DNA of 60,582 bases from Candidatus Gastranaerophilales bacterium (GTDB lineage: Bacteria > Cyanobacteriota > Vampirovibrionia > Gastranaerophilales > Gastranaerophilaceae): the NCBI GenBank assembly GCA_944324225.1, contig CALUVL010000014.1, forward strand, positions 1-60,582, read 5' to 3'. This document shows positions 1 through 60,582 of this stretch, one piece after another. The notes under the pieces are model-generated. The model searched no databases. It was not told the origin of the DNA and saw only the letters and a program-made list of their open reading frames with translations. How positions within the stretch are numbered: position 1 is the first letter of the stretch; each line of letters begins with the position of its first letter. A program made the position numbers and the translations under genes.

Positions 1-17
1 AAGGAGCAGTAAAAAAT

Positions 18-71
18 ATGAAAACAGTTGATATGATTGAATTTCAGGGGGGGGGGGGCACCTGCAAATAA
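18..71 (+). CDS. 17-aa leader ORF crossing a G12 tract, upstream of prepilin
   Basis: An ATG at 18 has the best ribosome binding site here (AAGGAG at 1-6, 11 nt upstream). It opens a short frame, MKTVDMIEFQGGGGTCK, ending at TAA (69-71). The frame runs through twelve consecutive G (47-58) followed by CACC. Immediately after the stop lies GCTCCTT (73-79), an exact reverse complement of AAGGAGC (1-7), so the transcript could fold to hide the ribosome binding site. The prepilin frame downstream is +1 relative to this leader, so removing one G or adding two would fuse them. The same arrangement, also with a 17-codon leader, occurs at 60325. Whether this is a separate leader peptide or the slipped 5' end of the pilin gene cannot be decided from one sequence. 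Confidence 0.4.
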   Translation: MKTVDMIEFQGGGGTCK

Positions 72-1215
72 CGCTCCTTCAAGTACTTTAGCCCTAAGTG
101 TTTTAGAAGATTCATCCAAGAATGGTTTAGCAGCAATTCCATGTCATCCTGAGCCGTCAGGTGCAGGATCTAAAACAAGAGTAAAGAGATTCTTCGGACT
201 CCGTCCTCAGAATGACGTTGAATGTCAAACACGGCAGGTAGCCCTCGTCGTCCCATGTCATCCTGAGGCTTTAGCCGAAGGATCAAAAGCAAGAGTAAAA
301 AGATTCTTCGGACTATGTCCTCAGAATGACGAACAAGATTTACTCTGTCATCTTGAGCGAAGCGAAAGATCTAGCGACAATTCCAAAGGATTCTTCAGTC
401 GTAAACTCCATCAGAATGACAAGAAGGGAAAGCAAGCCGCCTTCACAATGGCTGAAGTGCTGATAACATTAGGCCTAATCGGAATAGTCGCTGCAATGAC
501 AATCCCGCAGTTAATAAAGAACTATCAGATAAAGGTATTGCAGACAGAATTTAAGAAGGCTTATGCGGATTTGAATACGGCAAGCAAGATGTTTCAGGTT
601 CGTAATGGTACAACCGTAAGCGATTACGCAGCAAATGCCGGTTCAATGGCAGCATTAAATCTGTTCAAAAAAGAGTTTAATGCTGTGCTTAAAACAAATG
701 ACAACGTAGATGGTACTAGAGATGAAGAAGGTAATTGGATTGGTGCAAAACCATATAAGGGTAAAGACGGCAAATGGTATGGCTGGGGGATTATTGGTAA
801 TAGAAATATTGATTTAGGCTCTGGATGTGACGTAACCCAGTTCTTTTTTGACGGAATAGGTCGACCAATATCTTTTGATGACAAGCCTGCGAGCGGCAAA
901 AACGGTCCGAAGGTTTGTATCGATATCAACGGAGAAAAAAGTCCAAATATCTATGGCGTAGATTTTTTTGTATTTTTATTCACAACAGATGGTTATGTAA
1001 TCCCATGGGGGCAAACACATAAGGATAACCAGTATGATGGCGGCAGTACGGCAAATAATTCAATTCCAAATGAGGATATGTCGCAATACTGCAATAATAA
1101 GTCAAAAGATGATAGTAGAAGTGCTTATTATTCCTGCGCAATATATGCCTTATCCAATACCCATCCGACGGATAGTCATAAAGACTACTGGCATGATTTT
1201 ATAAACGGAAGGTAA
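37..1215 (+). CDS. Type IV prepilin-like / pseudopilin protein with long repeat-containing N-terminus
   Basis: The mature part starts near position 442, where AA is followed by FTMAEVLITLGLIG: a prepilin peptidase site with Glu at position 5 of the mature chain and a hydrophobic helix. A long polar C-terminal domain with several Cys follows, as in secreted pseudopilins of this lineage. The roughly 135 residues before the cleavage site are not pilin-like: they translate a G tract (GGGAP) and three copies of a palindromic repeat (RFFGLRPQND-type). The only in-frame starts are TTG at 37, which has no ribosome binding site, or entry by frame slip from the ATG at 18. Either the G tract is phase-variable or its length is an assembly error. 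The pilin domain is clear; the true N-terminus is not. Confidence 0.75.
   Translation: MNFRGGGAPANNAPSSTLALSVLEDSSKNGLAAIPCHPEPSGAGSKTRVKRFFGLRPQNDVECQTRQVALVVPCHPEALAEGSKARVKRFFGLCPQNDEQDLLCHLERSERSSDNSKGFFSRKLHQNDKKGKQAAFTMAEVLITLGLIGIVAAMTIPQLIKNYQIKVLQTEFKKAYADLNTASKMFQVRNGTTVSDYAANAGSMAALNLFKKEFNAVLKTNDNVDGTRDEEGNWIGAKPYKGKDGKWYGWGIIGNRNIDLGSGCDVTQFFFDGIGRPISFDDKPASGKNGPKVCIDINGEKSPNIYGVDFFVFLFTTDGYVIPWGQTHKDNQYDGGSTANNSIPNEDMSQYCNNKSKDDSRSAYYSCAIYALSNTHPTDSHKDYWHDFINGR
142..420 (+). repeat. Three copies of a 75-bp palindromic repeat (RFFGLRPQND type)
   Basis: Copies lie at 142-216, 256-330 and 346-420, each exactly 75 bp. Each begins with TGTCATCCTGAG or TGTCATCTTGAG and ends with TCAGAATGAC, so the ends are inverted repeats. 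The lengths preserve the reading frame of the prepilin ORF. The third copy is the most diverged. Related fragments occur at 8814 and 24986. Such repeats are common between genes in gut-type genomes; here they sit inside an open frame, just before the pilin signal. Confidence 0.85.
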
Positions 1216-1264
1216 ATCATTTTATAATTAATTTCGGTTTGCGATTTCTCTGTTTGAAATTTTA

Positions 1265-3313
1265 TTATGATTTGATTTTGATAAGCCCGCGGTCAATGAA
1301 TTCGCCTAAGAATTTTTTTGCATAAGCGTTGTAGTCAACCCTGCTGTTTTTGTTCTTCATGCTGGCATAACCTTTGTTATAAATATTCTGTGTTTTATCC
1401 ATAACCTGCCTGAGTTCTCGGCTTGAAAGCTTTGAACCTTCAACAAACGTTGCAATCTCGACAAATCTTCTCTTGGCAAGCCCTGGCATAACTTTTTTTC
1501 TGCCGTTTACAGTTCCAAGAACATGATCAAACTGCTGGGCCGCAATCCCGAATTTGCCGTCTTTTATTGCTTTTACCAGTTTAGGGCTTGAATTAAGCCC
1601 GCCTGTGTTGAAGATAAGAGAATAAATCGCTTCTTTTTGTTTTTGTGAAAGCTTGGCAAAGTCGCCTTTAAGATGTTTTTTTGCAATATTTTGCGCTTCA
1701 AGAATATCTCTTGCAAGAAGGCTGTAAATCTCTGTATCTTTAAGAGTTCTGCCTCTATATTTGGATACATCATTGTGGGATTTTGTATTATGCCCGATGC
1801 CTATTGTCAAAAATCCGCAGCCGTCATCATAAAGGGTTCGGCGTTTCTTTTCAAGGGATATCAAATCATTCAGAAAATCCTGACTGACGCCTGTTACTTC
1901 CATTACGGCCTTCTGGTTGCCGACAATTTTGACGCTTGTAATTTTTTGTTTTGCAAGCGGAAGTGTAAGCGATTTATCGCTTAAGTTGTTATAAGTCACA
2001 AGGTCTTTTACGCTTACACCGTATTCTTTTGCGATTGATGTAACGGTATCTTTGGGTTTTACTCTGTGTACTACAAGACCCATATTGGGTGAAATTACAC
2101 CGTAATCTGCCGGATTTACTTTTTTTTCTCCGCTTTTTCTTTTTACGTTTTTTACACGAACTTTCGGGGTAATTTTGTTGCGTGCATTTGCTCTTTTCAT
2201 TGTTAATACTTCTTCTTTAGACGGAATTTCCAACACCTGCCCGATATCAAGTTTATCTGGGTCTTTCAGGTTGTTTTTTGCGGCTATCGCCCAGGCAGGA
2301 ATACCGGTTTTGGCAGCGATTGTGGATAACATATCATCTTTTGCCACTTTAATTTTCTTATTCTCGCTTTTGTGTGCTGTATTTCTACTTTTTTCAAGTT
2401 CTTGAATATCTTCTTCTGTCGGAATTTCAAGGGCACGATTTACAGCGAGTTTTTTTGCATCTTTGATGTCGTTTGTAAGCATAATTGCCCAGACCGGAAC
2501 ACCAAAGTCTTTTGCTATTTTTGATAATGTGTCGCCGTCTTTAACTGTATAAGTTTCTGGTGCTTCCGAAACATATTCCTCAACTTCAATTGAGAGTTCT
2601 CCAAGCCCAAGGTCATCATCTGCTTTCTTTGGCACGTTAATGATGGTTCCTGCTTTTAATGTTTTTGTATTTGGGTTTAATTCTTTAAGCATTTTTGTTG
2701 TAATATCGTGGTCTTTTGCAATTTGGGCAAATGTATCTCCCGATTTCACTTCATATCCAGGAACTTTAAATTTAGTATCAGCTTTAATATTATCAAGGTC
2801 TATGTCAGGATTGAGCTTTACTAACTCTTCTTTGTAAAGATTAAATTTTGACATAACCGAAAATGCACCTTTGCTTTTTTCAATGGTCCAGCTACCCCAA
2901 ACTCTCACCCGGTCTTCCCGGTCTGTAGCAGGTTTTTGTTGAGCTTTAGCGCTTTCAGGCAGCCTTAAAATTGCACCTTCCTGTATAATTTTGTTACCAT
3001 TCCTGTCTGTTTTAAGATTTGGATTGGCTTTTATTAGGTCAGAAACACTGACGCCATACTCATTTGCAATTTTATATAACGTTTCACCCTTTGCGATGGT
3101 ATGAAAACCTTCAGACGGATTGTAACAGTCATATACCATATCATAATCATCCTCACCGAAAGTGGTATCAGATGAGCTTTGTGGCTCTACAACAGTATGT
3201 CGCTCCTGTGATTCTAGAAACTTCTCCTCTTTTTTCTTTTCCGACTTTCTTGTAAACAGCTCAAACAACAGCTGTGGAAGCATTATTGGGCCTGTCGTTC
3301 TGAATATTGGCAT
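1265..3313 (-). CDS. LysM-repeat protein with C-terminal GH24-type lysozyme domain
   Basis: A peptidoglycan-binding and probably peptidoglycan-cleaving protein. From the preferred start, LysM modules lie at about residues 71-119, 187-228, 254-297, 321-364 and 415-455, with a degenerate one at 141-185. A phage-lysozyme-like (GH24, muramidase) domain fills about 475-625. Its catalytic Glu is in SLEKKRRTLYDDG (E488), followed by the family motif FLTIGIGH. The start chosen is a Met with AAGG nine bases upstream; an ORF start 15 codons further upstream (3358) has no ribosome binding site. No classical signal peptide is visible, so export may be non-canonical. Likely role: cell-wall remodelling. 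A DYGVISPN segment (residues 403-410) also appears near the N-terminus of the unknown protein at 6081. Confidence 0.88.
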   Translation of the reverse strand: MPIFRTTGPIMLPQLLFELFTRKSEKKKEEKFLESQERHTVVEPQSSSDTTFGEDDYDMVYDCYNPSEGFHTIAKGETLYKIANEYGVSVSDLIKANPNLKTDRNGNKIIQEGAILRLPESAKAQQKPATDREDRVRVWGSWTIEKSKGAFSVMSKFNLYKEELVKLNPDIDLDNIKADTKFKVPGYEVKSGDTFAQIAKDHDITTKMLKELNPNTKTLKAGTIINVPKKADDDLGLGELSIEVEEYVSEAPETYTVKDGDTLSKIAKDFGVPVWAIMLTNDIKDAKKLAVNRALEIPTEEDIQELEKSRNTAHKSENKKIKVAKDDMLSTIAAKTGIPAWAIAAKNNLKDPDKLDIGQVLEIPSKEEVLTMKRANARNKITPKVRVKNVKRKSGEKKVNPADYGVISPNMGLVVHRVKPKDTVTSIAKEYGVSVKDLVTYNNLSDKSLTLPLAKQKITSVKIVGNQKAVMEVTGVSQDFLNDLISLEKKRRTLYDDGCGFLTIGIGHNTKSHNDVSKYRGRTLKDTEIYSLLARDILEAQNIAKKHLKGDFAKLSQKQKEAIYSLIFNTGGLNSSPKLVKAIKDGKFGIAAQQFDHVLGTVNGRKKVMPGLAKRRFVEIATFVEGSKLSSRELRQVMDKTQNIYNKGYASMKNKNSRVDYNAYAKKFLGEFIDRGLIKIKS

Positions 3314-3414
3314 ATTTACTAACCTTTTTATAGTTTGATACATATTAAAAAACGGCATTATTAAAGAAAAACTTTAAATAATACCGTTTAATTGTAAAAA
3401 TATTTTACAAAATC

Positions 3415-4065
3415 TTATGTATTAAAAATTCTATCTCCTGCATCGCCCATCCCGGGGACAATGTAACCTTTTTCGTTAATACATTCATCGACTGCTGCCG
3501 TTATAATCTCGATATCGGGATAATGTTTTTGGATATTTTCTATTCCTTCAGGGGCTGCGATTATGCAGATGCACTTAATGTTTTTGATCGGAATTCCTTT
3601 ATCAGCATAGAGTTTAATCGCTTCAAGAAGCGAGTTTCCTGTTGCAAGCATAGGGTCTGTAATATAGATGTAAAATTTTTCAGGATTTGGAGCTTCCATC
3701 GGCACTTTATTGTAATACCATATTGGCTTTAAAGTCTTTTCATCTCTGTACATACCGATATGTCGTATACAAGCCTGCGGGAGAATATCTATGGCTTCAT
3801 CCGTAAAAATAAGCCCTGCTCTTAAAATTGGTGAAATAACAACTTTAATATCAGGGTCTATAGTTTTTGCTTTGAATGTTGTGATAGGGGTTGTAATTTC
3901 TTCTTCTACCAGAGGAAGATTGCGGCATGCTTCATATAGAAGGCATCTGGTTATTTTTCTTGTTGCAATTCTTACGCCCTGGCTGTCTGTATTTTTATCA
4001 CGCATTGTGCAAAGGTTCAAAAGAACGACAGGATTTGAAATTACTCTGACTTTTTCTGTATTCAT
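3415..4065 (-). CDS. upp: Uracil phosphoribosyltransferase
   Basis: Pyrimidine salvage enzyme converting uracil and PRPP to UMP. The PRPP-binding motif reads YITDPMLATGNS and the C-terminus is the family signature PGMGDAGDRIFNT; length (216 aa) is normal. The start is the ATG at 4065, preceded by AAAGGAG eight bases upstream. A GTG three codons earlier lies inside that ribosome binding site and is unlikely. The start overlaps the stop of the MCE-domain gene by four bases (ATGA), so the two are probably translated together although their functions are unrelated. Confidence 0.95.
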   Translation of the reverse strand: MNTEKVRVISNPVVLLNLCTMRDKNTDSQGVRIATRKITRCLLYEACRNLPLVEEEITTPITTFKAKTIDPDIKVVISPILRAGLIFTDEAIDILPQACIRHIGMYRDEKTLKPIWYYNKVPMEAPNPEKFYIYITDPMLATGNSLLEAIKLYADKGIPIKNIKCICIIAAPEGIENIQKHYPDIEIITAAVDECINEKGYIVPGMGDAGDRIFNT

Positions 4066-4694
4066 CTTTTCCACTCCTTTATTCTATTTTTAAAATTCCG
4101 ATTGTTTTTTTCTATATTATCAAGAACATTATCAAATTTACTAATTTCTTCAGAAATTATTGAAGGATTTATAGCTTTTGTATTTTTAAAATTGGCATTT
4201 TCGCTGATTTGCTCCATAAAATATGAACTTCTTGTGCCGATAGCTCCGATTTTGTCAAACATATCATTTAGGAGTGTTAAAGACCTGAAAAGTCTTTTAG
4301 GTTCATTAACAACAATTAATTTATTTGAGCCCAGACTTTCTTTTGTAGGTTGAGTAATTTCAAGAGATTTGGAGCCGCCAAGCCCGTTGAATTCTACTGT
4401 TGCTATTGAGCCCTGTGGGATGCTTACTCCTTCTTCCGTAATAACAAACTTTACATAAACATTGTTGTTTACAATGTTTATTTTTTGTATGTATCCGACC
4501 TGAACCCCCATGAATTTAACCGGGGAACCCACAATCATTCCGTCAACGTCTGGCATGAATATCTGATAAGTTTTCAGCGCTTTTGTTTTATGGTAATGGT
4601 GGATTTTAATCCCGAATATAGTTATGCACAAAATAAGAAGCCATATAATGAATTCCATCCAAGCGTAAAAATGCAGTTTGAAATGCTTAACCAT
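4062..4694 (-). CDS. MCE/MlaD-domain membrane-anchored protein
   Basis: One N-terminal membrane segment (about residues 13-30) is followed by an MCE domain (about 40-125), with the conserved FMGVQVGYIQKINI stretch and FNGLGGSKSLEI near its end. MCE proteins form periplasmic lipid-shuttling rings, as MlaD does in the Mla pathway. After the domain comes a 90-residue polar, helical tail. No MlaE permease or MlaF ATPase gene is next to it, but an MlaA-domain gene lies 10 kb away (14152). The start chosen (4694) follows GAGG closely; a TATAAT in the next few bases upstream suggests that the ORF's earlier ATG (4715) is promoter sequence. The 3' end overlaps upp by ATGA. Confidence 0.82.
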   Translation of the reverse strand: MVKHFKLHFYAWMEFIIWLLILCITIFGIKIHHYHKTKALKTYQIFMPDVDGMIVGSPVKFMGVQVGYIQKINIVNNNVYVKFVITEEGVSIPQGSIATVEFNGLGGSKSLEITQPTKESLGSNKLIVVNEPKRLFRSLTLLNDMFDKIGAIGTRSSYFMEQISENANFKNTKAINPSIISEEISKFDNVLDNIEKNNRNFKNRIKEWKR

Positions 4695-4793
4695 GCCTCT
4701 ATTATACATGAACACATGTTTTTTGCCACTTGCAAAATTAAAAATTGTATTATAGTATAGTTGTATTGAAATTTATTTGTGAGGTTTACATTT

Positions 4794-5033
4794 ATGGAAC
4801 AGATTATAAAAGTAGCGTGGGACTTGAACGAAAATACAGATAACAGATATCAGCTGGTTTACGAAATTGCTGAACTTGCCAAAAAACTGGTTGATGAAAA
4901 TCAGGCTAAAAAGGCTCATGATGATTTTGGTTTTGAAGAAAATTACGATACAGGATATACAAAAGAAAATCCTGTAGAGCATGCCATTATGGTTAAAGCA
5001 TCAGAAGCTGACGATAACAGGCTTGTCGGTTAA
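4794..5033 (+). CDS. rpoZ: Putative RNA polymerase omega subunit
   Basis: A 79-residue acidic protein. The stretch DNRYQLVYEIAELAKKL followed by NPVEHAIMVKASE fits the omega pattern (N-R-[FY]-x-L-V-x-x-A-x-x-A-[KR]-x-L, then P-V-x-x-A-I). Omega assists assembly of RNA polymerase. In many genomes rpoZ sits between gmk and coaBC; here those two genes overlap directly (47673-47680), so omega should be elsewhere, which supports this call. The start is ATG 4794 with GAGG nine bases upstream. A divergent promoter shared with the MCE gene probably lies at about 4690-4770, and a strong terminator follows at 5045. The match is by pattern only. Confidence 0.58.
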   Translation: MEQIIKVAWDLNENTDNRYQLVYEIAELAKKLVDENQAKKAHDDFGFEENYDTGYTKENPVEHAIMVKASEADDNRLVG

Positions 5034-5044
5034 TAAGTTATTAA

Positions 5045-5081
5045 AGAATGCACAAAGGTTTGAGGGCTTTTGTGCATTCTT
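5045..5081 (+). terminator. Rho-independent terminator
   Basis: A 12-bp stem, AGAATGCACAAA pairing with TTTGTGCATTCT, closes the omega-like gene transcript before the phosphorylase gene. The run of T after it is short. Confidence 0.75.
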
Positions 5082-5108
5082 GTGTTCTAAGTTGCGAGGG
5101 GAGTTTAT

Positions 5109-5912
5109 ATGGAAAATACGTTGAAGTTTATAAATGAAAAAACAGATGGATATAAGCCTCATATTGGTATAATACTAGGGTCAGGGCTTGGCGAATTTGC
5201 TGACGAACATTGTGATTATGCAATAAGCTACAATGATATTCCTAATTTTTTGAAATCTACTGTTCAAGGGCATAAAGGCAGACTTGTTTTTGCGGATATT
5301 GAGGGCAAAAAAACGGTTATGATGCAGGGGCGAAATCATTTTTACGAAGGTCATACTATGGCTGAAATTACATACCCTGTTAAGGTTATGAAAAAATTGG
5401 GAGTGAAAATACTTATTCTTACTAACGCAGCGGGCGGTGTGAATAAAAATTTCAAACCTTCTGATTTGATGATAATAACAGATCATATAAATTTTATGGG
5501 GACAAACCCGCTTATAGGACCGAATAATTCGGATTTAGGCGAGAGATTTCCTGATATGAGCGAAATATATAAGAAAGATTTGATAGAAATAGCTGATAAA
5601 TGCGGAGAAAAGTTGGGTATAAAGCTTCAGCATGGCGTGTATTTTGCATCTTCCGGTCCAAGTTATGAAACTCCAGCGGAAATCCGGATGGCCGGAATTC
5701 TTGGTGCAGATGCTGTCGGGATGTCAACTGTTCCGGAGGCTATTGTTGCCAATTACTGCGGGATGAAAGTTCTCGGTATCAGCTGCATCTCTAACCTTGC
5801 ATCAGGCGTTGAAGGCGCTCAAAAACTTTCTCACTCCGAAGTCATTGAAACTACAAATTCTGCAAAATCCGGCTTCAAGTCGCTTTTGAAAGAGATTATT
5901 AAAGCAGTGTAA
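5109..5912 (+). CDS. punA: Purine-nucleoside phosphorylase (trimeric PNP family)
   Basis: Phosphorolysis of inosine and guanosine in purine salvage. Family motifs: GIILGSGLGEFAD at the phosphate site, HKGRL, GRNHFYEGH, LTNAAGGVN, and SGPSYETPAEIRM followed by ADAVGMSTVPE in the base-binding region. The 267-aa length is normal for the low-molecular-mass family. GAGGGGAG lies just before the ATG. It is a single gene after a terminator, with a 168-bp spacer before the next gene. Confidence 0.93.
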   Translation: MENTLKFINEKTDGYKPHIGIILGSGLGEFADEHCDYAISYNDIPNFLKSTVQGHKGRLVFADIEGKKTVMMQGRNHFYEGHTMAEITYPVKVMKKLGVKILILTNAAGGVNKNFKPSDLMIITDHINFMGTNPLIGPNNSDLGERFPDMSEIYKKDLIEIADKCGEKLGIKLQHGVYFASSGPSYETPAEIRMAGILGADAVGMSTVPEAIVANYCGMKVLGISCISNLASGVEGAQKLSHSEVIETTNSAKSGFKSLLKEIIKAV

Positions 5913-6080
5913 AAATATTTGCAGTGCTTATTCTAGGCGAACTTTAGCTGTTTTTTATAGTTACATAACACAGCAAAAGATTATAAATTTTTGAATTGTA
6001 AACTAACGTAAATTTTTTATATACTTTCACTTGTCAAATTTTTTCGTTCAGTTAAAAATACATGACGGGAAGGATCAAAT

Positions 6081-8777
6081 ATGTTAGTAAGAAATATAAA
6101 CCAGACAATAAAGCCAAAGCAACAAGACTATGGCATATTATCTCCAAATGTGGTGCCAAAGTCGTCGGGTTTAACATCAGAGCACTTGTCCTCCAATTCA
6201 ATAGGTTTAAATAAGAGTCCTTTAAAAACGAATTCAAAAGAGTTAGCTTTTAAAGGCTCTTTTTTTAGTCTTTATAAAGAAGCCGGCAAATATGACATTA
6301 ATGCATTTCTGAACGAAATGGATAAACCGCTCGACGGGATGGTGCGTAATTTATATAATGCCGTTTCATCTTCAAAATTAACTAACAACCTTATTAAAAC
6401 AAGACCGGGAGAAGAAACAGTTACAGTCTATCGTAAGACCATTCCTACACTTATCGGGAATGGTTTTTCAGATCCGTTTTTAAAATTTCCTGGGGATATT
6501 CTTAACGGAACAGTTGAACTTATCGGAAAAATAAAACCTTTCGCAGATTGGTCTGAAAAAACTTTAAAAAGACCGTTTTTTAAAAATATAAGGCATCGTT
6601 CAAAAATAGATTATGAAGTTAATGCGCTTCAGGGACTTTTAGAGTTTAAGAATATGTCTGTTAATGATGCATTGAAAGCAAAGGCAGCAGAACTTGGTGT
6701 TGATGTAAAAAGTTTGAGTGCTGAAGTTAAGGCACAGGTAGAAGCCGATGTTCAAAAGAATTTTGAATGGTTAATATTTCAGCGTTCAATGAAACCGTTT
6801 GACACAAAAGTCGGCAATTATGATACTAAACATGAACGAGCTTTAAATAGACTTGTTTCAGGACTTCCGCCGGCAATATTTCTGGCAAACGATGCCTATA
6901 ACCTTTCACGTATGCTCGATGACAATCCTAAAGAAGCGAAAAAGGAAAAACGTACAAGGTTTAAGCAGGAAACTTCAAGAATTTTGACAAGCGGTTATTT
7001 GACTTTGATTACAATGGGGGCTCTGTCAAAGCTGATTAATAACTCAAAAGTCGGAATTATGGCAATGACAGGTGCAACAGTTCTTGTGACAGAAATGTAC
7101 TCACGTTTGCGAAACGGGAAATATATAACAAGACTTACTCCGGAACAGGCAAGAGCTTTGAATGAAAAGAATCACGCTCCTGAGGCGGCAATAAAACCTC
7201 AAAATCTTTCATTTAAGTCAAATACGGAAAACAAATCAAATGTTAAAGAAAAGCAGCAAAAACCACTTCTTTCTTTTGATACTGTATTGAAAGCAAGTGC
7301 AGCAGTTATTGCAGGCGGATTTGCAATCAAAGGAATAAGAAAAATTCCGCATGTAGATGCCGCTTTTGAGGCTTTATTTAAACCTTTCAAAAATGTTTAC
7401 AAGGAAATGACGGAAATTTCCGATTATAAGGTTACCCAGAGCCAGATTGATGAAATTGCAGATACTTTGATTGAAAGCGGTTTTAAAAACAGAGGCGAAC
7501 AATATAGAAAAGTTGCTGTTCACTCTCGTGAACTGGTGGTTGACAAAATTGTAAAAGAATTGAAAAAAACTTCTGATGTAAAAGTTATTGATAGTTTTCT
7601 TGACAAGGCTTCAAAGCATGATACACATTCAGCTGATATGAAAAGAGTTTTCAAATCATTGATTGGTGTTCTTGATAAAAACGGATATAAGGATCTTGCG
7701 GAAAAATACAGATATTCTTTCGTAAATAAAGTGAAATCGGACAAAAATTTAAAAAACGAACTTGCCAAGGTCAAGCAGGAACTTCAAAATATAGGAAATC
7801 TTAATTCAAATCTTACTGAAAGAATATCTAAAAATGGGTTGAATAAGATAACGGACGATAGTTTTTGTGCCGAGATTAAAGACGCACTCGAAAAAGCAGG
7901 AAGCAAAGAAAATAAATTATACAATGAATATATGGATGCTCTGGAAGGAATGGTTAATCTTGGCGTCCGTGATAAAAAGGTTAAGCCTTTTGTGGACTTT
8001 TTTATAACACCGTTTTCGTTTATGTGGAGTGTTGTCAAATTCCCTTACAAAATTGCAAATTCAGTTGTTGAATTGTTTATGAAAAAGGCTCCAAAATCTC
8101 AAAAATCAATGGATACTTTGAATATGGAAGCTGTTTCAAAGAGTTTCGACAAAATCTATGAACAGGTAGGTAAATACAAAAAAGCGATTTCCGGCATAAC
8201 TGATGAAGAAGTTAAGGGAAAATATTATAAGAAATTCCACGACTTTGTAATGGATAATACTTTGAAAGCTTTCAACGTAAATTCAATGTCTAATATATCA
8301 AACAGCGACCTTTCAAACCTTGCCAAAACCGCAGCATCTGCTGCTACAATCTGGTTCCTTATGACAGATAACTACAATATGGTAATGTTAAAGTCTAATG
8401 GTAATGATATAGAAGGTGCAGAAACAAAATTTAAAGAAAGATTTGTACAGGAAGGTTCACGATTGTTCTACCAGACACTTCTGATTGATTTGTTCAACAA
8501 GACATTCCAGAAACAGTATAACGGATCTTTGCTTGGAATGAGCTGGATTACTTTGACCAATACAACAATCGGCGAATGGCTGACAAGAAAATCAGTAGGC
8601 GTTCCAATAGGTATGCACACCAGAGATGAACTTATAAAACTTGAAGAAGAGCAAAATAATGCAAAAGGCTTCAAGAAGGATTACTATCAGTTTATGAAGC
8701 GTCTGACAGGTAAGCGTTCAATCCAGTCTTATAATGTTAACAAGACAAAGACTGCTAAGGAATCTGAAGTTAAATAA
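6081..8777 (+). CDS. Large unknown protein with several hydrophobic helices
   Basis: No family recognised. The 898-residue product is Lys/Asn-rich and mostly helical. Hydrophobic stretches that could sit in or on a membrane occur near residues 310-350, 395-412, 640-670 and 750-770. The N-terminal 60 residues look disordered and contain QQDYGILSPNVV and LAFKGSFFSLYKE; a similar SFKSN occurs near residue 375. The middle and C-terminal parts are rich in charged amphipathic helices. AGGA lies near the ATG. It stands alone between punA and the convergent membrane-protein/plsY pair. Composition matches the neighbouring core genes, so recent transfer is unlikely. Function unknown. Confidence 0.8.
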   Translation: MLVRNINQTIKPKQQDYGILSPNVVPKSSGLTSEHLSSNSIGLNKSPLKTNSKELAFKGSFFSLYKEAGKYDINAFLNEMDKPLDGMVRNLYNAVSSSKLTNNLIKTRPGEETVTVYRKTIPTLIGNGFSDPFLKFPGDILNGTVELIGKIKPFADWSEKTLKRPFFKNIRHRSKIDYEVNALQGLLEFKNMSVNDALKAKAAELGVDVKSLSAEVKAQVEADVQKNFEWLIFQRSMKPFDTKVGNYDTKHERALNRLVSGLPPAIFLANDAYNLSRMLDDNPKEAKKEKRTRFKQETSRILTSGYLTLITMGALSKLINNSKVGIMAMTGATVLVTEMYSRLRNGKYITRLTPEQARALNEKNHAPEAAIKPQNLSFKSNTENKSNVKEKQQKPLLSFDTVLKASAAVIAGGFAIKGIRKIPHVDAAFEALFKPFKNVYKEMTEISDYKVTQSQIDEIADTLIESGFKNRGEQYRKVAVHSRELVVDKIVKELKKTSDVKVIDSFLDKASKHDTHSADMKRVFKSLIGVLDKNGYKDLAEKYRYSFVNKVKSDKNLKNELAKVKQELQNIGNLNSNLTERISKNGLNKITDDSFCAEIKDALEKAGSKENKLYNEYMDALEGMVNLGVRDKKVKPFVDFFITPFSFMWSVVKFPYKIANSVVELFMKKAPKSQKSMDTLNMEAVSKSFDKIYEQVGKYKKAISGITDEEVKGKYYKKFHDFVMDNTLKAFNVNSMSNISNSDLSNLAKTAASAATIWFLMTDNYNMVMLKSNGNDIEGAETKFKERFVQEGSRLFYQTLLIDLFNKTFQKQYNGSLLGMSWITLTNTTIGEWLTRKSVGVPIGMHTRDELIKLEEEQNNAKGFKKDYYQFMKRLTGKRSIQSYNVNKTKTAKESEVK

Positions 8778-8813
8778 TTTTACAATTATCCCTTGATGTG
8801 CACTATAATAAAA

Positions 8814-8892
8814 GATTCTTCGGGCTTTGCCCTCAGAATGACAGTTAGGCGAAGAATCCCATTACTGTTCTTACGTCAAGAGATAATTGCGA
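8814..8892 (+). repeat. Dispersed palindromic repeat, copy A
   Basis: 8814-8859 carries GATTCTTCG and CGAAGAATC as inverted ends around a core containing CTCAGAATGACAG. It is matched by the reverse complement of 24986-25030 with one difference. A 21-bp word starting TACGTCAAGAGATAATT at 8872 recurs in the same orientation at 25069. The repeat lies between the convergent ends of the unknown 898-aa gene and the small membrane protein gene. Confidence 0.8.
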
Positions 8893-8897
8893 ATAAT

Positions 8898-9101
8898 TTA
8901 AACAACCAGAATCTGTGCAGGATAAGAGAACCGTTCCTGAATTTTTTGAATATTATCTTTCTGCCATACAAAAATTCCGATAATGATTGCAGCAATAATC
9001 AGAATTGTAATCAGAATTTTTGTAATAGCAAAGAAAATTCTGACTATTAAAGAAATTGCTAACACAATGCCAAATATTATTAAACCGGTCATTAAATCCA
9101 T
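8898..9101 (-). CDS. Small hydrophobic membrane protein
   Basis: A 67-residue protein dominated by two adjacent membrane segments (about residues 5-25 and 28-47), followed by a basic and polar tail. It starts three bases after the plsY stop codon with GTGAGA upstream, so it is very likely co-transcribed with plsY. No family recognised. The spacing and composition argue that it is real. Confidence 0.65.
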   Translation of the reverse strand: MDLMTGLIIFGIVLAISLIVRIFFAITKILITILIIAAIIIGIFVWQKDNIQKIQERFSYPAQILVV

Positions 9102-9104
9102 AAT

Positions 9105-9710
9105 TTATCTCACTTTATTTTCTTCACCCTTTATAAGTCTTTGAATATTAGACCTGTGAAGGTATATTATATAAACTGCACCGAGTGCACAATAAACAAT
9201 ATATGCAATAGGTTGTTTAAATAAATACATCAAAACAGGTGAAATCGCAAGAGCAATTATTGATCCAAGAGAAACGTATTTGGATGTATAAGTAATAATG
9301 CCCCATATTGCGGCAATAATAAGCCCTACCATCCAATTTAGGGCAAGAATGGTTCCGACGCCTGAAGCAACGGATTTCCCGCCCGTAAACTTAAGAAATA
9401 CAGATTTGCTGTGTCCTAAAATTACCGCAACAGCCGCTAATACCGGTAAAAGGCCAATGTCAGTGAAGGTTGATGCAAATATTTTTGCAAGAATAACAGG
9501 TAAAGCACCTTTAAATGCATCAAGAAGAAGTGTTATGAAAAACCATTTTTTGCCCATAACTCTCTTTACATTAGTGGCTCCTGTCGAGCCCGATCCGATT
9601 GTTCTGATGTCCTGTCCTGTTGCAAGTTTTACAATAATATATCCTGTCGGAATTGAACCGATTAAATATGCGCCTAATACAACCGACAGTATTTCTATAA
9701 TCTTTTCCAT
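9105..9710 (-). CDS. plsY: Acyl-phosphate:glycerol-3-phosphate acyltransferase PlsY
   Basis: A polytopic membrane enzyme for the first acylation of glycerol-3-phosphate in phospholipid synthesis, using acyl-phosphate made by PlsX. The three PlsY motifs are present: SIPTGYIIVKL with GSGSTGATNVKRVMG, LGHSKSVFLKFTGGKSVASGVG, and LHRSNIQRLIKGEENK near the C-terminus. Length (201 aa) is normal. AAAGGAGAG lies ten bases before the ATG. Confidence 0.95.
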   Translation of the reverse strand: MEKIIEILSVVLGAYLIGSIPTGYIIVKLATGQDIRTIGSGSTGATNVKRVMGKKWFFITLLLDAFKGALPVILAKIFASTFTDIGLLPVLAAVAVILGHSKSVFLKFTGGKSVASGVGTILALNWMVGLIIAAIWGIITYTSKYVSLGSIIALAISPVLMYLFKQPIAYIVYCALGAVYIIYLHRSNIQRLIKGEENKVR

Positions 9711-9786
9711 AAATAAACTCTCCTTTATTGTCTGATTTTATCATAATGGAAAATTTTTGGCATGTTTTTAAAATTACACTAAAAGA

Positions 9787-9815
9787 TTGATTTAAAGGGT
9801 ACCCTATGATATTAT
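9787..9815 (+). promoter_or_regulatory. Promoter with palindrome in the spacer
   Basis: TTGATT (9787-9792), a 17-base spacer, then TATTAT (9810-9815), 36 bases before the VWA gene. The spacer contains a perfect 10-bp palindrome, AGGGTACCCT (9796-9805), placed where a repressor would block polymerase. The regulator is unknown. Confidence 0.5.
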
Positions 9816-9850
9816 ATTAATAATAAGAATGCTAAAATTATGAGAGAGTT

Positions 9851-10522
9851 ATGAATAACAGAAGATTGATTATATTAGGAATACTTATAGTAATAATTTC
9901 AGTTGTCGGCAAGCTGCTCTGGTCCGGCTTGTCCAGAGTAAAAGTCGATGATTTCAAACCTGCTGCAGTAATTTTTCTCGTAGACTCTTCGGCTTCAAAC
10001 CAGAAAGCGCTTGCTGACCAGAAAAAAACTCTGAGGCAAATCTGCAATCTGCTTGATCCTGAAGATCAGGTAAAAATTTTAAGAGTGTCTGAGGATGCCT
10101 ATTTGATTTATGAAGGGACACCATTCAATGGTTCCGGAATTACAAAAGCCTTGGACGCTTTTACGGCCTATGACAGCAAAGATTACGGTACAGCATACGG
10201 ACTTGCTATGAAAAAAGGGTTCAATCATGCACTTGCGATGCAGAAAGAAGGTTATATTCCTGCAATAGTCGTTCTTGGTGATCTTGAAAACGAAGGCGCA
10301 ATTGAAAAACAGGTCAATTGGGATTTGCTTCCGAAAAACGTGGAAAATGCAAAACAATATATGCCGGCTCTTGCAATGATGTTTTTGTATGCACATCCAG
10401 AAAAATTGGATCTTGTAAAAGAAAAGCTAACACCTGTTCTGGGTGAGAAAAAGCTAATAGTTTCTCCTGAACAGAATACTGATAAAGCAATAAGACAATT
10501 TATTCATGCGTTAGGCAGATAA
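9851..10522 (+). CDS. Membrane-anchored VWA-like domain protein
   Basis: One membrane segment (about residues 7-26) is followed by a domain starting AAVIFLVDSSASNQ. This is a beta strand ending in a MIDAS-like DxSxS motif (D45, S47, S49), as in metal-dependent von Willebrand A adhesion or scaffolding domains. A later strand, PAIVVLGDLENEG, fits the fold. The orientation puts the domain outside the cytoplasmic membrane. It is the first gene of a five-gene + strand cluster reaching 13901. VWA proteins usually organise protein complexes; the partner here is probably the FHA-like membrane protein next door. Fold assigned from motif, function unknown. Confidence 0.65.
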   Translation: MNNRRLIILGILIVIISVVGKLLWSGLSRVKVDDFKPAAVIFLVDSSASNQKALADQKKTLRQICNLLDPEDQVKILRVSEDAYLIYEGTPFNGSGITKALDAFTAYDSKDYGTAYGLAMKKGFNHALAMQKEGYIPAIVVLGDLENEGAIEKQVNWDLLPKNVENAKQYMPALAMMFLYAHPEKLDLVKEKLTPVLGEKKLIVSPEQNTDKAIRQFIHALGR

Positions 10523-10554
10523 TTTTAAAGCAATATAAATATAAGGGGAATTTT

Positions 10555-12165
10555 ATGACAATAGTTGTTTCATCTTCTAAACTTGAGAAAGTATTTGATG
10601 AAAAAGATGTAATCAATATCGGTACAAATCCAAATTGCGACTTTCATCTAGATTTGGATTTTGATGTTCTTTTGACATTGCAGTATGACAAAGATGAAAA
10701 CAAATGTATATTGATGAATACTTTTCACAATGAAAGGGTTCTTTTTAAAGGAAAACCGATAAAGAAGGTTGAAATAGGCAATATTTGTAAAATAATGTTT
10801 GCAGGAAGCCCCGAATTTATCAATATAAAAATAGTTGAAACAACTGCGTCACCAAAGGCTGTAAAAACTATAGCTAGAGAAGAAATGTCAGAAGAAGATA
10901 TGCAAAAACTATACGGCAACGATCCTAATGCGGCTATGCGTGTCAGATTGGAAAGACAAAAAGCTGATATAGAAGCTGCAAGGGTTGCTATAATTAAACA
11001 GGTCGCATTTCAGATTAACGACTTAAAAAATAAAATTGGCTCAAATACCCGTACAAATGTATTTTTACATTTTGCGATGGCTGTGAGTTCAATCCTTTGT
11101 TCGTTTGGGCTTGCAAACTATTTAATGGGGCTCTCGATTAAAGAATCTGCAAATTATCTGCATATGCCGACTAATATTAAAGTCTGGGTTGCATATTCAA
11201 TACTTGTATTTGGTGCAGCTTTGATGCTTAAACAAGGGGTGTATTTGTTTCTTCAAAGTTCTGATAACAAGAACGTATCAGGAACCGCAAAATTTGCACA
11301 AGGGTTTATGATTGTCCTGTCTCTAATTTTTATGCTCGGGGTTTATGTTGTAAACCTTGTGTATTATATGAATTTGAATGATTTTGTGACATTTGCAATC
11401 TTTGTATCATTATTTTTCTCAGGTTTGCTTACGGCGCTTTCTCTTGGATGCGGATATTTTAAGCATTCATCAGGCGAGTGGGCAATGACACTCAATAAAT
11501 ATGAGTATAGAGAAGATTTTGAATCTATTTTGAAATCTTACAGACAATGGATTGAAAGATATGTAAACAGTTTTTCAAGAACAAAACTTCAAAACATAAA
11601 AGAAAGAATTTTTAATTTGCAGTTGAAATCTACCGGAGAAATTGTAATCGGTATATTAACAGCTCCGTTTCTGGCTTACGGTGTTTCAAATACGCTGGCG
11701 ATGTGTTTCCCTGAAGCAGCAGGCTGGATAAGGATTTCAGGATTAAGATTTTCACCTGTGTTTTTGGTTCTGGCCACATTTTTGATTATTTTTGCATTTT
11801 TCTCATTTGTTGCGGCCTTTACAGCTACGAAAAAAATTCAGGCATCTCAGGTAATCAAGCAGGACGGTTTCAGTGATTACAGACAGCATGGTGTAAACAT
11901 TTTCGGGCTTGAAGGTACACGCAAACTAGAATCAGACAGAGCACGGTCTTTATTTATCGGATGTTCAATTATCTTTATAGAATTTACGATGAACATTTCA
12001 TACTTTGCGACCGAAATAGGCGGTGATTTGCAAGGATTATTCTTAAGTTTTATTGCGGCTCTTGTTCCGACTGCATTGTTGATTGCAGAAACATTTATGC
12101 TGGCTCAAACGATGTTTGATATATATGCATGTGATGAATTGGTTGCAAAGCTAGACAAAGACTAG
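10555..12165 (+). CDS. Polytopic membrane protein with N-terminal FHA-like domain
   Basis: Residues 1-95 resemble an FHA domain: beta-rich, with VINIGTNPNCDFHLDLD in place of the usual IGRxxxxD motif. The phosphothreonine-binding Arg is replaced by Thr, so classic phosphopeptide binding is doubtful. A charged helical linker (110-160) leads into about eight membrane segments, near 165-188, 208-230, 244-268, 272-298, 360-380, 398-425, 465-485 and 490-515, with a helical cytoplasmic or periplasmic loop between the fourth and fifth. No transporter signature is recognised. It lies between a VWA protein and two TonB-like proteins in an apparent operon, which suggests a membrane complex that couples across the envelope. 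Confidence 0.65.
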   Translation: MTIVVSSSKLEKVFDEKDVINIGTNPNCDFHLDLDFDVLLTLQYDKDENKCILMNTFHNERVLFKGKPIKKVEIGNICKIMFAGSPEFINIKIVETTASPKAVKTIAREEMSEEDMQKLYGNDPNAAMRVRLERQKADIEAARVAIIKQVAFQINDLKNKIGSNTRTNVFLHFAMAVSSILCSFGLANYLMGLSIKESANYLHMPTNIKVWVAYSILVFGAALMLKQGVYLFLQSSDNKNVSGTAKFAQGFMIVLSLIFMLGVYVVNLVYYMNLNDFVTFAIFVSLFFSGLLTALSLGCGYFKHSSGEWAMTLNKYEYREDFESILKSYRQWIERYVNSFSRTKLQNIKERIFNLQLKSTGEIVIGILTAPFLAYGVSNTLAMCFPEAAGWIRISGLRFSPVFLVLATFLIIFAFFSFVAAFTATKKIQASQVIKQDGFSDYRQHGVNIFGLEGTRKLESDRARSLFIGCSIIFIEFTMNISYFATEIGGDLQGLFLSFIAALVPTALLIAETFMLAQTMFDIYACDELVAKLDKD

Positions 12166-12174
12166 AAATGAAAA

Positions 12175-13077
12175 ATGAAGCGTTTAAGAGGGTTTATAAT
12201 ATTATTATACATATTTTTGACAGTGCTTGTTTTGATAATTCAGCCGGCAATGCATAAACCCGTTGCGCTTGAAAAAGTCGATTTTAAAATAAAAGAGCAG
12301 TTGATGAATCCAAAACCCCGTAAGGTTTCGGATTATATGGTAAATATCAAGTTTGTAAGAGCTAAGAAAGCAATTGCAAACAAACCGGATAATAATACTA
12401 TTCATATAAAACCGGAAGATGACAAACATATTTCATTAGATTTGACAGGCGGGATAAACGGGCATGAAACATCTTTAACAGCCGAAGATAATGTTATCCA
12501 AAATACTGAGAATTTGAACATTGACATATCGCATGCTGACGATACTTATACTGATCAGGAAGCGGATTTAACAGGACAAATTCCATATAGAGAAGATTTA
12601 ATAGGCTTTGAAAATCAGGAAAACGTTAAAACAAAAGACCTTGAAACTTCTACTGAAGATATTCCGCGGACTGAAATCCAGTTAAATTCGAAAGATGAAG
12701 TCGGCAGCTGGCGTTTTAGGGGATCTAAAGATGAGATAATAGCTTGGAATGTATGGCGGAGCAATCTTCAGAATAGGATAATGGATGAATCAGGCGTAGA
12801 AGCTCCTGTCGGTACTTTAATATTATTTTCGTTTGATGTATCTGCTGACGGACATATAACAAATTTGCGTTATAGCTGTTCTGATAAAGAATATGCAAGG
12901 ACAGCAAGGGCTGATATGGTGAGAGTTTTAAAAAATCTGGAGGGTAATGCAGTTTTAAATTTTCCGGATAATACGAAGAGAAAAAATGTGAAATTTAAAG
13001 GGGGATTTTTGTTGGATTACACAACTCAGTACTCATCACCTGAAGATTATTCTGATTATGAAAGGGTTAGATTATGA
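12175..13077 (+). CDS. TonB/TolA C-terminal-like protein
   Basis: An N-terminal membrane anchor (about residues 7-24) is followed by a long acidic, low-complexity periplasmic stretch (about 80-180) and a C-terminal domain (about 195-285). That domain has the TonB-C/TolA-C pattern: WNVWRSNLQNRIMD, then LILFSFDVSADGHITNLRY, then ARADMVRVLKN. These proteins bridge inner and outer membranes. The start has no strong ribosome binding site and lies ten bases after the previous stop, so coupling is likely. The stop overlaps the next small ORF. Confidence 0.65.
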   Translation: MKRLRGFIILLYIFLTVLVLIIQPAMHKPVALEKVDFKIKEQLMNPKPRKVSDYMVNIKFVRAKKAIANKPDNNTIHIKPEDDKHISLDLTGGINGHETSLTAEDNVIQNTENLNIDISHADDTYTDQEADLTGQIPYREDLIGFENQENVKTKDLETSTEDIPRTEIQLNSKDEVGSWRFRGSKDEIIAWNVWRSNLQNRIMDESGVEAPVGTLILFSFDVSADGHITNLRYSCSDKEYARTARADMVRVLKNLEGNAVLNFPDNTKRKNVKFKGGFLLDYTTQYSSPEDYSDYERVRL

Positions 13078-13220
13078 TGAACAGAAAGACTTTTTTGGTA
13101 GTTGCAATACTGGGACTTGTGGTTGCAATGTTCGGGGCCACTTTTCTGATTACCGGCATGAAGCCTCAACTTCATAAATCTTTTTTGCTGGAAATAATAA
13201 ACGTGAAAATTAAGAAATAA
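13074..13220 (+). CDS. 48-aa single-span membrane peptide
   Basis: An ORF of 48 codons begins at ATG 13074, overlapping the stop of the TonB-like gene (ATGATGA). The product starts MMNRKTFLVVAILGLVVAMF: a short basic N-terminus followed by one long hydrophobic helix and then a basic C-terminal tail. The overlap and composition suggest translational coupling and a role as a small subunit of the same membrane complex. No family recognised. Confidence 0.55.
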   Translation: MMNRKTFLVVAILGLVVAMFGATFLITGMKPQLHKSFLLEIINVKIKK

Positions 13221-13241
13221 TATGTTATAATAAATACAGTT

Positions 13242-13901
13242 ATGTACGTATGTAAAGATTGCAAAAAAACTTTTAAAGAAAAAGTAGAATATTGTGACTG
13301 TGGCAACAATGTATTTGAAGAAGTACAGGATATACCGGCACAGGAGAATAATTACCCCGTTGAAAATCAGGACATATTTCAGCCAGCACCGATGTTGCCT
13401 GTGAATATAATGTCTATAGTTGTATTTTCTTTATGTTGTTTATTTTCTCTGTGTTTTATTTTTTTTCTCGGTCCTGAACCCAAGAAACGTTCAAAAGCAC
13501 CTGTTACACATGAAAAAATAGTTGTAAAAGAAATTCCGACTGTCGAGAGTTTTTGGGATGATACACCTTCATATGCGGTTGCAGGCTCAACTATCGTAAA
13601 TACTGACTGGGAATTATACAAAAGCGGATTACGGAACACTCTTCTTGCTATGTTTGATTCACGTGGACTTGAGGGGACCGGAGCTTGTGAAATTGAATTT
13701 ATTCTTGATAAACACGGCAATTTAAGAAAGAAAAAACTTTATCAAAATACCGCAAATAAACCTCTTGTAAATGCGGCAAAAAAGATGCTTTCCGGTGTTA
13801 AAGGCTACAATCCGCCTCCTGTTGGGTATGATGGAAGCCAGATTCGGATGGAAATAAAGGCAAACTCTGATTTTACCTATACTTTAATGTATAAAAATTA
13901 A
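13242..13901 (+). CDS. Zinc-ribbon, membrane-anchored TonB-C-like protein
   Basis: The N-terminus carries a small zinc-ribbon pattern (C4, C7, C18, C20), cytoplasmic by topology. A membrane segment follows at about residues 54-76, then a periplasmic domain (about 118-215) like the TonB C-terminal region: WELYKSGLRNTLLAMF, then CEIEFILDKHGNLRKKKL, then NAAKKML and PPPVGYDG. It shares this domain with the product at 12175 and is the last gene of the cluster. The ribbon plus TonB-C pairing is unusual: the ribbon could sense or bind a cytoplasmic partner. Function inferred only at the level of an envelope-spanning complex. Confidence 0.65.
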   Translation: MYVCKDCKKTFKEKVEYCDCGNNVFEEVQDIPAQENNYPVENQDIFQPAPMLPVNIMSIVVFSLCCLFSLCFIFFLGPEPKKRSKAPVTHEKIVVKEIPTVESFWDDTPSYAVAGSTIVNTDWELYKSGLRNTLLAMFDSRGLEGTGACEIEFILDKHGNLRKKKLYQNTANKPLVNAAKKMLSGVKGYNPPPVGYDGSQIRMEIKANSDFTYTLMYKN

Positions 13902-13928
13902 TTAATATTTCAGAGAAAGAAAAAGTAC

Positions 13929-13957
13929 TTGACAAAAAGTTAGTCATGCCTTACATT
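13929..13957 (+). promoter_or_regulatory. Strong promoter in intergenic region
   Basis: TTGACA (13929-13934), a 17-base spacer, TACATT (13952-13957). It lies 190 bases before the MlaA-fusion gene but only about 70 bases before an intrinsic terminator, so it may drive a small RNA or an attenuated leader. Confidence 0.55.
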
Positions 13958-13963
13958 TATATT

Positions 13964-14034
13964 AGGAATTTGATTTACTATTAATTACCACCAATTGTAA
14001 GGGTATTTTCCCCCGTAAGTGCGGGGATTTTTTT
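13964..14034 (+). ncRNA. Candidate small RNA or attenuated leader
   Basis: A transcript from the promoter at 13929 would start near 13964 and stop at the terminator at 14010-14034, giving about 70 nt. It has no open frame with a ribosome binding site and is not recognised as a known RNA family. Just downstream, GTGTCT (14035-14040) can pair with AGACAC (14067-14072), so the region could also be a structured 5' leader of the MlaA-fusion gene. Confidence 0.4.
14010..14034 (+). terminator. Intrinsic terminator
   Basis: CCCCG and CGGGG form a stem around a six-base loop, followed by A and seven T. It would stop transcripts from the promoter at 13929 before the next gene. Confidence 0.75.
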
Positions 14035-14151
14035 GTGTCTGACAGCTGTGTTAATATAACCTGCCAAGACACCCCTGTTGTGTAATTATTTTTTTATTTC
14101 TATCAAATAGAATATTTCGGTATCGTCGGTTAATTGCTCTCAGGGGAGATA

Positions 14152-16341
14152 ATGAAGTCTAATTTACGGATATTATATATTATTTTAGTCAGTTTGTTTT
14201 TAAGTTCCGGAGTTTGCAGGGCTGAAGATATAAAGCCCTGTTGCAGATACCCTGATTATGTGTATGAGTATCTGGGCAGCGATAAATTTGAAAAATTTAA
14301 CCGGAAAATGTTTAACTTTAATTTGGGGCTTAACAAATATACAATCAGACCCGTACATATTTTGTGGGCATCTATTATGCCTCAATACGGGATGGACAGG
14401 ATAAAAGGAGTTGCAACCAATATTGAATATCCTGCAAGACTTGTGAGCAGTTTAATTCAGAGAGATTTTAAAACATCAAGGGATGAAACAGTGAGGTTTT
14501 TAACAAATTCTACAATAGGACTTGGCGGGATGTTTGACCCTGCCAAAAGCTGGCTGAAAATTCCGCCTTCCAATGAAAATATGGAGCAGGCTTTTGAAAA
14601 ATGCAAAATTAAATCAGGGCCTTATCTTGTGGTTCCTGTCTTGAACGGAACCAGTCCGAGGGGGCTTGCAGGACGTGCCTTAGATGCGGCGCTTAACCCT
14701 TCCTGTTATATTGCAACACCTGTTCTTGCAATTGTTAAAGCAGGGCTTCTGGTCAATCGAACTTCTTATATGCAGCCTGTAATTAAAATGGTTGAATCCA
14801 CTTTTGCGGATCCTTATGACATTGCAAGAAAATTTTATGGTGTTGAAAACTATATTAAATACAAGAATTATGACAGAAAAGACGTTCTGGATACGGCCGT
14901 TAAACTTATGAACAGTCATGATGCAGTGGAAAATCTTGATTATGACGAAGAGCCCGAGCTTGTAAAAGAAAATTCAGACGAACTGTATGATGTTGAAAAT
15001 CTGTCGGAAAATATTAGAAGCGAAAAAAAAGTATCTGACAGCGAAGAAAATTTATCAGTAGAAAAGCTGCCGCTTAATCAAATAGTCAATGCAGGAGAAG
15101 ATGCTGATAAAATAGTTCTTAATTCATACAAAGATGAAAAATCGATGCTGATGGCAGATGAATTGTTATTCGATTATCATCCTCAGGAACCTGTGACAGA
15201 CAGCATGAGGACAGCACTTTTTGATTTGCCCGGGGTTGATGAATCTATTTGGGCTGAAATTTCTGTATGGAACAGATGTTTTGCCAAGAGGATACGCACC
15301 GCAAAGGTGAATGTATTAGACGGGCGTGATGATTATAAATTCAGATATATACTTCAAAAAAGGACTAAAACATCCCCGCTTGCAATTATTTTTCCGTCAA
15401 TTGGTGAGGGGATTATGTCGAGTCACTCGGTTCTTCTTGCAAAAATGTTTTATGACGCAGGATTTTCGGTTGTAATTTTGGGTAGTGCTTTTCAGTGGGA
15501 GTTTGCAAAAAGTATGCCTGATGACTATCGTCCTGGAATCCCTTCTGTGGATGCAGATTATCTGAAAATTTTGACAGGCAAAATTTTGACTTATCTAAGC
15601 AATAGATATAAGTATAATTTTGAAGAAAAAATAGTATTTGGCACTTCTTTTGGTGCACTTACCGCTCTTTTTCTTGCTGACAAGGAATATAAAAATAATA
15701 CATTAAACATAACAAAATACATTGCCGTATGCCCGCCTGTTGATTTAGTTTATGCAATGGGCGCAGTTGACAAGATAGCAGACGAGTGGAATAAAAATCC
15801 TGACAACCTTAAAGATCGTGTTGCTGTTACAGCTTCTAAAATAATTCAGATTTCACAACAAAAAGATGAAGATAAAAATTTTAAAATTGATCGTCTGCCT
15901 TTTACTGAGTATGAAGCCAGATTAATAACCGGTTTTATAATGCATCAAAAGTTGTCGGATCTTATTTATACAATTGAGAGGGGAAATGTAACAGATCCAA
16001 AGGAGCTTTATATAAAAATAAATAATACAAGCTACAGTGATTATGCACAGAAATATTTGCTGATCCCGCCTTACAACGACATTGAGGATTTACAGGAAAT
16101 ATCAAGTCTGCATTCAATTTCTGATTATCTTGAAAAAGCGGATAATTACGTGATTTTCCATTCTGTAAACGATTATCTTACGACCCCTTCCCAGTTGAAA
16201 AAATTGAAACTTTACACTGGAAAAAAATCCATTTATCTTGATAATGGAGCCCATCTTGGATTTATGTATAGAGAAGAGTTTTTGCAAATGCTGAAAGATG
16301 AAATCTCACTACTGCAAAAAACTGTCCAAAATCCTTACTAA
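14152..16341 (+). CDS. MlaA-family lipid-transport domain fused to an alpha/beta hydrolase
   Basis: A signal peptide (residues 1-24, probable cleavage after CRA) is followed by an MlaA/VacJ-like domain at about 40-250: FNRKMFNFNLGLNKYTIRPV, NIEYPARLVSSLIQRD and the signature FLTNSTIGLGGMFDPA. MlaA is the outer-membrane part of the phospholipid retrograde transport system. An acidic linker (about 255-400) leads to an alpha/beta-hydrolase-like domain (about 405-720), with IIFPSIGEG and a nucleophile elbow G-T-S-F-G (S499). A likely His is in DNGAHLGF near the C-terminus. The fusion could combine lipid extraction with hydrolysis. No lipobox is evident, unlike classical MlaA lipoproteins. The ATG at 14152 follows AGGGGAG closely. 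Confidence 0.82.
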   Translation: MKSNLRILYIILVSLFLSSGVCRAEDIKPCCRYPDYVYEYLGSDKFEKFNRKMFNFNLGLNKYTIRPVHILWASIMPQYGMDRIKGVATNIEYPARLVSSLIQRDFKTSRDETVRFLTNSTIGLGGMFDPAKSWLKIPPSNENMEQAFEKCKIKSGPYLVVPVLNGTSPRGLAGRALDAALNPSCYIATPVLAIVKAGLLVNRTSYMQPVIKMVESTFADPYDIARKFYGVENYIKYKNYDRKDVLDTAVKLMNSHDAVENLDYDEEPELVKENSDELYDVENLSENIRSEKKVSDSEENLSVEKLPLNQIVNAGEDADKIVLNSYKDEKSMLMADELLFDYHPQEPVTDSMRTALFDLPGVDESIWAEISVWNRCFAKRIRTAKVNVLDGRDDYKFRYILQKRTKTSPLAIIFPSIGEGIMSSHSVLLAKMFYDAGFSVVILGSAFQWEFAKSMPDDYRPGIPSVDADYLKILTGKILTYLSNRYKYNFEEKIVFGTSFGALTALFLADKEYKNNTLNITKYIAVCPPVDLVYAMGAVDKIADEWNKNPDNLKDRVAVTASKIIQISQQKDEDKNFKIDRLPFTEYEARLITGFIMHQKLSDLIYTIERGNVTDPKELYIKINNTSYSDYAQKYLLIPPYNDIEDLQEISSLHSISDYLEKADNYVIFHSVNDYLTTPSQLKKLKLYTGKKSIYLDNGAHLGFMYREEFLQMLKDEISLLQKTVQNPY

Positions 16342-16361
16342 TGCCTGATTTTGAATAAAAA

Positions 16362-16712
16362 CTACTCGCAGACATGTTCTAATGCTTTTTCAAGAATTGT
16401 TTTTACATGAAAATCATTTAGTGCATAATAAACATTCTTTCCTTTTTTGGTGGAGCGCACGAGTTTTGCAGTTTTAAGAACTTTGAGCTGATGAGAAACA
16501 GCAGATTTTGTCATATTAAGAAGAACTGCAAGATCTCCAACACACATGTCGCTTTCTTCCAGCGCCCACAAAAGCTGAATTCTGGTACTATCGCCCATAA
16601 CCTTAAAGAAGTCAGAAAGTTCGTACAATATATTCATTTCAGGCATATTAGGCTTTACTTTATTAACTATTTCAATATTAATTGCTTCGCAATCAGATTT
16701 TTTAATATCCAT
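16362..16712 (-). CDS. ArsR/SmtB-family metal-sensing repressor
   Basis: A winged-helix repressor of 116 aa. The recognition helix region is MTKSAVSHQLKVLKTAKLV. The C-terminal helix carries a complete alpha-5 metal site as in SmtB/CzrA: D100, H102, H113 and E116 with exact D-x-H-x10-H-x2-E spacing, which predicts zinc (or cobalt) sensing. The Cys pair of the CadC alpha-3 site is not intact (CVGDLA). It is transcribed divergently from a CPC-type metal ATPase, with two palindromic operators between them, so it should repress both and release when zinc binds. Confidence 0.9.
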   Translation of the reverse strand: MDIKKSDCEAINIEIVNKVKPNMPEMNILYELSDFFKVMGDSTRIQLLWALEESDMCVGDLAVLLNMTKSAVSHQLKVLKTAKLVRSTKKGKNVYYALNDFHVKTILEKALEHVCE

Positions 16713-16731
16713 AAAAATATTATCGCATTAA

Positions 16732-16747
16732 TTGAATAATTATTCAA
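16732..16747 (-). promoter_or_regulatory. Operator 1 of the ArsR-type repressor
   Basis: A perfect 16-bp palindrome, TTGAATAATTATTCAA, 20 bases before the repressor start, fits the SmtB/CzrA type of site and suggests autorepression. Confidence 0.7.
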
Positions 16748-16784
16748 CTGTTGTAAAGAATTGTGACAAAAAGCCCGTTTATAA

Positions 16785-16814
16785 TTGACAATTGAATAGT
16801 TGTTCAATTATAAT
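16785..16814 (+). promoter_or_regulatory. Metal-ATPase promoter with operator 2 in the spacer
   Basis: TTGACA (16785-16790), 18 bases, TATAAT (16809-16814): a near-consensus promoter 35 bases before the ATPase gene. Its spacer is an imperfect palindrome, ATTGAATAGTTGTTCAAT (16791-16808), matching operator 1. Repressor bound here would cover the promoter; metal would relieve it. Confidence 0.8.
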
Positions 16815-16848
16815 ACTAATGTAGAATATTATAAAAGAGGTAAAATTT

Positions 16849-18747
16849 ATGTGCGAACAACATCATCACACAGGACATGAAGAAGAACATGAACATAGCT
16901 GTAAAAACACCTTAAGACCGGCAAAGATTGCATTTGCGGCAGTTGTATTTGTACTTGCGTTTTTGCCGGTGCTTCCGGAACTGTTAAGAATAGTGATGTT
17001 TCTGACTGCATATTTGATTGCGGGTGGAGATGTTTTGCTGACGGCGCTTAAGAATATACTAAAAGGCGATTTTTTTGATGAAAACTTTTTGATGGGTGTC
17101 GCAACACTTGGCGCCTTTGCTATAAAAGAATACCCGGAAGCCGTAATGGTTATGATTTTGTATCAGATTGGAGAATATTTCCAGCACAGAGCGGTTGAAA
17201 AATCCCGCAGATCAGTTACGGAACTTATGGATATAAGACCCGATTATGCAAATATTGAAGAAAACGGCAGGCTTATTAAAAAATCTCCTGAAGATGTTAA
17301 AATCGGTGATGTCATCATTGTTTCAGCAGGCGAAAAAATTCCGCTTGATGGTGTTGTTATTGAAGGTGCAGCTTCAATAGATACTTCGGCTCTAACAGGA
17401 GAGTCAATTCCGAGAAAAATGACAACCGGCGATGATGCTGTAAGCGGATGCATAAATACAAATGGACTTATTAAAGTTCAGGTAACAAAAGAATTTGGTA
17501 ATTCAACAGTTTCAAAGATTTTGGAACTTGTAGAAAATGCCGGTTCAAAAAAGACAAAAACAGAAAATTTTATCACACGGTTTGCAAGATATTATACACC
17601 TGCGGTTGTTGGTGCAGCAGTTTTACTTGCTGTTTTGCCTCCAATATTGACCGGCGGAGAGTTTTCTGTTTGGATTGAAAGAGCCTTAACCTTCCTTGTA
17701 ATTTCATGTCCATGTGCACTTGTAATCTCAGTGCCTCTAGGATTTTTTGCGGGTATCGGTGGCGCTTCAAGATGCGGAATTCTTGTTAAAGGAAGCTGTT
17801 ATCTGGAGTCCCTTGCAAAACCTGACACTGTAGTATTTGATAAAACCGGAACTTTAACAAAAGGTGTGTTTAATGTTACATCTGTAAATCCTGTAGATGG
17901 GGTCACTCCTGACGATCTGTTAAAATATACAGCAATGGCTGAGAACTATTCATCTCACCCTATTGCCCAATCATTGAGAAAAGCTTACGGTAAGACAATA
18001 GATACAGAGAAAGTAAAAGAAGTTGTTGAGATGGCAGGTTTCGGGGTTAGGGCAAATGTTGAAGGCAATGAAATTCTTGCAGGAAACACAAAATTGATGG
18101 AAAAGTATTCTATCCCTTACAAAAAAGCTGAAGACTTCGGAACAGTTGTTTATGCTGCCAAAAACGGCCAATACCTTGGATATATAGTGATTTCTGATGT
18201 TATCAAAGAGGATTCACAAAAAGCAATTAAGGCTTTGAAAAAACTTTCGGTAAAAACAGTAATGCTTACGGGCGACAATCGTAGCGCTGCCGAAAAAACA
18301 GCAGAAATCCTCGGGCTTGACGAATTTCATGCACAGCTTATGCCTGAGGACAAGGTCGAAAAACTTGAAGAAATAATAGAAAAGAAACGGAAAAACAAAA
18401 GCGTAATCTTTGTCGGCGACGGTATAAACGACGCTCCGGTTTTGACAAGAGCCGATGTCGGTATAGCAATGGGCGGATTGGGTTCGGATGCCGCAATAGA
18501 GGCTTCTGATGCAGTTATTATGGATGACAGCCCGTCAAAAATTGCACTTGCGGTTTTCGTTGCACGAAAAACAATGAATATCGTTAAGCAAAATATAGCA
18601 TTTGCTCTTCTTGTAAAAGCTTTGTTCTTAATTCTTGGTGCCGTCGGGTTTGTCAGCATGTGGGGGGCTGTATTTGCAGATGTTGGTGTTACTTTGCTTG
18701 CTGTAATCAATTCATTGAGAGCTTTGCGGGTAAAATGTTTATCTTAA
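16849..18747 (+). CDS. Zn/Cd-type heavy-metal P1B ATPase
   Basis: A metal efflux ATPase. The N-terminus is His-rich (HHHTGHEEEHEH) and replaces the usual HMA domain as probable metal-binding tail. Motifs: TGES near residue 185 (dephosphorylation loop), membrane CPC at 287-289, phosphorylated Asp in DKTGTLT (D331), SSHP near 370, GDGINDAP from 523, and an ADVGVTLLAVINSLR segment in the last helix, as in ZntA-type zinc pumps. The length (632 aa) fits a pump without HMA domains. AGAGG lies upstream of the ATG, and the gene is controlled by the divergent ArsR-type repressor. Cadmium or lead are possible additional substrates. Confidence 0.93.
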   Translation: MCEQHHHTGHEEEHEHSCKNTLRPAKIAFAAVVFVLAFLPVLPELLRIVMFLTAYLIAGGDVLLTALKNILKGDFFDENFLMGVATLGAFAIKEYPEAVMVMILYQIGEYFQHRAVEKSRRSVTELMDIRPDYANIEENGRLIKKSPEDVKIGDVIIVSAGEKIPLDGVVIEGAASIDTSALTGESIPRKMTTGDDAVSGCINTNGLIKVQVTKEFGNSTVSKILELVENAGSKKTKTENFITRFARYYTPAVVGAAVLLAVLPPILTGGEFSVWIERALTFLVISCPCALVISVPLGFFAGIGGASRCGILVKGSCYLESLAKPDTVVFDKTGTLTKGVFNVTSVNPVDGVTPDDLLKYTAMAENYSSHPIAQSLRKAYGKTIDTEKVKEVVEMAGFGVRANVEGNEILAGNTKLMEKYSIPYKKAEDFGTVVYAAKNGQYLGYIVISDVIKEDSQKAIKALKKLSVKTVMLTGDNRSAAEKTAEILGLDEFHAQLMPEDKVEKLEEIIEKKRKNKSVIFVGDGINDAPVLTRADVGIAMGGLGSDAAIEASDAVIMDDSPSKIALAVFVARKTMNIVKQNIAFALLVKALFLILGAVGFVSMWGAVFADVGVTLLAVINSLRALRVKCLS

Positions 18748-18785
18748 TCTGATGTGAATTTCTATATTGAATTTTTGGAGTTTTT

Positions 18786-18829
18786 AATGCAGAAATATCC
18801 ACTATCCGTGGGATATTTCTGCATTTTTA
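18786..18829 (+). terminator. Rho-independent terminator
   Basis: AATGCAGAAATATCC pairs with GGATATTTCTGCATT, a 15-bp perfect stem followed by T residues. It separates the metal ATPase from the efflux operon. Confidence 0.9.
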
Positions 18830-18859
18830 TTGACACTCAGGACTTAAATATTTTACGAT
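18830..18859 (+). promoter_or_regulatory. Probable promoter of the efflux operon
   Basis: TTGACA (18830-18835), 18-base spacer, TACGAT (18854-18859), directly after the terminator and 45 bases before the adaptor gene. Confidence 0.5.
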
Positions 18860-18903
18860 AATCTCAGGATAGTATATCGTATTAAATTAAGTTGGAGAAA
18901 CCT

Positions 18904-20085
18904 ATGAAATTCAGTATGACGAGGAAAAAATTTGCAATTCTTATTTTGCTGGTAATTATTGTTCCTATTATATATAACAAGACATCAGGTTATATTGCAG
19001 GCATGATTCAAAAGAAAATGATGATGATGCCTAAAGAGGTTGAAGTTGATACTCCGCATATTGAAGAAGTTAATGTTTCGGCAGAAGCAACAGGAAGAGT
19101 TGAAGCAAAGTATTCTGTTGATCTTGTAGCAAGGGTTCCCGGCTTTTTGATAAAGAAATACTTTACTGAAGGAGATTTTGTTAAAAAAGGACAGATTCTT
19201 TTTCAGATTGATCCGAGAGAATACCAGCTGGAAGTTAATAACAGCCAGGCAAACGTAAACCAGTACAGTGCATTATTGAAAAATGCACAGCAGGAATTGA
19301 ACAGAGCAAATGCGCTTGTGAAAGAAGATTTGATAAGCAGATCAGATGTAGACTCAAGCCTTGCCTCCCGCAACCAGTACAGAGCTTTGCTGGACGCTGC
19401 AAAACAACAGCTTGAACTTGCAAAAGTCAACTTAAGCTATACATCAATAAAATCACCGATCGACGGAAGAATCGGTAAAGTAAATATTACAGAAGGCAAC
19501 TATGTAACGGCAACTTCAGGCGGTCTGGTAAATATATCAAGCGTGAATCCTGTATATGTTACTTTCAGTCTGAAAAGTTCAGACTTTGTAAAGCTCTTAA
19601 GAGCAAGCAAAGACCTCTCTGACGTTGATGTGAAAGTACAGTTTACCGGCGGCTCATGGTATGACAAAATCGGAAGAATCAATTTTGTAGATAATAAAAT
19701 TGATATAGATTCAGGGTCCGTTACATTGCGTGCAACATTTGACAACTCAAAAATGTGGCTTATTCCAGGCGACTATATGAAAGTGGAACTTGTAGCACCT
19801 CAGGTTGTTAAATATATGACAGTTCCGCAGTCCTGCACAAAGGGCGATGCCATGAGCGGTTATTATGTATGGGCAGTCAAGGACAACAAGGCTGTAAGAA
19901 AAAATATTAAAGTTTCAGACGATATTAATAACAACTGGGTTGTTGATAGCGGGCTTGATATGAATGATGTAATCGTAGTATCAGGAATTCAAAACATCGC
20001 AGCTGAAGGTCAACAATTAAAGCCGATCCAGAAAAGCAAAAGTGAAGATAAACAGGTAAAGGTTAATGAAGAAAATATTCGATAA
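18904..20085 (+). CDS. RND efflux periplasmic adaptor subunit
   Basis: A membrane-fusion protein linking an RND pump to a TolC channel. One N-terminal membrane segment (about residues 8-25) is followed by a lipoyl-type half motif ([30 protein letters not shown]), an alpha-helical hairpin rich in Gln/Asn/Ala (about 105-175), the second half motif ([25 protein letters not shown]) and beta-barrel domains. No lipobox Cys is visible. The ATG at 18904 has GGAG six bases upstream; a TTG start at 18892 is weaker. The 3' end overlaps the pump gene by 20 bases. Confidence 0.93.
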
Positions 20086-23000
20086 GGAAAAATTATATTT
20101 ATTTATAAGAAAACCGAGATTTGCACTTGTAATATCGATATGTATAGTTTTGCTGGGGCTTATTTCAATGATGAGCCTGAAGCAGGAAAGTTATCCTGAA
20201 GTTACCCCGCCTCAGGTAAGAGTATCAGCGAACTATCAAGGTGCCAGTGCCGAGGTTATTGAGTCAACCGTCGCAACAGTTTTGGAAAACAAGTTGAACG
20301 GTGTTGAAAATATGACTTATATGACTTCAACCTCTTATGACGGAAGTTATACGCTTACTTTGTATTTCAAAGTCGGTACTGACAAAAACGTAAACCTGAT
20401 GAACGTACAGAATCTTATTCAGAGAGTACAGTCGCAATTGCCCGAAGATGTTCAAAGAACAGGTGTTACTGCAATAAGCAGATCCTCAGGTTCAGGTGCA
20501 ATCATTTTGACTTTATACCCTGAATCCGGAAACTGGAACCAGCTTGATTTGACAAACTACGGTTCTATATATATAAAAGATGAATTGAAACGTGTTGAAG
20601 GTGTTGCGGATGTAATGGTTTTTGGAGGCGGCAATTATTCAATGCGAATATGGCTTGATCCTCAGAAAATGGCAGGCTTAAATATTTCAACAAGTGAAGT
20701 TAAAACGGCAGTCACAAATCAGAATACTCAGGTTGCAACAGGAGCACTTGGCGCATTGCCTACTGATGAAAAAAGAGCTTTGCAAATTACTCTGAAAACC
20801 CCGGGGCGTCTTGATGATGTGGAAGAATTTGAAAATATAATTATCCGTTCAAATTCAGACGGTTCAAACGTAAAACTGAAAGATATCGCAAGAGTTGAAC
20901 TTGGTGCAGAATCTTATTCAAACCTCGGTCTTGTCAATGGCAAGCCGTCAGCGGTTGTTGTAATTTCACAGCTTCCCGACGCAAACATCATAAACCTTTC
21001 TAAAGCTGTTAAAGAAAAAGTAAATGAACTTAATGCACGTTTGAATAACGGTATAAAAATTTTATACGTAAAAGATGATGCCGACTTTATCCATGAGTCA
21101 ATGAAAGAAGTTGAATTTACAATCCTTTTGACAGGTATAATAGTTGTAATTATAATCTTTCTGTTTTTGGGCGATGGTATGGCAACACTTGTGCCTTGTG
21201 CAACAATTCCGGTGTCATTAGTCGGGACATTCTTTGCACTGAAAGCTCTTGATATGTCAATAAACCTGTTGTCGTTGTTCGCACTGGTACTTGCTGTCGG
21301 TGTCGTTGTTGATGATGCGATTGTTGTAATTGAAAACGTAAAACGACATATAGATGAAGGTAAATCAGCAATTATCGCCACCCAGATAACCATGCAGGAA
21401 GTCGGATTTGCACTTGTTGCAATGGCGCTTGTCTTGATGGCTGTATTTGTGCCGATTACGTTTATGGGCGGAATGACAGGTGTTATGTACAAGCAGTTTG
21501 CCGTATGTATTGCAGTATCAATTGCAATATCAGCAATATGCGCTCTTACTCTTTCTCCTGCGATGTGTTCACACTTCCTCGGACAGGAAAAGAAACCTCA
21601 TAAACTTTCAAATCATCCGCTGTTTATTACTCTGGATCATATAAAAGAAAGAATAGGTAAAAAAACAGCTGTTTTAGTCAAAAAGTTTAATGATTTATTC
21701 GCAGAACTTGAAGGTTTTTATATGGAATATGTCGTTAAATTTGTCCACAATAAAAAATTGGTAATTACGATATATGCAATAATAGTCGCACTTACTTTAA
21801 TCGGATTTAAAACGATATCAACGGGCTTTATTCCTGATGAAGATCAGGGGGTATTACTTGCACAGGTTACACTTCCTGACGGCGCATCATTGCAGAGAAC
21901 TGAGGAAGTTTCACGTAAATTTATTGATCAGATAAGAGATATAGACGGTGTTAACGAAGAAAAATTAACCGTATTTGGAGGCGACGGTGCTGTAAACCAG
22001 TCTACGGTAATTATTCAGCTGGATGACTATGCATACAGAAAAATCGGTCCTGTTGAATGGATTCAGCGCAAATTTAAAGGTCAGGCAACAGATCTTTCGC
22101 ACGAAGCAATTCTTGCAAAAATAAGAACAATTGCATCAAATACAAAAGAAGCTTCAATCATAACATTTTCACCCCCTGCAATTATGGGTATGAGTATGAT
22201 GGGCGGTTTTGAATTTCAGATGTTGTCACAGGGGGAATATACCCCGCAGCAGTTGGAAGCCTGGGCAAACACTCTTATTGCAGCCGCCAATCAGGATCCT
22301 TCATTATCTAACGTAACCACTACATTCCAGGCAAACGTTCCGCAGTATATAGTTAATATAGATTATGAAAAGGCTCTTGCGCAGAATGTTGATTTGCAGG
22401 AATTGTATTCAACCTTATCCTCATTGGTTGGTACATATTATATAAATGACTTTAACAAATACGACCGTGTATTCAAGGTTCAGATGCAGGCGGAAAGCAG
22501 ATTCAGAGATAAAGCAACTGATTTGTCGGGCATTTATGTCAAAAACAAAAACGGTGTAATGGTTCCGATACTTTCTATCGTAAAATTACAGCAGACTGTA
22601 GGTACAGCCTCAATTACACGTTATAACCAGTATAAATCAGTACAAATTCAGGGGCAGCAGTCCGCAGGAAAGAGTTCAGGCGACGCTATGAACGCAATGG
22701 AAGCTGTCGCAAAACGTGTTCTTCCGAATGATATGACATTTGACTGGTCAGGAACTTCCGCACAGGAACGTGAGGCATCAGGACAAACACTGATGATTGT
22801 TGGTATGGCCTTAATATTTGTATATTTGTTCCTTGTTGCGTTGTACGAAAGCTATACAATTCCGGTTGCCGTACTTTTGATATCACCGATTGCGGCATTG
22901 GGAGCTTTAATATTCCAGATGATGATTAATCAGGCATTTGATATTTATTCGCAGGTTGGTATGATTACCCTGATTGGTCTTGCGGCAAAACAGTCAATAT

Positions 23001-23326
23001 TGATTGTTGAATTTGCAAAAGAAGAACATGAAAAGAACGGTTTGCCGGTCAAGGAAGCCGCAATAAAAGCAGCAAAATTAAGATTCAGAGCTATAATGAT
23101 GACGGAAATGGCATTTATTATAGGTGTATTGCCGATGATATTTGCAACAGGTGCGGGTGCAAACTCAAGAATTTCAGTAGGGTCAACTGTATTTGGCGGT
23201 ATGATAGCTGCAGCAACCCTTGGTGCTGTACTAACTCCGGCATTTTATGTAATAGTTCAGGAATTTGTTGACCTGTTCCCGAAAAAAGAAATAACTGAGA
23301 AAGATTTGGAGATTTCTGTAAAATGA
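20066..23326 (+). CDS. RND multidrug efflux pump inner-membrane subunit (HAE1 family)
   Basis: A proton-driven exporter of AcrB/MexB type, 1086 aa with 12 predicted membrane segments in two halves, each with a large periplasmic loop. The N-terminus has the family pattern [20 protein letters not shown] and [20 protein letters not shown]. The proton-relay Asp pair is in [13 protein letters not shown] (D416, D417). [13 protein letters not shown] and GFIPDEDQG are further family motifs. It lies between the adaptor and TolC genes with overlaps on both sides, so the three genes form one operon. Substrates cannot be inferred. Confidence 0.95.
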
Positions 23327-24852
23327 AAAAGATATTAAATTTATGTTTGATATGTTCTGTATTTATATTTACTTCGGCTCCGGCAATAACGGCAGAAGCA
23401 GCCGCTCCGGCATCAAAAACCGTTGAAGTTGCCAAAAAGCCTGAAAAAATAGAAATCGTAAAACCCGAAAAAAATAAAAAGGTCAACAAACGTCAGGAAC
23501 GCAAAAAAAATATAGAGAACGCCAAAACAAAAGTTGAATCTTCAAAAGAAGCTGAAGGAATGTACGAAACTAAATTCCCTGCCATAAACAGTAAGATAGA
23601 ATACACAGATATGAACGGTGAAGTTACGCTCAGTGATTGCATAAAACTTGCAATTACCCATCATCCGACAATTATGTCAGCAATAAGCAATGCGGAAATA
23701 TATAAAACAAGAGTCGGACAAGCCTGGGCCAACTATTTTCCGACGATAAGCGCCGGCGTAAACTATTCAAGAAACGATATGTTTATGACAATGTCGAGTG
23801 CTTACATGCGTTCAATGTCACAGAAGTACAATATGTTTTATATGCCGACACTTTCTGCGGACTTGCTTTTGTTTGATTTCGGAAAAACAAAAGCTTCGGC
23901 GGACATGGCAAAAAGAAATTATGAAGCATCAAGATACGACGCTGAAACAAGCATAGAACTTGTAATTTATAATGTAAAAGTTGCATACTACAACCTTGTT
24001 TTTGCACAAATCCAGCAGACGGTTTACGAAGATACGGTTAAGGATTTTGAACTTCAGTTAAAACAGGCAAAGGCGCAGTATGAAATCGGCAGAAAAGCCA
24101 AAATTGATGTAACAACAGCTGAATACAACCTCGGAAACGCAAAGGTAAACTTAATCAAAGCTAAAAATACACTTGAGCTTGCCGCTGCACAACTGGCAAA
24201 TGCAGTAGGTATTCCCGAATTAGAAGGTGTTGTTTTGAAGGATCAATTGAATACAAAAGCATATGATGTTAATTTTAAAGATCTTCTTGCAACAGCAGAG
24301 GCTTCAAGGCCGGCACTTCTTGCAGCAAAAAAATTAATGGATGCATCAGAAATGGGAGTTAGAAGTGCAAAAAGGGCTTTTACACCGAACATCAGTGCAT
24401 TCGGCTCATATAACAATGGCGGACGCCAGATTGATTCGGATTATGGTTATCAGTTTGGTGTTCAGTTGAACTACAATGCTCTTAATCTTATGCTATTGAA
24501 GAAACAGGTTGATGAAGCTAAAGCAACTTACAAAAAATATGTTGCAGATTACGAACAGCAAAGACAAAATGTTTATCTGGAAGTTAAGAGTGCATACATA
24601 AATCTTTTGAATTCCCATGATAGCCTTGATGTTTCAAAACTTGCGCTCCAGCAGGCAAAAGAACGTCAATATCAGGCATTCAGAAGATATCAGGTAGGGC
24701 TTGGTGATGCAATAGAGTTTAAAGATGCTGAAAACTCCTATCTTAACGCACAGCTGGATTACTATTCAAACCTTTTGAACTATAACATAAATGCGGCCGA
24801 AGTTGAACGTGTAATCGGTGCACCTATAAAAGAGTCAAATGTGGATTTGTAA
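23323..24852 (+). CDS. TolC-family outer-membrane efflux protein
   Basis: The outer-membrane channel of the RND pump. A signal peptide (about residues 1-27) is followed by an unusual Lys-rich linker (about 35-75), then two related outer-membrane-efflux repeats with long helices, for example [24 protein letters not shown] and [24 protein letters not shown]. Length (509 aa) is slightly above average because of the linker. The start overlaps the pump stop codon (ATGA), so translation is coupled. Confidence 0.93.
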
Positions 24853-25214
24853 TTTTGTGCAGACATAAAAAGATTATACAGAATAATTATAATAGTCGTA
24901 AAGTTCTGATTTTAATATGAAATAATCTACTACACAAGGCGGTTTATAATATTTAATGCAATTATCATTTTAAAGAATAGTAATTGGATTCTTCGCCTAA
25001 CTGTCATTCTGAGGGCAAAGCCCTAAGAATTTAACAATAGGCTCAGAATGACATATTATATTTTTGTGTACGTCAAGAGATAATTGCGATATTTAACATA
25101 TTGTCATGTTTGAAAAAAAATCTTGACTGATAGCAGCTCTTAAGTGTTAGAATTTATATTATTAAATGACCGGGACGATTAAAAGCGGATTTCGGTTTAA
25201 GAGGAGGGAGCAGA
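24853..25214. other. Intergenic region with repeats and promoter
   Basis: This 360-bp spacer has no convincing gene. It holds repeat copy B (24986-25089). A possible promoter for the CMD gene is TTGACT near 25121, about 19 bases, then TAGAAT; it lies about 70 bases before that gene's start. Confidence 0.5.
24986..25089 (-). repeat. Dispersed palindromic repeat, copy B
   Basis: 24986-25030 is the reverse complement of 8814-8859 with one mismatch over 45 bp. A further GCTCAGAATGACA fragment sits at about 25041. The flanking 21-bp word at 25069-25089 is in the same orientation as at 8872, so the core is inverted relative to its flank between the two sites. Confidence 0.8.
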
Positions 25215-26054
25215 ATGTTTAGAAAACTTTTAACAATCAGTTTGGTTATGATGATGGCGCAGGCAAATTTAGTGTTTGCCGGTACTGTAAATGAGGATAA
25301 AAATATGACAAGAACAGACATTTGTAAAGAAAATTTCAGAGAATTATTTAAAGGAGAAGCCTTAAGCCCGAACGGAGATGATCCGGAGATGATGGCGATT
25401 TTACAAAAATACATCTTTGGTGAAGTTTTCACCGTCGGTGAACTTGATATGAAAACAAGAGAAATGCTTACAGTCACTTCTCTGGCTGTACAGCAGACAC
25501 TTCCGCAGTTGAAAGCTCACATCAATGCAGCTTTAAATGTTGGGGTTTCGCCGATTGAACTCAGAGAAGCCATTTATCAATGCGCACCGTTTATCGGATT
25601 CCCTAAAACATTGAATGCGCTTGCGGTATTGAATGAAGTATTCAAAGAAAGAGGCATTGAAACCCCGCTTAAGTCAACAGCAACAGTAACAGAAGATGAA
25701 AGATTTGCAAAAGGGCTTGCGCTTCAGGAACCTGTGTATGGCGACGAAATTGAAAATTCATTGAAGGGGCTTCCTGATGATATGGGGAAAGACGTTGCAA
25801 GATTTCTAACGGAAGTTTGTTTTGGCGATTTTTATACAAGAGAAGGACTTGACATTAAGACCCGAGAACTTCTTGTTGTTGGAATCCTTGTCACAACAGG
25901 AAACACTTCGGTTTTAAAAAGTCATATCAAAGGCAATTTAAAAGTCGGAAATTCTAAAGAATCAATTACGGCAGCAATAATTCAATGTCTTCCTTATGTA
26001 GGTTTTCCAAATACTATTGCAGCCCTCAAAACACTAAAAGAAGTTCTTAAGTAA
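25215..26054 (+). CDS. Exported double carboxymuconolactone-decarboxylase (CMD) family protein
   Basis: A signal peptide (MFRKLLTISLVMMMAQANLVFA, cleavage near residue 22) precedes two CMD-like helical domains (about 50-150 and 180-278). Each has the family pattern: DMKTREMLTVTSL followed by LKAHINAALNVG, then EAIYQCAPFIGFP; the second copy reads DIKTRELLVVGIL and LKSHIKGNLKVG. The AhpD-type redox Cys pair is absent, so a peroxidase-like role is unlikely. Secretion of a CMD protein is the notable point. GAGGAGGGAG lies before the ATG. The physiological substrate is unknown. Confidence 0.85.
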   Translation: MFRKLLTISLVMMMAQANLVFAGTVNEDKNMTRTDICKENFRELFKGEALSPNGDDPEMMAILQKYIFGEVFTVGELDMKTREMLTVTSLAVQQTLPQLKAHINAALNVGVSPIELREAIYQCAPFIGFPKTLNALAVLNEVFKERGIETPLKSTATVTEDERFAKGLALQEPVYGDEIENSLKGLPDDMGKDVARFLTEVCFGDFYTREGLDIKTRELLVVGILVTTGNTSVLKSHIKGNLKVGNSKESITAAIIQCLPYVGFPNTIAALKTLKEVLK

Positions 26055-26084
26055 AAATATAAAATGAAGAAAATAAAATTTTAT

Positions 26085-26114
26085 AAAAGAGGTCTTTAAA
26101 AAGGCCTCTTTTTG
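26085..26114 (+). terminator. Terminator between convergent genes
   Basis: AAAGAGG pairs with CCTCTTT, followed by T residues. It lies between the CMD gene and the end of rarA and may act in both directions. Confidence 0.75.
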
Positions 26115-26129
26115 TGTGAAAATAAAACT

Positions 26130-27446
26130 TTAATGATTCTTTTTCCAGTTTTTGATTTGTTCCAGTTTTGTTTTATATTTAGCCTCAAGTCCTTGTTCTG
26201 TCGGATGATAGTATTCTCTTCCGAGCAGAGAATCTGGCAGACACTGCATATTCGTCAATTTTTCTTTTGTATCATGCGCATACTGGTAGCCTTTGCCATA
26301 GTTTAAATCTTTCATAAGTTTTGTCGGAGCATTTCTGATGACAAGCGGAACAGGTTCAGCAAGTTCTTTTATTGCATCTTTTTTAGCGGTTTCGTAAGCG
26401 ATATAAAGAGCATTTGATTTGGGTGCAAGCGACATATACACAACTGCTTCCGTGAGATGTACCGAGCATTCCGGCATCCCAATAAAGTGGCAGGCATGGT
26501 AGGCTGCTACTGCAATTTCCAGAGCATGCGGGTCTGCAAGCCCGATATCTTCACTTGCAAATCTTGTAACTCTTCTTGCCACATATAGTGGATCTTCACC
26601 TGCCTCAAGCATTCTTGCAAGCCAATAAACCGCTGCATCCGGGTCCGAATTCCGCATTGACTTATGCAGGGCTGAAATTATGTTGTAATGCTCCTCTCCG
26701 TTTTTATCATATAGAAGCGATTTTTTAGAAATGCATTGTTCCAGTGATTCGTCGGACACCGTGATTTCTCCGTTGTCGCCTGTTTCTCCGTTCAGAACCA
26801 CCATTTCAAGAGTGGATAGAGCATTTCTTGCATCGCCGTTTGCAAATTTTGCGACAAGTTCAAGCTGAGCGTCTGTAATATTGACCTTTTCATTGCCAAA
26901 GCCTCTGGGGTCGCTGATTGCACGCCGCAAGAGCATTGTTAAATCTTCGGTCTTAAGTCCTTGTAATACAAAGACTTTGCACCTTGAAAGTAAAGCGCTA
27001 TTGACTTCAAATGAAGGATTTTCTGTCGTTGCACCAATCAAAATGATACTTCCCTTTTCGACAAACGGCAGAAATGCATCCTGCTGAGCCTTGTTGAATC
27101 TGTGAATTTCATCTACAAATACAATAGTTTTCTGCCCCATTTTTCGCGCCTGTTCAGCCTGCGTCATTACTGTTTTTATCTCCTTAATTCCGCTTGTTAC
27201 AGCAGAAAAGTTTATGAACGCAGAGTTCGTCTTGCGTGCAATAATACTTGCAAGCGTTGTTTTGCCTACTCCTGGAGGTCCCCAGAAAATCATTGAGGAA
27301 ATTTTGTCTTCTTCTATAAATTTCCTTAAAATTTTTCCTTCGCCTGTAAGATGTGTCTGTCCGACAAATTCATCCAGATTTTTGGGGCGCATGCGCCAGG
27401 CTAACGGTTGACTTGTTTCATCTTCAAAAAGTGATTTTTGTTCCAT
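26130..27446 (-). CDS. rarA: Replication-associated recombination protein A (AAA+ ATPase)
   Basis: A clamp-loader-like AAA+ ATPase acting at stalled replication forks (MgsA/RarA). Motifs: PLAWRMRPKNLDEFVGQTHL, Walker A GPPGVGKTT, Walker B VFVDEIHRFNKAQQD, sensor 1 LIGATTENPSFEV, arginine finger SRCKVF. The C-terminal tetramerisation region includes MRNSDPDAAVYWLARMLEAGEDP and RREYYHP-like GREYYHPTEQG. Length (438 aa) is normal. The start lies one base after the upstream stop, with AAGGGA as ribosome binding site, so it is co-transcribed with the MmcQ/EVE-like gene. Confidence 0.95.
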   Translation of the reverse strand: MEQKSLFEDETSQPLAWRMRPKNLDEFVGQTHLTGEGKILRKFIEEDKISSMIFWGPPGVGKTTLASIIARKTNSAFINFSAVTSGIKEIKTVMTQAEQARKMGQKTIVFVDEIHRFNKAQQDAFLPFVEKGSIILIGATTENPSFEVNSALLSRCKVFVLQGLKTEDLTMLLRRAISDPRGFGNEKVNITDAQLELVAKFANGDARNALSTLEMVVLNGETGDNGEITVSDESLEQCISKKSLLYDKNGEEHYNIISALHKSMRNSDPDAAVYWLARMLEAGEDPLYVARRVTRFASEDIGLADPHALEIAVAAYHACHFIGMPECSVHLTEAVVYMSLAPKSNALYIAYETAKKDAIKELAEPVPLVIRNAPTKLMKDLNYGKGYQYAHDTKEKLTNMQCLPDSLLGREYYHPTEQGLEAKYKTKLEQIKNWKKNH

Positions 27447-27447
27447 A

Positions 27448-28503
27448 TTATCCCTTTTTATTTAGAAAGTCGCTTAGGTTTTGCGGTATGTTTCTTGGGC
27501 CTCTTATTGCATTTATGCCGTAGTTGTTTAAGCTTTTAAACGTCAGAAAATTTTTGTCATATTCTTTAAGCAGCTTAATCTTCATGATTTTTGAGATTTT
27601 TAGGTTTTCGTCTTTGTAGTTGTATGGAATATTAACTTCAGTTGCTTTGCACCTGTATTTTATAGCAGACACCGGAGAGGCAACATAAAGATATATGATG
27701 TCGCCGGTTTTAATATTGCTGGATTGTTTCCAGATGATTTCGTCGTTTTGTCTGAATGCCTTTTCCACATCAAAGAACTTCGGATTTGCAGGTATAATCC
27801 ATTCTGATTTTACATTTTTGCTTTTAGCTTTGCCTTCAGAATGTTTATGGCTTTCATCGACAAGTTCCATTATATGTCTGTCTGATACAGTTTCATCCAG
27901 AACTATTGTAATCCAGCTTTTCTTATTCATGTGATATGCAGAATAAAATCCGTTAATTTGGTATAATTCGGGTATTTTGTCCTTATCAAGTTTGATGTTC
28001 AGAATCTCAACATCTCCACTTTTGTTTTTGTCAAGTTTGGCGTAATCGACGTGTGAGATAAGTCCGTACCATTTTTCACTTTCAGGGTTTCTGAAAACTC
28101 CAAACCCCGGAAATTTTTCCCATAGAAATTCTGGGTCATCGCTGTATTTTTCTTTTATAAGTCCAGTGAGCCTATTTGCCTGTTCTGTTGAAAAATACGT
28201 TGTATTACAGCATTTTTCTGAGATTAAATTCAGGATATTTTCATAATTTTCTCTCACCTGACCGACGAAGGTTCCTTTTGCATCTTCTACAAGGTGAAGG
28301 GTATACAAATCCCCCGATGCTGTGTCAATAATCTTTGTTTCAATGCATTTTGTCTCTGTCACAACAACCGTAAGTTCAAACTGATTGTCCATAAATGACT
28401 TTGTGTAAGTGTATGTGTTGCCTTTTTGAGTGAATCCAAAAGCAGTGAGTTTGGTTGACGCAAAAATTTTGTTTTTAAAAATCCGTTTTATAAAATCATC
28501 CAT
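27448..28503 (-). CDS. MmcQ/YjbR-like protein with C-terminal EVE/PUA-like domain
   Basis: Residues 1-215 match the MmcQ/YjbR (CyaY-like, DNA-binding) pattern, with PGFGVFRNPESEKWYGLISH and GFYSAYHMNKKSWITIVLDE. The C-terminal 120 residues resemble an EVE/PUA-type modified-base-binding domain (SEWIIPANPKFFDVEKAF, GDIIYLYVASPVSAIKY). The combination suggests recognition of modified nucleic acid, but the exact ligand is unknown. The start chosen is the ATG at 28503 with AGGGA upstream; a TTG 11 codons earlier is less likely. It forms an operon with rarA. Confidence 0.8.
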   Translation of the reverse strand: MDDFIKRIFKNKIFASTKLTAFGFTQKGNTYTYTKSFMDNQFELTVVVTETKCIETKIIDTASGDLYTLHLVEDAKGTFVGQVRENYENILNLISEKCCNTTYFSTEQANRLTGLIKEKYSDDPEFLWEKFPGFGVFRNPESEKWYGLISHVDYAKLDKNKSGDVEILNIKLDKDKIPELYQINGFYSAYHMNKKSWITIVLDETVSDRHIMELVDESHKHSEGKAKSKNVKSEWIIPANPKFFDVEKAFRQNDEIIWKQSSNIKTGDIIYLYVASPVSAIKYRCKATEVNIPYNYKDENLKISKIMKIKLLKEYDKNFLTFKSLNNYGINAIRGPRNIPQNLSDFLNKKG

Positions 28504-28609
28504 AACACAATCCCTGTTTTGCCATGATTTTAGCACGGAAAAATTTTTTAATCTAAAAATATAACTTTTATAAAAAAAAGTGCACTGTTAGACACACCTT
28601 TAAACTTTT

Positions 28610-28954
28610 TTAAGAAAACAGTGTTTTGAATAAATTACTGTTTTTGTTATTTATTTCTAAAAAATGGTTTAGAGCTGTTTCAATCGGGTTTTTGATTGTC
28701 TGAGAAACTTTTCTGTCAGATTTAATCTGTTTGTCAGGGGTTACAACACAAATGTTTGAATATGACTTAACATCTGTTTTGTAGTTGGGTTTTCTTGCGA
28801 TAACAAGCACATCACCTTCAACGGGAGATGATTTTAACAAGTTTACAGCATTGTTAAAATGTTCTTGTTTCCCTTGTCTTTCAGCCAATTTTGAAATTTT
28901 TTTCAATTCTTTAGTATTTAACAGTTTAAGACCGAATGTGGTGTTAAGTAACAT
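28610..28954 (-). CDS. Small hypothetical protein
   Basis: A basic 114-residue protein with no recognised family, predicted to be largely helical with a central VEGDVLVIARKPNYKTDV strand region. No clear ribosome binding site precedes the ATG; AT-rich sequence upstream could be a promoter. The length and amino-acid make-up are consistent with a real gene but the evidence is modest. Confidence 0.4.
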   Translation of the reverse strand: MLLNTTFGLKLLNTKELKKISKLAERQGKQEHFNNAVNLLKSSPVEGDVLVIARKPNYKTDVKSYSNICVVTPDKQIKSDRKVSQTIKNPIETALNHFLEINNKNSNLFKTLFS

Positions 28955-29040
28955 AAGAAAACAGAAAAAATAACAGTAGTTTTCAGAAAAATCAACATAT
29001 CAAATTTTTGACAACTCTGATATGTAAGCCGAAAAGTATT

Positions 29041-29631
29041 TCATCTATTCTGTTCTAAATAGTTTTTAATAATCTTTGAGTCTTTTTGCCAAGCATTTAT
29101 ATCGGTTGCCCAGGGAGCAAACTCCGTTACTTTTTCCCATCCGTCAAATATTTCCAGCAATTTTTTATAGAATTGGGAAATTAATGTCTTTTTGGGGATA
29201 ATTACATCTAATAGAATATCCGCATCTTCAAATGTGTAGTTTTCAATTTCATTTCTGCAAAACCTGTGATAAACTTCCATAGTTTCAGCAATAAAAAACC
29301 TGACATCAGTTTTATCAACTGCTTCTATGTATAGAATTTGCTCATTTCCCTCATCATCAATGTATAAAATTGATGTTTCATCTGTTTGAGTCAAAAACTC
29401 TAAAAAATTCCAAAAATCGTTTATATCAGTTAATATACCCATAAAAGGGATGCAAAGATTCTTACCTTTTGTATTTTTAATGTAAAAAGCATACTCTCCA
29501 GAATAATGTCCGTCTAAAACTTCAGTAAAATTTAGAGTCTTAACTTTTGTTGGAACAGAAGTTTGAATTAAATTTATTATTTCGTTTCTTTCTTCATAAT
29601 CTTTAAATAAGTAGTTGGTATTGCTGGGCAT
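29041..29631 (-). CDS. Hypothetical acidic protein
   Basis: A 196-residue acidic protein with alternating strands and helices, ending in a Trp-rich segment (GWEKVTEFAPWATDINAWQ). GGAG lies nine bases before the ATG, supporting expression. Composition resembles SUKH/immunity-type or phage-defence accessory proteins, but no family motif is recognised. It lies just left of the defence island and could belong to it. Confidence 0.6.
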   Translation of the reverse strand: MPSNTNYLFKDYEERNEIINLIQTSVPTKVKTLNFTEVLDGHYSGEYAFYIKNTKGKNLCIPFMGILTDINDFWNFLEFLTQTDETSILYIDDEGNEQILYIEAVDKTDVRFFIAETMEVYHRFCRNEIENYTFEDADILLDVIIPKKTLISQFYKKLLEIFDGWEKVTEFAPWATDINAWQKDSKIIKNYLEQNR

Positions 29632-29874
29632 CTTTTATCTCCAAAATAATTTTATCATGAATAACCGCCTTCTGCGGCTATAAGTATGCCAATTATTTAA
29701 TAATCTTGAAAAAGTCACTATTTATTATGCAGTTTGTTATTTATCAAGTGAGTATTTAATTGTTCCATAAATTTTTCATATTTTTCATAATTAGTCGAAT
29801 AAAGTTTTAATCGCAGTACAACAACTATTTACGTATTTTCATGGTAAGATTAAACAATAAGCTGCGAGGTCGTA

Positions 29875-32271
29875 ATGAATAAAAAAGATTTATCTGAACG
29901 TGATATTTGCACAAAATTTATAACACCGGCAATAATAAAAGCAGGTTGGGATAAAGACTCGCAGATTAGAGAAGAAGTTTCTTTCACTGATGGCAAAGTA
30001 ATAGTTAGAGGAAAGCTCGTTTCACGCGGCAAACGTAAACGGGCGGATTACATTTTGTATTATAAAAATAATATTCCTCTTGCAATTGTAGAAGCAAAAG
30101 ACAGCAATCATAGTGTCGGAGCTGGCATGCAGCAGGCTTTGGAATATGCTCAAATGCTGGATATCCCTTTTGTATTTTCATCTAATGGAGATGCTTTTAT
30201 TTTTCATGACAAAACCGTCGATTTAGGTAAAAAAGAAATAGAATTACCTTTAGATAAATTCCCATCTCCTCAAGAGTTATGGGAAAAATACAAGAAATAT
30301 AAACAACTGGAAGATGTTGAAACAGAAAAAATATATACGCAAGCATATCACAAAGATTTGGCAACAAATAAAGAGCCTCGATATTATCAAAGAATTGCGA
30401 TTAACAGGGCTGTTGAAGCGATAACAAAAGGGCAAGACAGAGTTCTGCTTGTAATGGCAACCGGTACAGGTAAAACTTATACGGCATTTCAGATTATTTG
30501 GCGGTTATGGAAGGCTAAAAAGAAAAAACGTATCCTGTTTTTAGCTGATAGAAATATTTTAATTGACCAAACAAAAAGCCAAGATTTTGCACCTTTTGGT
30601 GACAAAATGACAAAAATCACAAAACGCCATATTGATAAATCTTATGAAATCTATCTGGCATTATATCAGGGGATTACAGGAAATAATGAAGACAAAGATG
30701 CATATAAAGAGTTTTCAAGAGATTTTTTTGATCTAATTGTCATTGATGAATGTCATAGAGGGAGTGCAAAAGATGATTCTAATTGGCGAGAAATCTTAGA
30801 CTACTTTTCATCAGCAACGCAGCTTGGTTTGACTGCAACACCAAAAGAAACAAAAGAAGTTTCAAATATAGAATATTTTGGCGAACCCATTTATACGTAT
30901 TCCCTAAAACAAGGTATAGAAGACGGTTTTCTAGCCCCTTATAAAGTTATAAGGCCGATAATAAATATTGACCTTGATGGATTAAAACTTCCTCAAGGTA
31001 CCATTGATAAGTATGGTAATGAAATTCCGGATGAGGAATTCAACGTAAAAGATTTTGATAAAAAGATTGTTGTTGATGAACGAACGGAACTTGTCGCAAA
31101 AAGAATAACTCAATACCTGAAAAATAATAACAGATATGATAAGGCCATTGTTTTTTGTATAGATATTGACCATGCAAACAGAATGCGTCAAGCATTGGTG
31201 AATGAAAACTCTGATTTGGTTGCAGAAAATTCAAAATATGTAATGCAAATTACAGGCGATAATGATGAAGGGAAAAAGGAACTTGATAACTTTATTGATC
31301 CAGAAATTACATATCCTGTAATTGCTACCACGTCAAAACTAATGACCACCGGTGTTGACGCGAAGACCTGCAAACTTATAGCAATAGATAGCAACATCAA
31401 TTCAATGACAGAATTTAAACAAATTATCGGGCGTGGAACACGTTTAAGACCGGATTATAATAAATGGTACTTTACAATACTCGATTTCCGCGGAGTTACA
31501 AGATTATTTGAAGATAAAGAATTTGACGGCGAGCCGGTTCAGGTTAAAGAAGTTCAAGAAAATGAAGAAATGCCTAAAGAAGAACAGTCTAAAGAAGAGG
31601 TCGAGAATATTATTGATAATCTCTCCGATGATGAAACGATTGTAGAAATTCCTCCGGACATTGATATTACGGACATAGAAAAACCTACCGGAAAATTTTA
31701 TGTAAATGGGATTGAGGTTGTTCAAGTCGGTGAAAGAGTTCAATATTATGGCAAAGACGGCAAGTTGATAACAGAAAGCCTAATTGATTATACAAAAAAG
31801 AATCTCAAAGCACAATATGCGACAATGGATGACTTTATCAAAAAATGGTCAGAATCTGATAAAAAATCCGTTATTATTGATGAACTTATAGAACACGGTG
31901 TAATGCTTGATGAACTACGGGAAGAAGTTAAGCAGAAAACAGGCAAAGATTTAAGCGTTTTTGATTTAATCTGCCATATAACCTTTGATATGCCTCCGCT
32001 CTCACGCAAAGAAAGAGCAGAAAAAGTTAAGAAAAGGAACTATTTTGGCAAATATTCAGAGAAAGCAAGAAAAGTTCTTAATGCCTTGATTGACAAATTT
32101 GCAGATGATGGTATTGAAGAGATTGAAAACAGAGAAATTTTAAAATTCCAACCGTTTGATGAAATCGGTACACCAATGGAGATAATCAAAGAATTTGGTG
32201 GCAAAACCAAGTATGAAGAAGCTATAAAAGAACTTGAAAAAGAGCTCTTTAATGATAACGAGGTAGCTTGA
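29875..32271 (+). CDS. hsdR: Type I restriction enzyme R subunit (HsdR)
   Basis: The ATP-dependent translocase and nuclease of a type I system. The N-terminal HSDR_N nuclease shows D58 (RADYILYY) and E73-x-K75 (AIVEAK), the PDDEXK core. Helicase motifs: ATGTGKT (195-201), DECH (291-294), LTATP (about 321), and the motif VI region QIIGRGTRLRPD (about 520). A C-terminal EcoEI-type domain follows. At 798 aa it is typical of the EcoEI-like subclass. GAGG lies just before the ATG. It is the first gene of the defence operon; its stop overlaps the next start. Confidence 0.95.
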   Translation: MNKKDLSERDICTKFITPAIIKAGWDKDSQIREEVSFTDGKVIVRGKLVSRGKRKRADYILYYKNNIPLAIVEAKDSNHSVGAGMQQALEYAQMLDIPFVFSSNGDAFIFHDKTVDLGKKEIELPLDKFPSPQELWEKYKKYKQLEDVETEKIYTQAYHKDLATNKEPRYYQRIAINRAVEAITKGQDRVLLVMATGTGKTYTAFQIIWRLWKAKKKKRILFLADRNILIDQTKSQDFAPFGDKMTKITKRHIDKSYEIYLALYQGITGNNEDKDAYKEFSRDFFDLIVIDECHRGSAKDDSNWREILDYFSSATQLGLTATPKETKEVSNIEYFGEPIYTYSLKQGIEDGFLAPYKVIRPIINIDLDGLKLPQGTIDKYGNEIPDEEFNVKDFDKKIVVDERTELVAKRITQYLKNNNRYDKAIVFCIDIDHANRMRQALVNENSDLVAENSKYVMQITGDNDEGKKELDNFIDPEITYPVIATTSKLMTTGVDAKTCKLIAIDSNINSMTEFKQIIGRGTRLRPDYNKWYFTILDFRGVTRLFEDKEFDGEPVQVKEVQENEEMPKEEQSKEEVENIIDNLSDDETIVEIPPDIDITDIEKPTGKFYVNGIEVVQVGERVQYYGKDGKLITESLIDYTKKNLKAQYATMDDFIKKWSESDKKSVIIDELIEHGVMLDELREEVKQKTGKDLSVFDLICHITFDMPPLSRKERAEKVKKRNYFGKYSEKARKVLNALIDKFADDGIEEIENREILKFQPFDEIGTPMEIIKEFGGKTKYEEAIKELEKELFNDNEVA

Positions 32272-32822
32272 TGCATTTGAATTGGATTATGAAATTGGAT
32301 TGGAATATTATTTACTCTGCAGTAACGGCAATTTCAACTTTTTTAATGATGATAGCTACAGTGTTTATGGCATTTTTTGCTTGTAAGGCTTTAAATACAT
32401 GGAGAGAAGAATTAAAGATTAATAAAATATTAGAAATTTATAATGATTTATTCTTACTCTTTTTTAGAATAGAAAATTTTTTAGACAATCTTAGTATTAT
32501 ATATGCAAAAGAGGGGGAACAAAAATGTAATGAAAAGATTGTATCCTTCTCTTCAGAGATTGCCCTATTTAAATCAAAAATAAAAATTTTAAATAACAAA
32601 GACCTATATGATAATGTAGATTTTTGTTTTAAAAACTTTCAAAAAATCTTTGCTTGGGGTAATTCCCAAACTCTTGAAAATGGAACTATAAGAGCTACAT
32701 ATCAATATGAAACGTTTATAAATAGATATTTGCATGATAATAACTTTCGTAAAGAATTAAAAGAATCAATAATGAAAATAAGACAAATTTGTGAAGATAA
32801 ACAATATGATTTATACAAATAG
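32271..32822 (+). CDS. Small membrane protein inside the type I RM operon
   Basis: One or two membrane segments (about residues 13-35, WNIIYSAVTAISTFLMMIATVFMAFFACKA region) are followed by a cytoplasmic helical domain of about 145 residues, rich in Lys, Asn and Phe. The ATG shares bases with the hsdR stop (TGATG) and GAGG lies seven bases upstream; hsdM starts eight bases after its stop. It is therefore an integral operon member. No enzymatic motif is visible. Possible roles: anchoring or regulating the restriction complex, or a separate membrane effector. Confidence 0.72.
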   Translation: MHLNWIMKLDWNIIYSAVTAISTFLMMIATVFMAFFACKALNTWREELKINKILEIYNDLFLLFFRIENFLDNLSIIYAKEGEQKCNEKIVSFSSEIALFKSKIKILNNKDLYDNVDFCFKNFQKIFAWGNSQTLENGTIRATYQYETFINRYLHDNNFRKELKESIMKIRQICEDKQYDLYK

Positions 32823-32830
32823 GAGTAGTA

Positions 32831-34255
32831 ATGCCAAATATATCAAGTGTAATAAAAGCTATACAGGACATAATGAGGAAGGATACAGGCGTTGACGGTG
32901 ACGCACAAAGACTATCGCAAATCGTTTGGATGTTGTTTTTGAAAATCTTTGCCGATAAAGAAGATGAAGCAGAGGTTATGAAAGATGATTACAAATCTCC
33001 GCTCGAAGAAAAATACCGCTGGCAAAACTGGGCTCAAGATGATGAGGGTATTACAGGGGATGAACTCATTGACTTTATAAATAATGATTTGTTTCCATAT
33101 TTACAAAATCTGGAAAATGATTCTAACCAACAAGCCTTGATTATAAGAAACATTTTTCAAGATACTTATAACTATATGAAATCAGGTACACTGCTCAGAC
33201 AGGTTATAAATAAGATTAATGAAATTGACTTTAACTCAAGTGAGGATAGACATCTTTTTAATGATATCTATGAACAGCTTTTGCAAAGTCTTCAATCAGC
33301 AGGCAATGCGGGGGAATATTATACCCCAAGAGCTGTAACACAATTTATCGTTGATATGATTAATCCTCAACTTGGAGAAAAAGTTCTTGACCCGGCTTGC
33401 GGTACGGGCGGATTTTTAGCATGTGCGATTGAACACTTGAAAAAGCAAACAGATACGACAAAAGAGGGCGAAATTTTAAATAATTCTATCTTCGGAATCG
33501 AAAAGAAACCACTTCCTCATCAATTATGCACAACAAACATGATTTTGCACGGAATTGATACTCCGATAAATATCAGACGAGATAATACTTTATCAAAACC
33601 GATTAATAGTATTTCACCTGCAGACAGAGTTGATTGTATCGTTACAAACCCTCCATTTGGTGGGATTGAAGAAGACGGGATTGAAAATAATTTTCCGGCA
33701 AGTTTTAGAACTCGTGAAACAGCTGACTTATTTTTAGTTTACATAATGAAAATGTTAAAACCACAAGGACGTGCTGGTATAGTATTACCAGATGGCTCTC
33801 TTTTTGGGGAAGGTGTGAAAACAAGAATTAAAGAAGAGTTACTACAAGAATGTAATTTGCATACAATAATTCGTTTACCAAATGGAGTATTTAATCCATA
33901 CACTGGCATCAGAACGAACTTGTTATTTTTTACAAAAGGGGCTCCAACAAAGGAAATTTGGTATTATGAACATCCACTTCCAAATGGTATAAAAAACTAT
34001 TCTCGTTCAAATCCAATTACAATTGAAGAATTTTTACCAGAAAAACAATGGTGGAATAATAGAGTAGAAAATGAACATGCCTGGAAAGTTTGTATTGATG
34101 ATATAAAAAATACAAACTACAATTTGGATATTAAAAATCCACATATATCAGAAGATGAAAAATTAAAGACTCCTGAAGAACTAATTAATGATATCAGTAC
34201 CAATTTGCTTAATGCGAAACAACTTCTTGAAAAAATTAAGGAGGAAATTGCATAG
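32831..34255 (+). CDS. hsdM: Type I DNA methyltransferase M subunit (HsdM)
   Basis: N6-adenine methyltransferase of the restriction-modification complex. An N-terminal helical HsdM_N domain (about 1-140) is followed by SAM-binding motif I, DPACGTGGF (187-195), and the catalytic NPPF (273-276). TGIRTNLLFFTKG follows near the C-terminus. AGGAG precedes the ATG. The stop overlaps the start of hsdS by one base. The length of 474 aa is normal. Confidence 0.95.
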   Translation: MPNISSVIKAIQDIMRKDTGVDGDAQRLSQIVWMLFLKIFADKEDEAEVMKDDYKSPLEEKYRWQNWAQDDEGITGDELIDFINNDLFPYLQNLENDSNQQALIIRNIFQDTYNYMKSGTLLRQVINKINEIDFNSSEDRHLFNDIYEQLLQSLQSAGNAGEYYTPRAVTQFIVDMINPQLGEKVLDPACGTGGFLACAIEHLKKQTDTTKEGEILNNSIFGIEKKPLPHQLCTTNMILHGIDTPINIRRDNTLSKPINSISPADRVDCIVTNPPFGGIEEDGIENNFPASFRTRETADLFLVYIMKMLKPQGRAGIVLPDGSLFGEGVKTRIKEELLQECNLHTIIRLPNGVFNPYTGIRTNLLFFTKGAPTKEIWYYEHPLPNGIKNYSRSNPITIEEFLPEKQWWNNRVENEHAWKVCIDDIKNTNYNLDIKNPHISEDEKLKTPEELINDISTNLLNAKQLLEKIKEEIA

Positions 34256-35538
34256 TGTCTTGGCAAAAAACAAAAATATCAGAATTTTTAATAGAACGAA
34301 AAGATAGATTTAAACCTGATAAAGCTAATGAATTGGGCCTACCCCGAATAGAAAAAATTGATTTTAGCGGAACAATCTATATTAATAATTTCAAACCAAC
34401 AAAAACAGGAATGATTCTTGTTAAAAATGGCGATCTTGTTATTTCAGGAATAAATGTGGAAAAAGGCGCTTTAGCCATATATAAAGGTGATACTGATGCA
34501 TTAGCAACAATACATTATTCTTCGTATACATATGATGAAGATAGAATTGATATTGATTTTTTGAAGTGGTATCTGCAAAGTAATATTTTCAGAAATATTT
34601 TAAAGGGACAAGTCAAAGGTGGCATAAAAACAGAAATAAAACCTAAAACATTTTTAAACTTAGAAATTATATTGCCAGATTTAACAACTCAAAATCAAAT
34701 TACATCAAAATTAAACCAATTAGAAGAAAATATAAAAGATTTGAATTTTAGATGTTTTTGCAATAAAGAATTAATAACAAAACTACGCCAAGCAATATTG
34801 GAATCAGCAATTCAAGGAAAACTTGTTGAACAAAATACAAATGATGAACCAGCATCAGAACTTCTAGATCGTATTAAAATAAAAAAAGAACAACACCTAA
34901 GAAATGGTATAATTAAAAAAGAGAAAATTTATGATAAGAATATTAATCGTGTTGCATATAAACTACCAAATACATGGAAATGGTGTAAATTTCATGAAAT
35001 AGCAAGCATTGCATCTAATTTAGTATCTCCAAATAGTTATTTAGAATTACCACACATTGCCCCCAATAATATAGAGAAAGGAACTGGTAAGTTATTATAC
35101 TATACTTCTGTAAAAAATGATAATGTCGTTAGTTATAACCATTACTTTTTTGCTGGGCAAATTTTATATTCAAAAATTCGTCCAAATTTATCGAAGTTAT
35201 TGATTGTTGAATTTGAAGGTTTATGTAGTGCTGATATGTATCCTATTAATTCTTATATAAATACAAATTATTTAAAAATATATATGCTTTCAAAAACATT
35301 TCTTTCTTATTCAACAATGAATGATACTAGGGTTGCAATGCCTAAAATTAATCAAGATGAATTGAATAACATTCCAGTTCCGCTTCCTCCTTTAAACGAA
35401 CAAGAACGTATTGTTAAAAAAGTTGATGCATTAATGCAATTATGTGATGAATTAGAAAATGAAAATAATAATGCTGAAAAATTTTCTTCTGAATTGTTAC
35501 AATCAATAATGCAAAAATATTTTACTCCGGAGGTTTAA
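34255..35538 (+). CDS. hsdS: Type I specificity subunit (HsdS)
   Basis: The DNA-recognition subunit, with two target-recognition domains (about residues 1-150 and 235-380). They are separated and followed by conserved helices: LNQLEENIKDLN with LRQAILESAIQGKLVEQ in the centre and PPLNEQERIVKKVDALMQLCDELE at the end. It starts at GTG in TAGTG, overlapping the hsdM stop, with GGAGG ten bases upstream. The recognition sequence cannot be predicted. The gene is noticeably more AT-rich than hsdM, as expected for exchangeable specificity modules. Confidence 0.93.
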   Translation: MSWQKTKISEFLIERKDRFKPDKANELGLPRIEKIDFSGTIYINNFKPTKTGMILVKNGDLVISGINVEKGALAIYKGDTDALATIHYSSYTYDEDRIDIDFLKWYLQSNIFRNILKGQVKGGIKTEIKPKTFLNLEIILPDLTTQNQITSKLNQLEENIKDLNFRCFCNKELITKLRQAILESAIQGKLVEQNTNDEPASELLDRIKIKKEQHLRNGIIKKEKIYDKNINRVAYKLPNTWKWCKFHEIASIASNLVSPNSYLELPHIAPNNIEKGTGKLLYYTSVKNDNVVSYNHYFFAGQILYSKIRPNLSKLLIVEFEGLCSADMYPINSYINTNYLKIYMLSKTFLSYSTMNDTRVAMPKINQDELNNIPVPLPPLNEQERIVKKVDALMQLCDELENENNNAEKFSSELLQSIMQKYFTPEV

Positions 35539-36507
35539 ATGATTGCATCTCCATTCCAAAAAGCATATGAATTTGAAGAAAGATATGGTATTGAACGCTT
35601 AAAAATAACTATCCAAAAAGCAGAAACTGCATACAAAACATATGAACCTGAAACTATCGGTTTGTGCAAAAACATATTAGAATCAATTTGTAAAGCGATT
35701 TTAGAAGAAAAAGATGAAATATATAGTGATAAAGAAAATACACAAGCATTGGTTGGAAAAACACTTGGTTTGCTTGATATAAACTCACAAATAAGTGGAG
35801 GTTTATGTAATATTGTTGGGGGTTGTTCCCAGATTGCAAAAGGCATTGGAGAAATGAGAAATGATAAATGCATAACAGGTCATGGTGCAACAAATAAAAA
35901 ACCATTACCAACAAAAACAGATATAGAGATTTGTGTATATACGGTATTGCACATTATAGACGTAATTTATTCAGTAGTTACGAAAGAGGAAATTGATATT
36001 ACTAAAACTCAGATAGGATTTGAAAAAATTGATGAAATTCCTAAATATAATTATGTCAATCAATATATAGATAATAATGTAAATGTAGAGTATGAAAATG
36101 GAACTTTATTTATAAATGGTGCAGAATTTAGACCTAGTGAAATACTATATAATCTAGATCGAGTTACATATGATGCAATACATAAAGAATGCTTAAGTAT
36201 ATTAAGTAATGATTATAATTACTATCTAGCAGACCAAATTGTAGAATCTTTTACTTCTGAACCACTTGAAGATTCACATATGATTGAAAATACTTGTTTC
36301 GCAAATATTCATAATATAGAAATAAAAGAATTAAATGAAATTATCACAAAAGGTTGTATACACTGGGAAGAATATGAACCTGACCCCAGCATAGAAGATT
36401 TAGTGAAAGTAGATTGCTCTGCTGAATTTCTTGCTACATTTAATTATGAATATAATGAGTCAGATGAAGAATTTATATACACATTGGAATCATTTGAATT
36501 AAAGTAA
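35539..36507 (+). CDS. Abi_C-like (abortive-infection type) protein
   Basis: Residues about 40-150 match the abortive-infection C-terminal domain pattern (LCKNILESICKAILEE, then SQIAKGIGEMRNDKCITGHGA and a following helix), a domain found in phage-defence proteins. The remaining C-terminal half (about 180-322) is acidic and unrecognised. The ATG follows the hsdS stop directly, with GGAGG upstream, so it is part of the same transcript. It is probably a defence effector or accessory to the type I system. AT-rich, consistent with acquisition. Confidence 0.72.
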   Translation: MIASPFQKAYEFEERYGIERLKITIQKAETAYKTYEPETIGLCKNILESICKAILEEKDEIYSDKENTQALVGKTLGLLDINSQISGGLCNIVGGCSQIAKGIGEMRNDKCITGHGATNKKPLPTKTDIEICVYTVLHIIDVIYSVVTKEEIDITKTQIGFEKIDEIPKYNYVNQYIDNNVNVEYENGTLFINGAEFRPSEILYNLDRVTYDAIHKECLSILSNDYNYYLADQIVESFTSEPLEDSHMIENTCFANIHNIEIKELNEIITKGCIHWEEYEPDPSIEDLVKVDCSAEFLATFNYEYNESDEEFIYTLESFELK

Positions 36508-36530
36508 AAAAGGATGTATAAGAATAAAAT

Positions 36531-37664
36531 ATGAATATTTTGATATTAGGGAATGGATTTGATTTAGCACATGGTTTAAAAACCAAATATAGTGATTTTT
36601 TAGATTATTGCGTTGAAAAAAATAATAAAAGAATAATTGGAATGATTAACTATGGAACAACATTCATTGATAATATATGGTTACAGCATTTTATAACAAC
36701 ATGTAATAATTATGGTAAAAACTGGGTTGACCTAGAAGATGAAATATATCGAGTTGTATTATCGTTAAATAAAACACTGTTAGATTTATCAGGTGGTGAA
36801 ATTGAGATGATTTTTCCATTAACATTTTCAATTAAAAAAGATATATTAGAATTTAATTTTTATAAAATAATTGACTATTTAAAAACTTGTAATAATAGAT
36901 TAGAAACTGATAAGAAAAAATATATAACTGTAGAAACAAATGATTTTTCACATTTGTATTTTTATATTGAAAATTATCAAGGATTGATAAACTTTATATA
37001 CGATCAATTAAGAACTTTTGTAGAAATGTTTGAAAGATATTTAAACGAAGTCGTTATGTCTGAAATTGATTCGGAACCAAAATACCAACTTTCATTATTA
37101 CAAAGTTCAAAACCAAATATAAAGAGTTTTTTATTTATACTAAATTTTAATTATACAAATACCTTAACAAAATTATATAAAGATACTATGGATTCCAAAC
37201 AGAAAAAATCTATACGAAATTTTTATGTACATGGAAAAATAAACGCAAATAATATAGTTCTTGGAACTCAATTTTTTGATGATAAAAATAATAATATTCC
37301 TTCAGAATTTAATGTTTTTAGAAAACATAACCAAAGACATAGATATAATACAATAGAAGATTATCAAAGTTTATTACAAATCATAAAAAGCAGTAATGAT
37401 AATACAAAACGTATATTTCATGTGATAGGACACTCACTTGATAAAAGTGATTATGCTATTTTAAAGCATATTTTCCTTGCACATAACGATTCTATAATAA
37501 ATATTTATTATCATGATGAGGAAGCGCAAGAAAGATTAATAAACAATATTACCAAAATAATAGGTGAAGAAGAAGTTATGGCAAAAGTTAGATTTATTCA
37601 CCAACATGACCCCAAACGAGGAATATTGATTCCAATAGAAGCACCCGCTTTAGTTGCAAATTAA
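36531..37664 (+). CDS. AbiH family abortive-infection protein
   Basis: The N-terminus MNILILGNGFDLAHGLKTKY with the following SDFLDY is the AbiH signature, a nucleotide-binding-like glycine loop. The C-terminal part contains FILNFNYTNTLTKLY, FYVHGKIN and FHVIGHSLDKSDYAIL, also typical. The biochemical activity of AbiH proteins is not settled, but they give phage resistance. The length of 377 aa is normal. It follows the Abi_C-like gene by 23 bases, with AAGGA upstream. Strongly AT-rich. Confidence 0.9.
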   Translation: MNILILGNGFDLAHGLKTKYSDFLDYCVEKNNKRIIGMINYGTTFIDNIWLQHFITTCNNYGKNWVDLEDEIYRVVLSLNKTLLDLSGGEIEMIFPLTFSIKKDILEFNFYKIIDYLKTCNNRLETDKKKYITVETNDFSHLYFYIENYQGLINFIYDQLRTFVEMFERYLNEVVMSEIDSEPKYQLSLLQSSKPNIKSFLFILNFNYTNTLTKLYKDTMDSKQKKSIRNFYVHGKINANNIVLGTQFFDDKNNNIPSEFNVFRKHNQRHRYNTIEDYQSLLQIIKSSNDNTKRIFHVIGHSLDKSDYAILKHIFLAHNDSIINIYYHDEEAQERLINNITKIIGEEEVMAKVRFIHQHDPKRGILIPIEAPALVAN

Positions 37665-37715
37665 TTAGATTATAAAACACTTTTTATGCTAAAATAAAGA
37701 TGTTCAGAGGTATTC

Positions 37716-38723
37716 ATGGCTAATGAAATTTCTAAAATATACAATGATATAGCAGAGTTACTTAATATTGCACGGGCGAAAGCGTATCATACTGTGAATT
37801 CCATTATGGTCGAAACATACTGGAAAATCGGACAGCGTATTGTAGAAGAAGAGCAGGGCGGTGCTTCCCGTGCGGAATATGGAACGAAGCTTATTGAAAA
37901 TTTGTCAAGATACCTGACGGATACCTTTGGTAAAGGCTTTTCGGAAGCAAATTTGCAGAATATGAGAAATTTTTATTTAGTTTATCCTGAATTCCCCAGA
38001 CAGTGTCTAGGAAATTTGAGTTGGTCAAATATAGCAAGGATTATAAGAATTGATAACCCAGATGAAAGAAATTATTACATGAATGAAGCGGCATCACAAA
38101 ACTGGTCATACCGTCAACTTGAACGCAATATCAAAAGCGGTTATTATCACAGACTTTTATCAACTCAAGAAGGGGGAAGTAACACAGAAAAATGTCTGCC
38201 GGCTGTAATTAACACTAAAGAATTCATTAAAGATCCGTATGTTTTGGAATTTTTGGATTTGCCTGAAAACATTGAAGGCAAAGAAAGTACATTAGAATCG
38301 GCTTTAATTACAAATTTACAGAAGTTTTTACTTGAATTAGGCAAAGGATTTTCTTTTGTTGCCCGCCAATTCAGAATTAGCACCGAAACCGATCATTTTT
38401 ATGCTGATTTGGTGTTTTATAATTACCTGCTCAAATGTTTTGTTGTGATAGATTTAAAGACAACAAAATTATCCCATGCCGACATCGGGCAAATGGATAT
38501 GTACGTCAGAATGTTTGATGAACTAAAGCGTGGAGCGGACGACAATCCAACAATCGGTATAATTTTGTGCACAGATAAGTCCGAAACTATGGTCAAATAT
38601 TCTGTGTTGCAGGAAAGTCAGCAGATTTTTGCAAGCAAGTATAAAACAGTTCTCCCGACAGAAGAAGAACTTGCGGATATGATTGCTAAGGAAAATATAA
38701 AATTATTGACTGAACAAGACTAA
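37716..38723 (+). CDS. YhcG/DUF1016-family PDDEXK nuclease
   Basis: An N-terminal winged-helix domain (about 1-150: YWKIGQRIVEEEQGG, GFSEANLQNMRNFYLVYPEF, LSWSNIARII) is followed by a PDDEXK nuclease domain (about 170-330). The latter contains FVARQFRISTETDHFYADLVFYNYLLKCFVVIDLKT, with the catalytic D and D-x-K. This family occurs in defence islands and beside type I systems. AGAGG lies six bases before the ATG. It is the last + strand gene before the transposition module. Confidence 0.9.
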   Translation: MANEISKIYNDIAELLNIARAKAYHTVNSIMVETYWKIGQRIVEEEQGGASRAEYGTKLIENLSRYLTDTFGKGFSEANLQNMRNFYLVYPEFPRQCLGNLSWSNIARIIRIDNPDERNYYMNEAASQNWSYRQLERNIKSGYYHRLLSTQEGGSNTEKCLPAVINTKEFIKDPYVLEFLDLPENIEGKESTLESALITNLQKFLLELGKGFSFVARQFRISTETDHFYADLVFYNYLLKCFVVIDLKTTKLSHADIGQMDMYVRMFDELKRGADDNPTIGIILCTDKSETMVKYSVLQESQQIFASKYKTVLPTEEELADMIAKENIKLLTEQD

Positions 38724-38836
38724 TCAAACCCCGTTCAAAAAGTGTTCAACTGGTGGATTAAGGCGGGTTATGTATGACTTATATATAAATTCCTCATCAA
38801 AAGCATTTAAGGCTTTAAAACGGCAATTCTGGAAAG

Positions 38837-39265
38837 TTATTCTTCATAAGTTATACCCAAAATCTTTTCTTCAATTTCTCGAATGGTTTTGGGTGATATT
38901 TCTCGATTGTTTGCTTTTTTCGGGGCGTGTTTATCATTCAATACTTTATCCTCATAAGTTTTGACGTTTTTAAGCAAAGTCATTATTTTCGTTACAGTAT
39001 GCAATCTTGAGGGTTCAACCCTTTCCCCGTTTGATATATCTGCTTTTATTGTGTCTAAAAGGGTTCTGCCGAAATTGTATAAATCTTCATGGAATGTTGT
39101 TTGGGATTTTATAAATTCAATCCGTTTATTTTCCCAATTATCAGCAGATTTCCAACGGCGAAGAGTTCTTTCATTCACATTCAATTGTTTTGCTATACTT
39201 TCTAATGTCATAAATTTTTCAGTATAAAGTTTTGCGGCAGTTTCTGCTAAAACGTGTTTTTTCAT
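38837..39265 (-). CDS. Small helix-turn-helix protein, terminase-small-subunit/DUF1804-like
   Basis: Residues about 8-42 form a HTH with a KxWKSADNWENKR-type tail (IAKQLNVNERTLRRWKSADNW), the arrangement seen in phage small terminases and Mu-family DUF1804 proteins. A helical C-terminus follows. GGAGG lies ten bases before the ATG at 39265; an ATG at 39301 overlapping the previous stop is also possible. As last gene of the transposition operon it may help target or end recognition; the exact role is unknown. Confidence 0.65.
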   Translation of the reverse strand: MKKHVLAETAAKLYTEKFMTLESIAKQLNVNERTLRRWKSADNWENKRIEFIKSQTTFHEDLYNFGRTLLDTIKADISNGERVEPSRLHTVTKIMTLLKNVKTYEDKVLNDKHAPKKANNREISPKTIREIEEKILGITYEE

Positions 39266-39297
39266 ATTCTGAGTACCTCCGGCATACACAAGATAAC

Positions 39298-40965
39298 TCA
39301 TTTTTCAGCATTTTCAAGTCCTGTTTTACTATAAATTTTATCAAGCGGGTTATAATATTCTTTTTCCTGGTTTCCTATTAGATTTTTGTATATTTTAACG
39401 AAATTGGCTAAACTGTAATAACCTAATGATTTTTGGATAAATGTAACAGGAATATTTTGTTTCAAACATAAATTGGCAAAATTGTGCTGCAAGTCACTTG
39501 GGTATAGTCTTTGAATTCCAAGTTGTATGGATAAACCTCTTAAAACAACACCTTCAAAATATTGCTGAGGAGATTTTGGAGAATTGAATTTAAAAACAAA
39601 ATCACTCGGAGCAGGGTTTGTCTTTTTCAATTTCTTTTGCAAAATGCCTGATATTTTATTATCAATTTTCAGCGTTCTTGCTGCAGTTCCGCCTTTGTTT
39701 ACAACAAGGCGTTGTTCATAAAGAAAATATTTTAAAAATATTGTGTTATCCTCAAAATTTATCCTATCCCAGGTTAATCCTAATAACTCCGGCACACTTG
39801 CACCTGTTGATAGCGAAAGATATAGAACAGGGTATGCAGCGGGGTATTTTAATTGACAAGTATGCAACAAGTAGGCTATTTCATCCTCTGATAAAATATT
39901 CATATCAAGGGCATAGACATTTTGAATGATTTTATCACCTCTTGTAACAAGACTATTTGTTTTAGGACAGACCGCTCTTATGATTCTTTTTAGTAATGAA
40001 ATATACATATTGACAGATGCCAGCTGAAATCCGTTGTCAAACATATATTGTTTGTATTTTGAAACTGTCCGGGTTGTTATTTCTCTTATGGTTAAGTTGT
40101 CAAAATGTGCTTGTAAATGATTTTTATAATCTGTTTTTTCATGTATAAACCTTTCCAGCTTGTTTTCCAGACGCAGACGGGTTAAATAAATATTTGCCGC
40201 CTTTTTAAACTCCATATTAAGAGGTTCCTCAGCTTTCATCGAGTATATTTTGACCTTTGGCGGGTTTATATTATTTCTGAAATATTTAATCTGTTCTTTG
40301 GTAAATTCAGTTTTTATCTTTCTTAAAAATGCATTAGCATTATAGGCATAAGGCTGTTCTATTTTTTGTTCGGATTGCAGTTGCTTTTGAGTTCTGTATA
40401 AGGCTTCTGATGCGGATAATTTTTCTTTTGTCAGGTAATATTTTTTGAAGCAAGTATATATCTCCTCAGGTATAGAGTTTTCTGAAGAATTATGATAATT
40501 GGGTAATATTCCTCTAAAGCCGTATTTGTTGTAATTACTGAGAATTCTAGTAAATGTAGGATATGGAATCTTTTTATAGCCAGAGGTTTCGTTAAATAAG
40601 TCAACAACCTGTCTTAAGTTTTTCGTTCCTGCTTGATGAACAAAATTCAATAATTCTGCATATCTTTTTACTTTGTTTTGGGTTTCTTCACCAAATTTTA
40701 GAAGTTCTTCATATCCATCTTCTTCTTCAATAATGATTGGTTTAAAACTACTAATAGCAGGGGGAGTATAATTATATGTTTTGGAAATCTTTTTGGGATT
40801 AAAAAAATATGTATCATTGTTTTTTATAATCACCTGACTTTTTAATAAATCAGATAATATATCTTTCACATCCTGTTCCTGAAACTCAGATATTGTAATG
40901 ATTTCATCAAGACTGAATTTGTCTAATCTTCTTGCTATTTTTATTATTAAATCCTTATTTTTCAA
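39298..40965 (-). CDS. Tyrosine-recombinase-like protein with substituted catalytic residues
   Basis: The C-terminal region (about 255-530) has the fold signature of phage integrases, for example STGASVPELLGLTWDRIN and LYPSDLQHNFANLC. However, the box I Arg is Ser (S390), the box II H-x-x-R is S490-x-x-Q493, and the His/Trp position is Tyr (Y516). Only H494 and the nucleophile-position Y526 remain. The N-terminal half has winged-helix and transposase-type HTH segments (TFTRILSNYNKYGFRGILPNY). It starts at TTG with AAAGGA seven bases upstream, overlapping the ATPase stop by 11 bases. Probably a DNA-binding accessory rather than an active recombinase. Confidence 0.8.
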   Translation of the reverse strand: MKNKDLIIKIARRLDKFSLDEIITISEFQEQDVKDILSDLLKSQVIIKNNDTYFFNPKKISKTYNYTPPAISSFKPIIIEEEDGYEELLKFGEETQNKVKRYAELLNFVHQAGTKNLRQVVDLFNETSGYKKIPYPTFTRILSNYNKYGFRGILPNYHNSSENSIPEEIYTCFKKYYLTKEKLSASEALYRTQKQLQSEQKIEQPYAYNANAFLRKIKTEFTKEQIKYFRNNINPPKVKIYSMKAEEPLNMEFKKAANIYLTRLRLENKLERFIHEKTDYKNHLQAHFDNLTIREITTRTVSKYKQYMFDNGFQLASVNMYISLLKRIIRAVCPKTNSLVTRGDKIIQNVYALDMNILSEDEIAYLLHTCQLKYPAAYPVLYLSLSTGASVPELLGLTWDRINFEDNTIFLKYFLYEQRLVVNKGGTAARTLKIDNKISGILQKKLKKTNPAPSDFVFKFNSPKSPQQYFEGVVLRGLSIQLGIQRLYPSDLQHNFANLCLKQNIPVTFIQKSLGYYSLANFVKIYKNLIGNQEKEYYNPLDKIYSKTGLENAEK

Positions 40966-41644
40966 TTGTTAGTCCTTTCACCTGTTTTACATCTATTTTG
41001 TTTAATCCGTTTGTTTTGGCTAAATTCTCCAATAGAGAAATTCCTTTAATTACCTGTCTAAAACGGTTTATTTTCTCAAAAAATATTTCTTTGGCTTCAT
41101 CGGTTATTTTAATTTCGGATAATTCTTCGATAATAACATCCAGATCGTCTTTAGAAAAAGGCTTAAACTCAATAATCTCCGAGATTCTGTCATATAGATG
41201 TCTGTATTTACCGAGTTTTGTTTTTGCTTCCTGCATTCCTATTAATACCATCGGTACCCCAGTTAAGTCATGTAAATCTCTTAAGGTTTCAACAATTCTG
41301 TGACGGTTGATAAGATAATCCACTTCATCAATGATTATGACTTGCGGTTTTAATCTTAAATGAGTGATACATTGTTCTATAAGATCCGCCATTTTTCTTG
41401 AGGGTGATTCGCCTAATTCATAAACGATTTTTTCTAATAGCCACCTGCAAGTCATTTTATTTTGGGCCCTTACATAGACCGCATCATTTTGTGTTGCCCA
41501 CCAAACTGCTGTTCGACTTTTTCCTAAACCAGGATCACCATAGATTAATCCCATCTTAGGCACATCATTGGATTTATCTATTAAGTTATTCATTAATCCT
41601 ATGAAGTTTTTGACATTACGAGTTTTTACAAATAATTTGTGCAT
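40955..41644 (-). CDS. MuB/TniB-like AAA+ transposition ATPase
   Basis: A DNA-binding ATPase that delivers target DNA to the transposase. Walker A is GDPGLGKSRT, Walker B VIIIDEVDYL; sensor-like LIGMQEAKTKL and an arginine-finger region YDRISEIIEF follow. The best start is ATG 41644 with AAGGAGG just upstream and downstream of the transposase stop; an upstream in-frame ATG (41683) lacks a good site. Order MuA-MuB is as in phage Mu. Confidence 0.9.
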   Translation of the reverse strand: MHKLFVKTRNVKNFIGLMNNLIDKSNDVPKMGLIYGDPGLGKSRTAVWWATQNDAVYVRAQNKMTCRWLLEKIVYELGESPSRKMADLIEQCITHLRLKPQVIIIDEVDYLINRHRIVETLRDLHDLTGVPMVLIGMQEAKTKLGKYRHLYDRISEIIEFKPFSKDDLDVIIEELSEIKITDEAKEIFFEKINRFRQVIKGISLLENLAKTNGLNKIDVKQVKGLTIEK

Positions 41645-41657
41645 CAAAACCTCCTTA

Positions 41658-43598
41658 TCAGCCATATATTTGTTCATATTCATCGGTTAATTTATATTCT
41701 GAAATCCAGTCTTGCTCTTTTTTAGAAAGAGTTTCTTTATTTAGAAGATATTCATACTTTTCAAACCTTGTTTGAAAACAGCCGCTAAAATTTTCACTAT
41801 TTTCCTCTTGTTTTATTTCAAGCCTAAATTGATTTAAGTCATCATCATTTTGCTTTTCAATCAAATCCATCGTTAATAAAGGTGTATGAACTTGATTTCG
41901 TTTTATTTGATTTATATATTCCTGTTCGGTTCTTTTTTCTAATTGCTTTTTAATTTTTGTTTTTTGTTTAAGATCTTCAATGTCTTTGGCTTCACCCAGA
42001 TAATTTACCAGAGGATGAATGGACTCAACTCTTTTTGCTTCACACAAAAACTCTCCGTTCAATTTATAAACCTTGATTGAACTTAAGTTGAACAGGCTAT
42101 ATTTGATAATGACTTCTTTTTTGTATCCGAATAAGGCTTCATCATAATAATTGTTTTTTAAGAATAAAATACCGTTTCTATAAATTTTCTTTATCTCACG
42201 AGCCATCATTAGGTCATCTAATGTTTCCAAATTAACACCTTCACCTTTACCGCTTTCAAGGATTTCGCCTATTGTTTTTCCTTTTATTTGCGGGCAGGGC
42301 TGCTCGTAATGATATTTTATGAGCCAATTTTTAATAAAATTTGTCACCTGTTCAAGAGACGGGATATTGACCTTATAAAGTGCTTTATGCAATTTCTCGT
42401 TTCGTTTTAGCTGTGCCGGCTTTTTGATAATACTCGTTCCTGAATATGATGGAAGCAAGACTTCACAGCTATCTTGTAATTCTCTAAACAACCTTTCAAT
42501 CGGTTTAGCCTTTGCATTATACGGCTTTGCATATACAGGCTGAATTCCGAGATTCGTAAATAAACCGCTTAATCCGTTTTCAATAAAATATTTTGCTTTA
42601 AATGCTTTGCCGTTATCCTGATAAACAAACTTCGGTACTTTGCCTAAATTTATTATTGAATTTCTTAATGCACTTGCAATACACTGAGTGTTTTCTTCCA
42701 GCATTATTTCAAATCCGACAAATCCACCGGATTTCCAATCCTGATATGCAACCATCATTGGTCTGACAGGTTTTCCGGTATATGGATGTTTAATAAAAAA
42801 TGATAATCTGTGTCCGTCACCGACAATAACATCCCCTACTTCAAGTTTGGAAACATCTCTTGTTATATATGGTAAAACCTTGTCATGCAGAGCTTTATTC
42901 CCTTCCCTTGCCTCTATCCAGGTGTTATAATGCTCGTTTTTGTAATTATTTGCAAATCTTCTGTATGTTAAATCACAGCATAAATTTTCAAATCCACGCT
43001 CTTTTAATGCCAGTTTGGTTAATTTAATTGCTTTGCCGATATTTAATTGATTAGGATGTAATAAATTTTTAAGTAATTCAGCTTCTTCTTCAGCCGACAT
43101 TGCGGATTTTTTAGTTTTCTCGCCAAAGGTATAATTGTTAATCAAACAATGCCAATCATCATTATAAGTACGAAGCTTTTTATGCCATTCATAAATTGTT
43201 CCTATTGCAACTTTACCTACTACATTGAATAACTCTTCGCAAATACAATTATGATTATATGCTTCAAGGAAATCTTTTCCGGCAATTGTTTTATTTTTCT
43301 TACCGGTTCTAAATTCATCCCATTTTTTGATTAAATCGTATTTTGCAAGAGCCAATTTCTTTTGTGTTTCAGGAACAACATACGATATCGGGGCTGTTAA
43401 AGCAGATTTTTCTTTGACGGTTGTTACTTTTTCTCTAACATTTTCTTCTAAGGATGTTACTAAAATTTCGTAAGATTTTGAGCATTTTCGGATTACGTAT
43501 TTATTTTTACTGATTGCTTTTCGAACGGCTCTTTCAGAAATACCTTTAATTTCTGCCAGTTCTTTTGTCGTAATCCAGTCTGTATTTGAGTTTCGCAT
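41658..43598 (-). CDS. MuA-like DDE transposase
   Basis: A 646-aa transposase of the Mu family. An N-terminal HTH (TTKELAEIKGISERAVRKAI) is followed by a second DNA-binding helical region, the rve catalytic core with D261 (VGDGHRL), D328 (YQDNGKAF) and E368 (KAKPIERLFREL), and a Mu-transposase C-terminal beta-barrel (about 430-540). GAGGAG lies seven bases before the ATG. It is transcribed divergently from the Mor-like gene over a 26-bp palindrome. Confidence 0.93.
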   Translation of the reverse strand: MRNSNTDWITTKELAEIKGISERAVRKAISKNKYVIRKCSKSYEILVTSLEENVREKVTTVKEKSALTAPISYVVPETQKKLALAKYDLIKKWDEFRTGKKNKTIAGKDFLEAYNHNCICEELFNVVGKVAIGTIYEWHKKLRTYNDDWHCLINNYTFGEKTKKSAMSAEEEAELLKNLLHPNQLNIGKAIKLTKLALKERGFENLCCDLTYRRFANNYKNEHYNTWIEAREGNKALHDKVLPYITRDVSKLEVGDVIVGDGHRLSFFIKHPYTGKPVRPMMVAYQDWKSGGFVGFEIMLEENTQCIASALRNSIINLGKVPKFVYQDNGKAFKAKYFIENGLSGLFTNLGIQPVYAKPYNAKAKPIERLFRELQDSCEVLLPSYSGTSIIKKPAQLKRNEKLHKALYKVNIPSLEQVTNFIKNWLIKYHYEQPCPQIKGKTIGEILESGKGEGVNLETLDDLMMAREIKKIYRNGILFLKNNYYDEALFGYKKEVIIKYSLFNLSSIKVYKLNGEFLCEAKRVESIHPLVNYLGEAKDIEDLKQKTKIKKQLEKRTEQEYINQIKRNQVHTPLLTMDLIEKQNDDDLNQFRLEIKQEENSENFSGCFQTRFEKYEYLLNKETLSKKEQDWISEYKLTDEYEQIYG

Positions 43599-43754
43599 GA
43601 TTATCTCCTCTCACACATTAACTCTGCTTTCCTCAAAAGTGTAGTCAATGTATCCATATCGAAACATATCCTTTTTGCTCTTTTCAATATTCAAAAATCA
43701 CTGTTTAAGTGATATTGAAAAAACAAAATATTTGATGTATTAAGAAAATTTTTC

Positions 43755-43790
43755 AAACGGAACTAAACGGAACCTTTAAAGGTTCCGTTT
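43755..43790. promoter_or_regulatory. Three 10-bp sites including a 26-bp perfect palindrome
   Basis: AAACGGAACT (43755), AAACGGAACC (43765) and the inverted GGTTCCGTTT (43781) around a TTTAAA centre; 43765-43790 is a perfect palindrome. It lies in the divergent region between the transposase and the Mor-like gene, just before TATAAT-like sequence at 43794. The same word is repeated at the presumed right end (45274). Likely an operator and internal binding site for the transposase or Mor-like protein. Confidence 0.75.
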
Positions 43791-43816
43791 GTACTATAAT
43801 TAAGAAAAGGAGTAAT

Positions 43817-44116
43817 ATGGTTAGAAATTCCGAAACAGAACCTGTATGGTCAAAATACATAACTGAAGATAATTTGCCGACAGAAGATTTAAAATATCTC
43901 TGCTCTATTATTGGCTTAGAGGCGACTAAAAAATTAATGTTTAATGCTTCAGGAGAAAAGTTTTCAATCCATGCTCACTGCAATCAGCAATACAAAAAAC
44001 AGTATATTATTGATAATTACCTTGATGCAACGAGTGTAAACAGATTAGCTTTAGCGTGTGATACAACCTCCAGATATGTTTATAAAGTTATTAAAGAGCA
44101 TGTTGAGAGAAGATAG
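43817..44116 (+). CDS. Mor/C-like transcription activator
   Basis: A 99-aa protein with the layout of phage Mu Mor: DLKYLCSIIGLEATKKLMFNASG (dimerisation part), a short strand, then KKQYIIDNYLDATSVNRLALACDTTSRYVYKVIKEHV as HTH. Mu Mor activates middle transcription. GGAG lies upstream of the ATG. It precedes the kinase by 12 bases and probably controls it and/or the divergent transposase. Confidence 0.68.
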   Translation: MVRNSETEPVWSKYITEDNLPTEDLKYLCSIIGLEATKKLMFNASGEKFSIHAHCNQQYKKQYIIDNYLDATSVNRLALACDTTSRYVYKVIKEHVERR

Positions 44117-44128
44117 GGTAAAGAATAA

Positions 44129-45274
44129 ATGTATGAAAATTATTTAGCTGAATTAAAAAAGGATATGCAATTAACTGATGAATTTGCAGAATTCTATACT
44201 CCTTTTGAAAGAAAGGATATAATATTAATTTTATCAACATTACATTCTTATTTAATAAATTTATTCAAATGTATGAATGGAAGATTACCAACTAAAGATT
44301 ATACAGCTCATTTTTGGGCAGATCCTAGTCGAGAACTGATTGATACAATTGATAAAATTGAAACATTGCAACGCCGATTGAAAAATTCTGAATATTCTTT
44401 TCAAATCGAAGAATATAATCAAAGCATTATTAATAAATGCAACGAATTTCTGAGTTCAAGTGGAGGAAGTACAATTCCTGAATATATGGAAAAAATTGAG
44501 TTGTATTATGCTGTACCTATTTTTATTAAAACTAATACAGTAAGCATAGAACATCCAAATAATAAAAGTGTTAGTAATCTTATCCAAATAGGTGAAGGTT
44601 CATATGCGTTAACATACAAATATCATGATAATTTTTATGATAGAGATTTTGTTATTAAAAGGGCAAAAAAAGATTTATCTGAAAAAGAATTAAAACGATT
44701 TAAACAAGAATTTGAAATAATGAAAGGGCTAAAATCTCCTTATATTGTTGAAGTTTATTCATATAAAGATAATAATTCGTACATTATGGAATATATGGAT
44801 TATACCTTGGATAAATTTTTAAAACTCAATAACGATAAAATATCTTCCGGTGTTCGAAAATCAATAATATTACAATTATTGAAAGCCTGTAAATATCTAC
44901 ATGAAAAAGGCTATTTACATAGAGATTTATCACCAAGCAATGTTTTAATTAAAGTATATGATGATGTATTAGTTGTAAAGATTGCAGATTTTGGTCTGGC
45001 AAAAAATCCAGAGAATAAGTTAACAACCGTCAATACCGAGTTTAAAGGCTATTTTAATGATCCTAATTTGAAACTTGAAGGTTTTAACAATTATTCAATA
45101 TCACACGAAATATATGCTCTTACAATGCTTATATATTTTATTACGACTGGCAGAACCAATACATCTAAAATAACAGATAGAAAATTAAATAATTTTGTTA
45201 GTAAAGGGCTTGGAGATAAATCTAACCGTTATAAATCTGTTGACGAATTATGTGAGGCTTATCGAAATTTGTAG
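44129..45274 (+). CDS. Eukaryotic-like serine/threonine protein kinase (cargo)
   Basis: A helical N-terminal domain of about 140 residues is followed by a full kinase domain: glycine loop GEGSYA (155-160), ATP-anchoring K177, HRD (264-266) with N271, and DFG (287-289), so it should be active. No membrane segment is seen, unlike most bacterial sensor kinases. It sits between the Mor-like gene and the end repeats of the transposon and overlaps the first repeat with its stop codon. Ser/Thr kinases carried by mobile elements often act in phage exclusion; that role is inference here. AT-rich. Confidence 0.85.
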   Translation: MYENYLAELKKDMQLTDEFAEFYTPFERKDIILILSTLHSYLINLFKCMNGRLPTKDYTAHFWADPSRELIDTIDKIETLQRRLKNSEYSFQIEEYNQSIINKCNEFLSSSGGSTIPEYMEKIELYYAVPIFIKTNTVSIEHPNNKSVSNLIQIGEGSYALTYKYHDNFYDRDFVIKRAKKDLSEKELKRFKQEFEIMKGLKSPYIVEVYSYKDNNSYIMEYMDYTLDKFLKLNNDKISSGVRKSIILQLLKACKYLHEKGYLHRDLSPSNVLIKVYDDVLVVKIADFGLAKNPENKLTTVNTEFKGYFNDPNLKLEGFNNYSISHEIYALTMLIYFITTGRTNTSKITDRKLNNFVSKGLGDKSNRYKSVDELCEAYRNL

Positions 45275-45346
45275 GTTCCGTTTGGTTCCGCAAAAAAGTT
45301 CCGTTATGGTTCCGTTTTGTGGCAGAAAAATATTTTTTACGGAACT
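45274..45346 (+). repeat. Clustered GGTTCCGTTT repeats, probable transposon right end
   Basis: Direct copies start at 45274, 45284, 45297 and 45308 (10-13 bp spacing), with an inverted copy ACGGAACT at 45339-45346, followed by CA. The first copy overlaps the kinase stop. The words match those in the transposase promoter (43755-43790), a pattern expected for transposase-binding end sites. Confidence 0.75.
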
Positions 45347-45505
45347 CATGTTACTTTTTGACGGCAAAAGTCCTATGTTTGTTATCGGGTATTACCCTAC
45401 AGAAATAAGACTTTATGGCATATTATTACCAACTTTTTATATACTTATGAGTATAATAGACCCTAAAATCGGACATACCGGACTTTTCTGTAACCCTAAA
45501 TTATT

Positions 45506-45607
45506 CTAAACTTCCTTTGCACAGAGGCACTTTGAGGCAAGTTCCCTTTTTCTGTATTGTCCTGTTTCTTTACATGTGGTCTGCGGGGTATTAATTCTTA
45601 AATCCAT
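45506..45607 (-). CDS. 33-aa cysteine-containing peptide
   Basis: ATG at 45607 with AAGGAG eight bases upstream opens a 33-codon frame ending at 45506. The product begins MDLRINTPQTTCKETGQYRK and has Cys at 12, 27 and 29 and many basic residues. The strong ribosome binding site is the main support. It lies 32 bases downstream of the tRNA-Gln terminator on the same strand and outside the presumed transposon. No family recognised. Confidence 0.45.
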   Translation of the reverse strand: MDLRINTPQTTCKETGQYRKRELASKCLCAKEV

Positions 45608-45639
45608 TTGATACTCTCCTTGTTGTTAATTAATTAATA

Positions 45640-45662
45640 AAGCCGGAATTTAAGTCCGGCTT
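45640..45662 (-). terminator. Terminator after tRNA-Gln
   Basis: AAGCCGGA pairs with TCCGGCTT over a 7-base loop, followed on the - strand by a T-rich stretch. It closes the tRNA transcript. Confidence 0.7.
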
Positions 45663-45684
45663 GCATTTCTTATATTTAAAAATC

Positions 45685-45755
45685 TGGGGCGAAAGGATTC
45701 GAACCTCTGAATGCCTGGACCAAAACCAGGTGCCTTACCGCTTGGCGACGCCCCA
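45685..45755 (-). tRNA. tRNA-Gln (anticodon UUG)
   Basis: On the - strand the sequence folds as a complete 71-nt cloverleaf: acceptor TGGGGCG pairing with CGCCCCA, anticodon stem CCTGG/CCAGG with loop TTTTGGT (anticodon TTG), and T arm AGAGGTTCGAATCCTTT. CCA is not encoded. It is a single tRNA gene. Confidence 0.95.
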
Positions 45756-45795
45756 TTACAGGTACTTCTTTATTGTAGCGTCTAAATCTTTATTG

Positions 45796-46503
45796 TCAAT
45801 AATTTTGAGTTTTATAATTTAATTTTTTAAACGGACTTTCTTCTTTTGCATAAATAATTTCAACTTTGTGGTTCAAAAGATTTTCAAAGACTTTTAAAAC
45901 AAGGATTTCACTTTCAAAGTGTCCGATATCGAAAAGCACTATTGGGCTGTCTAGAGCTGTATGAAATTTTAAATCTCCTGTTACAAAAGCGTCGGCTCCA
46001 TCATCAAAGGCGGTTTCAATAAATTCAGAACCGCTTCCTGCGCAAAATCCGATTTTTTGAATTGTTTTAACTTGTTTTGTATTTACATATCTGAGATTTG
46101 GTGAAATTTTGTCTAGTTTTTGCGCAAAATCTTTTACCTGAACAGGTTCCGGTAAAGTTACGTATCTGACAAATCCGTTTTTGTGACTCTTATTTAGACC
46201 AAGATTTCTGATTAATTCATCAGTTGTTCCGCCTTCTATAAGATCGAGGTTTGTGTGTGCGCAAAACAGGTTTAGCTTTTTGAATTTAAGCGGAACATAA
46301 AACAGCGGATGGTGGCTTATTATCATATCGCAGTTGTTCTCTAATGCCTGATTAAAAACGTCGTCTGTGACGGTCAGCGCAAGAAGAACTTTTTTGATAT
46401 CGTTGTTGCCGTTTTCCGTCAAAACCCCTGAACAGTCCCAGCTCTCGGCAAGTTCCGGCGGAGCAAAGTTATTTATGAGCGCATAAATTTCCGCTTTTTG
46501 CAT
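45796..46503 (-). CDS. Nif3-like dinuclear metal-centre protein
   Basis: A conserved protein of the Nif3/YbgI (GTP cyclohydrolase I type 2-like) family with a dinuclear metal site. Metal ligands are visible in IISHHPLFY, CAHTNLDLI and FDIGHFESEILVL. The 235-aa length is the short form. The N-terminal ESWDCSGV corresponds to the usual ENWDNVGL. GGAG lies before the ATG, and the gene overlaps the end of coaBC by 35 bases, so they form an operon. Its physiological reaction is not established. Confidence 0.88.
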   Translation of the reverse strand: MQKAEIYALINNFAPPELAESWDCSGVLTENGNNDIKKVLLALTVTDDVFNQALENNCDMIISHHPLFYVPLKFKKLNLFCAHTNLDLIEGGTTDELIRNLGLNKSHKNGFVRYVTLPEPVQVKDFAQKLDKISPNLRYVNTKQVKTIQKIGFCAGSGSEFIETAFDDGADAFVTGDLKFHTALDSPIVLFDIGHFESEILVLKVFENLLNHKVEIIYAKEESPFKKLNYKTQNY

Positions 46504-47680
46504 AAATTTCTCCGATTATTTCCCGTGCAATTGCTGTTTTTGGCTGTTTTTCAAACTTTTTAGCCTCAAGGTTTTTATCTATTACGTAAACTTCGTTTTC
46601 GTCTGAGGAAAACCCTATATCTTTGCGGCTTACGTCGTTTGCAACAATGAAGTCGCAGCCTTTTTTTTGAATTTTTGTTTTTGCATTTTCGATTAAATTT
46701 TCTGTTTCTGCGCAAAATCCGACAATTATTGGTTTGTCCGTTGTTTTTTTATTGCACAGATATTGCAGAATATCCGGATTTTTGACCAAATCCAGAGTCA
46801 TAGTGTCAGAGTCACCCTTTTTAATCTTATTAAGGCTGAAGTCTTTTACCCTGAAATCGGCAACTGCTGCCGCCATAAAAATATAATCTGATGTGTCGAA
46901 TTCTTCTGTCAAAGCGGTCTGCATTTCAAGTGCGGATTTAATTTTGACTGTTTTGTAAGGCTTTTGAACCTCTTTTGTCGTAATCAAAACAACGTCAGCG
47001 CCTTGAAAAAATGCTTCATCCGCAAGTGCAATCCCCATTTTGCCTGAAGAATAGTTTGAGATAAACCTTACAGGGTCAATATCTTCTACTGTTCCGCCTG
47101 CCGTAACAACTACTTTTTTGCCTTTGAGCGGTTTGTCAGCGTCAAGGAGAACTTCAACAGTCCTGTCAAAAATTTTGTCTAAAGAAGCCAGTCTGCCTTC
47201 CCCGTTTACACCGCATGCAAGATAGCCGGATTCAGGGGAAACTGAAATAAATCCGTGATTTAAGAGTTTTTGCAAATTTTCCTGTACAAACGGGTTGTTC
47301 CACATGTTTGTGTTCATTGCAGGCGCAAGAATTATCGGCTTTTTGAAGGCTGCGGCAATTGAAGTCAAAAGGTTGTCTGCTATTCCGTTTGAGATTTTTG
47401 AAATTGTGTTTGCTGTCGCAGGCGCAATTACGAAAACATCCGCTTCGTCAGCATAAGAAATGTGTTCGGGTTTGAAGTCCGTAATCTCAAACTGCTCGAC
47501 TGCAACATTGTTTTGGCTGAGAGTTTGGAGTGTAAGTTTTGTCACAAAATTCAAAGCATTTGGTGTGCAGACAACTTTGACGTTTGCGTTTTCTCTTTTG
47601 TACATCCTGATAAGCTCGCAAATTTTGTAAGCCGCAATTCCGCCGGTAATCCCGATAAGAATGTTTTTACCGTTAAGCAT
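46469..47680 (-). CDS. coaBC: Bifunctional phosphopantothenoylcysteine decarboxylase/ligase
   Basis: Two steps of coenzyme A synthesis: CTP-dependent joining of 4'-phosphopantothenate and cysteine (CoaB), and FMN-dependent decarboxylation (CoaC). The N-terminal CoaC part shows GITGGIAAYKICELIR, the active-site His region (EHISYADEADVFVIAPATANTISK) and the PAMNTNMW lid. The CoaB half begins about residue 185 with VVVTAGGTVEDIDPVRFISNYSSGKMG. ATG 47680 has GGAG nine bases upstream; the longer ORF is not needed. It overlaps gmk by eight bases. Confidence 0.95.
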   Translation of the reverse strand: MLNGKNILIGITGGIAAYKICELIRMYKRENANVKVVCTPNALNFVTKLTLQTLSQNNVAVEQFEITDFKPEHISYADEADVFVIAPATANTISKISNGIADNLLTSIAAAFKKPIILAPAMNTNMWNNPFVQENLQKLLNHGFISVSPESGYLACGVNGEGRLASLDKIFDRTVEVLLDADKPLKGKKVVVTAGGTVEDIDPVRFISNYSSGKMGIALADEAFFQGADVVLITTKEVQKPYKTVKIKSALEMQTALTEEFDTSDYIFMAAAVADFRVKDFSLNKIKKGDSDTMTLDLVKNPDILQYLCNKKTTDKPIIVGFCAETENLIENAKTKIQKKGCDFIVANDVSRKDIGFSSDENEVYVIDKNLEAKKFEKQPKTAIAREIIGEIYAKSGNLCAHK

Positions 47681-48236
47681 TTTGAATTTCTCCTTTGACA
47701 ATTTTTTCAAGTCTTGAAATTGCGTCTTCAAGACGGTCATTCACGATTTTGTAATCAAATTTTTCAGCCCGTTCAAGCTCTTTTTTAACTTCTTCAAGCC
47801 GTTTTTGAATTGTTGCTTCGTCTTCGGTATGTCGTCCTCTTAGGCGGTTTTCAAGTGCTTCGAATGATGGCGGGCATATAAATATCAATACGGCTTCCGG
47901 CATTTGTTTTTTTACCTGAAGAGCCCCCTGTGTATCAATCTCCAGAATTACGTTTTTCCCTTCTTCCAGACATTGATTTATGTATTTTTTCTTTGTGCCG
48001 TAAAAGTTTCCGGCAAACTCGGCCCATTCAAGAAATTTGTTTTCTTGTATGCAGGTTTCAAATTCTTCTTTAGAAATAAAAAAATAATTTACTCCGTCAA
48101 TTTCTCCTGGGCGGGGCTTTCTTGTTGTACAGGAGATTGAAAGCATAAAATCAGGATTTTTTTCAAGAAATCCTTTTAAAACGGTGCCTTTTCCGACTCC
48201 GGATGAACCGGATAATACAAATAATTTTTTGTTCAT
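47673..48236 (-). CDS. gmk: Guanylate kinase
   Basis: Phosphorylates GMP/dGMP to GDP/dGDP. P-loop SGSSGVGKGT, the GMP-binding SCTTRKPRPGEIDGVNYFF and GNFYGTKK, and the lid RLRGRHTEDEATIQKRL are all present. Length (187 aa) is normal. There is no ribosome binding site, and TATAAT lies only four bases before the ATG, so the mRNA may be leaderless. It heads an operon with coaBC and the Nif3-like gene. Confidence 0.95.
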   Translation of the reverse strand: MNKKLFVLSGSSGVGKGTVLKGFLEKNPDFMLSISCTTRKPRPGEIDGVNYFFISKEEFETCIQENKFLEWAEFAGNFYGTKKKYINQCLEEGKNVILEIDTQGALQVKKQMPEAVLIFICPPSFEALENRLRGRHTEDEATIQKRLEEVKKELERAEKFDYKIVNDRLEDAISRLEKIVKGEIQNA

Positions 48237-48250
48237 ATTACAATTATACA

Positions 48251-49441
48251 ATGAATATTTTAATAGAAAAAAATATTTGTAAATTCTTAAAGAAAATCAA
48301 CACGATTACGACTTCAAAAGAGCTTGCCAAATTTGTTGCAACCGAGTCTTTAAATCTGACAGGTGCTGAGGCCTCCTGCTTTTGCCTTTTGAGTAATTTT
48401 ACAAATACAATTGAGATTAAACTTTATGCATTTGCTGATGGCAAGAAGAAAAACAGCAGGCTAGTGCATGCAATTGAAAAAATTTCAAAGGTTGGCGTTG
48501 ATATGCTGACCAACAATTTTGATAATGAAGATATTATTGAATATTTGAATTCGATATCAAAAGATCAGGTTATAATAGAGCCGATATATTACAAAAATAC
48601 CGTATTAGGATTTCTGGCACTTGCTAAGAAAAATCGAAACTTTAAAAGAAAGAGGGCATTGTTTGTTGAAACTTTAATGGAGTCCGTAAATTCCAGAATT
48701 GAAATAATTTCACTAAATGACGAATTAAAAAGAACAAACAAAGAAAAAGTCCAGTTTCTTGCAAGTATTTCGCATGAATATAAAACTCCTTTGAATTCAA
48801 TTATAGGTTTTTCAGATATGTTGAAAGCAGATCTGGCAGGAACGAAAAATTACAAATACATAGATAATATTTCAAAAAGTTCACGGTTTTTGTTGAGCTT
48901 AATTCAGGACATACTTGATATGGCAAGATCCGAGTATAAGCAGATGGAATTAAAATATGAGACTTTCAGACCCAAAGAAATAATTAAAGATATTATTTAC
49001 AGCTTTGATGAAGTTATCAGGGAAAAAAATATAAAATTAACTTATACAATGATGGATGTTGAGGTTACGGCAGATTTAAGACGGTTTAAACAGCTTATAT
49101 TCAATTTAATTTCAAATGCTGTAAAGTTTAACAAAATAGGCGGAAAAATTGTTATTGTGACTTATGTTGACGAAAACAGAAATTATATTTTTGAGATTAA
49201 GGACTCAGGCGACGGAATCAGAAAAAAAGATTATGACAAAATTTTCAATTTTTTCTCTCAGGTAAACCGGAACACCTTGAAGCGCCAGCAGGGTTCAGGA
49301 GTCGGGCTTGCGCTGTGTAAAGTTATTGCAAATGCACACAGAGGCGATATCGGATTTAAATCAAGGCTCAACAACGGAAGCACTTTCTGGTTCAGTATTC
49401 CGCAATGCGGTACGAATGAGCTTGCCGGATGCGAGTTTTAG
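48251..49441 (+). CDS. Sensor histidine kinase with N-terminal GAF-like domain
   Basis: Residues about 10-155 resemble a GAF sensor (NLTGAEASCFCLL ... IIEPIYYKNTVLGFLALAKKN). HisKA has the phospho-acceptor H175 in ISHEYKTPLNSIIGFS. The HATPase domain shows the N box (FNLISNAVKFN), G1 (IKDSGDGI) and G2 (GSGVGLALCK). No membrane segment is predicted, so it is cytosolic. No response regulator is adjacent, making it an orphan kinase. The start is the ATG at 48251 without a ribosome binding site, 14 bases from the divergent gmk start. Confidence 0.92.
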   Translation: MNILIEKNICKFLKKINTITTSKELAKFVATESLNLTGAEASCFCLLSNFTNTIEIKLYAFADGKKKNSRLVHAIEKISKVGVDMLTNNFDNEDIIEYLNSISKDQVIIEPIYYKNTVLGFLALAKKNRNFKRKRALFVETLMESVNSRIEIISLNDELKRTNKEKVQFLASISHEYKTPLNSIIGFSDMLKADLAGTKNYKYIDNISKSSRFLLSLIQDILDMARSEYKQMELKYETFRPKEIIKDIIYSFDEVIREKNIKLTYTMMDVEVTADLRRFKQLIFNLISNAVKFNKIGGKIVIVTYVDENRNYIFEIKDSGDGIRKKDYDKIFNFFSQVNRNTLKRQQGSGVGLALCKVIANAHRGDIGFKSRLNNGSTFWFSIPQCGTNELAGCEF

Positions 49442-49475
49442 ATTATGATAAAATAGTTTTGGGAGAAATTAAATT

Positions 49476-49949
49476 GTGGCAATAGAAAAAGTAAGAGAAT
49501 ATTTAAAAAAATACGGAAAAGATGATGATATACTTGAATTTCCTGTGTCGAGCGCAACTGTTGAACTTGCCGCTCTGGCTCTGGGGATTGAAGGGGCAAG
49601 AATTTGCAAAACACTTTCTTTTAAATCTGATGAAGGCTGTATTCTTGTTTGTGCAGCAGGGGATGCAAGAATAGACAACAAAAAATTTAAAGCAGCATTC
49701 GGCATAAAGGCAAAAATGCTGACGCCTGACGAGGTTGTTGAATTTACCGGACATAAAATCGGAGGAGTTTGTCCTTTCGGAATTGAAAACAATTGTGTAA
49801 AAGTTTATTGCGACAGTTCACTAAAGCGTTTTAGTACAATTTTTCCGGCATGCGGAAGCTCAAATTCCGCAATTGAACTTACTCCGGATGAACTGTTTAA
49901 ATATTCAAACAGCATCGAATGGGTTGATGTGTGCAAGCTGCCTGAATAA
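49476..49949 (+). CDS. YbaK/ProX-type aminoacyl-tRNA deacylase
   Basis: Hydrolyses mischarged tRNA such as Cys-tRNA(Pro), by family. The YbaK/EbsC fold is seen in ARICKTLSFKSDEGCILVCAAGDARIDNKKFK (with the catalytic Lys), then FTGHKIGGVCPFG and FPACGSSNSAIELTPDEL. Length (157 aa) is normal. It starts at GTG with GGGAG upstream, 35 bases after the histidine kinase. Confidence 0.9.
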   Translation: MAIEKVREYLKKYGKDDDILEFPVSSATVELAALALGIEGARICKTLSFKSDEGCILVCAAGDARIDNKKFKAAFGIKAKMLTPDEVVEFTGHKIGGVCPFGIENNCVKVYCDSSLKRFSTIFPACGSSNSAIELTPDELFKYSNSIEWVDVCKLPE

Positions 49950-49975
49950 AGTTTCAAACTTTTTCTTTGCAGTAG

Positions 49976-51373
49976 TTACAGTTCATTGTGAGCACCTTTT
50001 TTCTTTTTTTCGTCAAGCATTAATATTGTGCAGAGTCCAATACAAATGAGCGCTGATACAACCCAGAAAGCAATTGCGCCGTTCCAGCCGAATTTATCTA
50101 CCATAAAGCCGGTTCCGGTTGATGACAATACCGCACCTATATAGCCGAAAGTACCCGTAAATCCTGTTGCGGCGGAGGCAACTTTTTTAGAGCTTGATTC
50201 TACGGCGCACAACCCGCCTATCATCATCTGCGGACCGTATGTGAATGCGCCTAAAAGTCCGATAAGGACAAAATCCAGTGTGCTGATTGTATTGAACTTG
50301 AGCAGTGCAAGACAAACTACAACTCCGACAAGATAAATTAAATTGACTGGCGCACGCTGGCCTTTGAAAATTTTATCCGAAACAATGCCGGCGCAAATCG
50401 TTCCTGCTATCCCGACCAGAGGAAGCGAGCTTAATTTCAATGCGGCAATGTCAAGAGAATTTCCCTTCGCCTCATGCAGGTATTTTATCATCCAGTCTTC
50501 TGCACCGAATCTTATTATGTAAACAAATATATATGCGATTGCAAGAAGCCAGATTGTCTTGTTGAAAAGGATATTTTGTTTGAAAATTTCGATATAAGTT
50601 CTATTATCTTCTTCGCAGTTTGATTTTTTTGCGGAAGGTTCGTTGTTGTAAGTTTCGATATCCGGAAGCCCGAGCGACTGCGGTCTGTCACGGAGTCTGT
50701 CAAACAGCCAGATTGCAGCAATTAATGCGATTGTTCCCGGTGCAAAAAATGCCATCTTCCATCCGAAATGTTCAACTAAACAACCGGAAATTATTACGCT
50801 TAAAAAGGTGCCGACCTGATGCGAGCATGACCATAATGACCATTTGGTTCCTCTTTCGGAGTTTGAGTACCAGTAAGTAAGGCTCTTTGCAACAGCCGGA
50901 AACCCTGCTGACTGGAACCATCCACTTGCCCCCCAGAAAAATACGAAAATCCAGAGTAAAACAGTGCTTGTTGGCAGTCCGAAAAATGAGGCTTCGCCAG
51001 GAGTTATAAATACTGCCGAAAGCCCGAAACAAAGGTTTGCAAGTGCTGTCATAATCAATGCCGTCGGTAAAAATTTTCTAACGTCAGCCCTGTCTGCAAT
51101 TACTCCGTTTACAAACTTCCCGATACCATAGGTCAGATAAAGCGAACTTCCCAAAAGCCCCAGTTCCGTGTTTGAATAACCGTATTCAGCACTAAGCCCC
51201 GGAAGTGCTACGGCAATATTTTTCTTGCAAAGATAAAAAATAGTGTATCCAATAAAGCATGCATAAAAGATTCTCATACGCCAGTATGGATACATTTGTT
51301 TAACTTTTTCAGTATCTTGAATAACCTCTTTAACAGGAGGTTCCTTGAAAAATCCAGCCAGTTTTTTTAACAT
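49976..51373 (-). CDS. OPA-family MFS transporter (sugar-phosphate/glycerol-phosphate antiporter type)
   Basis: A 12-helix transporter. The N-terminal IFYACFIGYTIFYLCKKNIAVALPGL, LTYGIGKFVNGVIADRADVRKFLP and GWFQSAGFPAVAKSLTYWYSNSERGTKWSLWSCSHQVG are typical of GlpT/UhpT/UhpC-type organophosphate:phosphate antiporters. Length (465 aa) is normal. The exact substrate cannot be read from sequence. It follows the exonuclease gene by three bases, so the two are co-transcribed. Confidence 0.9.
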   Translation of the reverse strand: MLKKLAGFFKEPPVKEVIQDTEKVKQMYPYWRMRIFYACFIGYTIFYLCKKNIAVALPGLSAEYGYSNTELGLLGSSLYLTYGIGKFVNGVIADRADVRKFLPTALIMTALANLCFGLSAVFITPGEASFFGLPTSTVLLWIFVFFWGASGWFQSAGFPAVAKSLTYWYSNSERGTKWSLWSCSHQVGTFLSVIISGCLVEHFGWKMAFFAPGTIALIAAIWLFDRLRDRPQSLGLPDIETYNNEPSAKKSNCEEDNRTYIEIFKQNILFNKTIWLLAIAYIFVYIIRFGAEDWMIKYLHEAKGNSLDIAALKLSSLPLVGIAGTICAGIVSDKIFKGQRAPVNLIYLVGVVVCLALLKFNTISTLDFVLIGLLGAFTYGPQMMIGGLCAVESSSKKVASAATGFTGTFGYIGAVLSSTGTGFMVDKFGWNGAIAFWVVSALICIGLCTILMLDEKKKKGAHNEL

Positions 51374-51376
51374 ATA

Positions 51377-52294
51377 TTACTTCCCTGCTTTTATAATTTG
51401 AATATTTCTTGTTTCTGTAAGTTCTTGACGGGCTTCTTTTATGATTTCCCGTTTTTCTTCATCAAGACTGCACCCGCCGACAAGTCTGTCAACAAATCCG
51501 GTGTTAAGTTTTATAGCTTTATCAAATGCACCGACTTCTTCAAGAACTTCTTTTATCTGGTGAAGGTCATAGCCGAAAGATTGTTTGGAATTGTAAACAA
51601 GTGTTTCACCTGTTTGCGAACGGATAGGCGCCCCACCCTGTTCAAAATAAAGTTTGAATACTGACTTCAAATCCTGAAGTTCAGATTGAAGGGTATTTAT
51701 TGTGTTTTGTATTCTCAAAAATCTTTCAAAAAGATATTCTACATTATCCAGTTGTTTTACTTCCCAGTCATATTTCTGCAAGTATAATTTTTTTAGTTTC
51801 GGATAAGCAAGGGCTAATCCCATAGTGTCAGCCATTGCTCTATGATGATTTGTGAGATCAACATTAAATTTTTTAGTCAAAGCCTCAAGCCCGTGGGATT
51901 CAAGATCAGGATATACTTCTTTGAACATTTGCTGGCTGTCAATTCTTGTATTGATAAGTTCTTTTCCTGTAGTTCTAAGGCTTGCTTCATTAAGGAATGT
52001 ATAGTCAAAAATGGCATTATGCGCAACTATAGGATAATCTCCGATAAATTCAAGAATTTTAGGCATTGCTTCAGCTTCAGTAGGAGCGTCTGCCACCATA
52101 TCCTGTGTGATTCCGTGGATTGCAATACTTGATTTTCTGATATGTTGTTGAGGATTTATAAGTGTTTGGAATTCATCTTTTATTTTGCCGTTTTCCAGCC
52201 TCACTGCTGCGAATTCAACCATTCTTTCTTTTGTATAATCCAAACCTGTGGTTTCAGTGTCCAAAACTATTTCTATTGTTTTTTTTCTTACCAT
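51377..52294 (-). CDS. DEDDh 3'-5' exonuclease, DnaQ/PolC-exonuclease type
   Basis: Exonuclease motifs: Exo I VLDTETTGL (D and E), Exo II VAHNAIFDYTFL, Exo III HHRAMADTMGL. The first 190 residues are the nuclease; the rest is a helical C-terminal extension (about 120 residues). It resembles stand-alone proofreading or repair exonucleases. The preferred start is ATG 52294 with GGAT upstream. It shares an operon with the OPA transporter, probably by chance of location. Confidence 0.88.
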   Translation of the reverse strand: MVRKKTIEIVLDTETTGLDYTKERMVEFAAVRLENGKIKDEFQTLINPQQHIRKSSIAIHGITQDMVADAPTEAEAMPKILEFIGDYPIVAHNAIFDYTFLNEASLRTTGKELINTRIDSQQMFKEVYPDLESHGLEALTKKFNVDLTNHHRAMADTMGLALAYPKLKKLYLQKYDWEVKQLDNVEYLFERFLRIQNTINTLQSELQDLKSVFKLYFEQGGAPIRSQTGETLVYNSKQSFGYDLHQIKEVLEEVGAFDKAIKLNTGFVDRLVGGCSLDEEKREIIKEARQELTETRNIQIIKAGK

Positions 52295-52393
52295 TTTTTC
52301 ATCCTGTAGAATTCTATTAAGATAATAGCACAAAAAAAAATTCTGTGATAAAATGAGTAGTGTAAAAGTATATATAACTTAAAGGAGATATGT

Positions 52394-52717
52394 ATGTCTA
52401 ATGCAGTTGATATTAATGATTCGGTATTTGAAACAGAAGTTTTGAATTCCGAAACACCTGTTGTCGTAGATTTCTGGGCGCCATGGTGCGGACCTTGCAG
52501 AAAACTCGGTCCTGTTCTGGATGAAATAGCAGCAGAGTTTGAAGGAAAAGTAAAATTTGTCAAAATGAATACTGATGACAATTTAGAAACAGCTAAAAAT
52601 TATTCAATCAGCGGTCTGCCGAGTCTACTGGTTTTTAAAAACGGCAAGGCGGTTGAAAGATTAGTCGGATTGATGCCGAAATCGTCAATTGTTTCTAATA
52701 TTGAAAAACATTTATAA
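52394..52717 (+). CDS. trxA: Thioredoxin
   Basis: General disulfide reductase of 107 aa with active site W31-C-G-P-C35, the preceding VVVDFWAP strand and the cis-Pro loop ISGLPSLLVFKNG. AAAGGAG precedes the ATG. Single gene followed by a strong terminator. Confidence 0.96.
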   Translation: MSNAVDINDSVFETEVLNSETPVVVDFWAPWCGPCRKLGPVLDEIAAEFEGKVKFVKMNTDDNLETAKNYSISGLPSLLVFKNGKAVERLVGLMPKSSIVSNIEKHL

Positions 52718-52742
52718 ATATATAAAATTGTTAAATTTTATA

Positions 52743-52787
52743 AAGCCGGATTATATGGAGCTAAAGCTCTTCTAAATCCGGCTTTTT
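52743..52787 (+). terminator. Rho-independent terminator of trxA
   Basis: AAGCCGGATT pairs with AATCCGGCTT, with an inner GAGCT/AGCTC stem, followed by five T. Confidence 0.9.
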
Positions 52788-52886
52788 CAGGTGTTGAGAG
52801 AGTTTAAAAATAAAAAATTGATTAAAGTTTCTTCAGAGCGCGCCGTTAATTAAATTAAAAGTATATTAACTGAAAGGTGCGTGTAT

Positions 52887-54263
52887 ATGTCAAGAATTCA
52901 AGCCTATAAAGACAAAATTCACCAGATTGCACAGTATCAGGTTGCCAATGAGACAGGTTATACTCTTGAGGATAAGATTGAAGAATTAAAGGCAAATCCT
53001 CAGTTTTCCGGCTGGTCGGACATCCAACTTGAGGAATATGCTGCAGGTCTGGTGCTGACTAACAATGTGCGAGGTTACGGCATTTATATGAATTCTGTAT
53101 ATGACAAGTCAGGCAAACCCGTTGATACTGAATGGGCACAATATACATACGAAGAAATCCTTCAAATGGAAGATAACGGTGTATTGATTCCTGATGAATA
53201 TCTGGAATGGGCACATTCAATGCAGTCATCAAACGTTGCGGAATATGAACTTGATACAGGTGATGTTCAGGATACAAACGATGTCGAAGGTGCAAAAAGT
53301 GATGTCGGGCAAGCCGGTAATATGGGGTTAACTAATGTTGCAAAAGTATTAACCAAAAAAGTTGTTCTTCAGGAAGAGGCTTTGAACGATGCTGTTAAGG
53401 AATTTGAACAGTATTCTGCAGATATGGATACTATGACAAATGATGCTCTTGCTGTACAGAATAGTGCATTGAAGCAGGTGCAGGAAATGATGAATGAATG
53501 GCAGAGCATAGATAACAAAGTTAAAAACGGTGAAGAGTTGACTGCTGATGAACAGGCTCGTTATGGAGAATTAGGTCTGATGATGGAAAATGTTGTATCA
53601 AATTCCACCATGCAGGTTGCTAATTTTACATCCGATTTTGATGAGATTTCGGCGCTAATGCAATCAACATCAGAAAAAGCTGAAATCGCTCAGGATTATG
53701 CAAATGAAACCTCATTTACCGGAGATATTATTGCCCAGTATGAAGCATCTCAGCAGGGTAAATCAGTTACAGGCAATAACCATATATTTACGGGTGCAAC
53801 CGGTACAGTTGCTTTAGTTAAAGCCAATGCTCTGGGAAAAAATCTTGCGGCTTCCTCAATTAAACAATCAGGATATCTACAGAATACAACATTTGATGTC
53901 GATAAATCAATAAAAACAATTTCAGCTCAGATAAATAACATGACTGCAGATTTAAATACCGGCGACAGAAATATTTCTCAGGTAATTTCAGAAGGTATGA
54001 GTACAGCAGATTCTACGATGACAACACCGCAGTCACAGACGGAAGAAGTGCCTCCGGAATATGTTGAACCAGTAGAATCAGTTGAAATCCAGGGCGAAGA
54101 AACTGTACAAAATATACCGCCTATTCCTCCGCAGGATAATAATGGACAGAATGAAAATGTATTTGCGGAACCAGAGGATTTCAATAACATCAATACAATT
54201 TTGAAAAGACAGCAGAAGACTCCGCCGAAAATTCAACCGCAGGACATAATTATCGAGACATAA
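52887..54263 (+). CDS. Unknown coiled-coil protein with proline-rich C-terminus
   Basis: No family recognised. Residues 1-80 contain a helical MSRIQAYKDKIHQIAQYQ segment and aromatic-rich stretches. Long heptad-like helices fill about 150-330, rich in Ala, Gln, Met and Asn. A flexible acidic, Pro/Glu-rich tail (about 375-425) ends with a basic KRQQKTPPK. There is no signal peptide or membrane segment. AAGG lies nine bases before the ATG at 52887; a GTG two codons earlier is less likely. The overall shape resembles secreted helical effectors or flagellar/needle-type proteins, but no sequence evidence allows a function. Confidence 0.75.
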   Translation: MSRIQAYKDKIHQIAQYQVANETGYTLEDKIEELKANPQFSGWSDIQLEEYAAGLVLTNNVRGYGIYMNSVYDKSGKPVDTEWAQYTYEEILQMEDNGVLIPDEYLEWAHSMQSSNVAEYELDTGDVQDTNDVEGAKSDVGQAGNMGLTNVAKVLTKKVVLQEEALNDAVKEFEQYSADMDTMTNDALAVQNSALKQVQEMMNEWQSIDNKVKNGEELTADEQARYGELGLMMENVVSNSTMQVANFTSDFDEISALMQSTSEKAEIAQDYANETSFTGDIIAQYEASQQGKSVTGNNHIFTGATGTVALVKANALGKNLAASSIKQSGYLQNTTFDVDKSIKTISAQINNMTADLNTGDRNISQVISEGMSTADSTMTTPQSQTEEVPPEYVEPVESVEIQGEETVQNIPPIPPQDNNGQNENVFAEPEDFNNINTILKRQQKTPPKIQPQDIIIET

Positions 54264-54288
54264 AAAGTGTCAGAAGCAGCACTTTTTT
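54262..54288. terminator. Bidirectional terminator
   Basis: AAAAAGTG pairs with CACTTTTT, with A and T runs on both sides. It serves the unknown gene (+) and overlaps the mutL stop (-). Confidence 0.75.
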
Positions 54289-56068
54289 ATGATTGTCTCT
54301 GGAAAAAAGATGCAATTTGTTTGTGTGGAAGTATTTTTGAAATTGGTCTTCCGTGCGGACAGGTATAAGGCATTTTTGTTGTCCTCCAGCGTTTTATAAT
54401 CTCTTGCATCTGCCAGATTGAAAGTTTTTGTCCTGCTTTTACGGACGCTTTGCAGGCTGTTGTTATCAATATTTTTTCCTCAAGCCCGTCAATATTTCCT
54501 TCTATGTTTTCCAGAATATCTGACAGAATTTCCTTAGGGTTTACTTTTGCAATAAGCTGCGGAACTTTCCTGAAAATTAATTCGTTATCTTTCAAAAATT
54601 CTATTTCATAACCGAATTTTTCAAATTTATCAATATTTTCTTTTAAAATTTCAATTTCTTCGCTTGTGACAGTCAAAACATCCGATACGAAAAGAAGCTG
54701 TGAAACAATATTTTTTTCGGATTTTAATTTTTCGTATATGAATCTTTCTTCTGCAATGTGTTGATCGACAATTTCAAGGCCTTCTTCTTTTTCAATAAGA
54801 ATGTATGTGTTTTTGTATTGTCCGATAATATTTTCTTCCGGTTCAGGCGGTGTTTGATAGGTTTGTGCGATAAGTTTGGGCTGGGTAACCTGTGGTGAAG
54901 GCATGATGTCATTTGTAATTTTTTCAGCCATTCTATCAGAAATATACATGCTGTCATTAGACTTGTCAAAATATATATCTTGATTTTGAGTTGTTTTTGC
55001 CTGATTGAAATCAATAACCTTTTCTCTTTCCTGAGCATTGTATGCAGGGGTCGGCATTGCCTGATTTAACGTAGGTTCCGTGTAGTTTGCAAGTCCACCT
55101 TGGATTGCTGTAAATATAAAATTGAATACCATATTTGTATTTTTGTATCTTACTTCTTTTTTTGTCGGGTGAACATTTACATCTACATCTGAAGGGGGAA
55201 TTTCAAGGTTCAGAACAACAAACGGGTATTTGCCGCTTGCGATAAGGGTTTTGTAAGCGGTGTCTATCGCCTTTTGAAACACCGGACATTTTACGGAACG
55301 GCCGTTTATAAACATATAGTAGTTCTTTTTGCTTGAGCGTGTAAAGTCAGGGGTGCTTACGTATCCTGAAATCTTCATCCCCGCAAGTTTGTCGGTTTTT
55401 AGAACTTCTTTCAGGCTGTCCGCAACTTCAGTGTTAAAAATGTCTTTGATTGTCTTCTTCAAATCCCCGAGGCCGTTTGTTTTGAGGACTGTTTTGCCTT
55501 CACGTTTAAGCTCAAATGATATATCAGGATTTACCAGCGCAATTGACTGGACAAGATCTTGAATATACGAAAATTCCGTAGAAGCGCTTTTTAAGAATTT
55601 CAATCTTGCCGGAATATTGTAAAATAAATCCCTGATATCCATAATTGTCCCGACTGCACAGCCTGTTTCGGTCTGTGTGACCTCAGAGTTTTCGCACTTT
55701 ACTTTTGTACCGGTTTCAAAGTCTGCGGTTCTTGTGGTGCAGGTTAGTCTGGAAATTGAGATTATACTTGCAAGAGCTTCTCCTCTGAAACCTAAAGTGT
55801 GAATGTTAAATAAATCCTCATTGTTTTGAATTTTGCTTGTTGCATGTTTGGTGAAGGCAAGAAGAATATCATCCGGATGAATTCCGCATCCGTTGTCGGC
55901 AATACGGATATTTCTGCATTCGTTTGTAATTTCGATACTGATTCTTTTTGCACCGGCATCAACCGAGTTTTCTACAAGCTCCTTAACAACTGATGCAGGA
56001 CGCTCTATTACTTCTCCTGCCGCAATCTGGTTTATTAAATTTTTGGATAACTGTTTAATTCTTGCCAA
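54287..56068 (-). CDS. mutL: DNA mismatch repair protein MutL
   Basis: GHKL ATPase of mismatch repair. The N-terminal part contains LINQIAAGEVIERPASVVKELVENS, DNGCGI, TLGFRGEALASI and GTIMDIRDLFYNIPARLKFL. The C-terminal dimerisation domain includes QHIAEERFIYEKL, a Q/DQHAAxERxxYE-like match, and CPHGRPISKIL. The length of 593 aa is normal. It is followed by its terminator and preceded by the PiT-like gene. Confidence 0.95.
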   Translation of the reverse strand: MARIKQLSKNLINQIAAGEVIERPASVVKELVENSVDAGAKRISIEITNECRNIRIADNGCGIHPDDILLAFTKHATSKIQNNEDLFNIHTLGFRGEALASIISISRLTCTTRTADFETGTKVKCENSEVTQTETGCAVGTIMDIRDLFYNIPARLKFLKSASTEFSYIQDLVQSIALVNPDISFELKREGKTVLKTNGLGDLKKTIKDIFNTEVADSLKEVLKTDKLAGMKISGYVSTPDFTRSSKKNYYMFINGRSVKCPVFQKAIDTAYKTLIASGKYPFVVLNLEIPPSDVDVNVHPTKKEVRYKNTNMVFNFIFTAIQGGLANYTEPTLNQAMPTPAYNAQEREKVIDFNQAKTTQNQDIYFDKSNDSMYISDRMAEKITNDIMPSPQVTQPKLIAQTYQTPPEPEENIIGQYKNTYILIEKEEGLEIVDQHIAEERFIYEKLKSEKNIVSQLLFVSDVLTVTSEEIEILKENIDKFEKFGYEIEFLKDNELIFRKVPQLIAKVNPKEILSDILENIEGNIDGLEEKILITTACKASVKAGQKLSIWQMQEIIKRWRTTKMPYTCPHGRPISKILPHKQIASFFQRQS

Positions 56069-56092
56069 ATTTATTTTCCTCCCGAAAATATT

Positions 56093-57097
56093 TTACACGA
56101 AATGTGAAATGAAAAAGCTCTTTATTACATCAAATTTTAAAAGTAAAAATACCGTAACAATTGAAACAATCAGTCCTATTGCAGCTTTTGCCAAATCCTT
56201 AAGAATATGTTTATACATTTTTTTTGTGCTTTCAAACCTGAGTCTGTGGTAAAGAGCGATTTCCCTTCCTGCCAGAAGCCCGATAAATACCCAGGTTGTG
56301 GACATAGGAACATTGTTCAATTGTATAAAATACAAAAGCAAAAATGCAAAAATAATGTCAATAATGGTTGCGGATCTCGGGTCCTGAACATTAGTTTTCA
56401 TTTTAACTATTTTCTGGACTTCCCCTCCGCGTTTGCTTGCAACAATCCACATGAATGCCGTAAACGCAATCAATACAAGAACAAGCTGTGTAAAGGAGGA
56501 TTTTCTTGGAAGATATACAAAAAGGTTTGCGGCATCCTGCATAAGCCACTGTGACCATAAGAATGCTGTAGACAGCCATTTTGCAGCAATCCACCATTTA
56601 GAAATTTTTTTGTCTGCCGTGTAGTAAAAATATCGTTCAACGGGACGTGCAAGAAGTGTGTAAATTACTATTGATACAATTAAAGCAAGTACATAACCGA
56701 TTAATGATTTCGATAAAATCATTCCAATAACATTGATATCATTTGCAGAAAAGATACTTAGAATCAAAAATGTTGTAGATACGGGCATTCCATATTTAGT
56801 CAAAAACAAAAGAATTATAGGCGGAAGCACATGTACAAGAGTAAAAGTTTCGGGATATGGAATTCTTTCTAACCTTCCGAAAGACATATCGCCGTTATTA
56901 ACAATCCATCCTGTTGAAATCGTAATGATTAATACTGCACTGGTGAATGCCCATATAAGACAGGTCGGCATTTTTTTGCTTGTGGTGAGGTAAGTTCCGA
57001 GAGTCTGGATTACGTCATTAGACACACACGAATACATAGAAATCAAAAATCCTGTAATCATGTATATATTACTTAAAGTCAGACATTCCGGAAACAT
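56093..57097 (-). CDS. PiT-family-like inorganic phosphate transporter
   Basis: About nine to ten membrane segments. Two PiT-type half signatures are present: SNDVIQTLGTYLTTSK with PVSTTFLIL in the first half, and PMSTTWVFIGLLAGREIAL in the second. These families import phosphate with Na+ or H+. The sequence departs from standard PiT in the GANDVAN motif (SNDVIQT), so the substrate is not certain. The preferred start is the ATG at 57097 with GGAGG just upstream. Confidence 0.75.
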   Translation of the reverse strand: MFPECLTLSNIYMITGFLISMYSCVSNDVIQTLGTYLTTSKKMPTCLIWAFTSAVLIITISTGWIVNNGDMSFGRLERIPYPETFTLVHVLPPIILLFLTKYGMPVSTTFLILSIFSANDINVIGMILSKSLIGYVLALIVSIVIYTLLARPVERYFYYTADKKISKWWIAAKWLSTAFLWSQWLMQDAANLFVYLPRKSSFTQLVLVLIAFTAFMWIVASKRGGEVQKIVKMKTNVQDPRSATIIDIIFAFLLLYFIQLNNVPMSTTWVFIGLLAGREIALYHRLRFESTKKMYKHILKDLAKAAIGLIVSIVTVFLLLKFDVIKSFFISHFV

Positions 57098-57248
57098 ATT
57101 TCCTCCATACACCCTCAACGCTACAACAAAAACAAATTCATCTAAACAATTGATTACAATTTTGAAACAATTCTATAAGATAACAATATTGTGACATCAG
57201 GGATAAAAACCTTTGATATTTAAACAGTTTGAACAGGGGAGAGAAATT

Positions 57249-58121
57249 TTGGCCAAAGTTAAAACAAATACAAAACTAAAACCGTTTAAAAAAGCGGATT
57301 TGCAGGTTGTTAAGCCTGTCAAAACGACAAAATACAGTGATATAGACTTGAACAACTGGAAAGCTTACGATTATATAAAGACCGATACATTATGGGAATT
57401 TCCGTCAAGACTTAAAGAGGGCGGGCATTCAAATGAATATCACGGAAATTATATACCTCAAATTGCCCAGCAGTTATATGAAAGATTTACCAAAAAAAAT
57501 GATGTTGTTTTGGATTTGTTTTTCGGCTCAGGCACATCGGGCATTGAGGCGCTGAATATGAACCGCCGCTGTATCGGGGTTGAATTGAAGGATGAACTTG
57601 CAGAAAAAGTTTCAGAAAAATTTACACCGAAACAACTTGTCACAGACGTCAGAATAATTTGCGCTGATTCTGCTTCGGAAGAAGTTCGTGACAAAATTCA
57701 GACAGGTCTAGAAATTATGGGAGAAGAGAAAGCTCAGTTTCTTGTCCTTCATCCGCCGTATGACGATATAATAAAGTTTTCGGACAGAAAAGAAGACCTT
57801 TCAAACTGTGCAACAACGGAAGAATTTTATGATTTGTTTGCCAAAGTTGCCAAAAACGGTTACGATATGCTTGAAAAGGGCCGTTTTGCAGCTCTTATAA
57901 TAGGTGACAGCTACAAAAATTCCGAAGTTCAGCCTCTCGGGTTTGAATGTATGGCAAGAATGATGAATCTTGGATTTAGACTAAAAGGCATTATTGTAAA
58001 AGATATTCAAGGAAATGAACGTGCTAAAGGAAAAACCGCAAATCTATGGCGTTATCGTGCATTAGCCGGCGGATTTTTTATCTTCAAACACGAGTATGTA
58101 ATGATTTTCCAGAAAGTGTAA
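57249..58121 (+). CDS. Orphan DNA methyltransferase (N4/N6 type)
   Basis: SAM-dependent DNA methyltransferase of about 290 aa. Motif I is DLFFGSGT (89-96), with the downstream acidic IGVEL strand, and motif IV is HPPY (168-171), a variant of SPPY. FPSRLKEGGHSNEYHGNYIP precedes motif I and resembles the motif X region. No restriction gene is beside it, so it is a solitary methylase. It starts at TTG 57249 with GGGGAG eight bases upstream. The base methylated (N4-cytosine or N6-adenine) cannot be decided. Confidence 0.82.
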   Translation: MAKVKTNTKLKPFKKADLQVVKPVKTTKYSDIDLNNWKAYDYIKTDTLWEFPSRLKEGGHSNEYHGNYIPQIAQQLYERFTKKNDVVLDLFFGSGTSGIEALNMNRRCIGVELKDELAEKVSEKFTPKQLVTDVRIICADSASEEVRDKIQTGLEIMGEEKAQFLVLHPPYDDIIKFSDRKEDLSNCATTEEFYDLFAKVAKNGYDMLEKGRFAALIIGDSYKNSEVQPLGFECMARMMNLGFRLKGIIVKDIQGNERAKGKTANLWRYRALAGGFFIFKHEYVMIFQKV

Positions 58122-58476
58122 AAAATATAATTAAAATCTACATTATTTAAAGGATAAAAAATATAAACATATAGTTTATCCTGAAAACAGGAAATACTGC
58201 ACACTGACAGCTTCAGAACAAAACACAGGGCATGCCTTAAAGTCATGGAAAAAATCTTATTATTACAAATTGTAACCAAGATTTAAGAAATATTAAAACG
58301 GCTGAAATCATGTCCCCGTCATGGTTTTGGGAAAGTCTTGCCGGCTACGGTATATCAAAAAACAAAATAGTTGTCCGCTATAGAGGTATAGAGTACAATT
58401 AAATTGTATATTCAAAGGTCGTAAATTTTCCTGTCGGAAGATTTAGGCCGGAGTTTCTTGTAAAGAGGAAGATAAT
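58122..58476. other. Intergenic region
   Basis: About 355 bp with no convincing gene. The only distinct features are the promoter-like pair at 58371-58399 and a small palindrome TACAATTAAATTGTA (58394-58408) overlapping its -10 box. Confidence 0.5.
58371..58399 (+). promoter_or_regulatory. Probable promoter of yggS-sepF
   Basis: TTGTCC (58371-58376), 17 bases, TACAAT (58394-58399), about 78 bases before yggS. The -10 box is half of a 15-bp palindrome. Confidence 0.5.
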
Positions 58477-59139
58477 ATGCAATTCAAGGTAAAAGAGAAT
58501 CTTTCAAAAATACAAGAAGAAATTGCACCTTATAGACCAAATATTATTGCAGTTACAAAGTATTTTGATGAAGAAGCTATAGAGGAAGCTTATAATGCCG
58601 GACTCAGAAACTTCGGTGAGTCAAGAACTATTGAAGCAATCGAAAAGATTGAAAAACTGCCTGCTGAAGTGCGAAACAATTCAACATTCCACTTTATCGG
58701 GCATCTTCAGTCGAATAAAGTCAAAAAGACTGTCGAGCATTTTGATTTTATTCATTCTGTAGATTCATTGAATCTTGCGGAGTCGATTTCAGCAGCGGCA
58801 AAAACTTTTGGCAAAGTTCAAAAGGTTCTTCTTCAATTGAATAATGCAGGAGAAATTCAAAAATCAGGCTTCTCAAAAGAAGAACTCTTTGAATCGTTTC
58901 CGGAAATTATCAAGCTTGACGGTATTGCAGTTGAAGGCTTGATGAATATGGCGCCACTCGGGGCTGATGACAAGACTTTGTTTGAATTGTTCAGTGACGT
59001 TGCGGCGACAAAAAAGCTTCTGGAAGAAAAATATAACTGCAAAATGAAGGAATTATCTATGGGTATGAGTCAGGATTACAGGATTGCAGCCCGGTGCGGG
59101 GCTACAATCCTGAGGATAGGCAGAAGGTTATTCAGTTAG
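58477..59139 (+). CDS. yggS: YggS-family PLP homeostasis protein
   Basis: A pyridoxal-phosphate-binding TIM-barrel protein involved in PLP and amino-acid homeostasis. The Lys that binds PLP is in IIAVTKYF; NFGESRTIEA, FHFIGHLQSNKVK, GLMNMAP and LSMGMSQDYRIAARCGATILRIGRRLF are all family motifs. Length (220 aa) is normal. GAGGAAG lies before the ATG. Next to sepF, as in many bacteria. Confidence 0.93.
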   Translation: MQFKVKENLSKIQEEIAPYRPNIIAVTKYFDEEAIEEAYNAGLRNFGESRTIEAIEKIEKLPAEVRNNSTFHFIGHLQSNKVKKTVEHFDFIHSVDSLNLAESISAAAKTFGKVQKVLLQLNNAGEIQKSGFSKEELFESFPEIIKLDGIAVEGLMNMAPLGADDKTLFELFSDVAATKKLLEEKYNCKMKELSMGMSQDYRIAARCGATILRIGRRLFS

Positions 59140-59172
59140 TAAGATAAGTTAAAAATAAACGGAGGAAAAACG

Positions 59173-59676
59173 GTGGCGATTGTAACAGACAAAATTAAAT
59201 CAGTGGTTGACTTTTTGGTAAAAGGGTTCGAACCCAGAGAAACTATATTTGATGATATGGCAGAAGATGATATGGAAGGCGGATACGAAGTTCAAGACAA
59301 TTTGGCAATTGATCCAGCTTATTCATACCAGTCAAAACCTGAAAAAAATCAGGAATTAAAAGTTGTAACTCATCCAAATTACAGAGGTTATGAAGTAAGA
59401 ATTATGGAACCTCGTTCATTTGATGATGCCGTACAAATTGTTCAACACTTGAAAGATAGACAAACAATCGTCCTTAACTTACATTTGCTCGATAAAGAAC
59501 AATCACAAAGAACCATTGATTTTGTATGCGGCGCTGCACACGCATTGAACGGTAAACCGCAAAAAGTCGGGGATTTGGTATTTGTATTCACTCCAAGTAA
59601 CGTAACTTTGTCTGTTGATATTAATGCTAACCAGAATAAATTTAATGACTCACTGTGGAGAGCACCTTTGCAGTAA
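59173..59676 (+). CDS. sepF: Cell division protein SepF
   Basis: FtsZ-anchoring protein. A short N-terminal amphipathic helix (membrane-targeting, residues 1-20) and a flexible acidic linker precede the SepF domain (about 85-160: VRIMEPRSFDDAVQIVQHLKDRQTIVLNLHLLDKEQSQRTIDFVCGAAHALNG). It starts at GTG with GGAGG upstream. The gene order yggS-sepF is conserved in Firmicutes and cyanobacteria-like lineages, and SepF supports an organism that does not rely on FtsA alone. Confidence 0.95.
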   Translation: MAIVTDKIKSVVDFLVKGFEPRETIFDDMAEDDMEGGYEVQDNLAIDPAYSYQSKPEKNQELKVVTHPNYRGYEVRIMEPRSFDDAVQIVQHLKDRQTIVLNLHLLDKEQSQRTIDFVCGAAHALNGKPQKVGDLVFVFTPSNVTLSVDINANQNKFNDSLWRAPLQ

Positions 59677-59712
59677 GGTCTTATTCGTAAAATAATGAGA
59701 AGAGGATAGTTT

Positions 59713-59741
59713 AAGAGGCGGTACATTTTCCGCCTCTTTTT
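59713..59741 (+). terminator. Rho-independent terminator of sepF
   Basis: AAGAGGCGG pairs with CCGCCTCTT and is followed by T residues. It may also serve the convergent SMR gene. Confidence 0.9.
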
Positions 59742-59747
59742 GTATAT

Positions 59748-60065
59748 TCAGTGTGTAATAAGTTTTAAGCCTGCTATCCCGCTGACAATAAGCAAAATGC
59801 ACAAAATTTTCATAACAGTTACTGGCTCTTTGAAGAGTATAATTCCAAAAATTACTGTTCCGATAGTTCCGATACCTGTCCATATTGCATAAGCCGTTCC
59901 TAACGGCAGATTTTTAAGAGCAAGTGCGAGAAAATAAAAACTGGCAATCATCCCGACAATAGTAAGTATCGACGGAATAATCTGAGTGAATCCATGTGAA
60001 AATTTTAACCCTACAGCCCAGCTTATTTCAAAAAGTCCCGCAATAAATAAAAACATCCAGTGCAT
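59748..60065 (-). CDS. sugE: SMR-family guanidinium exporter (SugE/Gdx type)
   Basis: A four-helix transporter of 105 aa. The sequence MHWMFLFIAGLFEISWAVGLK carries the essential membrane Glu (E13) of small multidrug resistance proteins, and GTAYAIWTGIGTIGTVIFGI is the SugE/Gdx type. Control by an adjacent guanidine-I riboswitch indicates export of guanidinium. AAAGGAG precedes the ATG at 60065; the long upstream ORF extension is riboswitch sequence, not coding. Confidence 0.93.
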   Translation of the reverse strand: MHWMFLFIAGLFEISWAVGLKFSHGFTQIIPSILTIVGMIASFYFLALALKNLPLGTAYAIWTGIGTIGTVIFGIILFKEPVTVMKILCILLIVSGIAGLKLITH

Positions 60066-60089
60066 TTGTTCTCCTTTCTCAAAACATAT

Positions 60090-60122
60090 AAAAAAGCCTG
60101 GGGAAAATAATATCTCCCAGGT
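60090..60122 (-). terminator. Riboswitch-linked terminator
   Basis: On the - strand, CCTGGGAGA pairs with the CCCAGG side to form a hairpin followed by CTTTTTT. Its 5' strand is also the 3' end of the guanidine-I aptamer, so ligand binding and termination are mutually exclusive, as expected for an ON switch. Confidence 0.8.
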
Positions 60123-60200
60123 TTTTATCCTTCCGTGTACACAAAAAATGTGAATTTTCTCTCGGACCAGCAGGCTTACACCCCGGAACCCTAGAAAATT
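60113..60200 (-). promoter_or_regulatory. Guanidine-I (ykkC) riboswitch
   Basis: The - strand contains the conserved blocks in order: CTAGGGTTCCG (60184-60194), CTGGTCCGAGAGAAA (about 60156-60170) and ACACGGAAGGATAAAA followed by CCTGGGAGA (60113-60138). These are the ykkC class I consensus blocks. It lies directly upstream of the SMR gene with a terminator stem between. Confidence 0.92.
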
Positions 60201-60255
60201 TTCTATTCTATTTGATTTTAAAATATATAAAAGATAAAAATTATTCAAGCCCCCC

Positions 60256-60284
60256 TTGCGGATAAGATAGAAATAGTATATAAT
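60256..60284 (+). promoter_or_regulatory. Promoter of the right-end prepilin locus
   Basis: TTGCGG (60256-60261), 17 bases, consensus TATAAT (60279-60284), about 40 bases before the leader ATG. Confidence 0.65.
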
Positions 60285-60324
60285 AGAGAATTAAGTAAAA
60301 AAGCGAGCGAAGGAGCAAAGAGGT

Positions 60325-60378
60325 ATGAAACACAGACAGGACAAGGCTTTACGGGGCGGGGGGGCACCCAAAAAATAA
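60325..60378 (+). CDS. 17-aa leader ORF crossing a G tract, second copy
   Basis: ATG 60325 follows AAGGAGC (60310-60316). The product MKHRQDKALRGGGAPKK ends at TAA (60376-60378), directly followed by GCTCCT (60379-60384), which is complementary to AGGAGC. The frame crosses GGGGC plus seven G (60353-60364) and the shared GCACC word. Both this and the leader at 18 have 17 codons, a G tract, GCACC, ten bases, then GCTCCT. The prepilin frame is +1 relative to it. Confidence 0.4.
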   Translation: MKHRQDKALRGGGAPKK

Positions 60379-60388
60379 GCTCCTGAGA

Positions 60389-60582
60389 GTGAAAACAGGA
60401 CAAACAACCTGTTTAGATAGGGCATTGAGCCACCCATCAGGCATCGGACGATTATTAAGCGGCTTCAGTATGATGGAGATATTAATCAGCTACGTAATAA
60501 TCGGGGTATTAGCGTTAATATTACTTCCAATACTTCAAAGTGCAAAGCCGGATAAGAACGAGGCATTGCATAAAAAGAGCAC
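60389..60582 (+). CDS. Prepilin-like protein, 5' part (runs off window)
   Basis: The frame from GTG 60389 is open to the window end. It contains the prepilin signal SGFSMMEILISYVIIGVLALILLPIL: cleavage after Gly (60461-60463), Glu at position 5 of the mature chain, and a hydrophobic helix. It could start at GTG 60389, which lacks a good ribosome binding site, or be an extension of the leader at 60325 after loss of one G (or gain of two). The C-terminus is outside the window. It differs in type from the pilin at the left end (FTMAEV). Confidence 0.6.
   Translation, partial: MKTGQTTCLDRALSHPSGIGRLLSGFSMMEILISYVIIGVLALILLPILQSAKPDKNEALHKKS

Follow-up and report, generated by a model that had tools for sequence, protein, structure and literature searches.

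A recurrent G-tract leader module at type IV prepilin genes of Candidatus Gastranaerophilales: candidate contingency loci in gut bacteria

How is a prepilin made from a gene whose start codon stands in a different reading frame? The question is raised by the right end of the stretch of DNA analysed here (60,582 nucleotides, called the window below), which corresponds to C14, one of the 28 contigs of a 1.93-Mb genome of Candidatus Gastranaerophilales. The group consists of gut bacteria related to cyanobacteria, and the relatives of this genome in the collection bear the names Candidatus Gastranaerophilales or Melainabacteria. A module of about 65 bp, of which one copy lies at 60310-60384, is composed of AAGGAGC, an ATG, a short leader, a G-rich tract, CACC, a stop codon and GCTCCT, and is followed by a prepilin frame that opens 40 nt after the A of the ATG, that is, at an offset of +1 (Table 1).

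Table 1. Features of the two window ends (window positions, strand, and basis of the assignment).
Feature	Position	Strand	Basis
Left module copy: AAGGAGC, ATG at 18-20, pure G12 at 47-58, CACC, TAA, GCTCCT	1-78	+	
Left prepilin frame, FTMAEVLITLG, open from the tract to beyond the stretch read; 392-codon open frame	61-1200	+	
AAGGAGC: Shine-Dalgarno sequence of the leader and left inverted-repeat arm (partner GCTCCT)	60310-60316	+	sequence; RNA fold
Leader reading frame: ATG at 60325, 17 codons, TAA at 60376-60378	60325-60378	+	sequence
G tract GGGGCGGGGGGG, 12 positions with a single C interruption	60353-60364	+	sequence; relatives have pure G11/G12 there
Conserved 3' part of the module, CACC-N10-GCTCCT	60365-60384	+	motif counts, locus alignment
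Right-end prepilin frame, LLSG/FSMMEILI..., off the ATG frame by one nucleotide, cut by the contig end	60365-60582	+	
Pilin body, 121/123 identical to a gene without a tract at the C25 contig end	60460-60582	+	identity begins at the prepilin cleavage site

The layout given in the preliminary description, namely AAGGAGC, a 17-codon leader, GCACC, ten bases, GCTCCT and a prepilin at +1, is present in full, with GCACC at 60364-60368 and GCTCCT at 60379-60384, immediately 3' of the TAA. The G run, however, is not pure but interrupted by a C. The prepilin itself reads LLSG followed by FSMMEILISYVIIGVLALILLP and scores 15-16 bits against N_methyl, below the Pfam cut-off of 21.2, but clear relatives exist. 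The prepilin at the left end of the window, FTMAEVLITLGLIGIVAAMTIP, differs from the one at the right end, while the 5' layout is equal. Over the tract loci as a whole, the characteristics of type IV prepilins are found: the class III signal G/F-x4-E, a hydrophobic N-terminal helix and matches to N_methyl.

The left prepilin has a long leader of more than 120 residues, made up mostly of in-frame dispersed repeats (CHPE...FFGL.PQND, window 140-430), and similar repeats occur in many prepilins of the genome G013. In the neighbourhood of the right-end module, and divergent from it, there is a guanidine-I riboswitch (76 bits, 60112-60205, minus strand). The gene directly downstream of the riboswitch, which ends at 59748 on the minus strand, resembles an exporter of the small multidrug-resistance type. 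An Rfam scan of the window gave this riboswitch and one tRNA, and no other match.

We now turn to the question of whether the two copies belong to a larger set. Within the window, GGGGCACC-N10-GCTCCT occurs twice at up to 2 mismatches, compared with 0.07 expected from shuffles. Genome-wide there are 8 exact GCACC-N10-GCTCCT sites; two of these lack a G tract and are stray, and the other six have one and lie, six out of six, at prepilins. When every G tract of at least 7 is listed, the genome has about 16 long tracts at prepilin starts, the interrupted tract of the window included. Fourteen are located just upstream of prepilin motifs, one of them, on C16, with an unlike leader, and two are truncated at the ends of contigs C1 and C8, where the leader is that of the left copy in the window. 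The proposal that unrelated pilin genes share a 5' module is thus confirmed: further copies exist, and they are concentrated at prepilins rather than being equally common elsewhere.

One and the same leader module stands at the end of C1, the end of C8 and the start of C14 (L094, L108 and L113). The C16 locus (L116, G000:C16 18142) is a prepilin with G13 whose leader is of another kind; it lacks the GCTCCT module, and a Shine-Dalgarno start is not obvious.

The module behaves as a unit within genomes. If the loci of a genome are aligned on the tract, the segment that begins with the Shine-Dalgarno sequence and ends with GCTCCT is highly similar, and beyond it similarity drops to background level in both directions. 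Leader identity is 0.76 within genomes vs 0.59 between them, a difference of 0.17, for which the maximum of 1000 label permutations is 0.03. Promoters (0.49 within, 0.47 between) and pilin bodies (0.66 and 0.62) show hardly any such difference. Some leaders that are 97-98% identical are surrounded by unrelated promoters and bodies, some identical pilin bodies have unrelated promoters upstream, and the same leader DNA can be read in different frames, as for ATTATTGAATTTC before f0 and f2 prepilins. A further case is provided by the gene at the end of C25, which has a plain in-frame leader, MKKFWDYLSDKGKKKSNVAG/FSMMEILI, without a tract, and a body 98% identical to that of the right-end pilin. 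C14 and C25 end at the same base of this shared body, and the assembly therefore probably broke at the pilin-body repeat. More generally, it was probably at members of the module/pilin repeat family that the assembly broke at either end of the window. The mosaics of leaders and bodies, together with the C25 copy, indicate that leaders and bodies recombine, and leader swapping among pilin genes is thus supported by these comparisons. The earlier suggestion of a recombination module is borne out in part, namely in that leaders are homogenised within genomes and that the pilin body of the window occurs twice with different leaders.

The module has a narrow taxonomic range. A scan of about 85,000 species genomes for the exact motif with G8 matched 39 stretches, 38 of which are from Gastranaerophilales, Melainabacteria or assemblies labelled "uncultured bacterium" that have the same prepilin loci. 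The remaining one (L128, Gemmatimonadota) has G8 and no prepilin, and was rejected as a chance match, as was the single match in a scan of viral contigs, which is off any prepilin locus. Within the order, a stricter version of the module is found in 14 of 383 genomes, all from 2 of the 52 genera, and a looser pattern occurs in 13/14 and 11/13 genomes of these two genera. The only loose match outside them looks like chance as well.

For the frame analysis, tract loci were taken from about 20 genomes, with the start codon chosen by its Shine-Dalgarno sequence and blind to frame, and the count covers the 163 loci in which a start was found and a prepilin frame lies downstream of it. The offset from start to prepilin, modulo 3, is +1 in 128 loci, 0 in 24 and the third frame in 11, where all tract lengths are those of the assembled consensus and the counts are inflated by shared ancestry and leader copying. 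An offset of +1 corresponds to a surplus of one G, or a shortage of two, relative to the in-frame length. The tract length compensates for the phase of the flanks: those that need 11 G's mostly have G12 (83 loci), those that need 12 have G13 (22) or G12 (12), and those that need 10 mostly have G11 (21). Grouping the leaders by similarity gives 49 clusters, of which 36 are mainly +1, 8 in the third frame, 4 in frame and 1 a tie. Interrupted tracts are also mostly +1: six of them lie at this offset, most with long open prepilin frames. At one locus (L129, positions 1-110), the G12 is preceded by a long low-complexity C-rich stretch at the contig start, probably an assembly artefact.

In 126 of the 163 loci the prepilin frame contains a stop between the ATG and the tract, so that the prepilin cannot start upstream there. 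From the tract to the pilin motif the frame is open, over up to 235 codons, and it follows from the two observations that translation must pass into this frame at the tract or close to it. The unshifted leader frame, on the other hand, meets a stop at most 12 nt after the tract in 143/163 loci, compared with 20/163 for the other frame. While the G tract is constant, the codon after it and the codon before the stop are both variable.

The preliminary description overlooked that the G run is probably subject to slippage, and that gain or loss of G joins the leader and pilin frames. At these loci, the length of a homopolymeric tract in the coding region sets the frame. Between some close relatives it also varies more readily than the flanks do, several other pairs having equal lengths. 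Three pairs of near-identical loci from different species differ by a single G, namely G13/G12 with 1 substitution in 175 nt, G12/G13 with 4 substitutions and G11/G12 with 6. In other near-identical pairs the tract length is equal, or an edge G is substituted with the total length unchanged. Among the relatives of the right-end gene, 4 are in frame (one of them, L155, is too short past the tract to show the pilin motif) and 3, the window included, are at +1. The single-G differences imply that frames do toggle, and this toggling among relatives is what phase variation predicts.

On the basis of these sequence comparisons we lean towards the view that the prepilin loci constitute a family of phase-variable poly-G contingency loci, in which gain or loss of a single G probably switches each pilin on or off. 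In the proposed mechanism, each prepilin gene would be headed by a strong ribosome-binding site, an ATG, a few codons and 10-13 G's, and the prepilin frame would be usable from the tract onward only. At the usual number of G's, the ribosome would terminate at the stop just after the tract (OFF), while the loss of one G or the gain of two would fuse the leader to the prepilin (ON). The tract length would be altered by slipped-strand replication and, given 10-30 of these genes in each genome, a single population would comprise cells with differing sets of pilins, a variation that may itself be beneficial. Intragenomic recombination or duplication would have carried the module from one pilin gene to another and would keep the leaders alike within a genome. 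The preference for +1 would represent a poised OFF state, with the commonest slippage event, the loss of one G, turning the gene ON, and this is the weakest step of the proposal. Namely, plain phase variation is expected to make both OFF frames equally common, and the observed excess (128 vs 11) counts against it. The prevalence of +1 at interrupted tracts does so too, since such tracts should slip little, as do several relatives in which the tract edge is substituted yet the total length is kept. The excess of +1 over the third frame, about 12 to 1, is therefore not fully explained but only in part.

A further set of tracts is relevant here. Four DNA methyltransferase genes contain long G tracts (G12, G10, G9 and G10, in frames 2, 0, 2 and 1), and these were sought across the genus as a larger control but were present only in the window's own genome. 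They are located at G000:C8 23284, 24611, 25269 and 31314 (L103-L106), and three of the genes are close paralogues. Judged by their tracts, they are probable phase-variable methylases.

Another option is that +1 is the working state, either with the ribosome slipping by +1 on the G run or with RNA polymerase omitting one G, such that a fixed fraction of the products would be full prepilins and the remainder would end at the nearby stop. The strong bias, repeated over flank phases and leader clusters, the stop retained close to the tract in the unshifted frame, the mutated tract edges with conserved total length and the persistence of +1 at most interrupted tracts all speak for such recoding. 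However, 15% of the loci are in frame at the DNA level and orthologues toggle; 36 of the 49 clusters are mainly +1, yet 24 loci are in frame. The variable codons after the tract and before the stop leave no fixed ribosomal shift site, a run of 4-7 G's would be enough for ribosomal slippage, and the tRNA-Gly genes found look normal. An extended-anticodon tRNA-Gly for GGGG was also considered and rejected, with only TCC, CCC and GCC tRNA-Gly among the 30 tRNA loci scanned (10 hits being unscanned). In programmed +1 frameshifting of the prfB type, a short first frame has an early stop, the downstream frame is at +1, and SD-like purines lie upstream. The prepilin loci share all of these characteristics but have no conserved codon before the stop (CCG TAA, GAA TAG, AAA TAA and others occur) and do have in-frame orthologues; a prfB-like shift at the stop codon was rejected, the preceding codon being unconserved and often unable to re-pair. 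As to the polymerase, the deletions that E. coli makes during transcription avoid G as well as homopolymers (PMC5574713), which counts against an omitted G. We consider recoding somewhat unlikely, and the specific version in which +1 is the expressed state, and two related genera decode a prepilin family by a one-nucleotide shift on G12 with a module spread by recombination, unlikely. It could also be argued that each real tract has one G fewer and every gene is simply in frame, the +1 being an artefact of sequencing or assembly. G tracts are indeed hard to size, and for Bifidobacterium breve only a minority of the population itself had the length given in the reference, the authors warning that reference G-tract lengths can be wrong (PMC9187656). 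However, the error would have to be a constant +1 in a large number of independent assemblies and at G11, G12 and G13 alike, and orthologue pairs one G apart are found. Moreover, the methyltransferase tracts of the same assembly scatter over all three frames, which means that an extra G is not simply inserted at every tract of the assembly, although the control is small. An artefact is thus very unlikely.

Two other explanations focus on the inverted repeat. The leader peptide and a hairpin between AAGGAGC and GCTCCT might act as a translational attenuator that regulates initiation, with reinitiation at the prepilin. In the window, RNA folding is predicted to pair AAGGAGC at 60310-60316 with GCTCCT at 60379-60384. 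Of the 111 loci with both a Shine-Dalgarno sequence and CTCCT, 91 have the two paired in the predicted fold, with an advantage of about 4 kcal/mol over shuffled 3' ends. The arms are nearly invariant across loci, so that they hold no covariation information. Folding of the whole module at the two window copies is, however, just 1.4-1.7 sd better than shuffles. Furthermore, reinitiation has no need of a prepilin frame that extends without a stop, over as many as 235 codons, from the tract to the pilin motif, and no start codon is conserved past the tract; an attenuator is in our view very improbable. The same repeat could instead delimit a mobile or recombining mini-module, AAGGAGC...GCTCCT, that serves mainly to swap pilin 5' ends. 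This fits the inverted-repeat ends, the leaders that are alike within genomes where promoters and bodies are not, the identical bodies that follow unrelated promoters and the C25 gene, in which the leader is exchanged at the cleavage site. However, ordinary gene conversion or duplication gives homogenisation as well, and the frame pattern is left unexplained, which makes this a highly improbable account of the loci. The same holds for its variants, in which the module would be a small element or a target of gene conversion promoted by the G tract, similar to the Neisseria pilE G-quadruplex.

The favoured reading, phase variation by tract slippage, has counterparts in other bacteria. In the poly-G/poly-C contingency loci of Neisseria and Campylobacter (e.g. 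pilC), a tract in the start of a surface gene sets the frame ON or OFF. A homopolymeric G tract within the gene start is likewise present in the prepilin loci; those contingency loci are, however, mostly single dispersed genes with unlike flanks, whereas the prepilin loci are flanked by one shared module and stand consistently at +1. In pilE/pilS antigenic variation in Neisseria, a G-quadruplex-forming G-rich element lies beside the pilin genes and pilin sequences recombine between loci. Both the adjoining G-rich element and the inter-locus recombination have parallels here, with the difference that the Gastranaerophilales tract is inside the coding leader and that the recombination is deduced from a few sequence mosaics. 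The closest measured case is that of the sortase-dependent pilus genes bbr_0113 and bbr_1889 of B. breve, which have intragenic G10-G12 tracts near the 5' end, with a reference state that is out of frame and a productive change of -1+3n (PMC9187656). The variation, by replication slippage, was measured there: omission (6.5%) far exceeds addition (0.1%) at the G10 locus, G12 is the commonest length at the G11 locus, and ON lengths were enriched in mice (PMC9187656). The two systems have in common a 5' intragenic G tract in a pilin gene of a gut commensal, an out-of-frame reference state and a productive loss of one G. They differ in that B. breve has two loci and Gram-positive sortase pili, whereas Gastranaerophilales have 10-30 type IV prepilin loci per genome and one homogenised leader module. 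The module was called undescribed in the preliminary description, which is only partly right, given that pilus genes of Bifidobacterium are known to undergo poly-G phase variation; for Gastranaerophilales and Melainabacteria, the literature searched contained no report of poly-G or phase-variable pilins.

Finally, some consequences should be mentioned. Genes of this kind will usually be called broken, or given a wrong start, by annotation pipelines. The constant surplus of one G over many leaders and species poses a testable question, namely whether slippage bias and selection maintain it as a poised OFF state or whether the shift is programmed. That the leaders are homogenised suggests that regulatory switches can be passed on among the genes of one genome. 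If the phase-variation reading is true, these uncultured gut bacteria would possess an unusually large set of phase-variable pilins.
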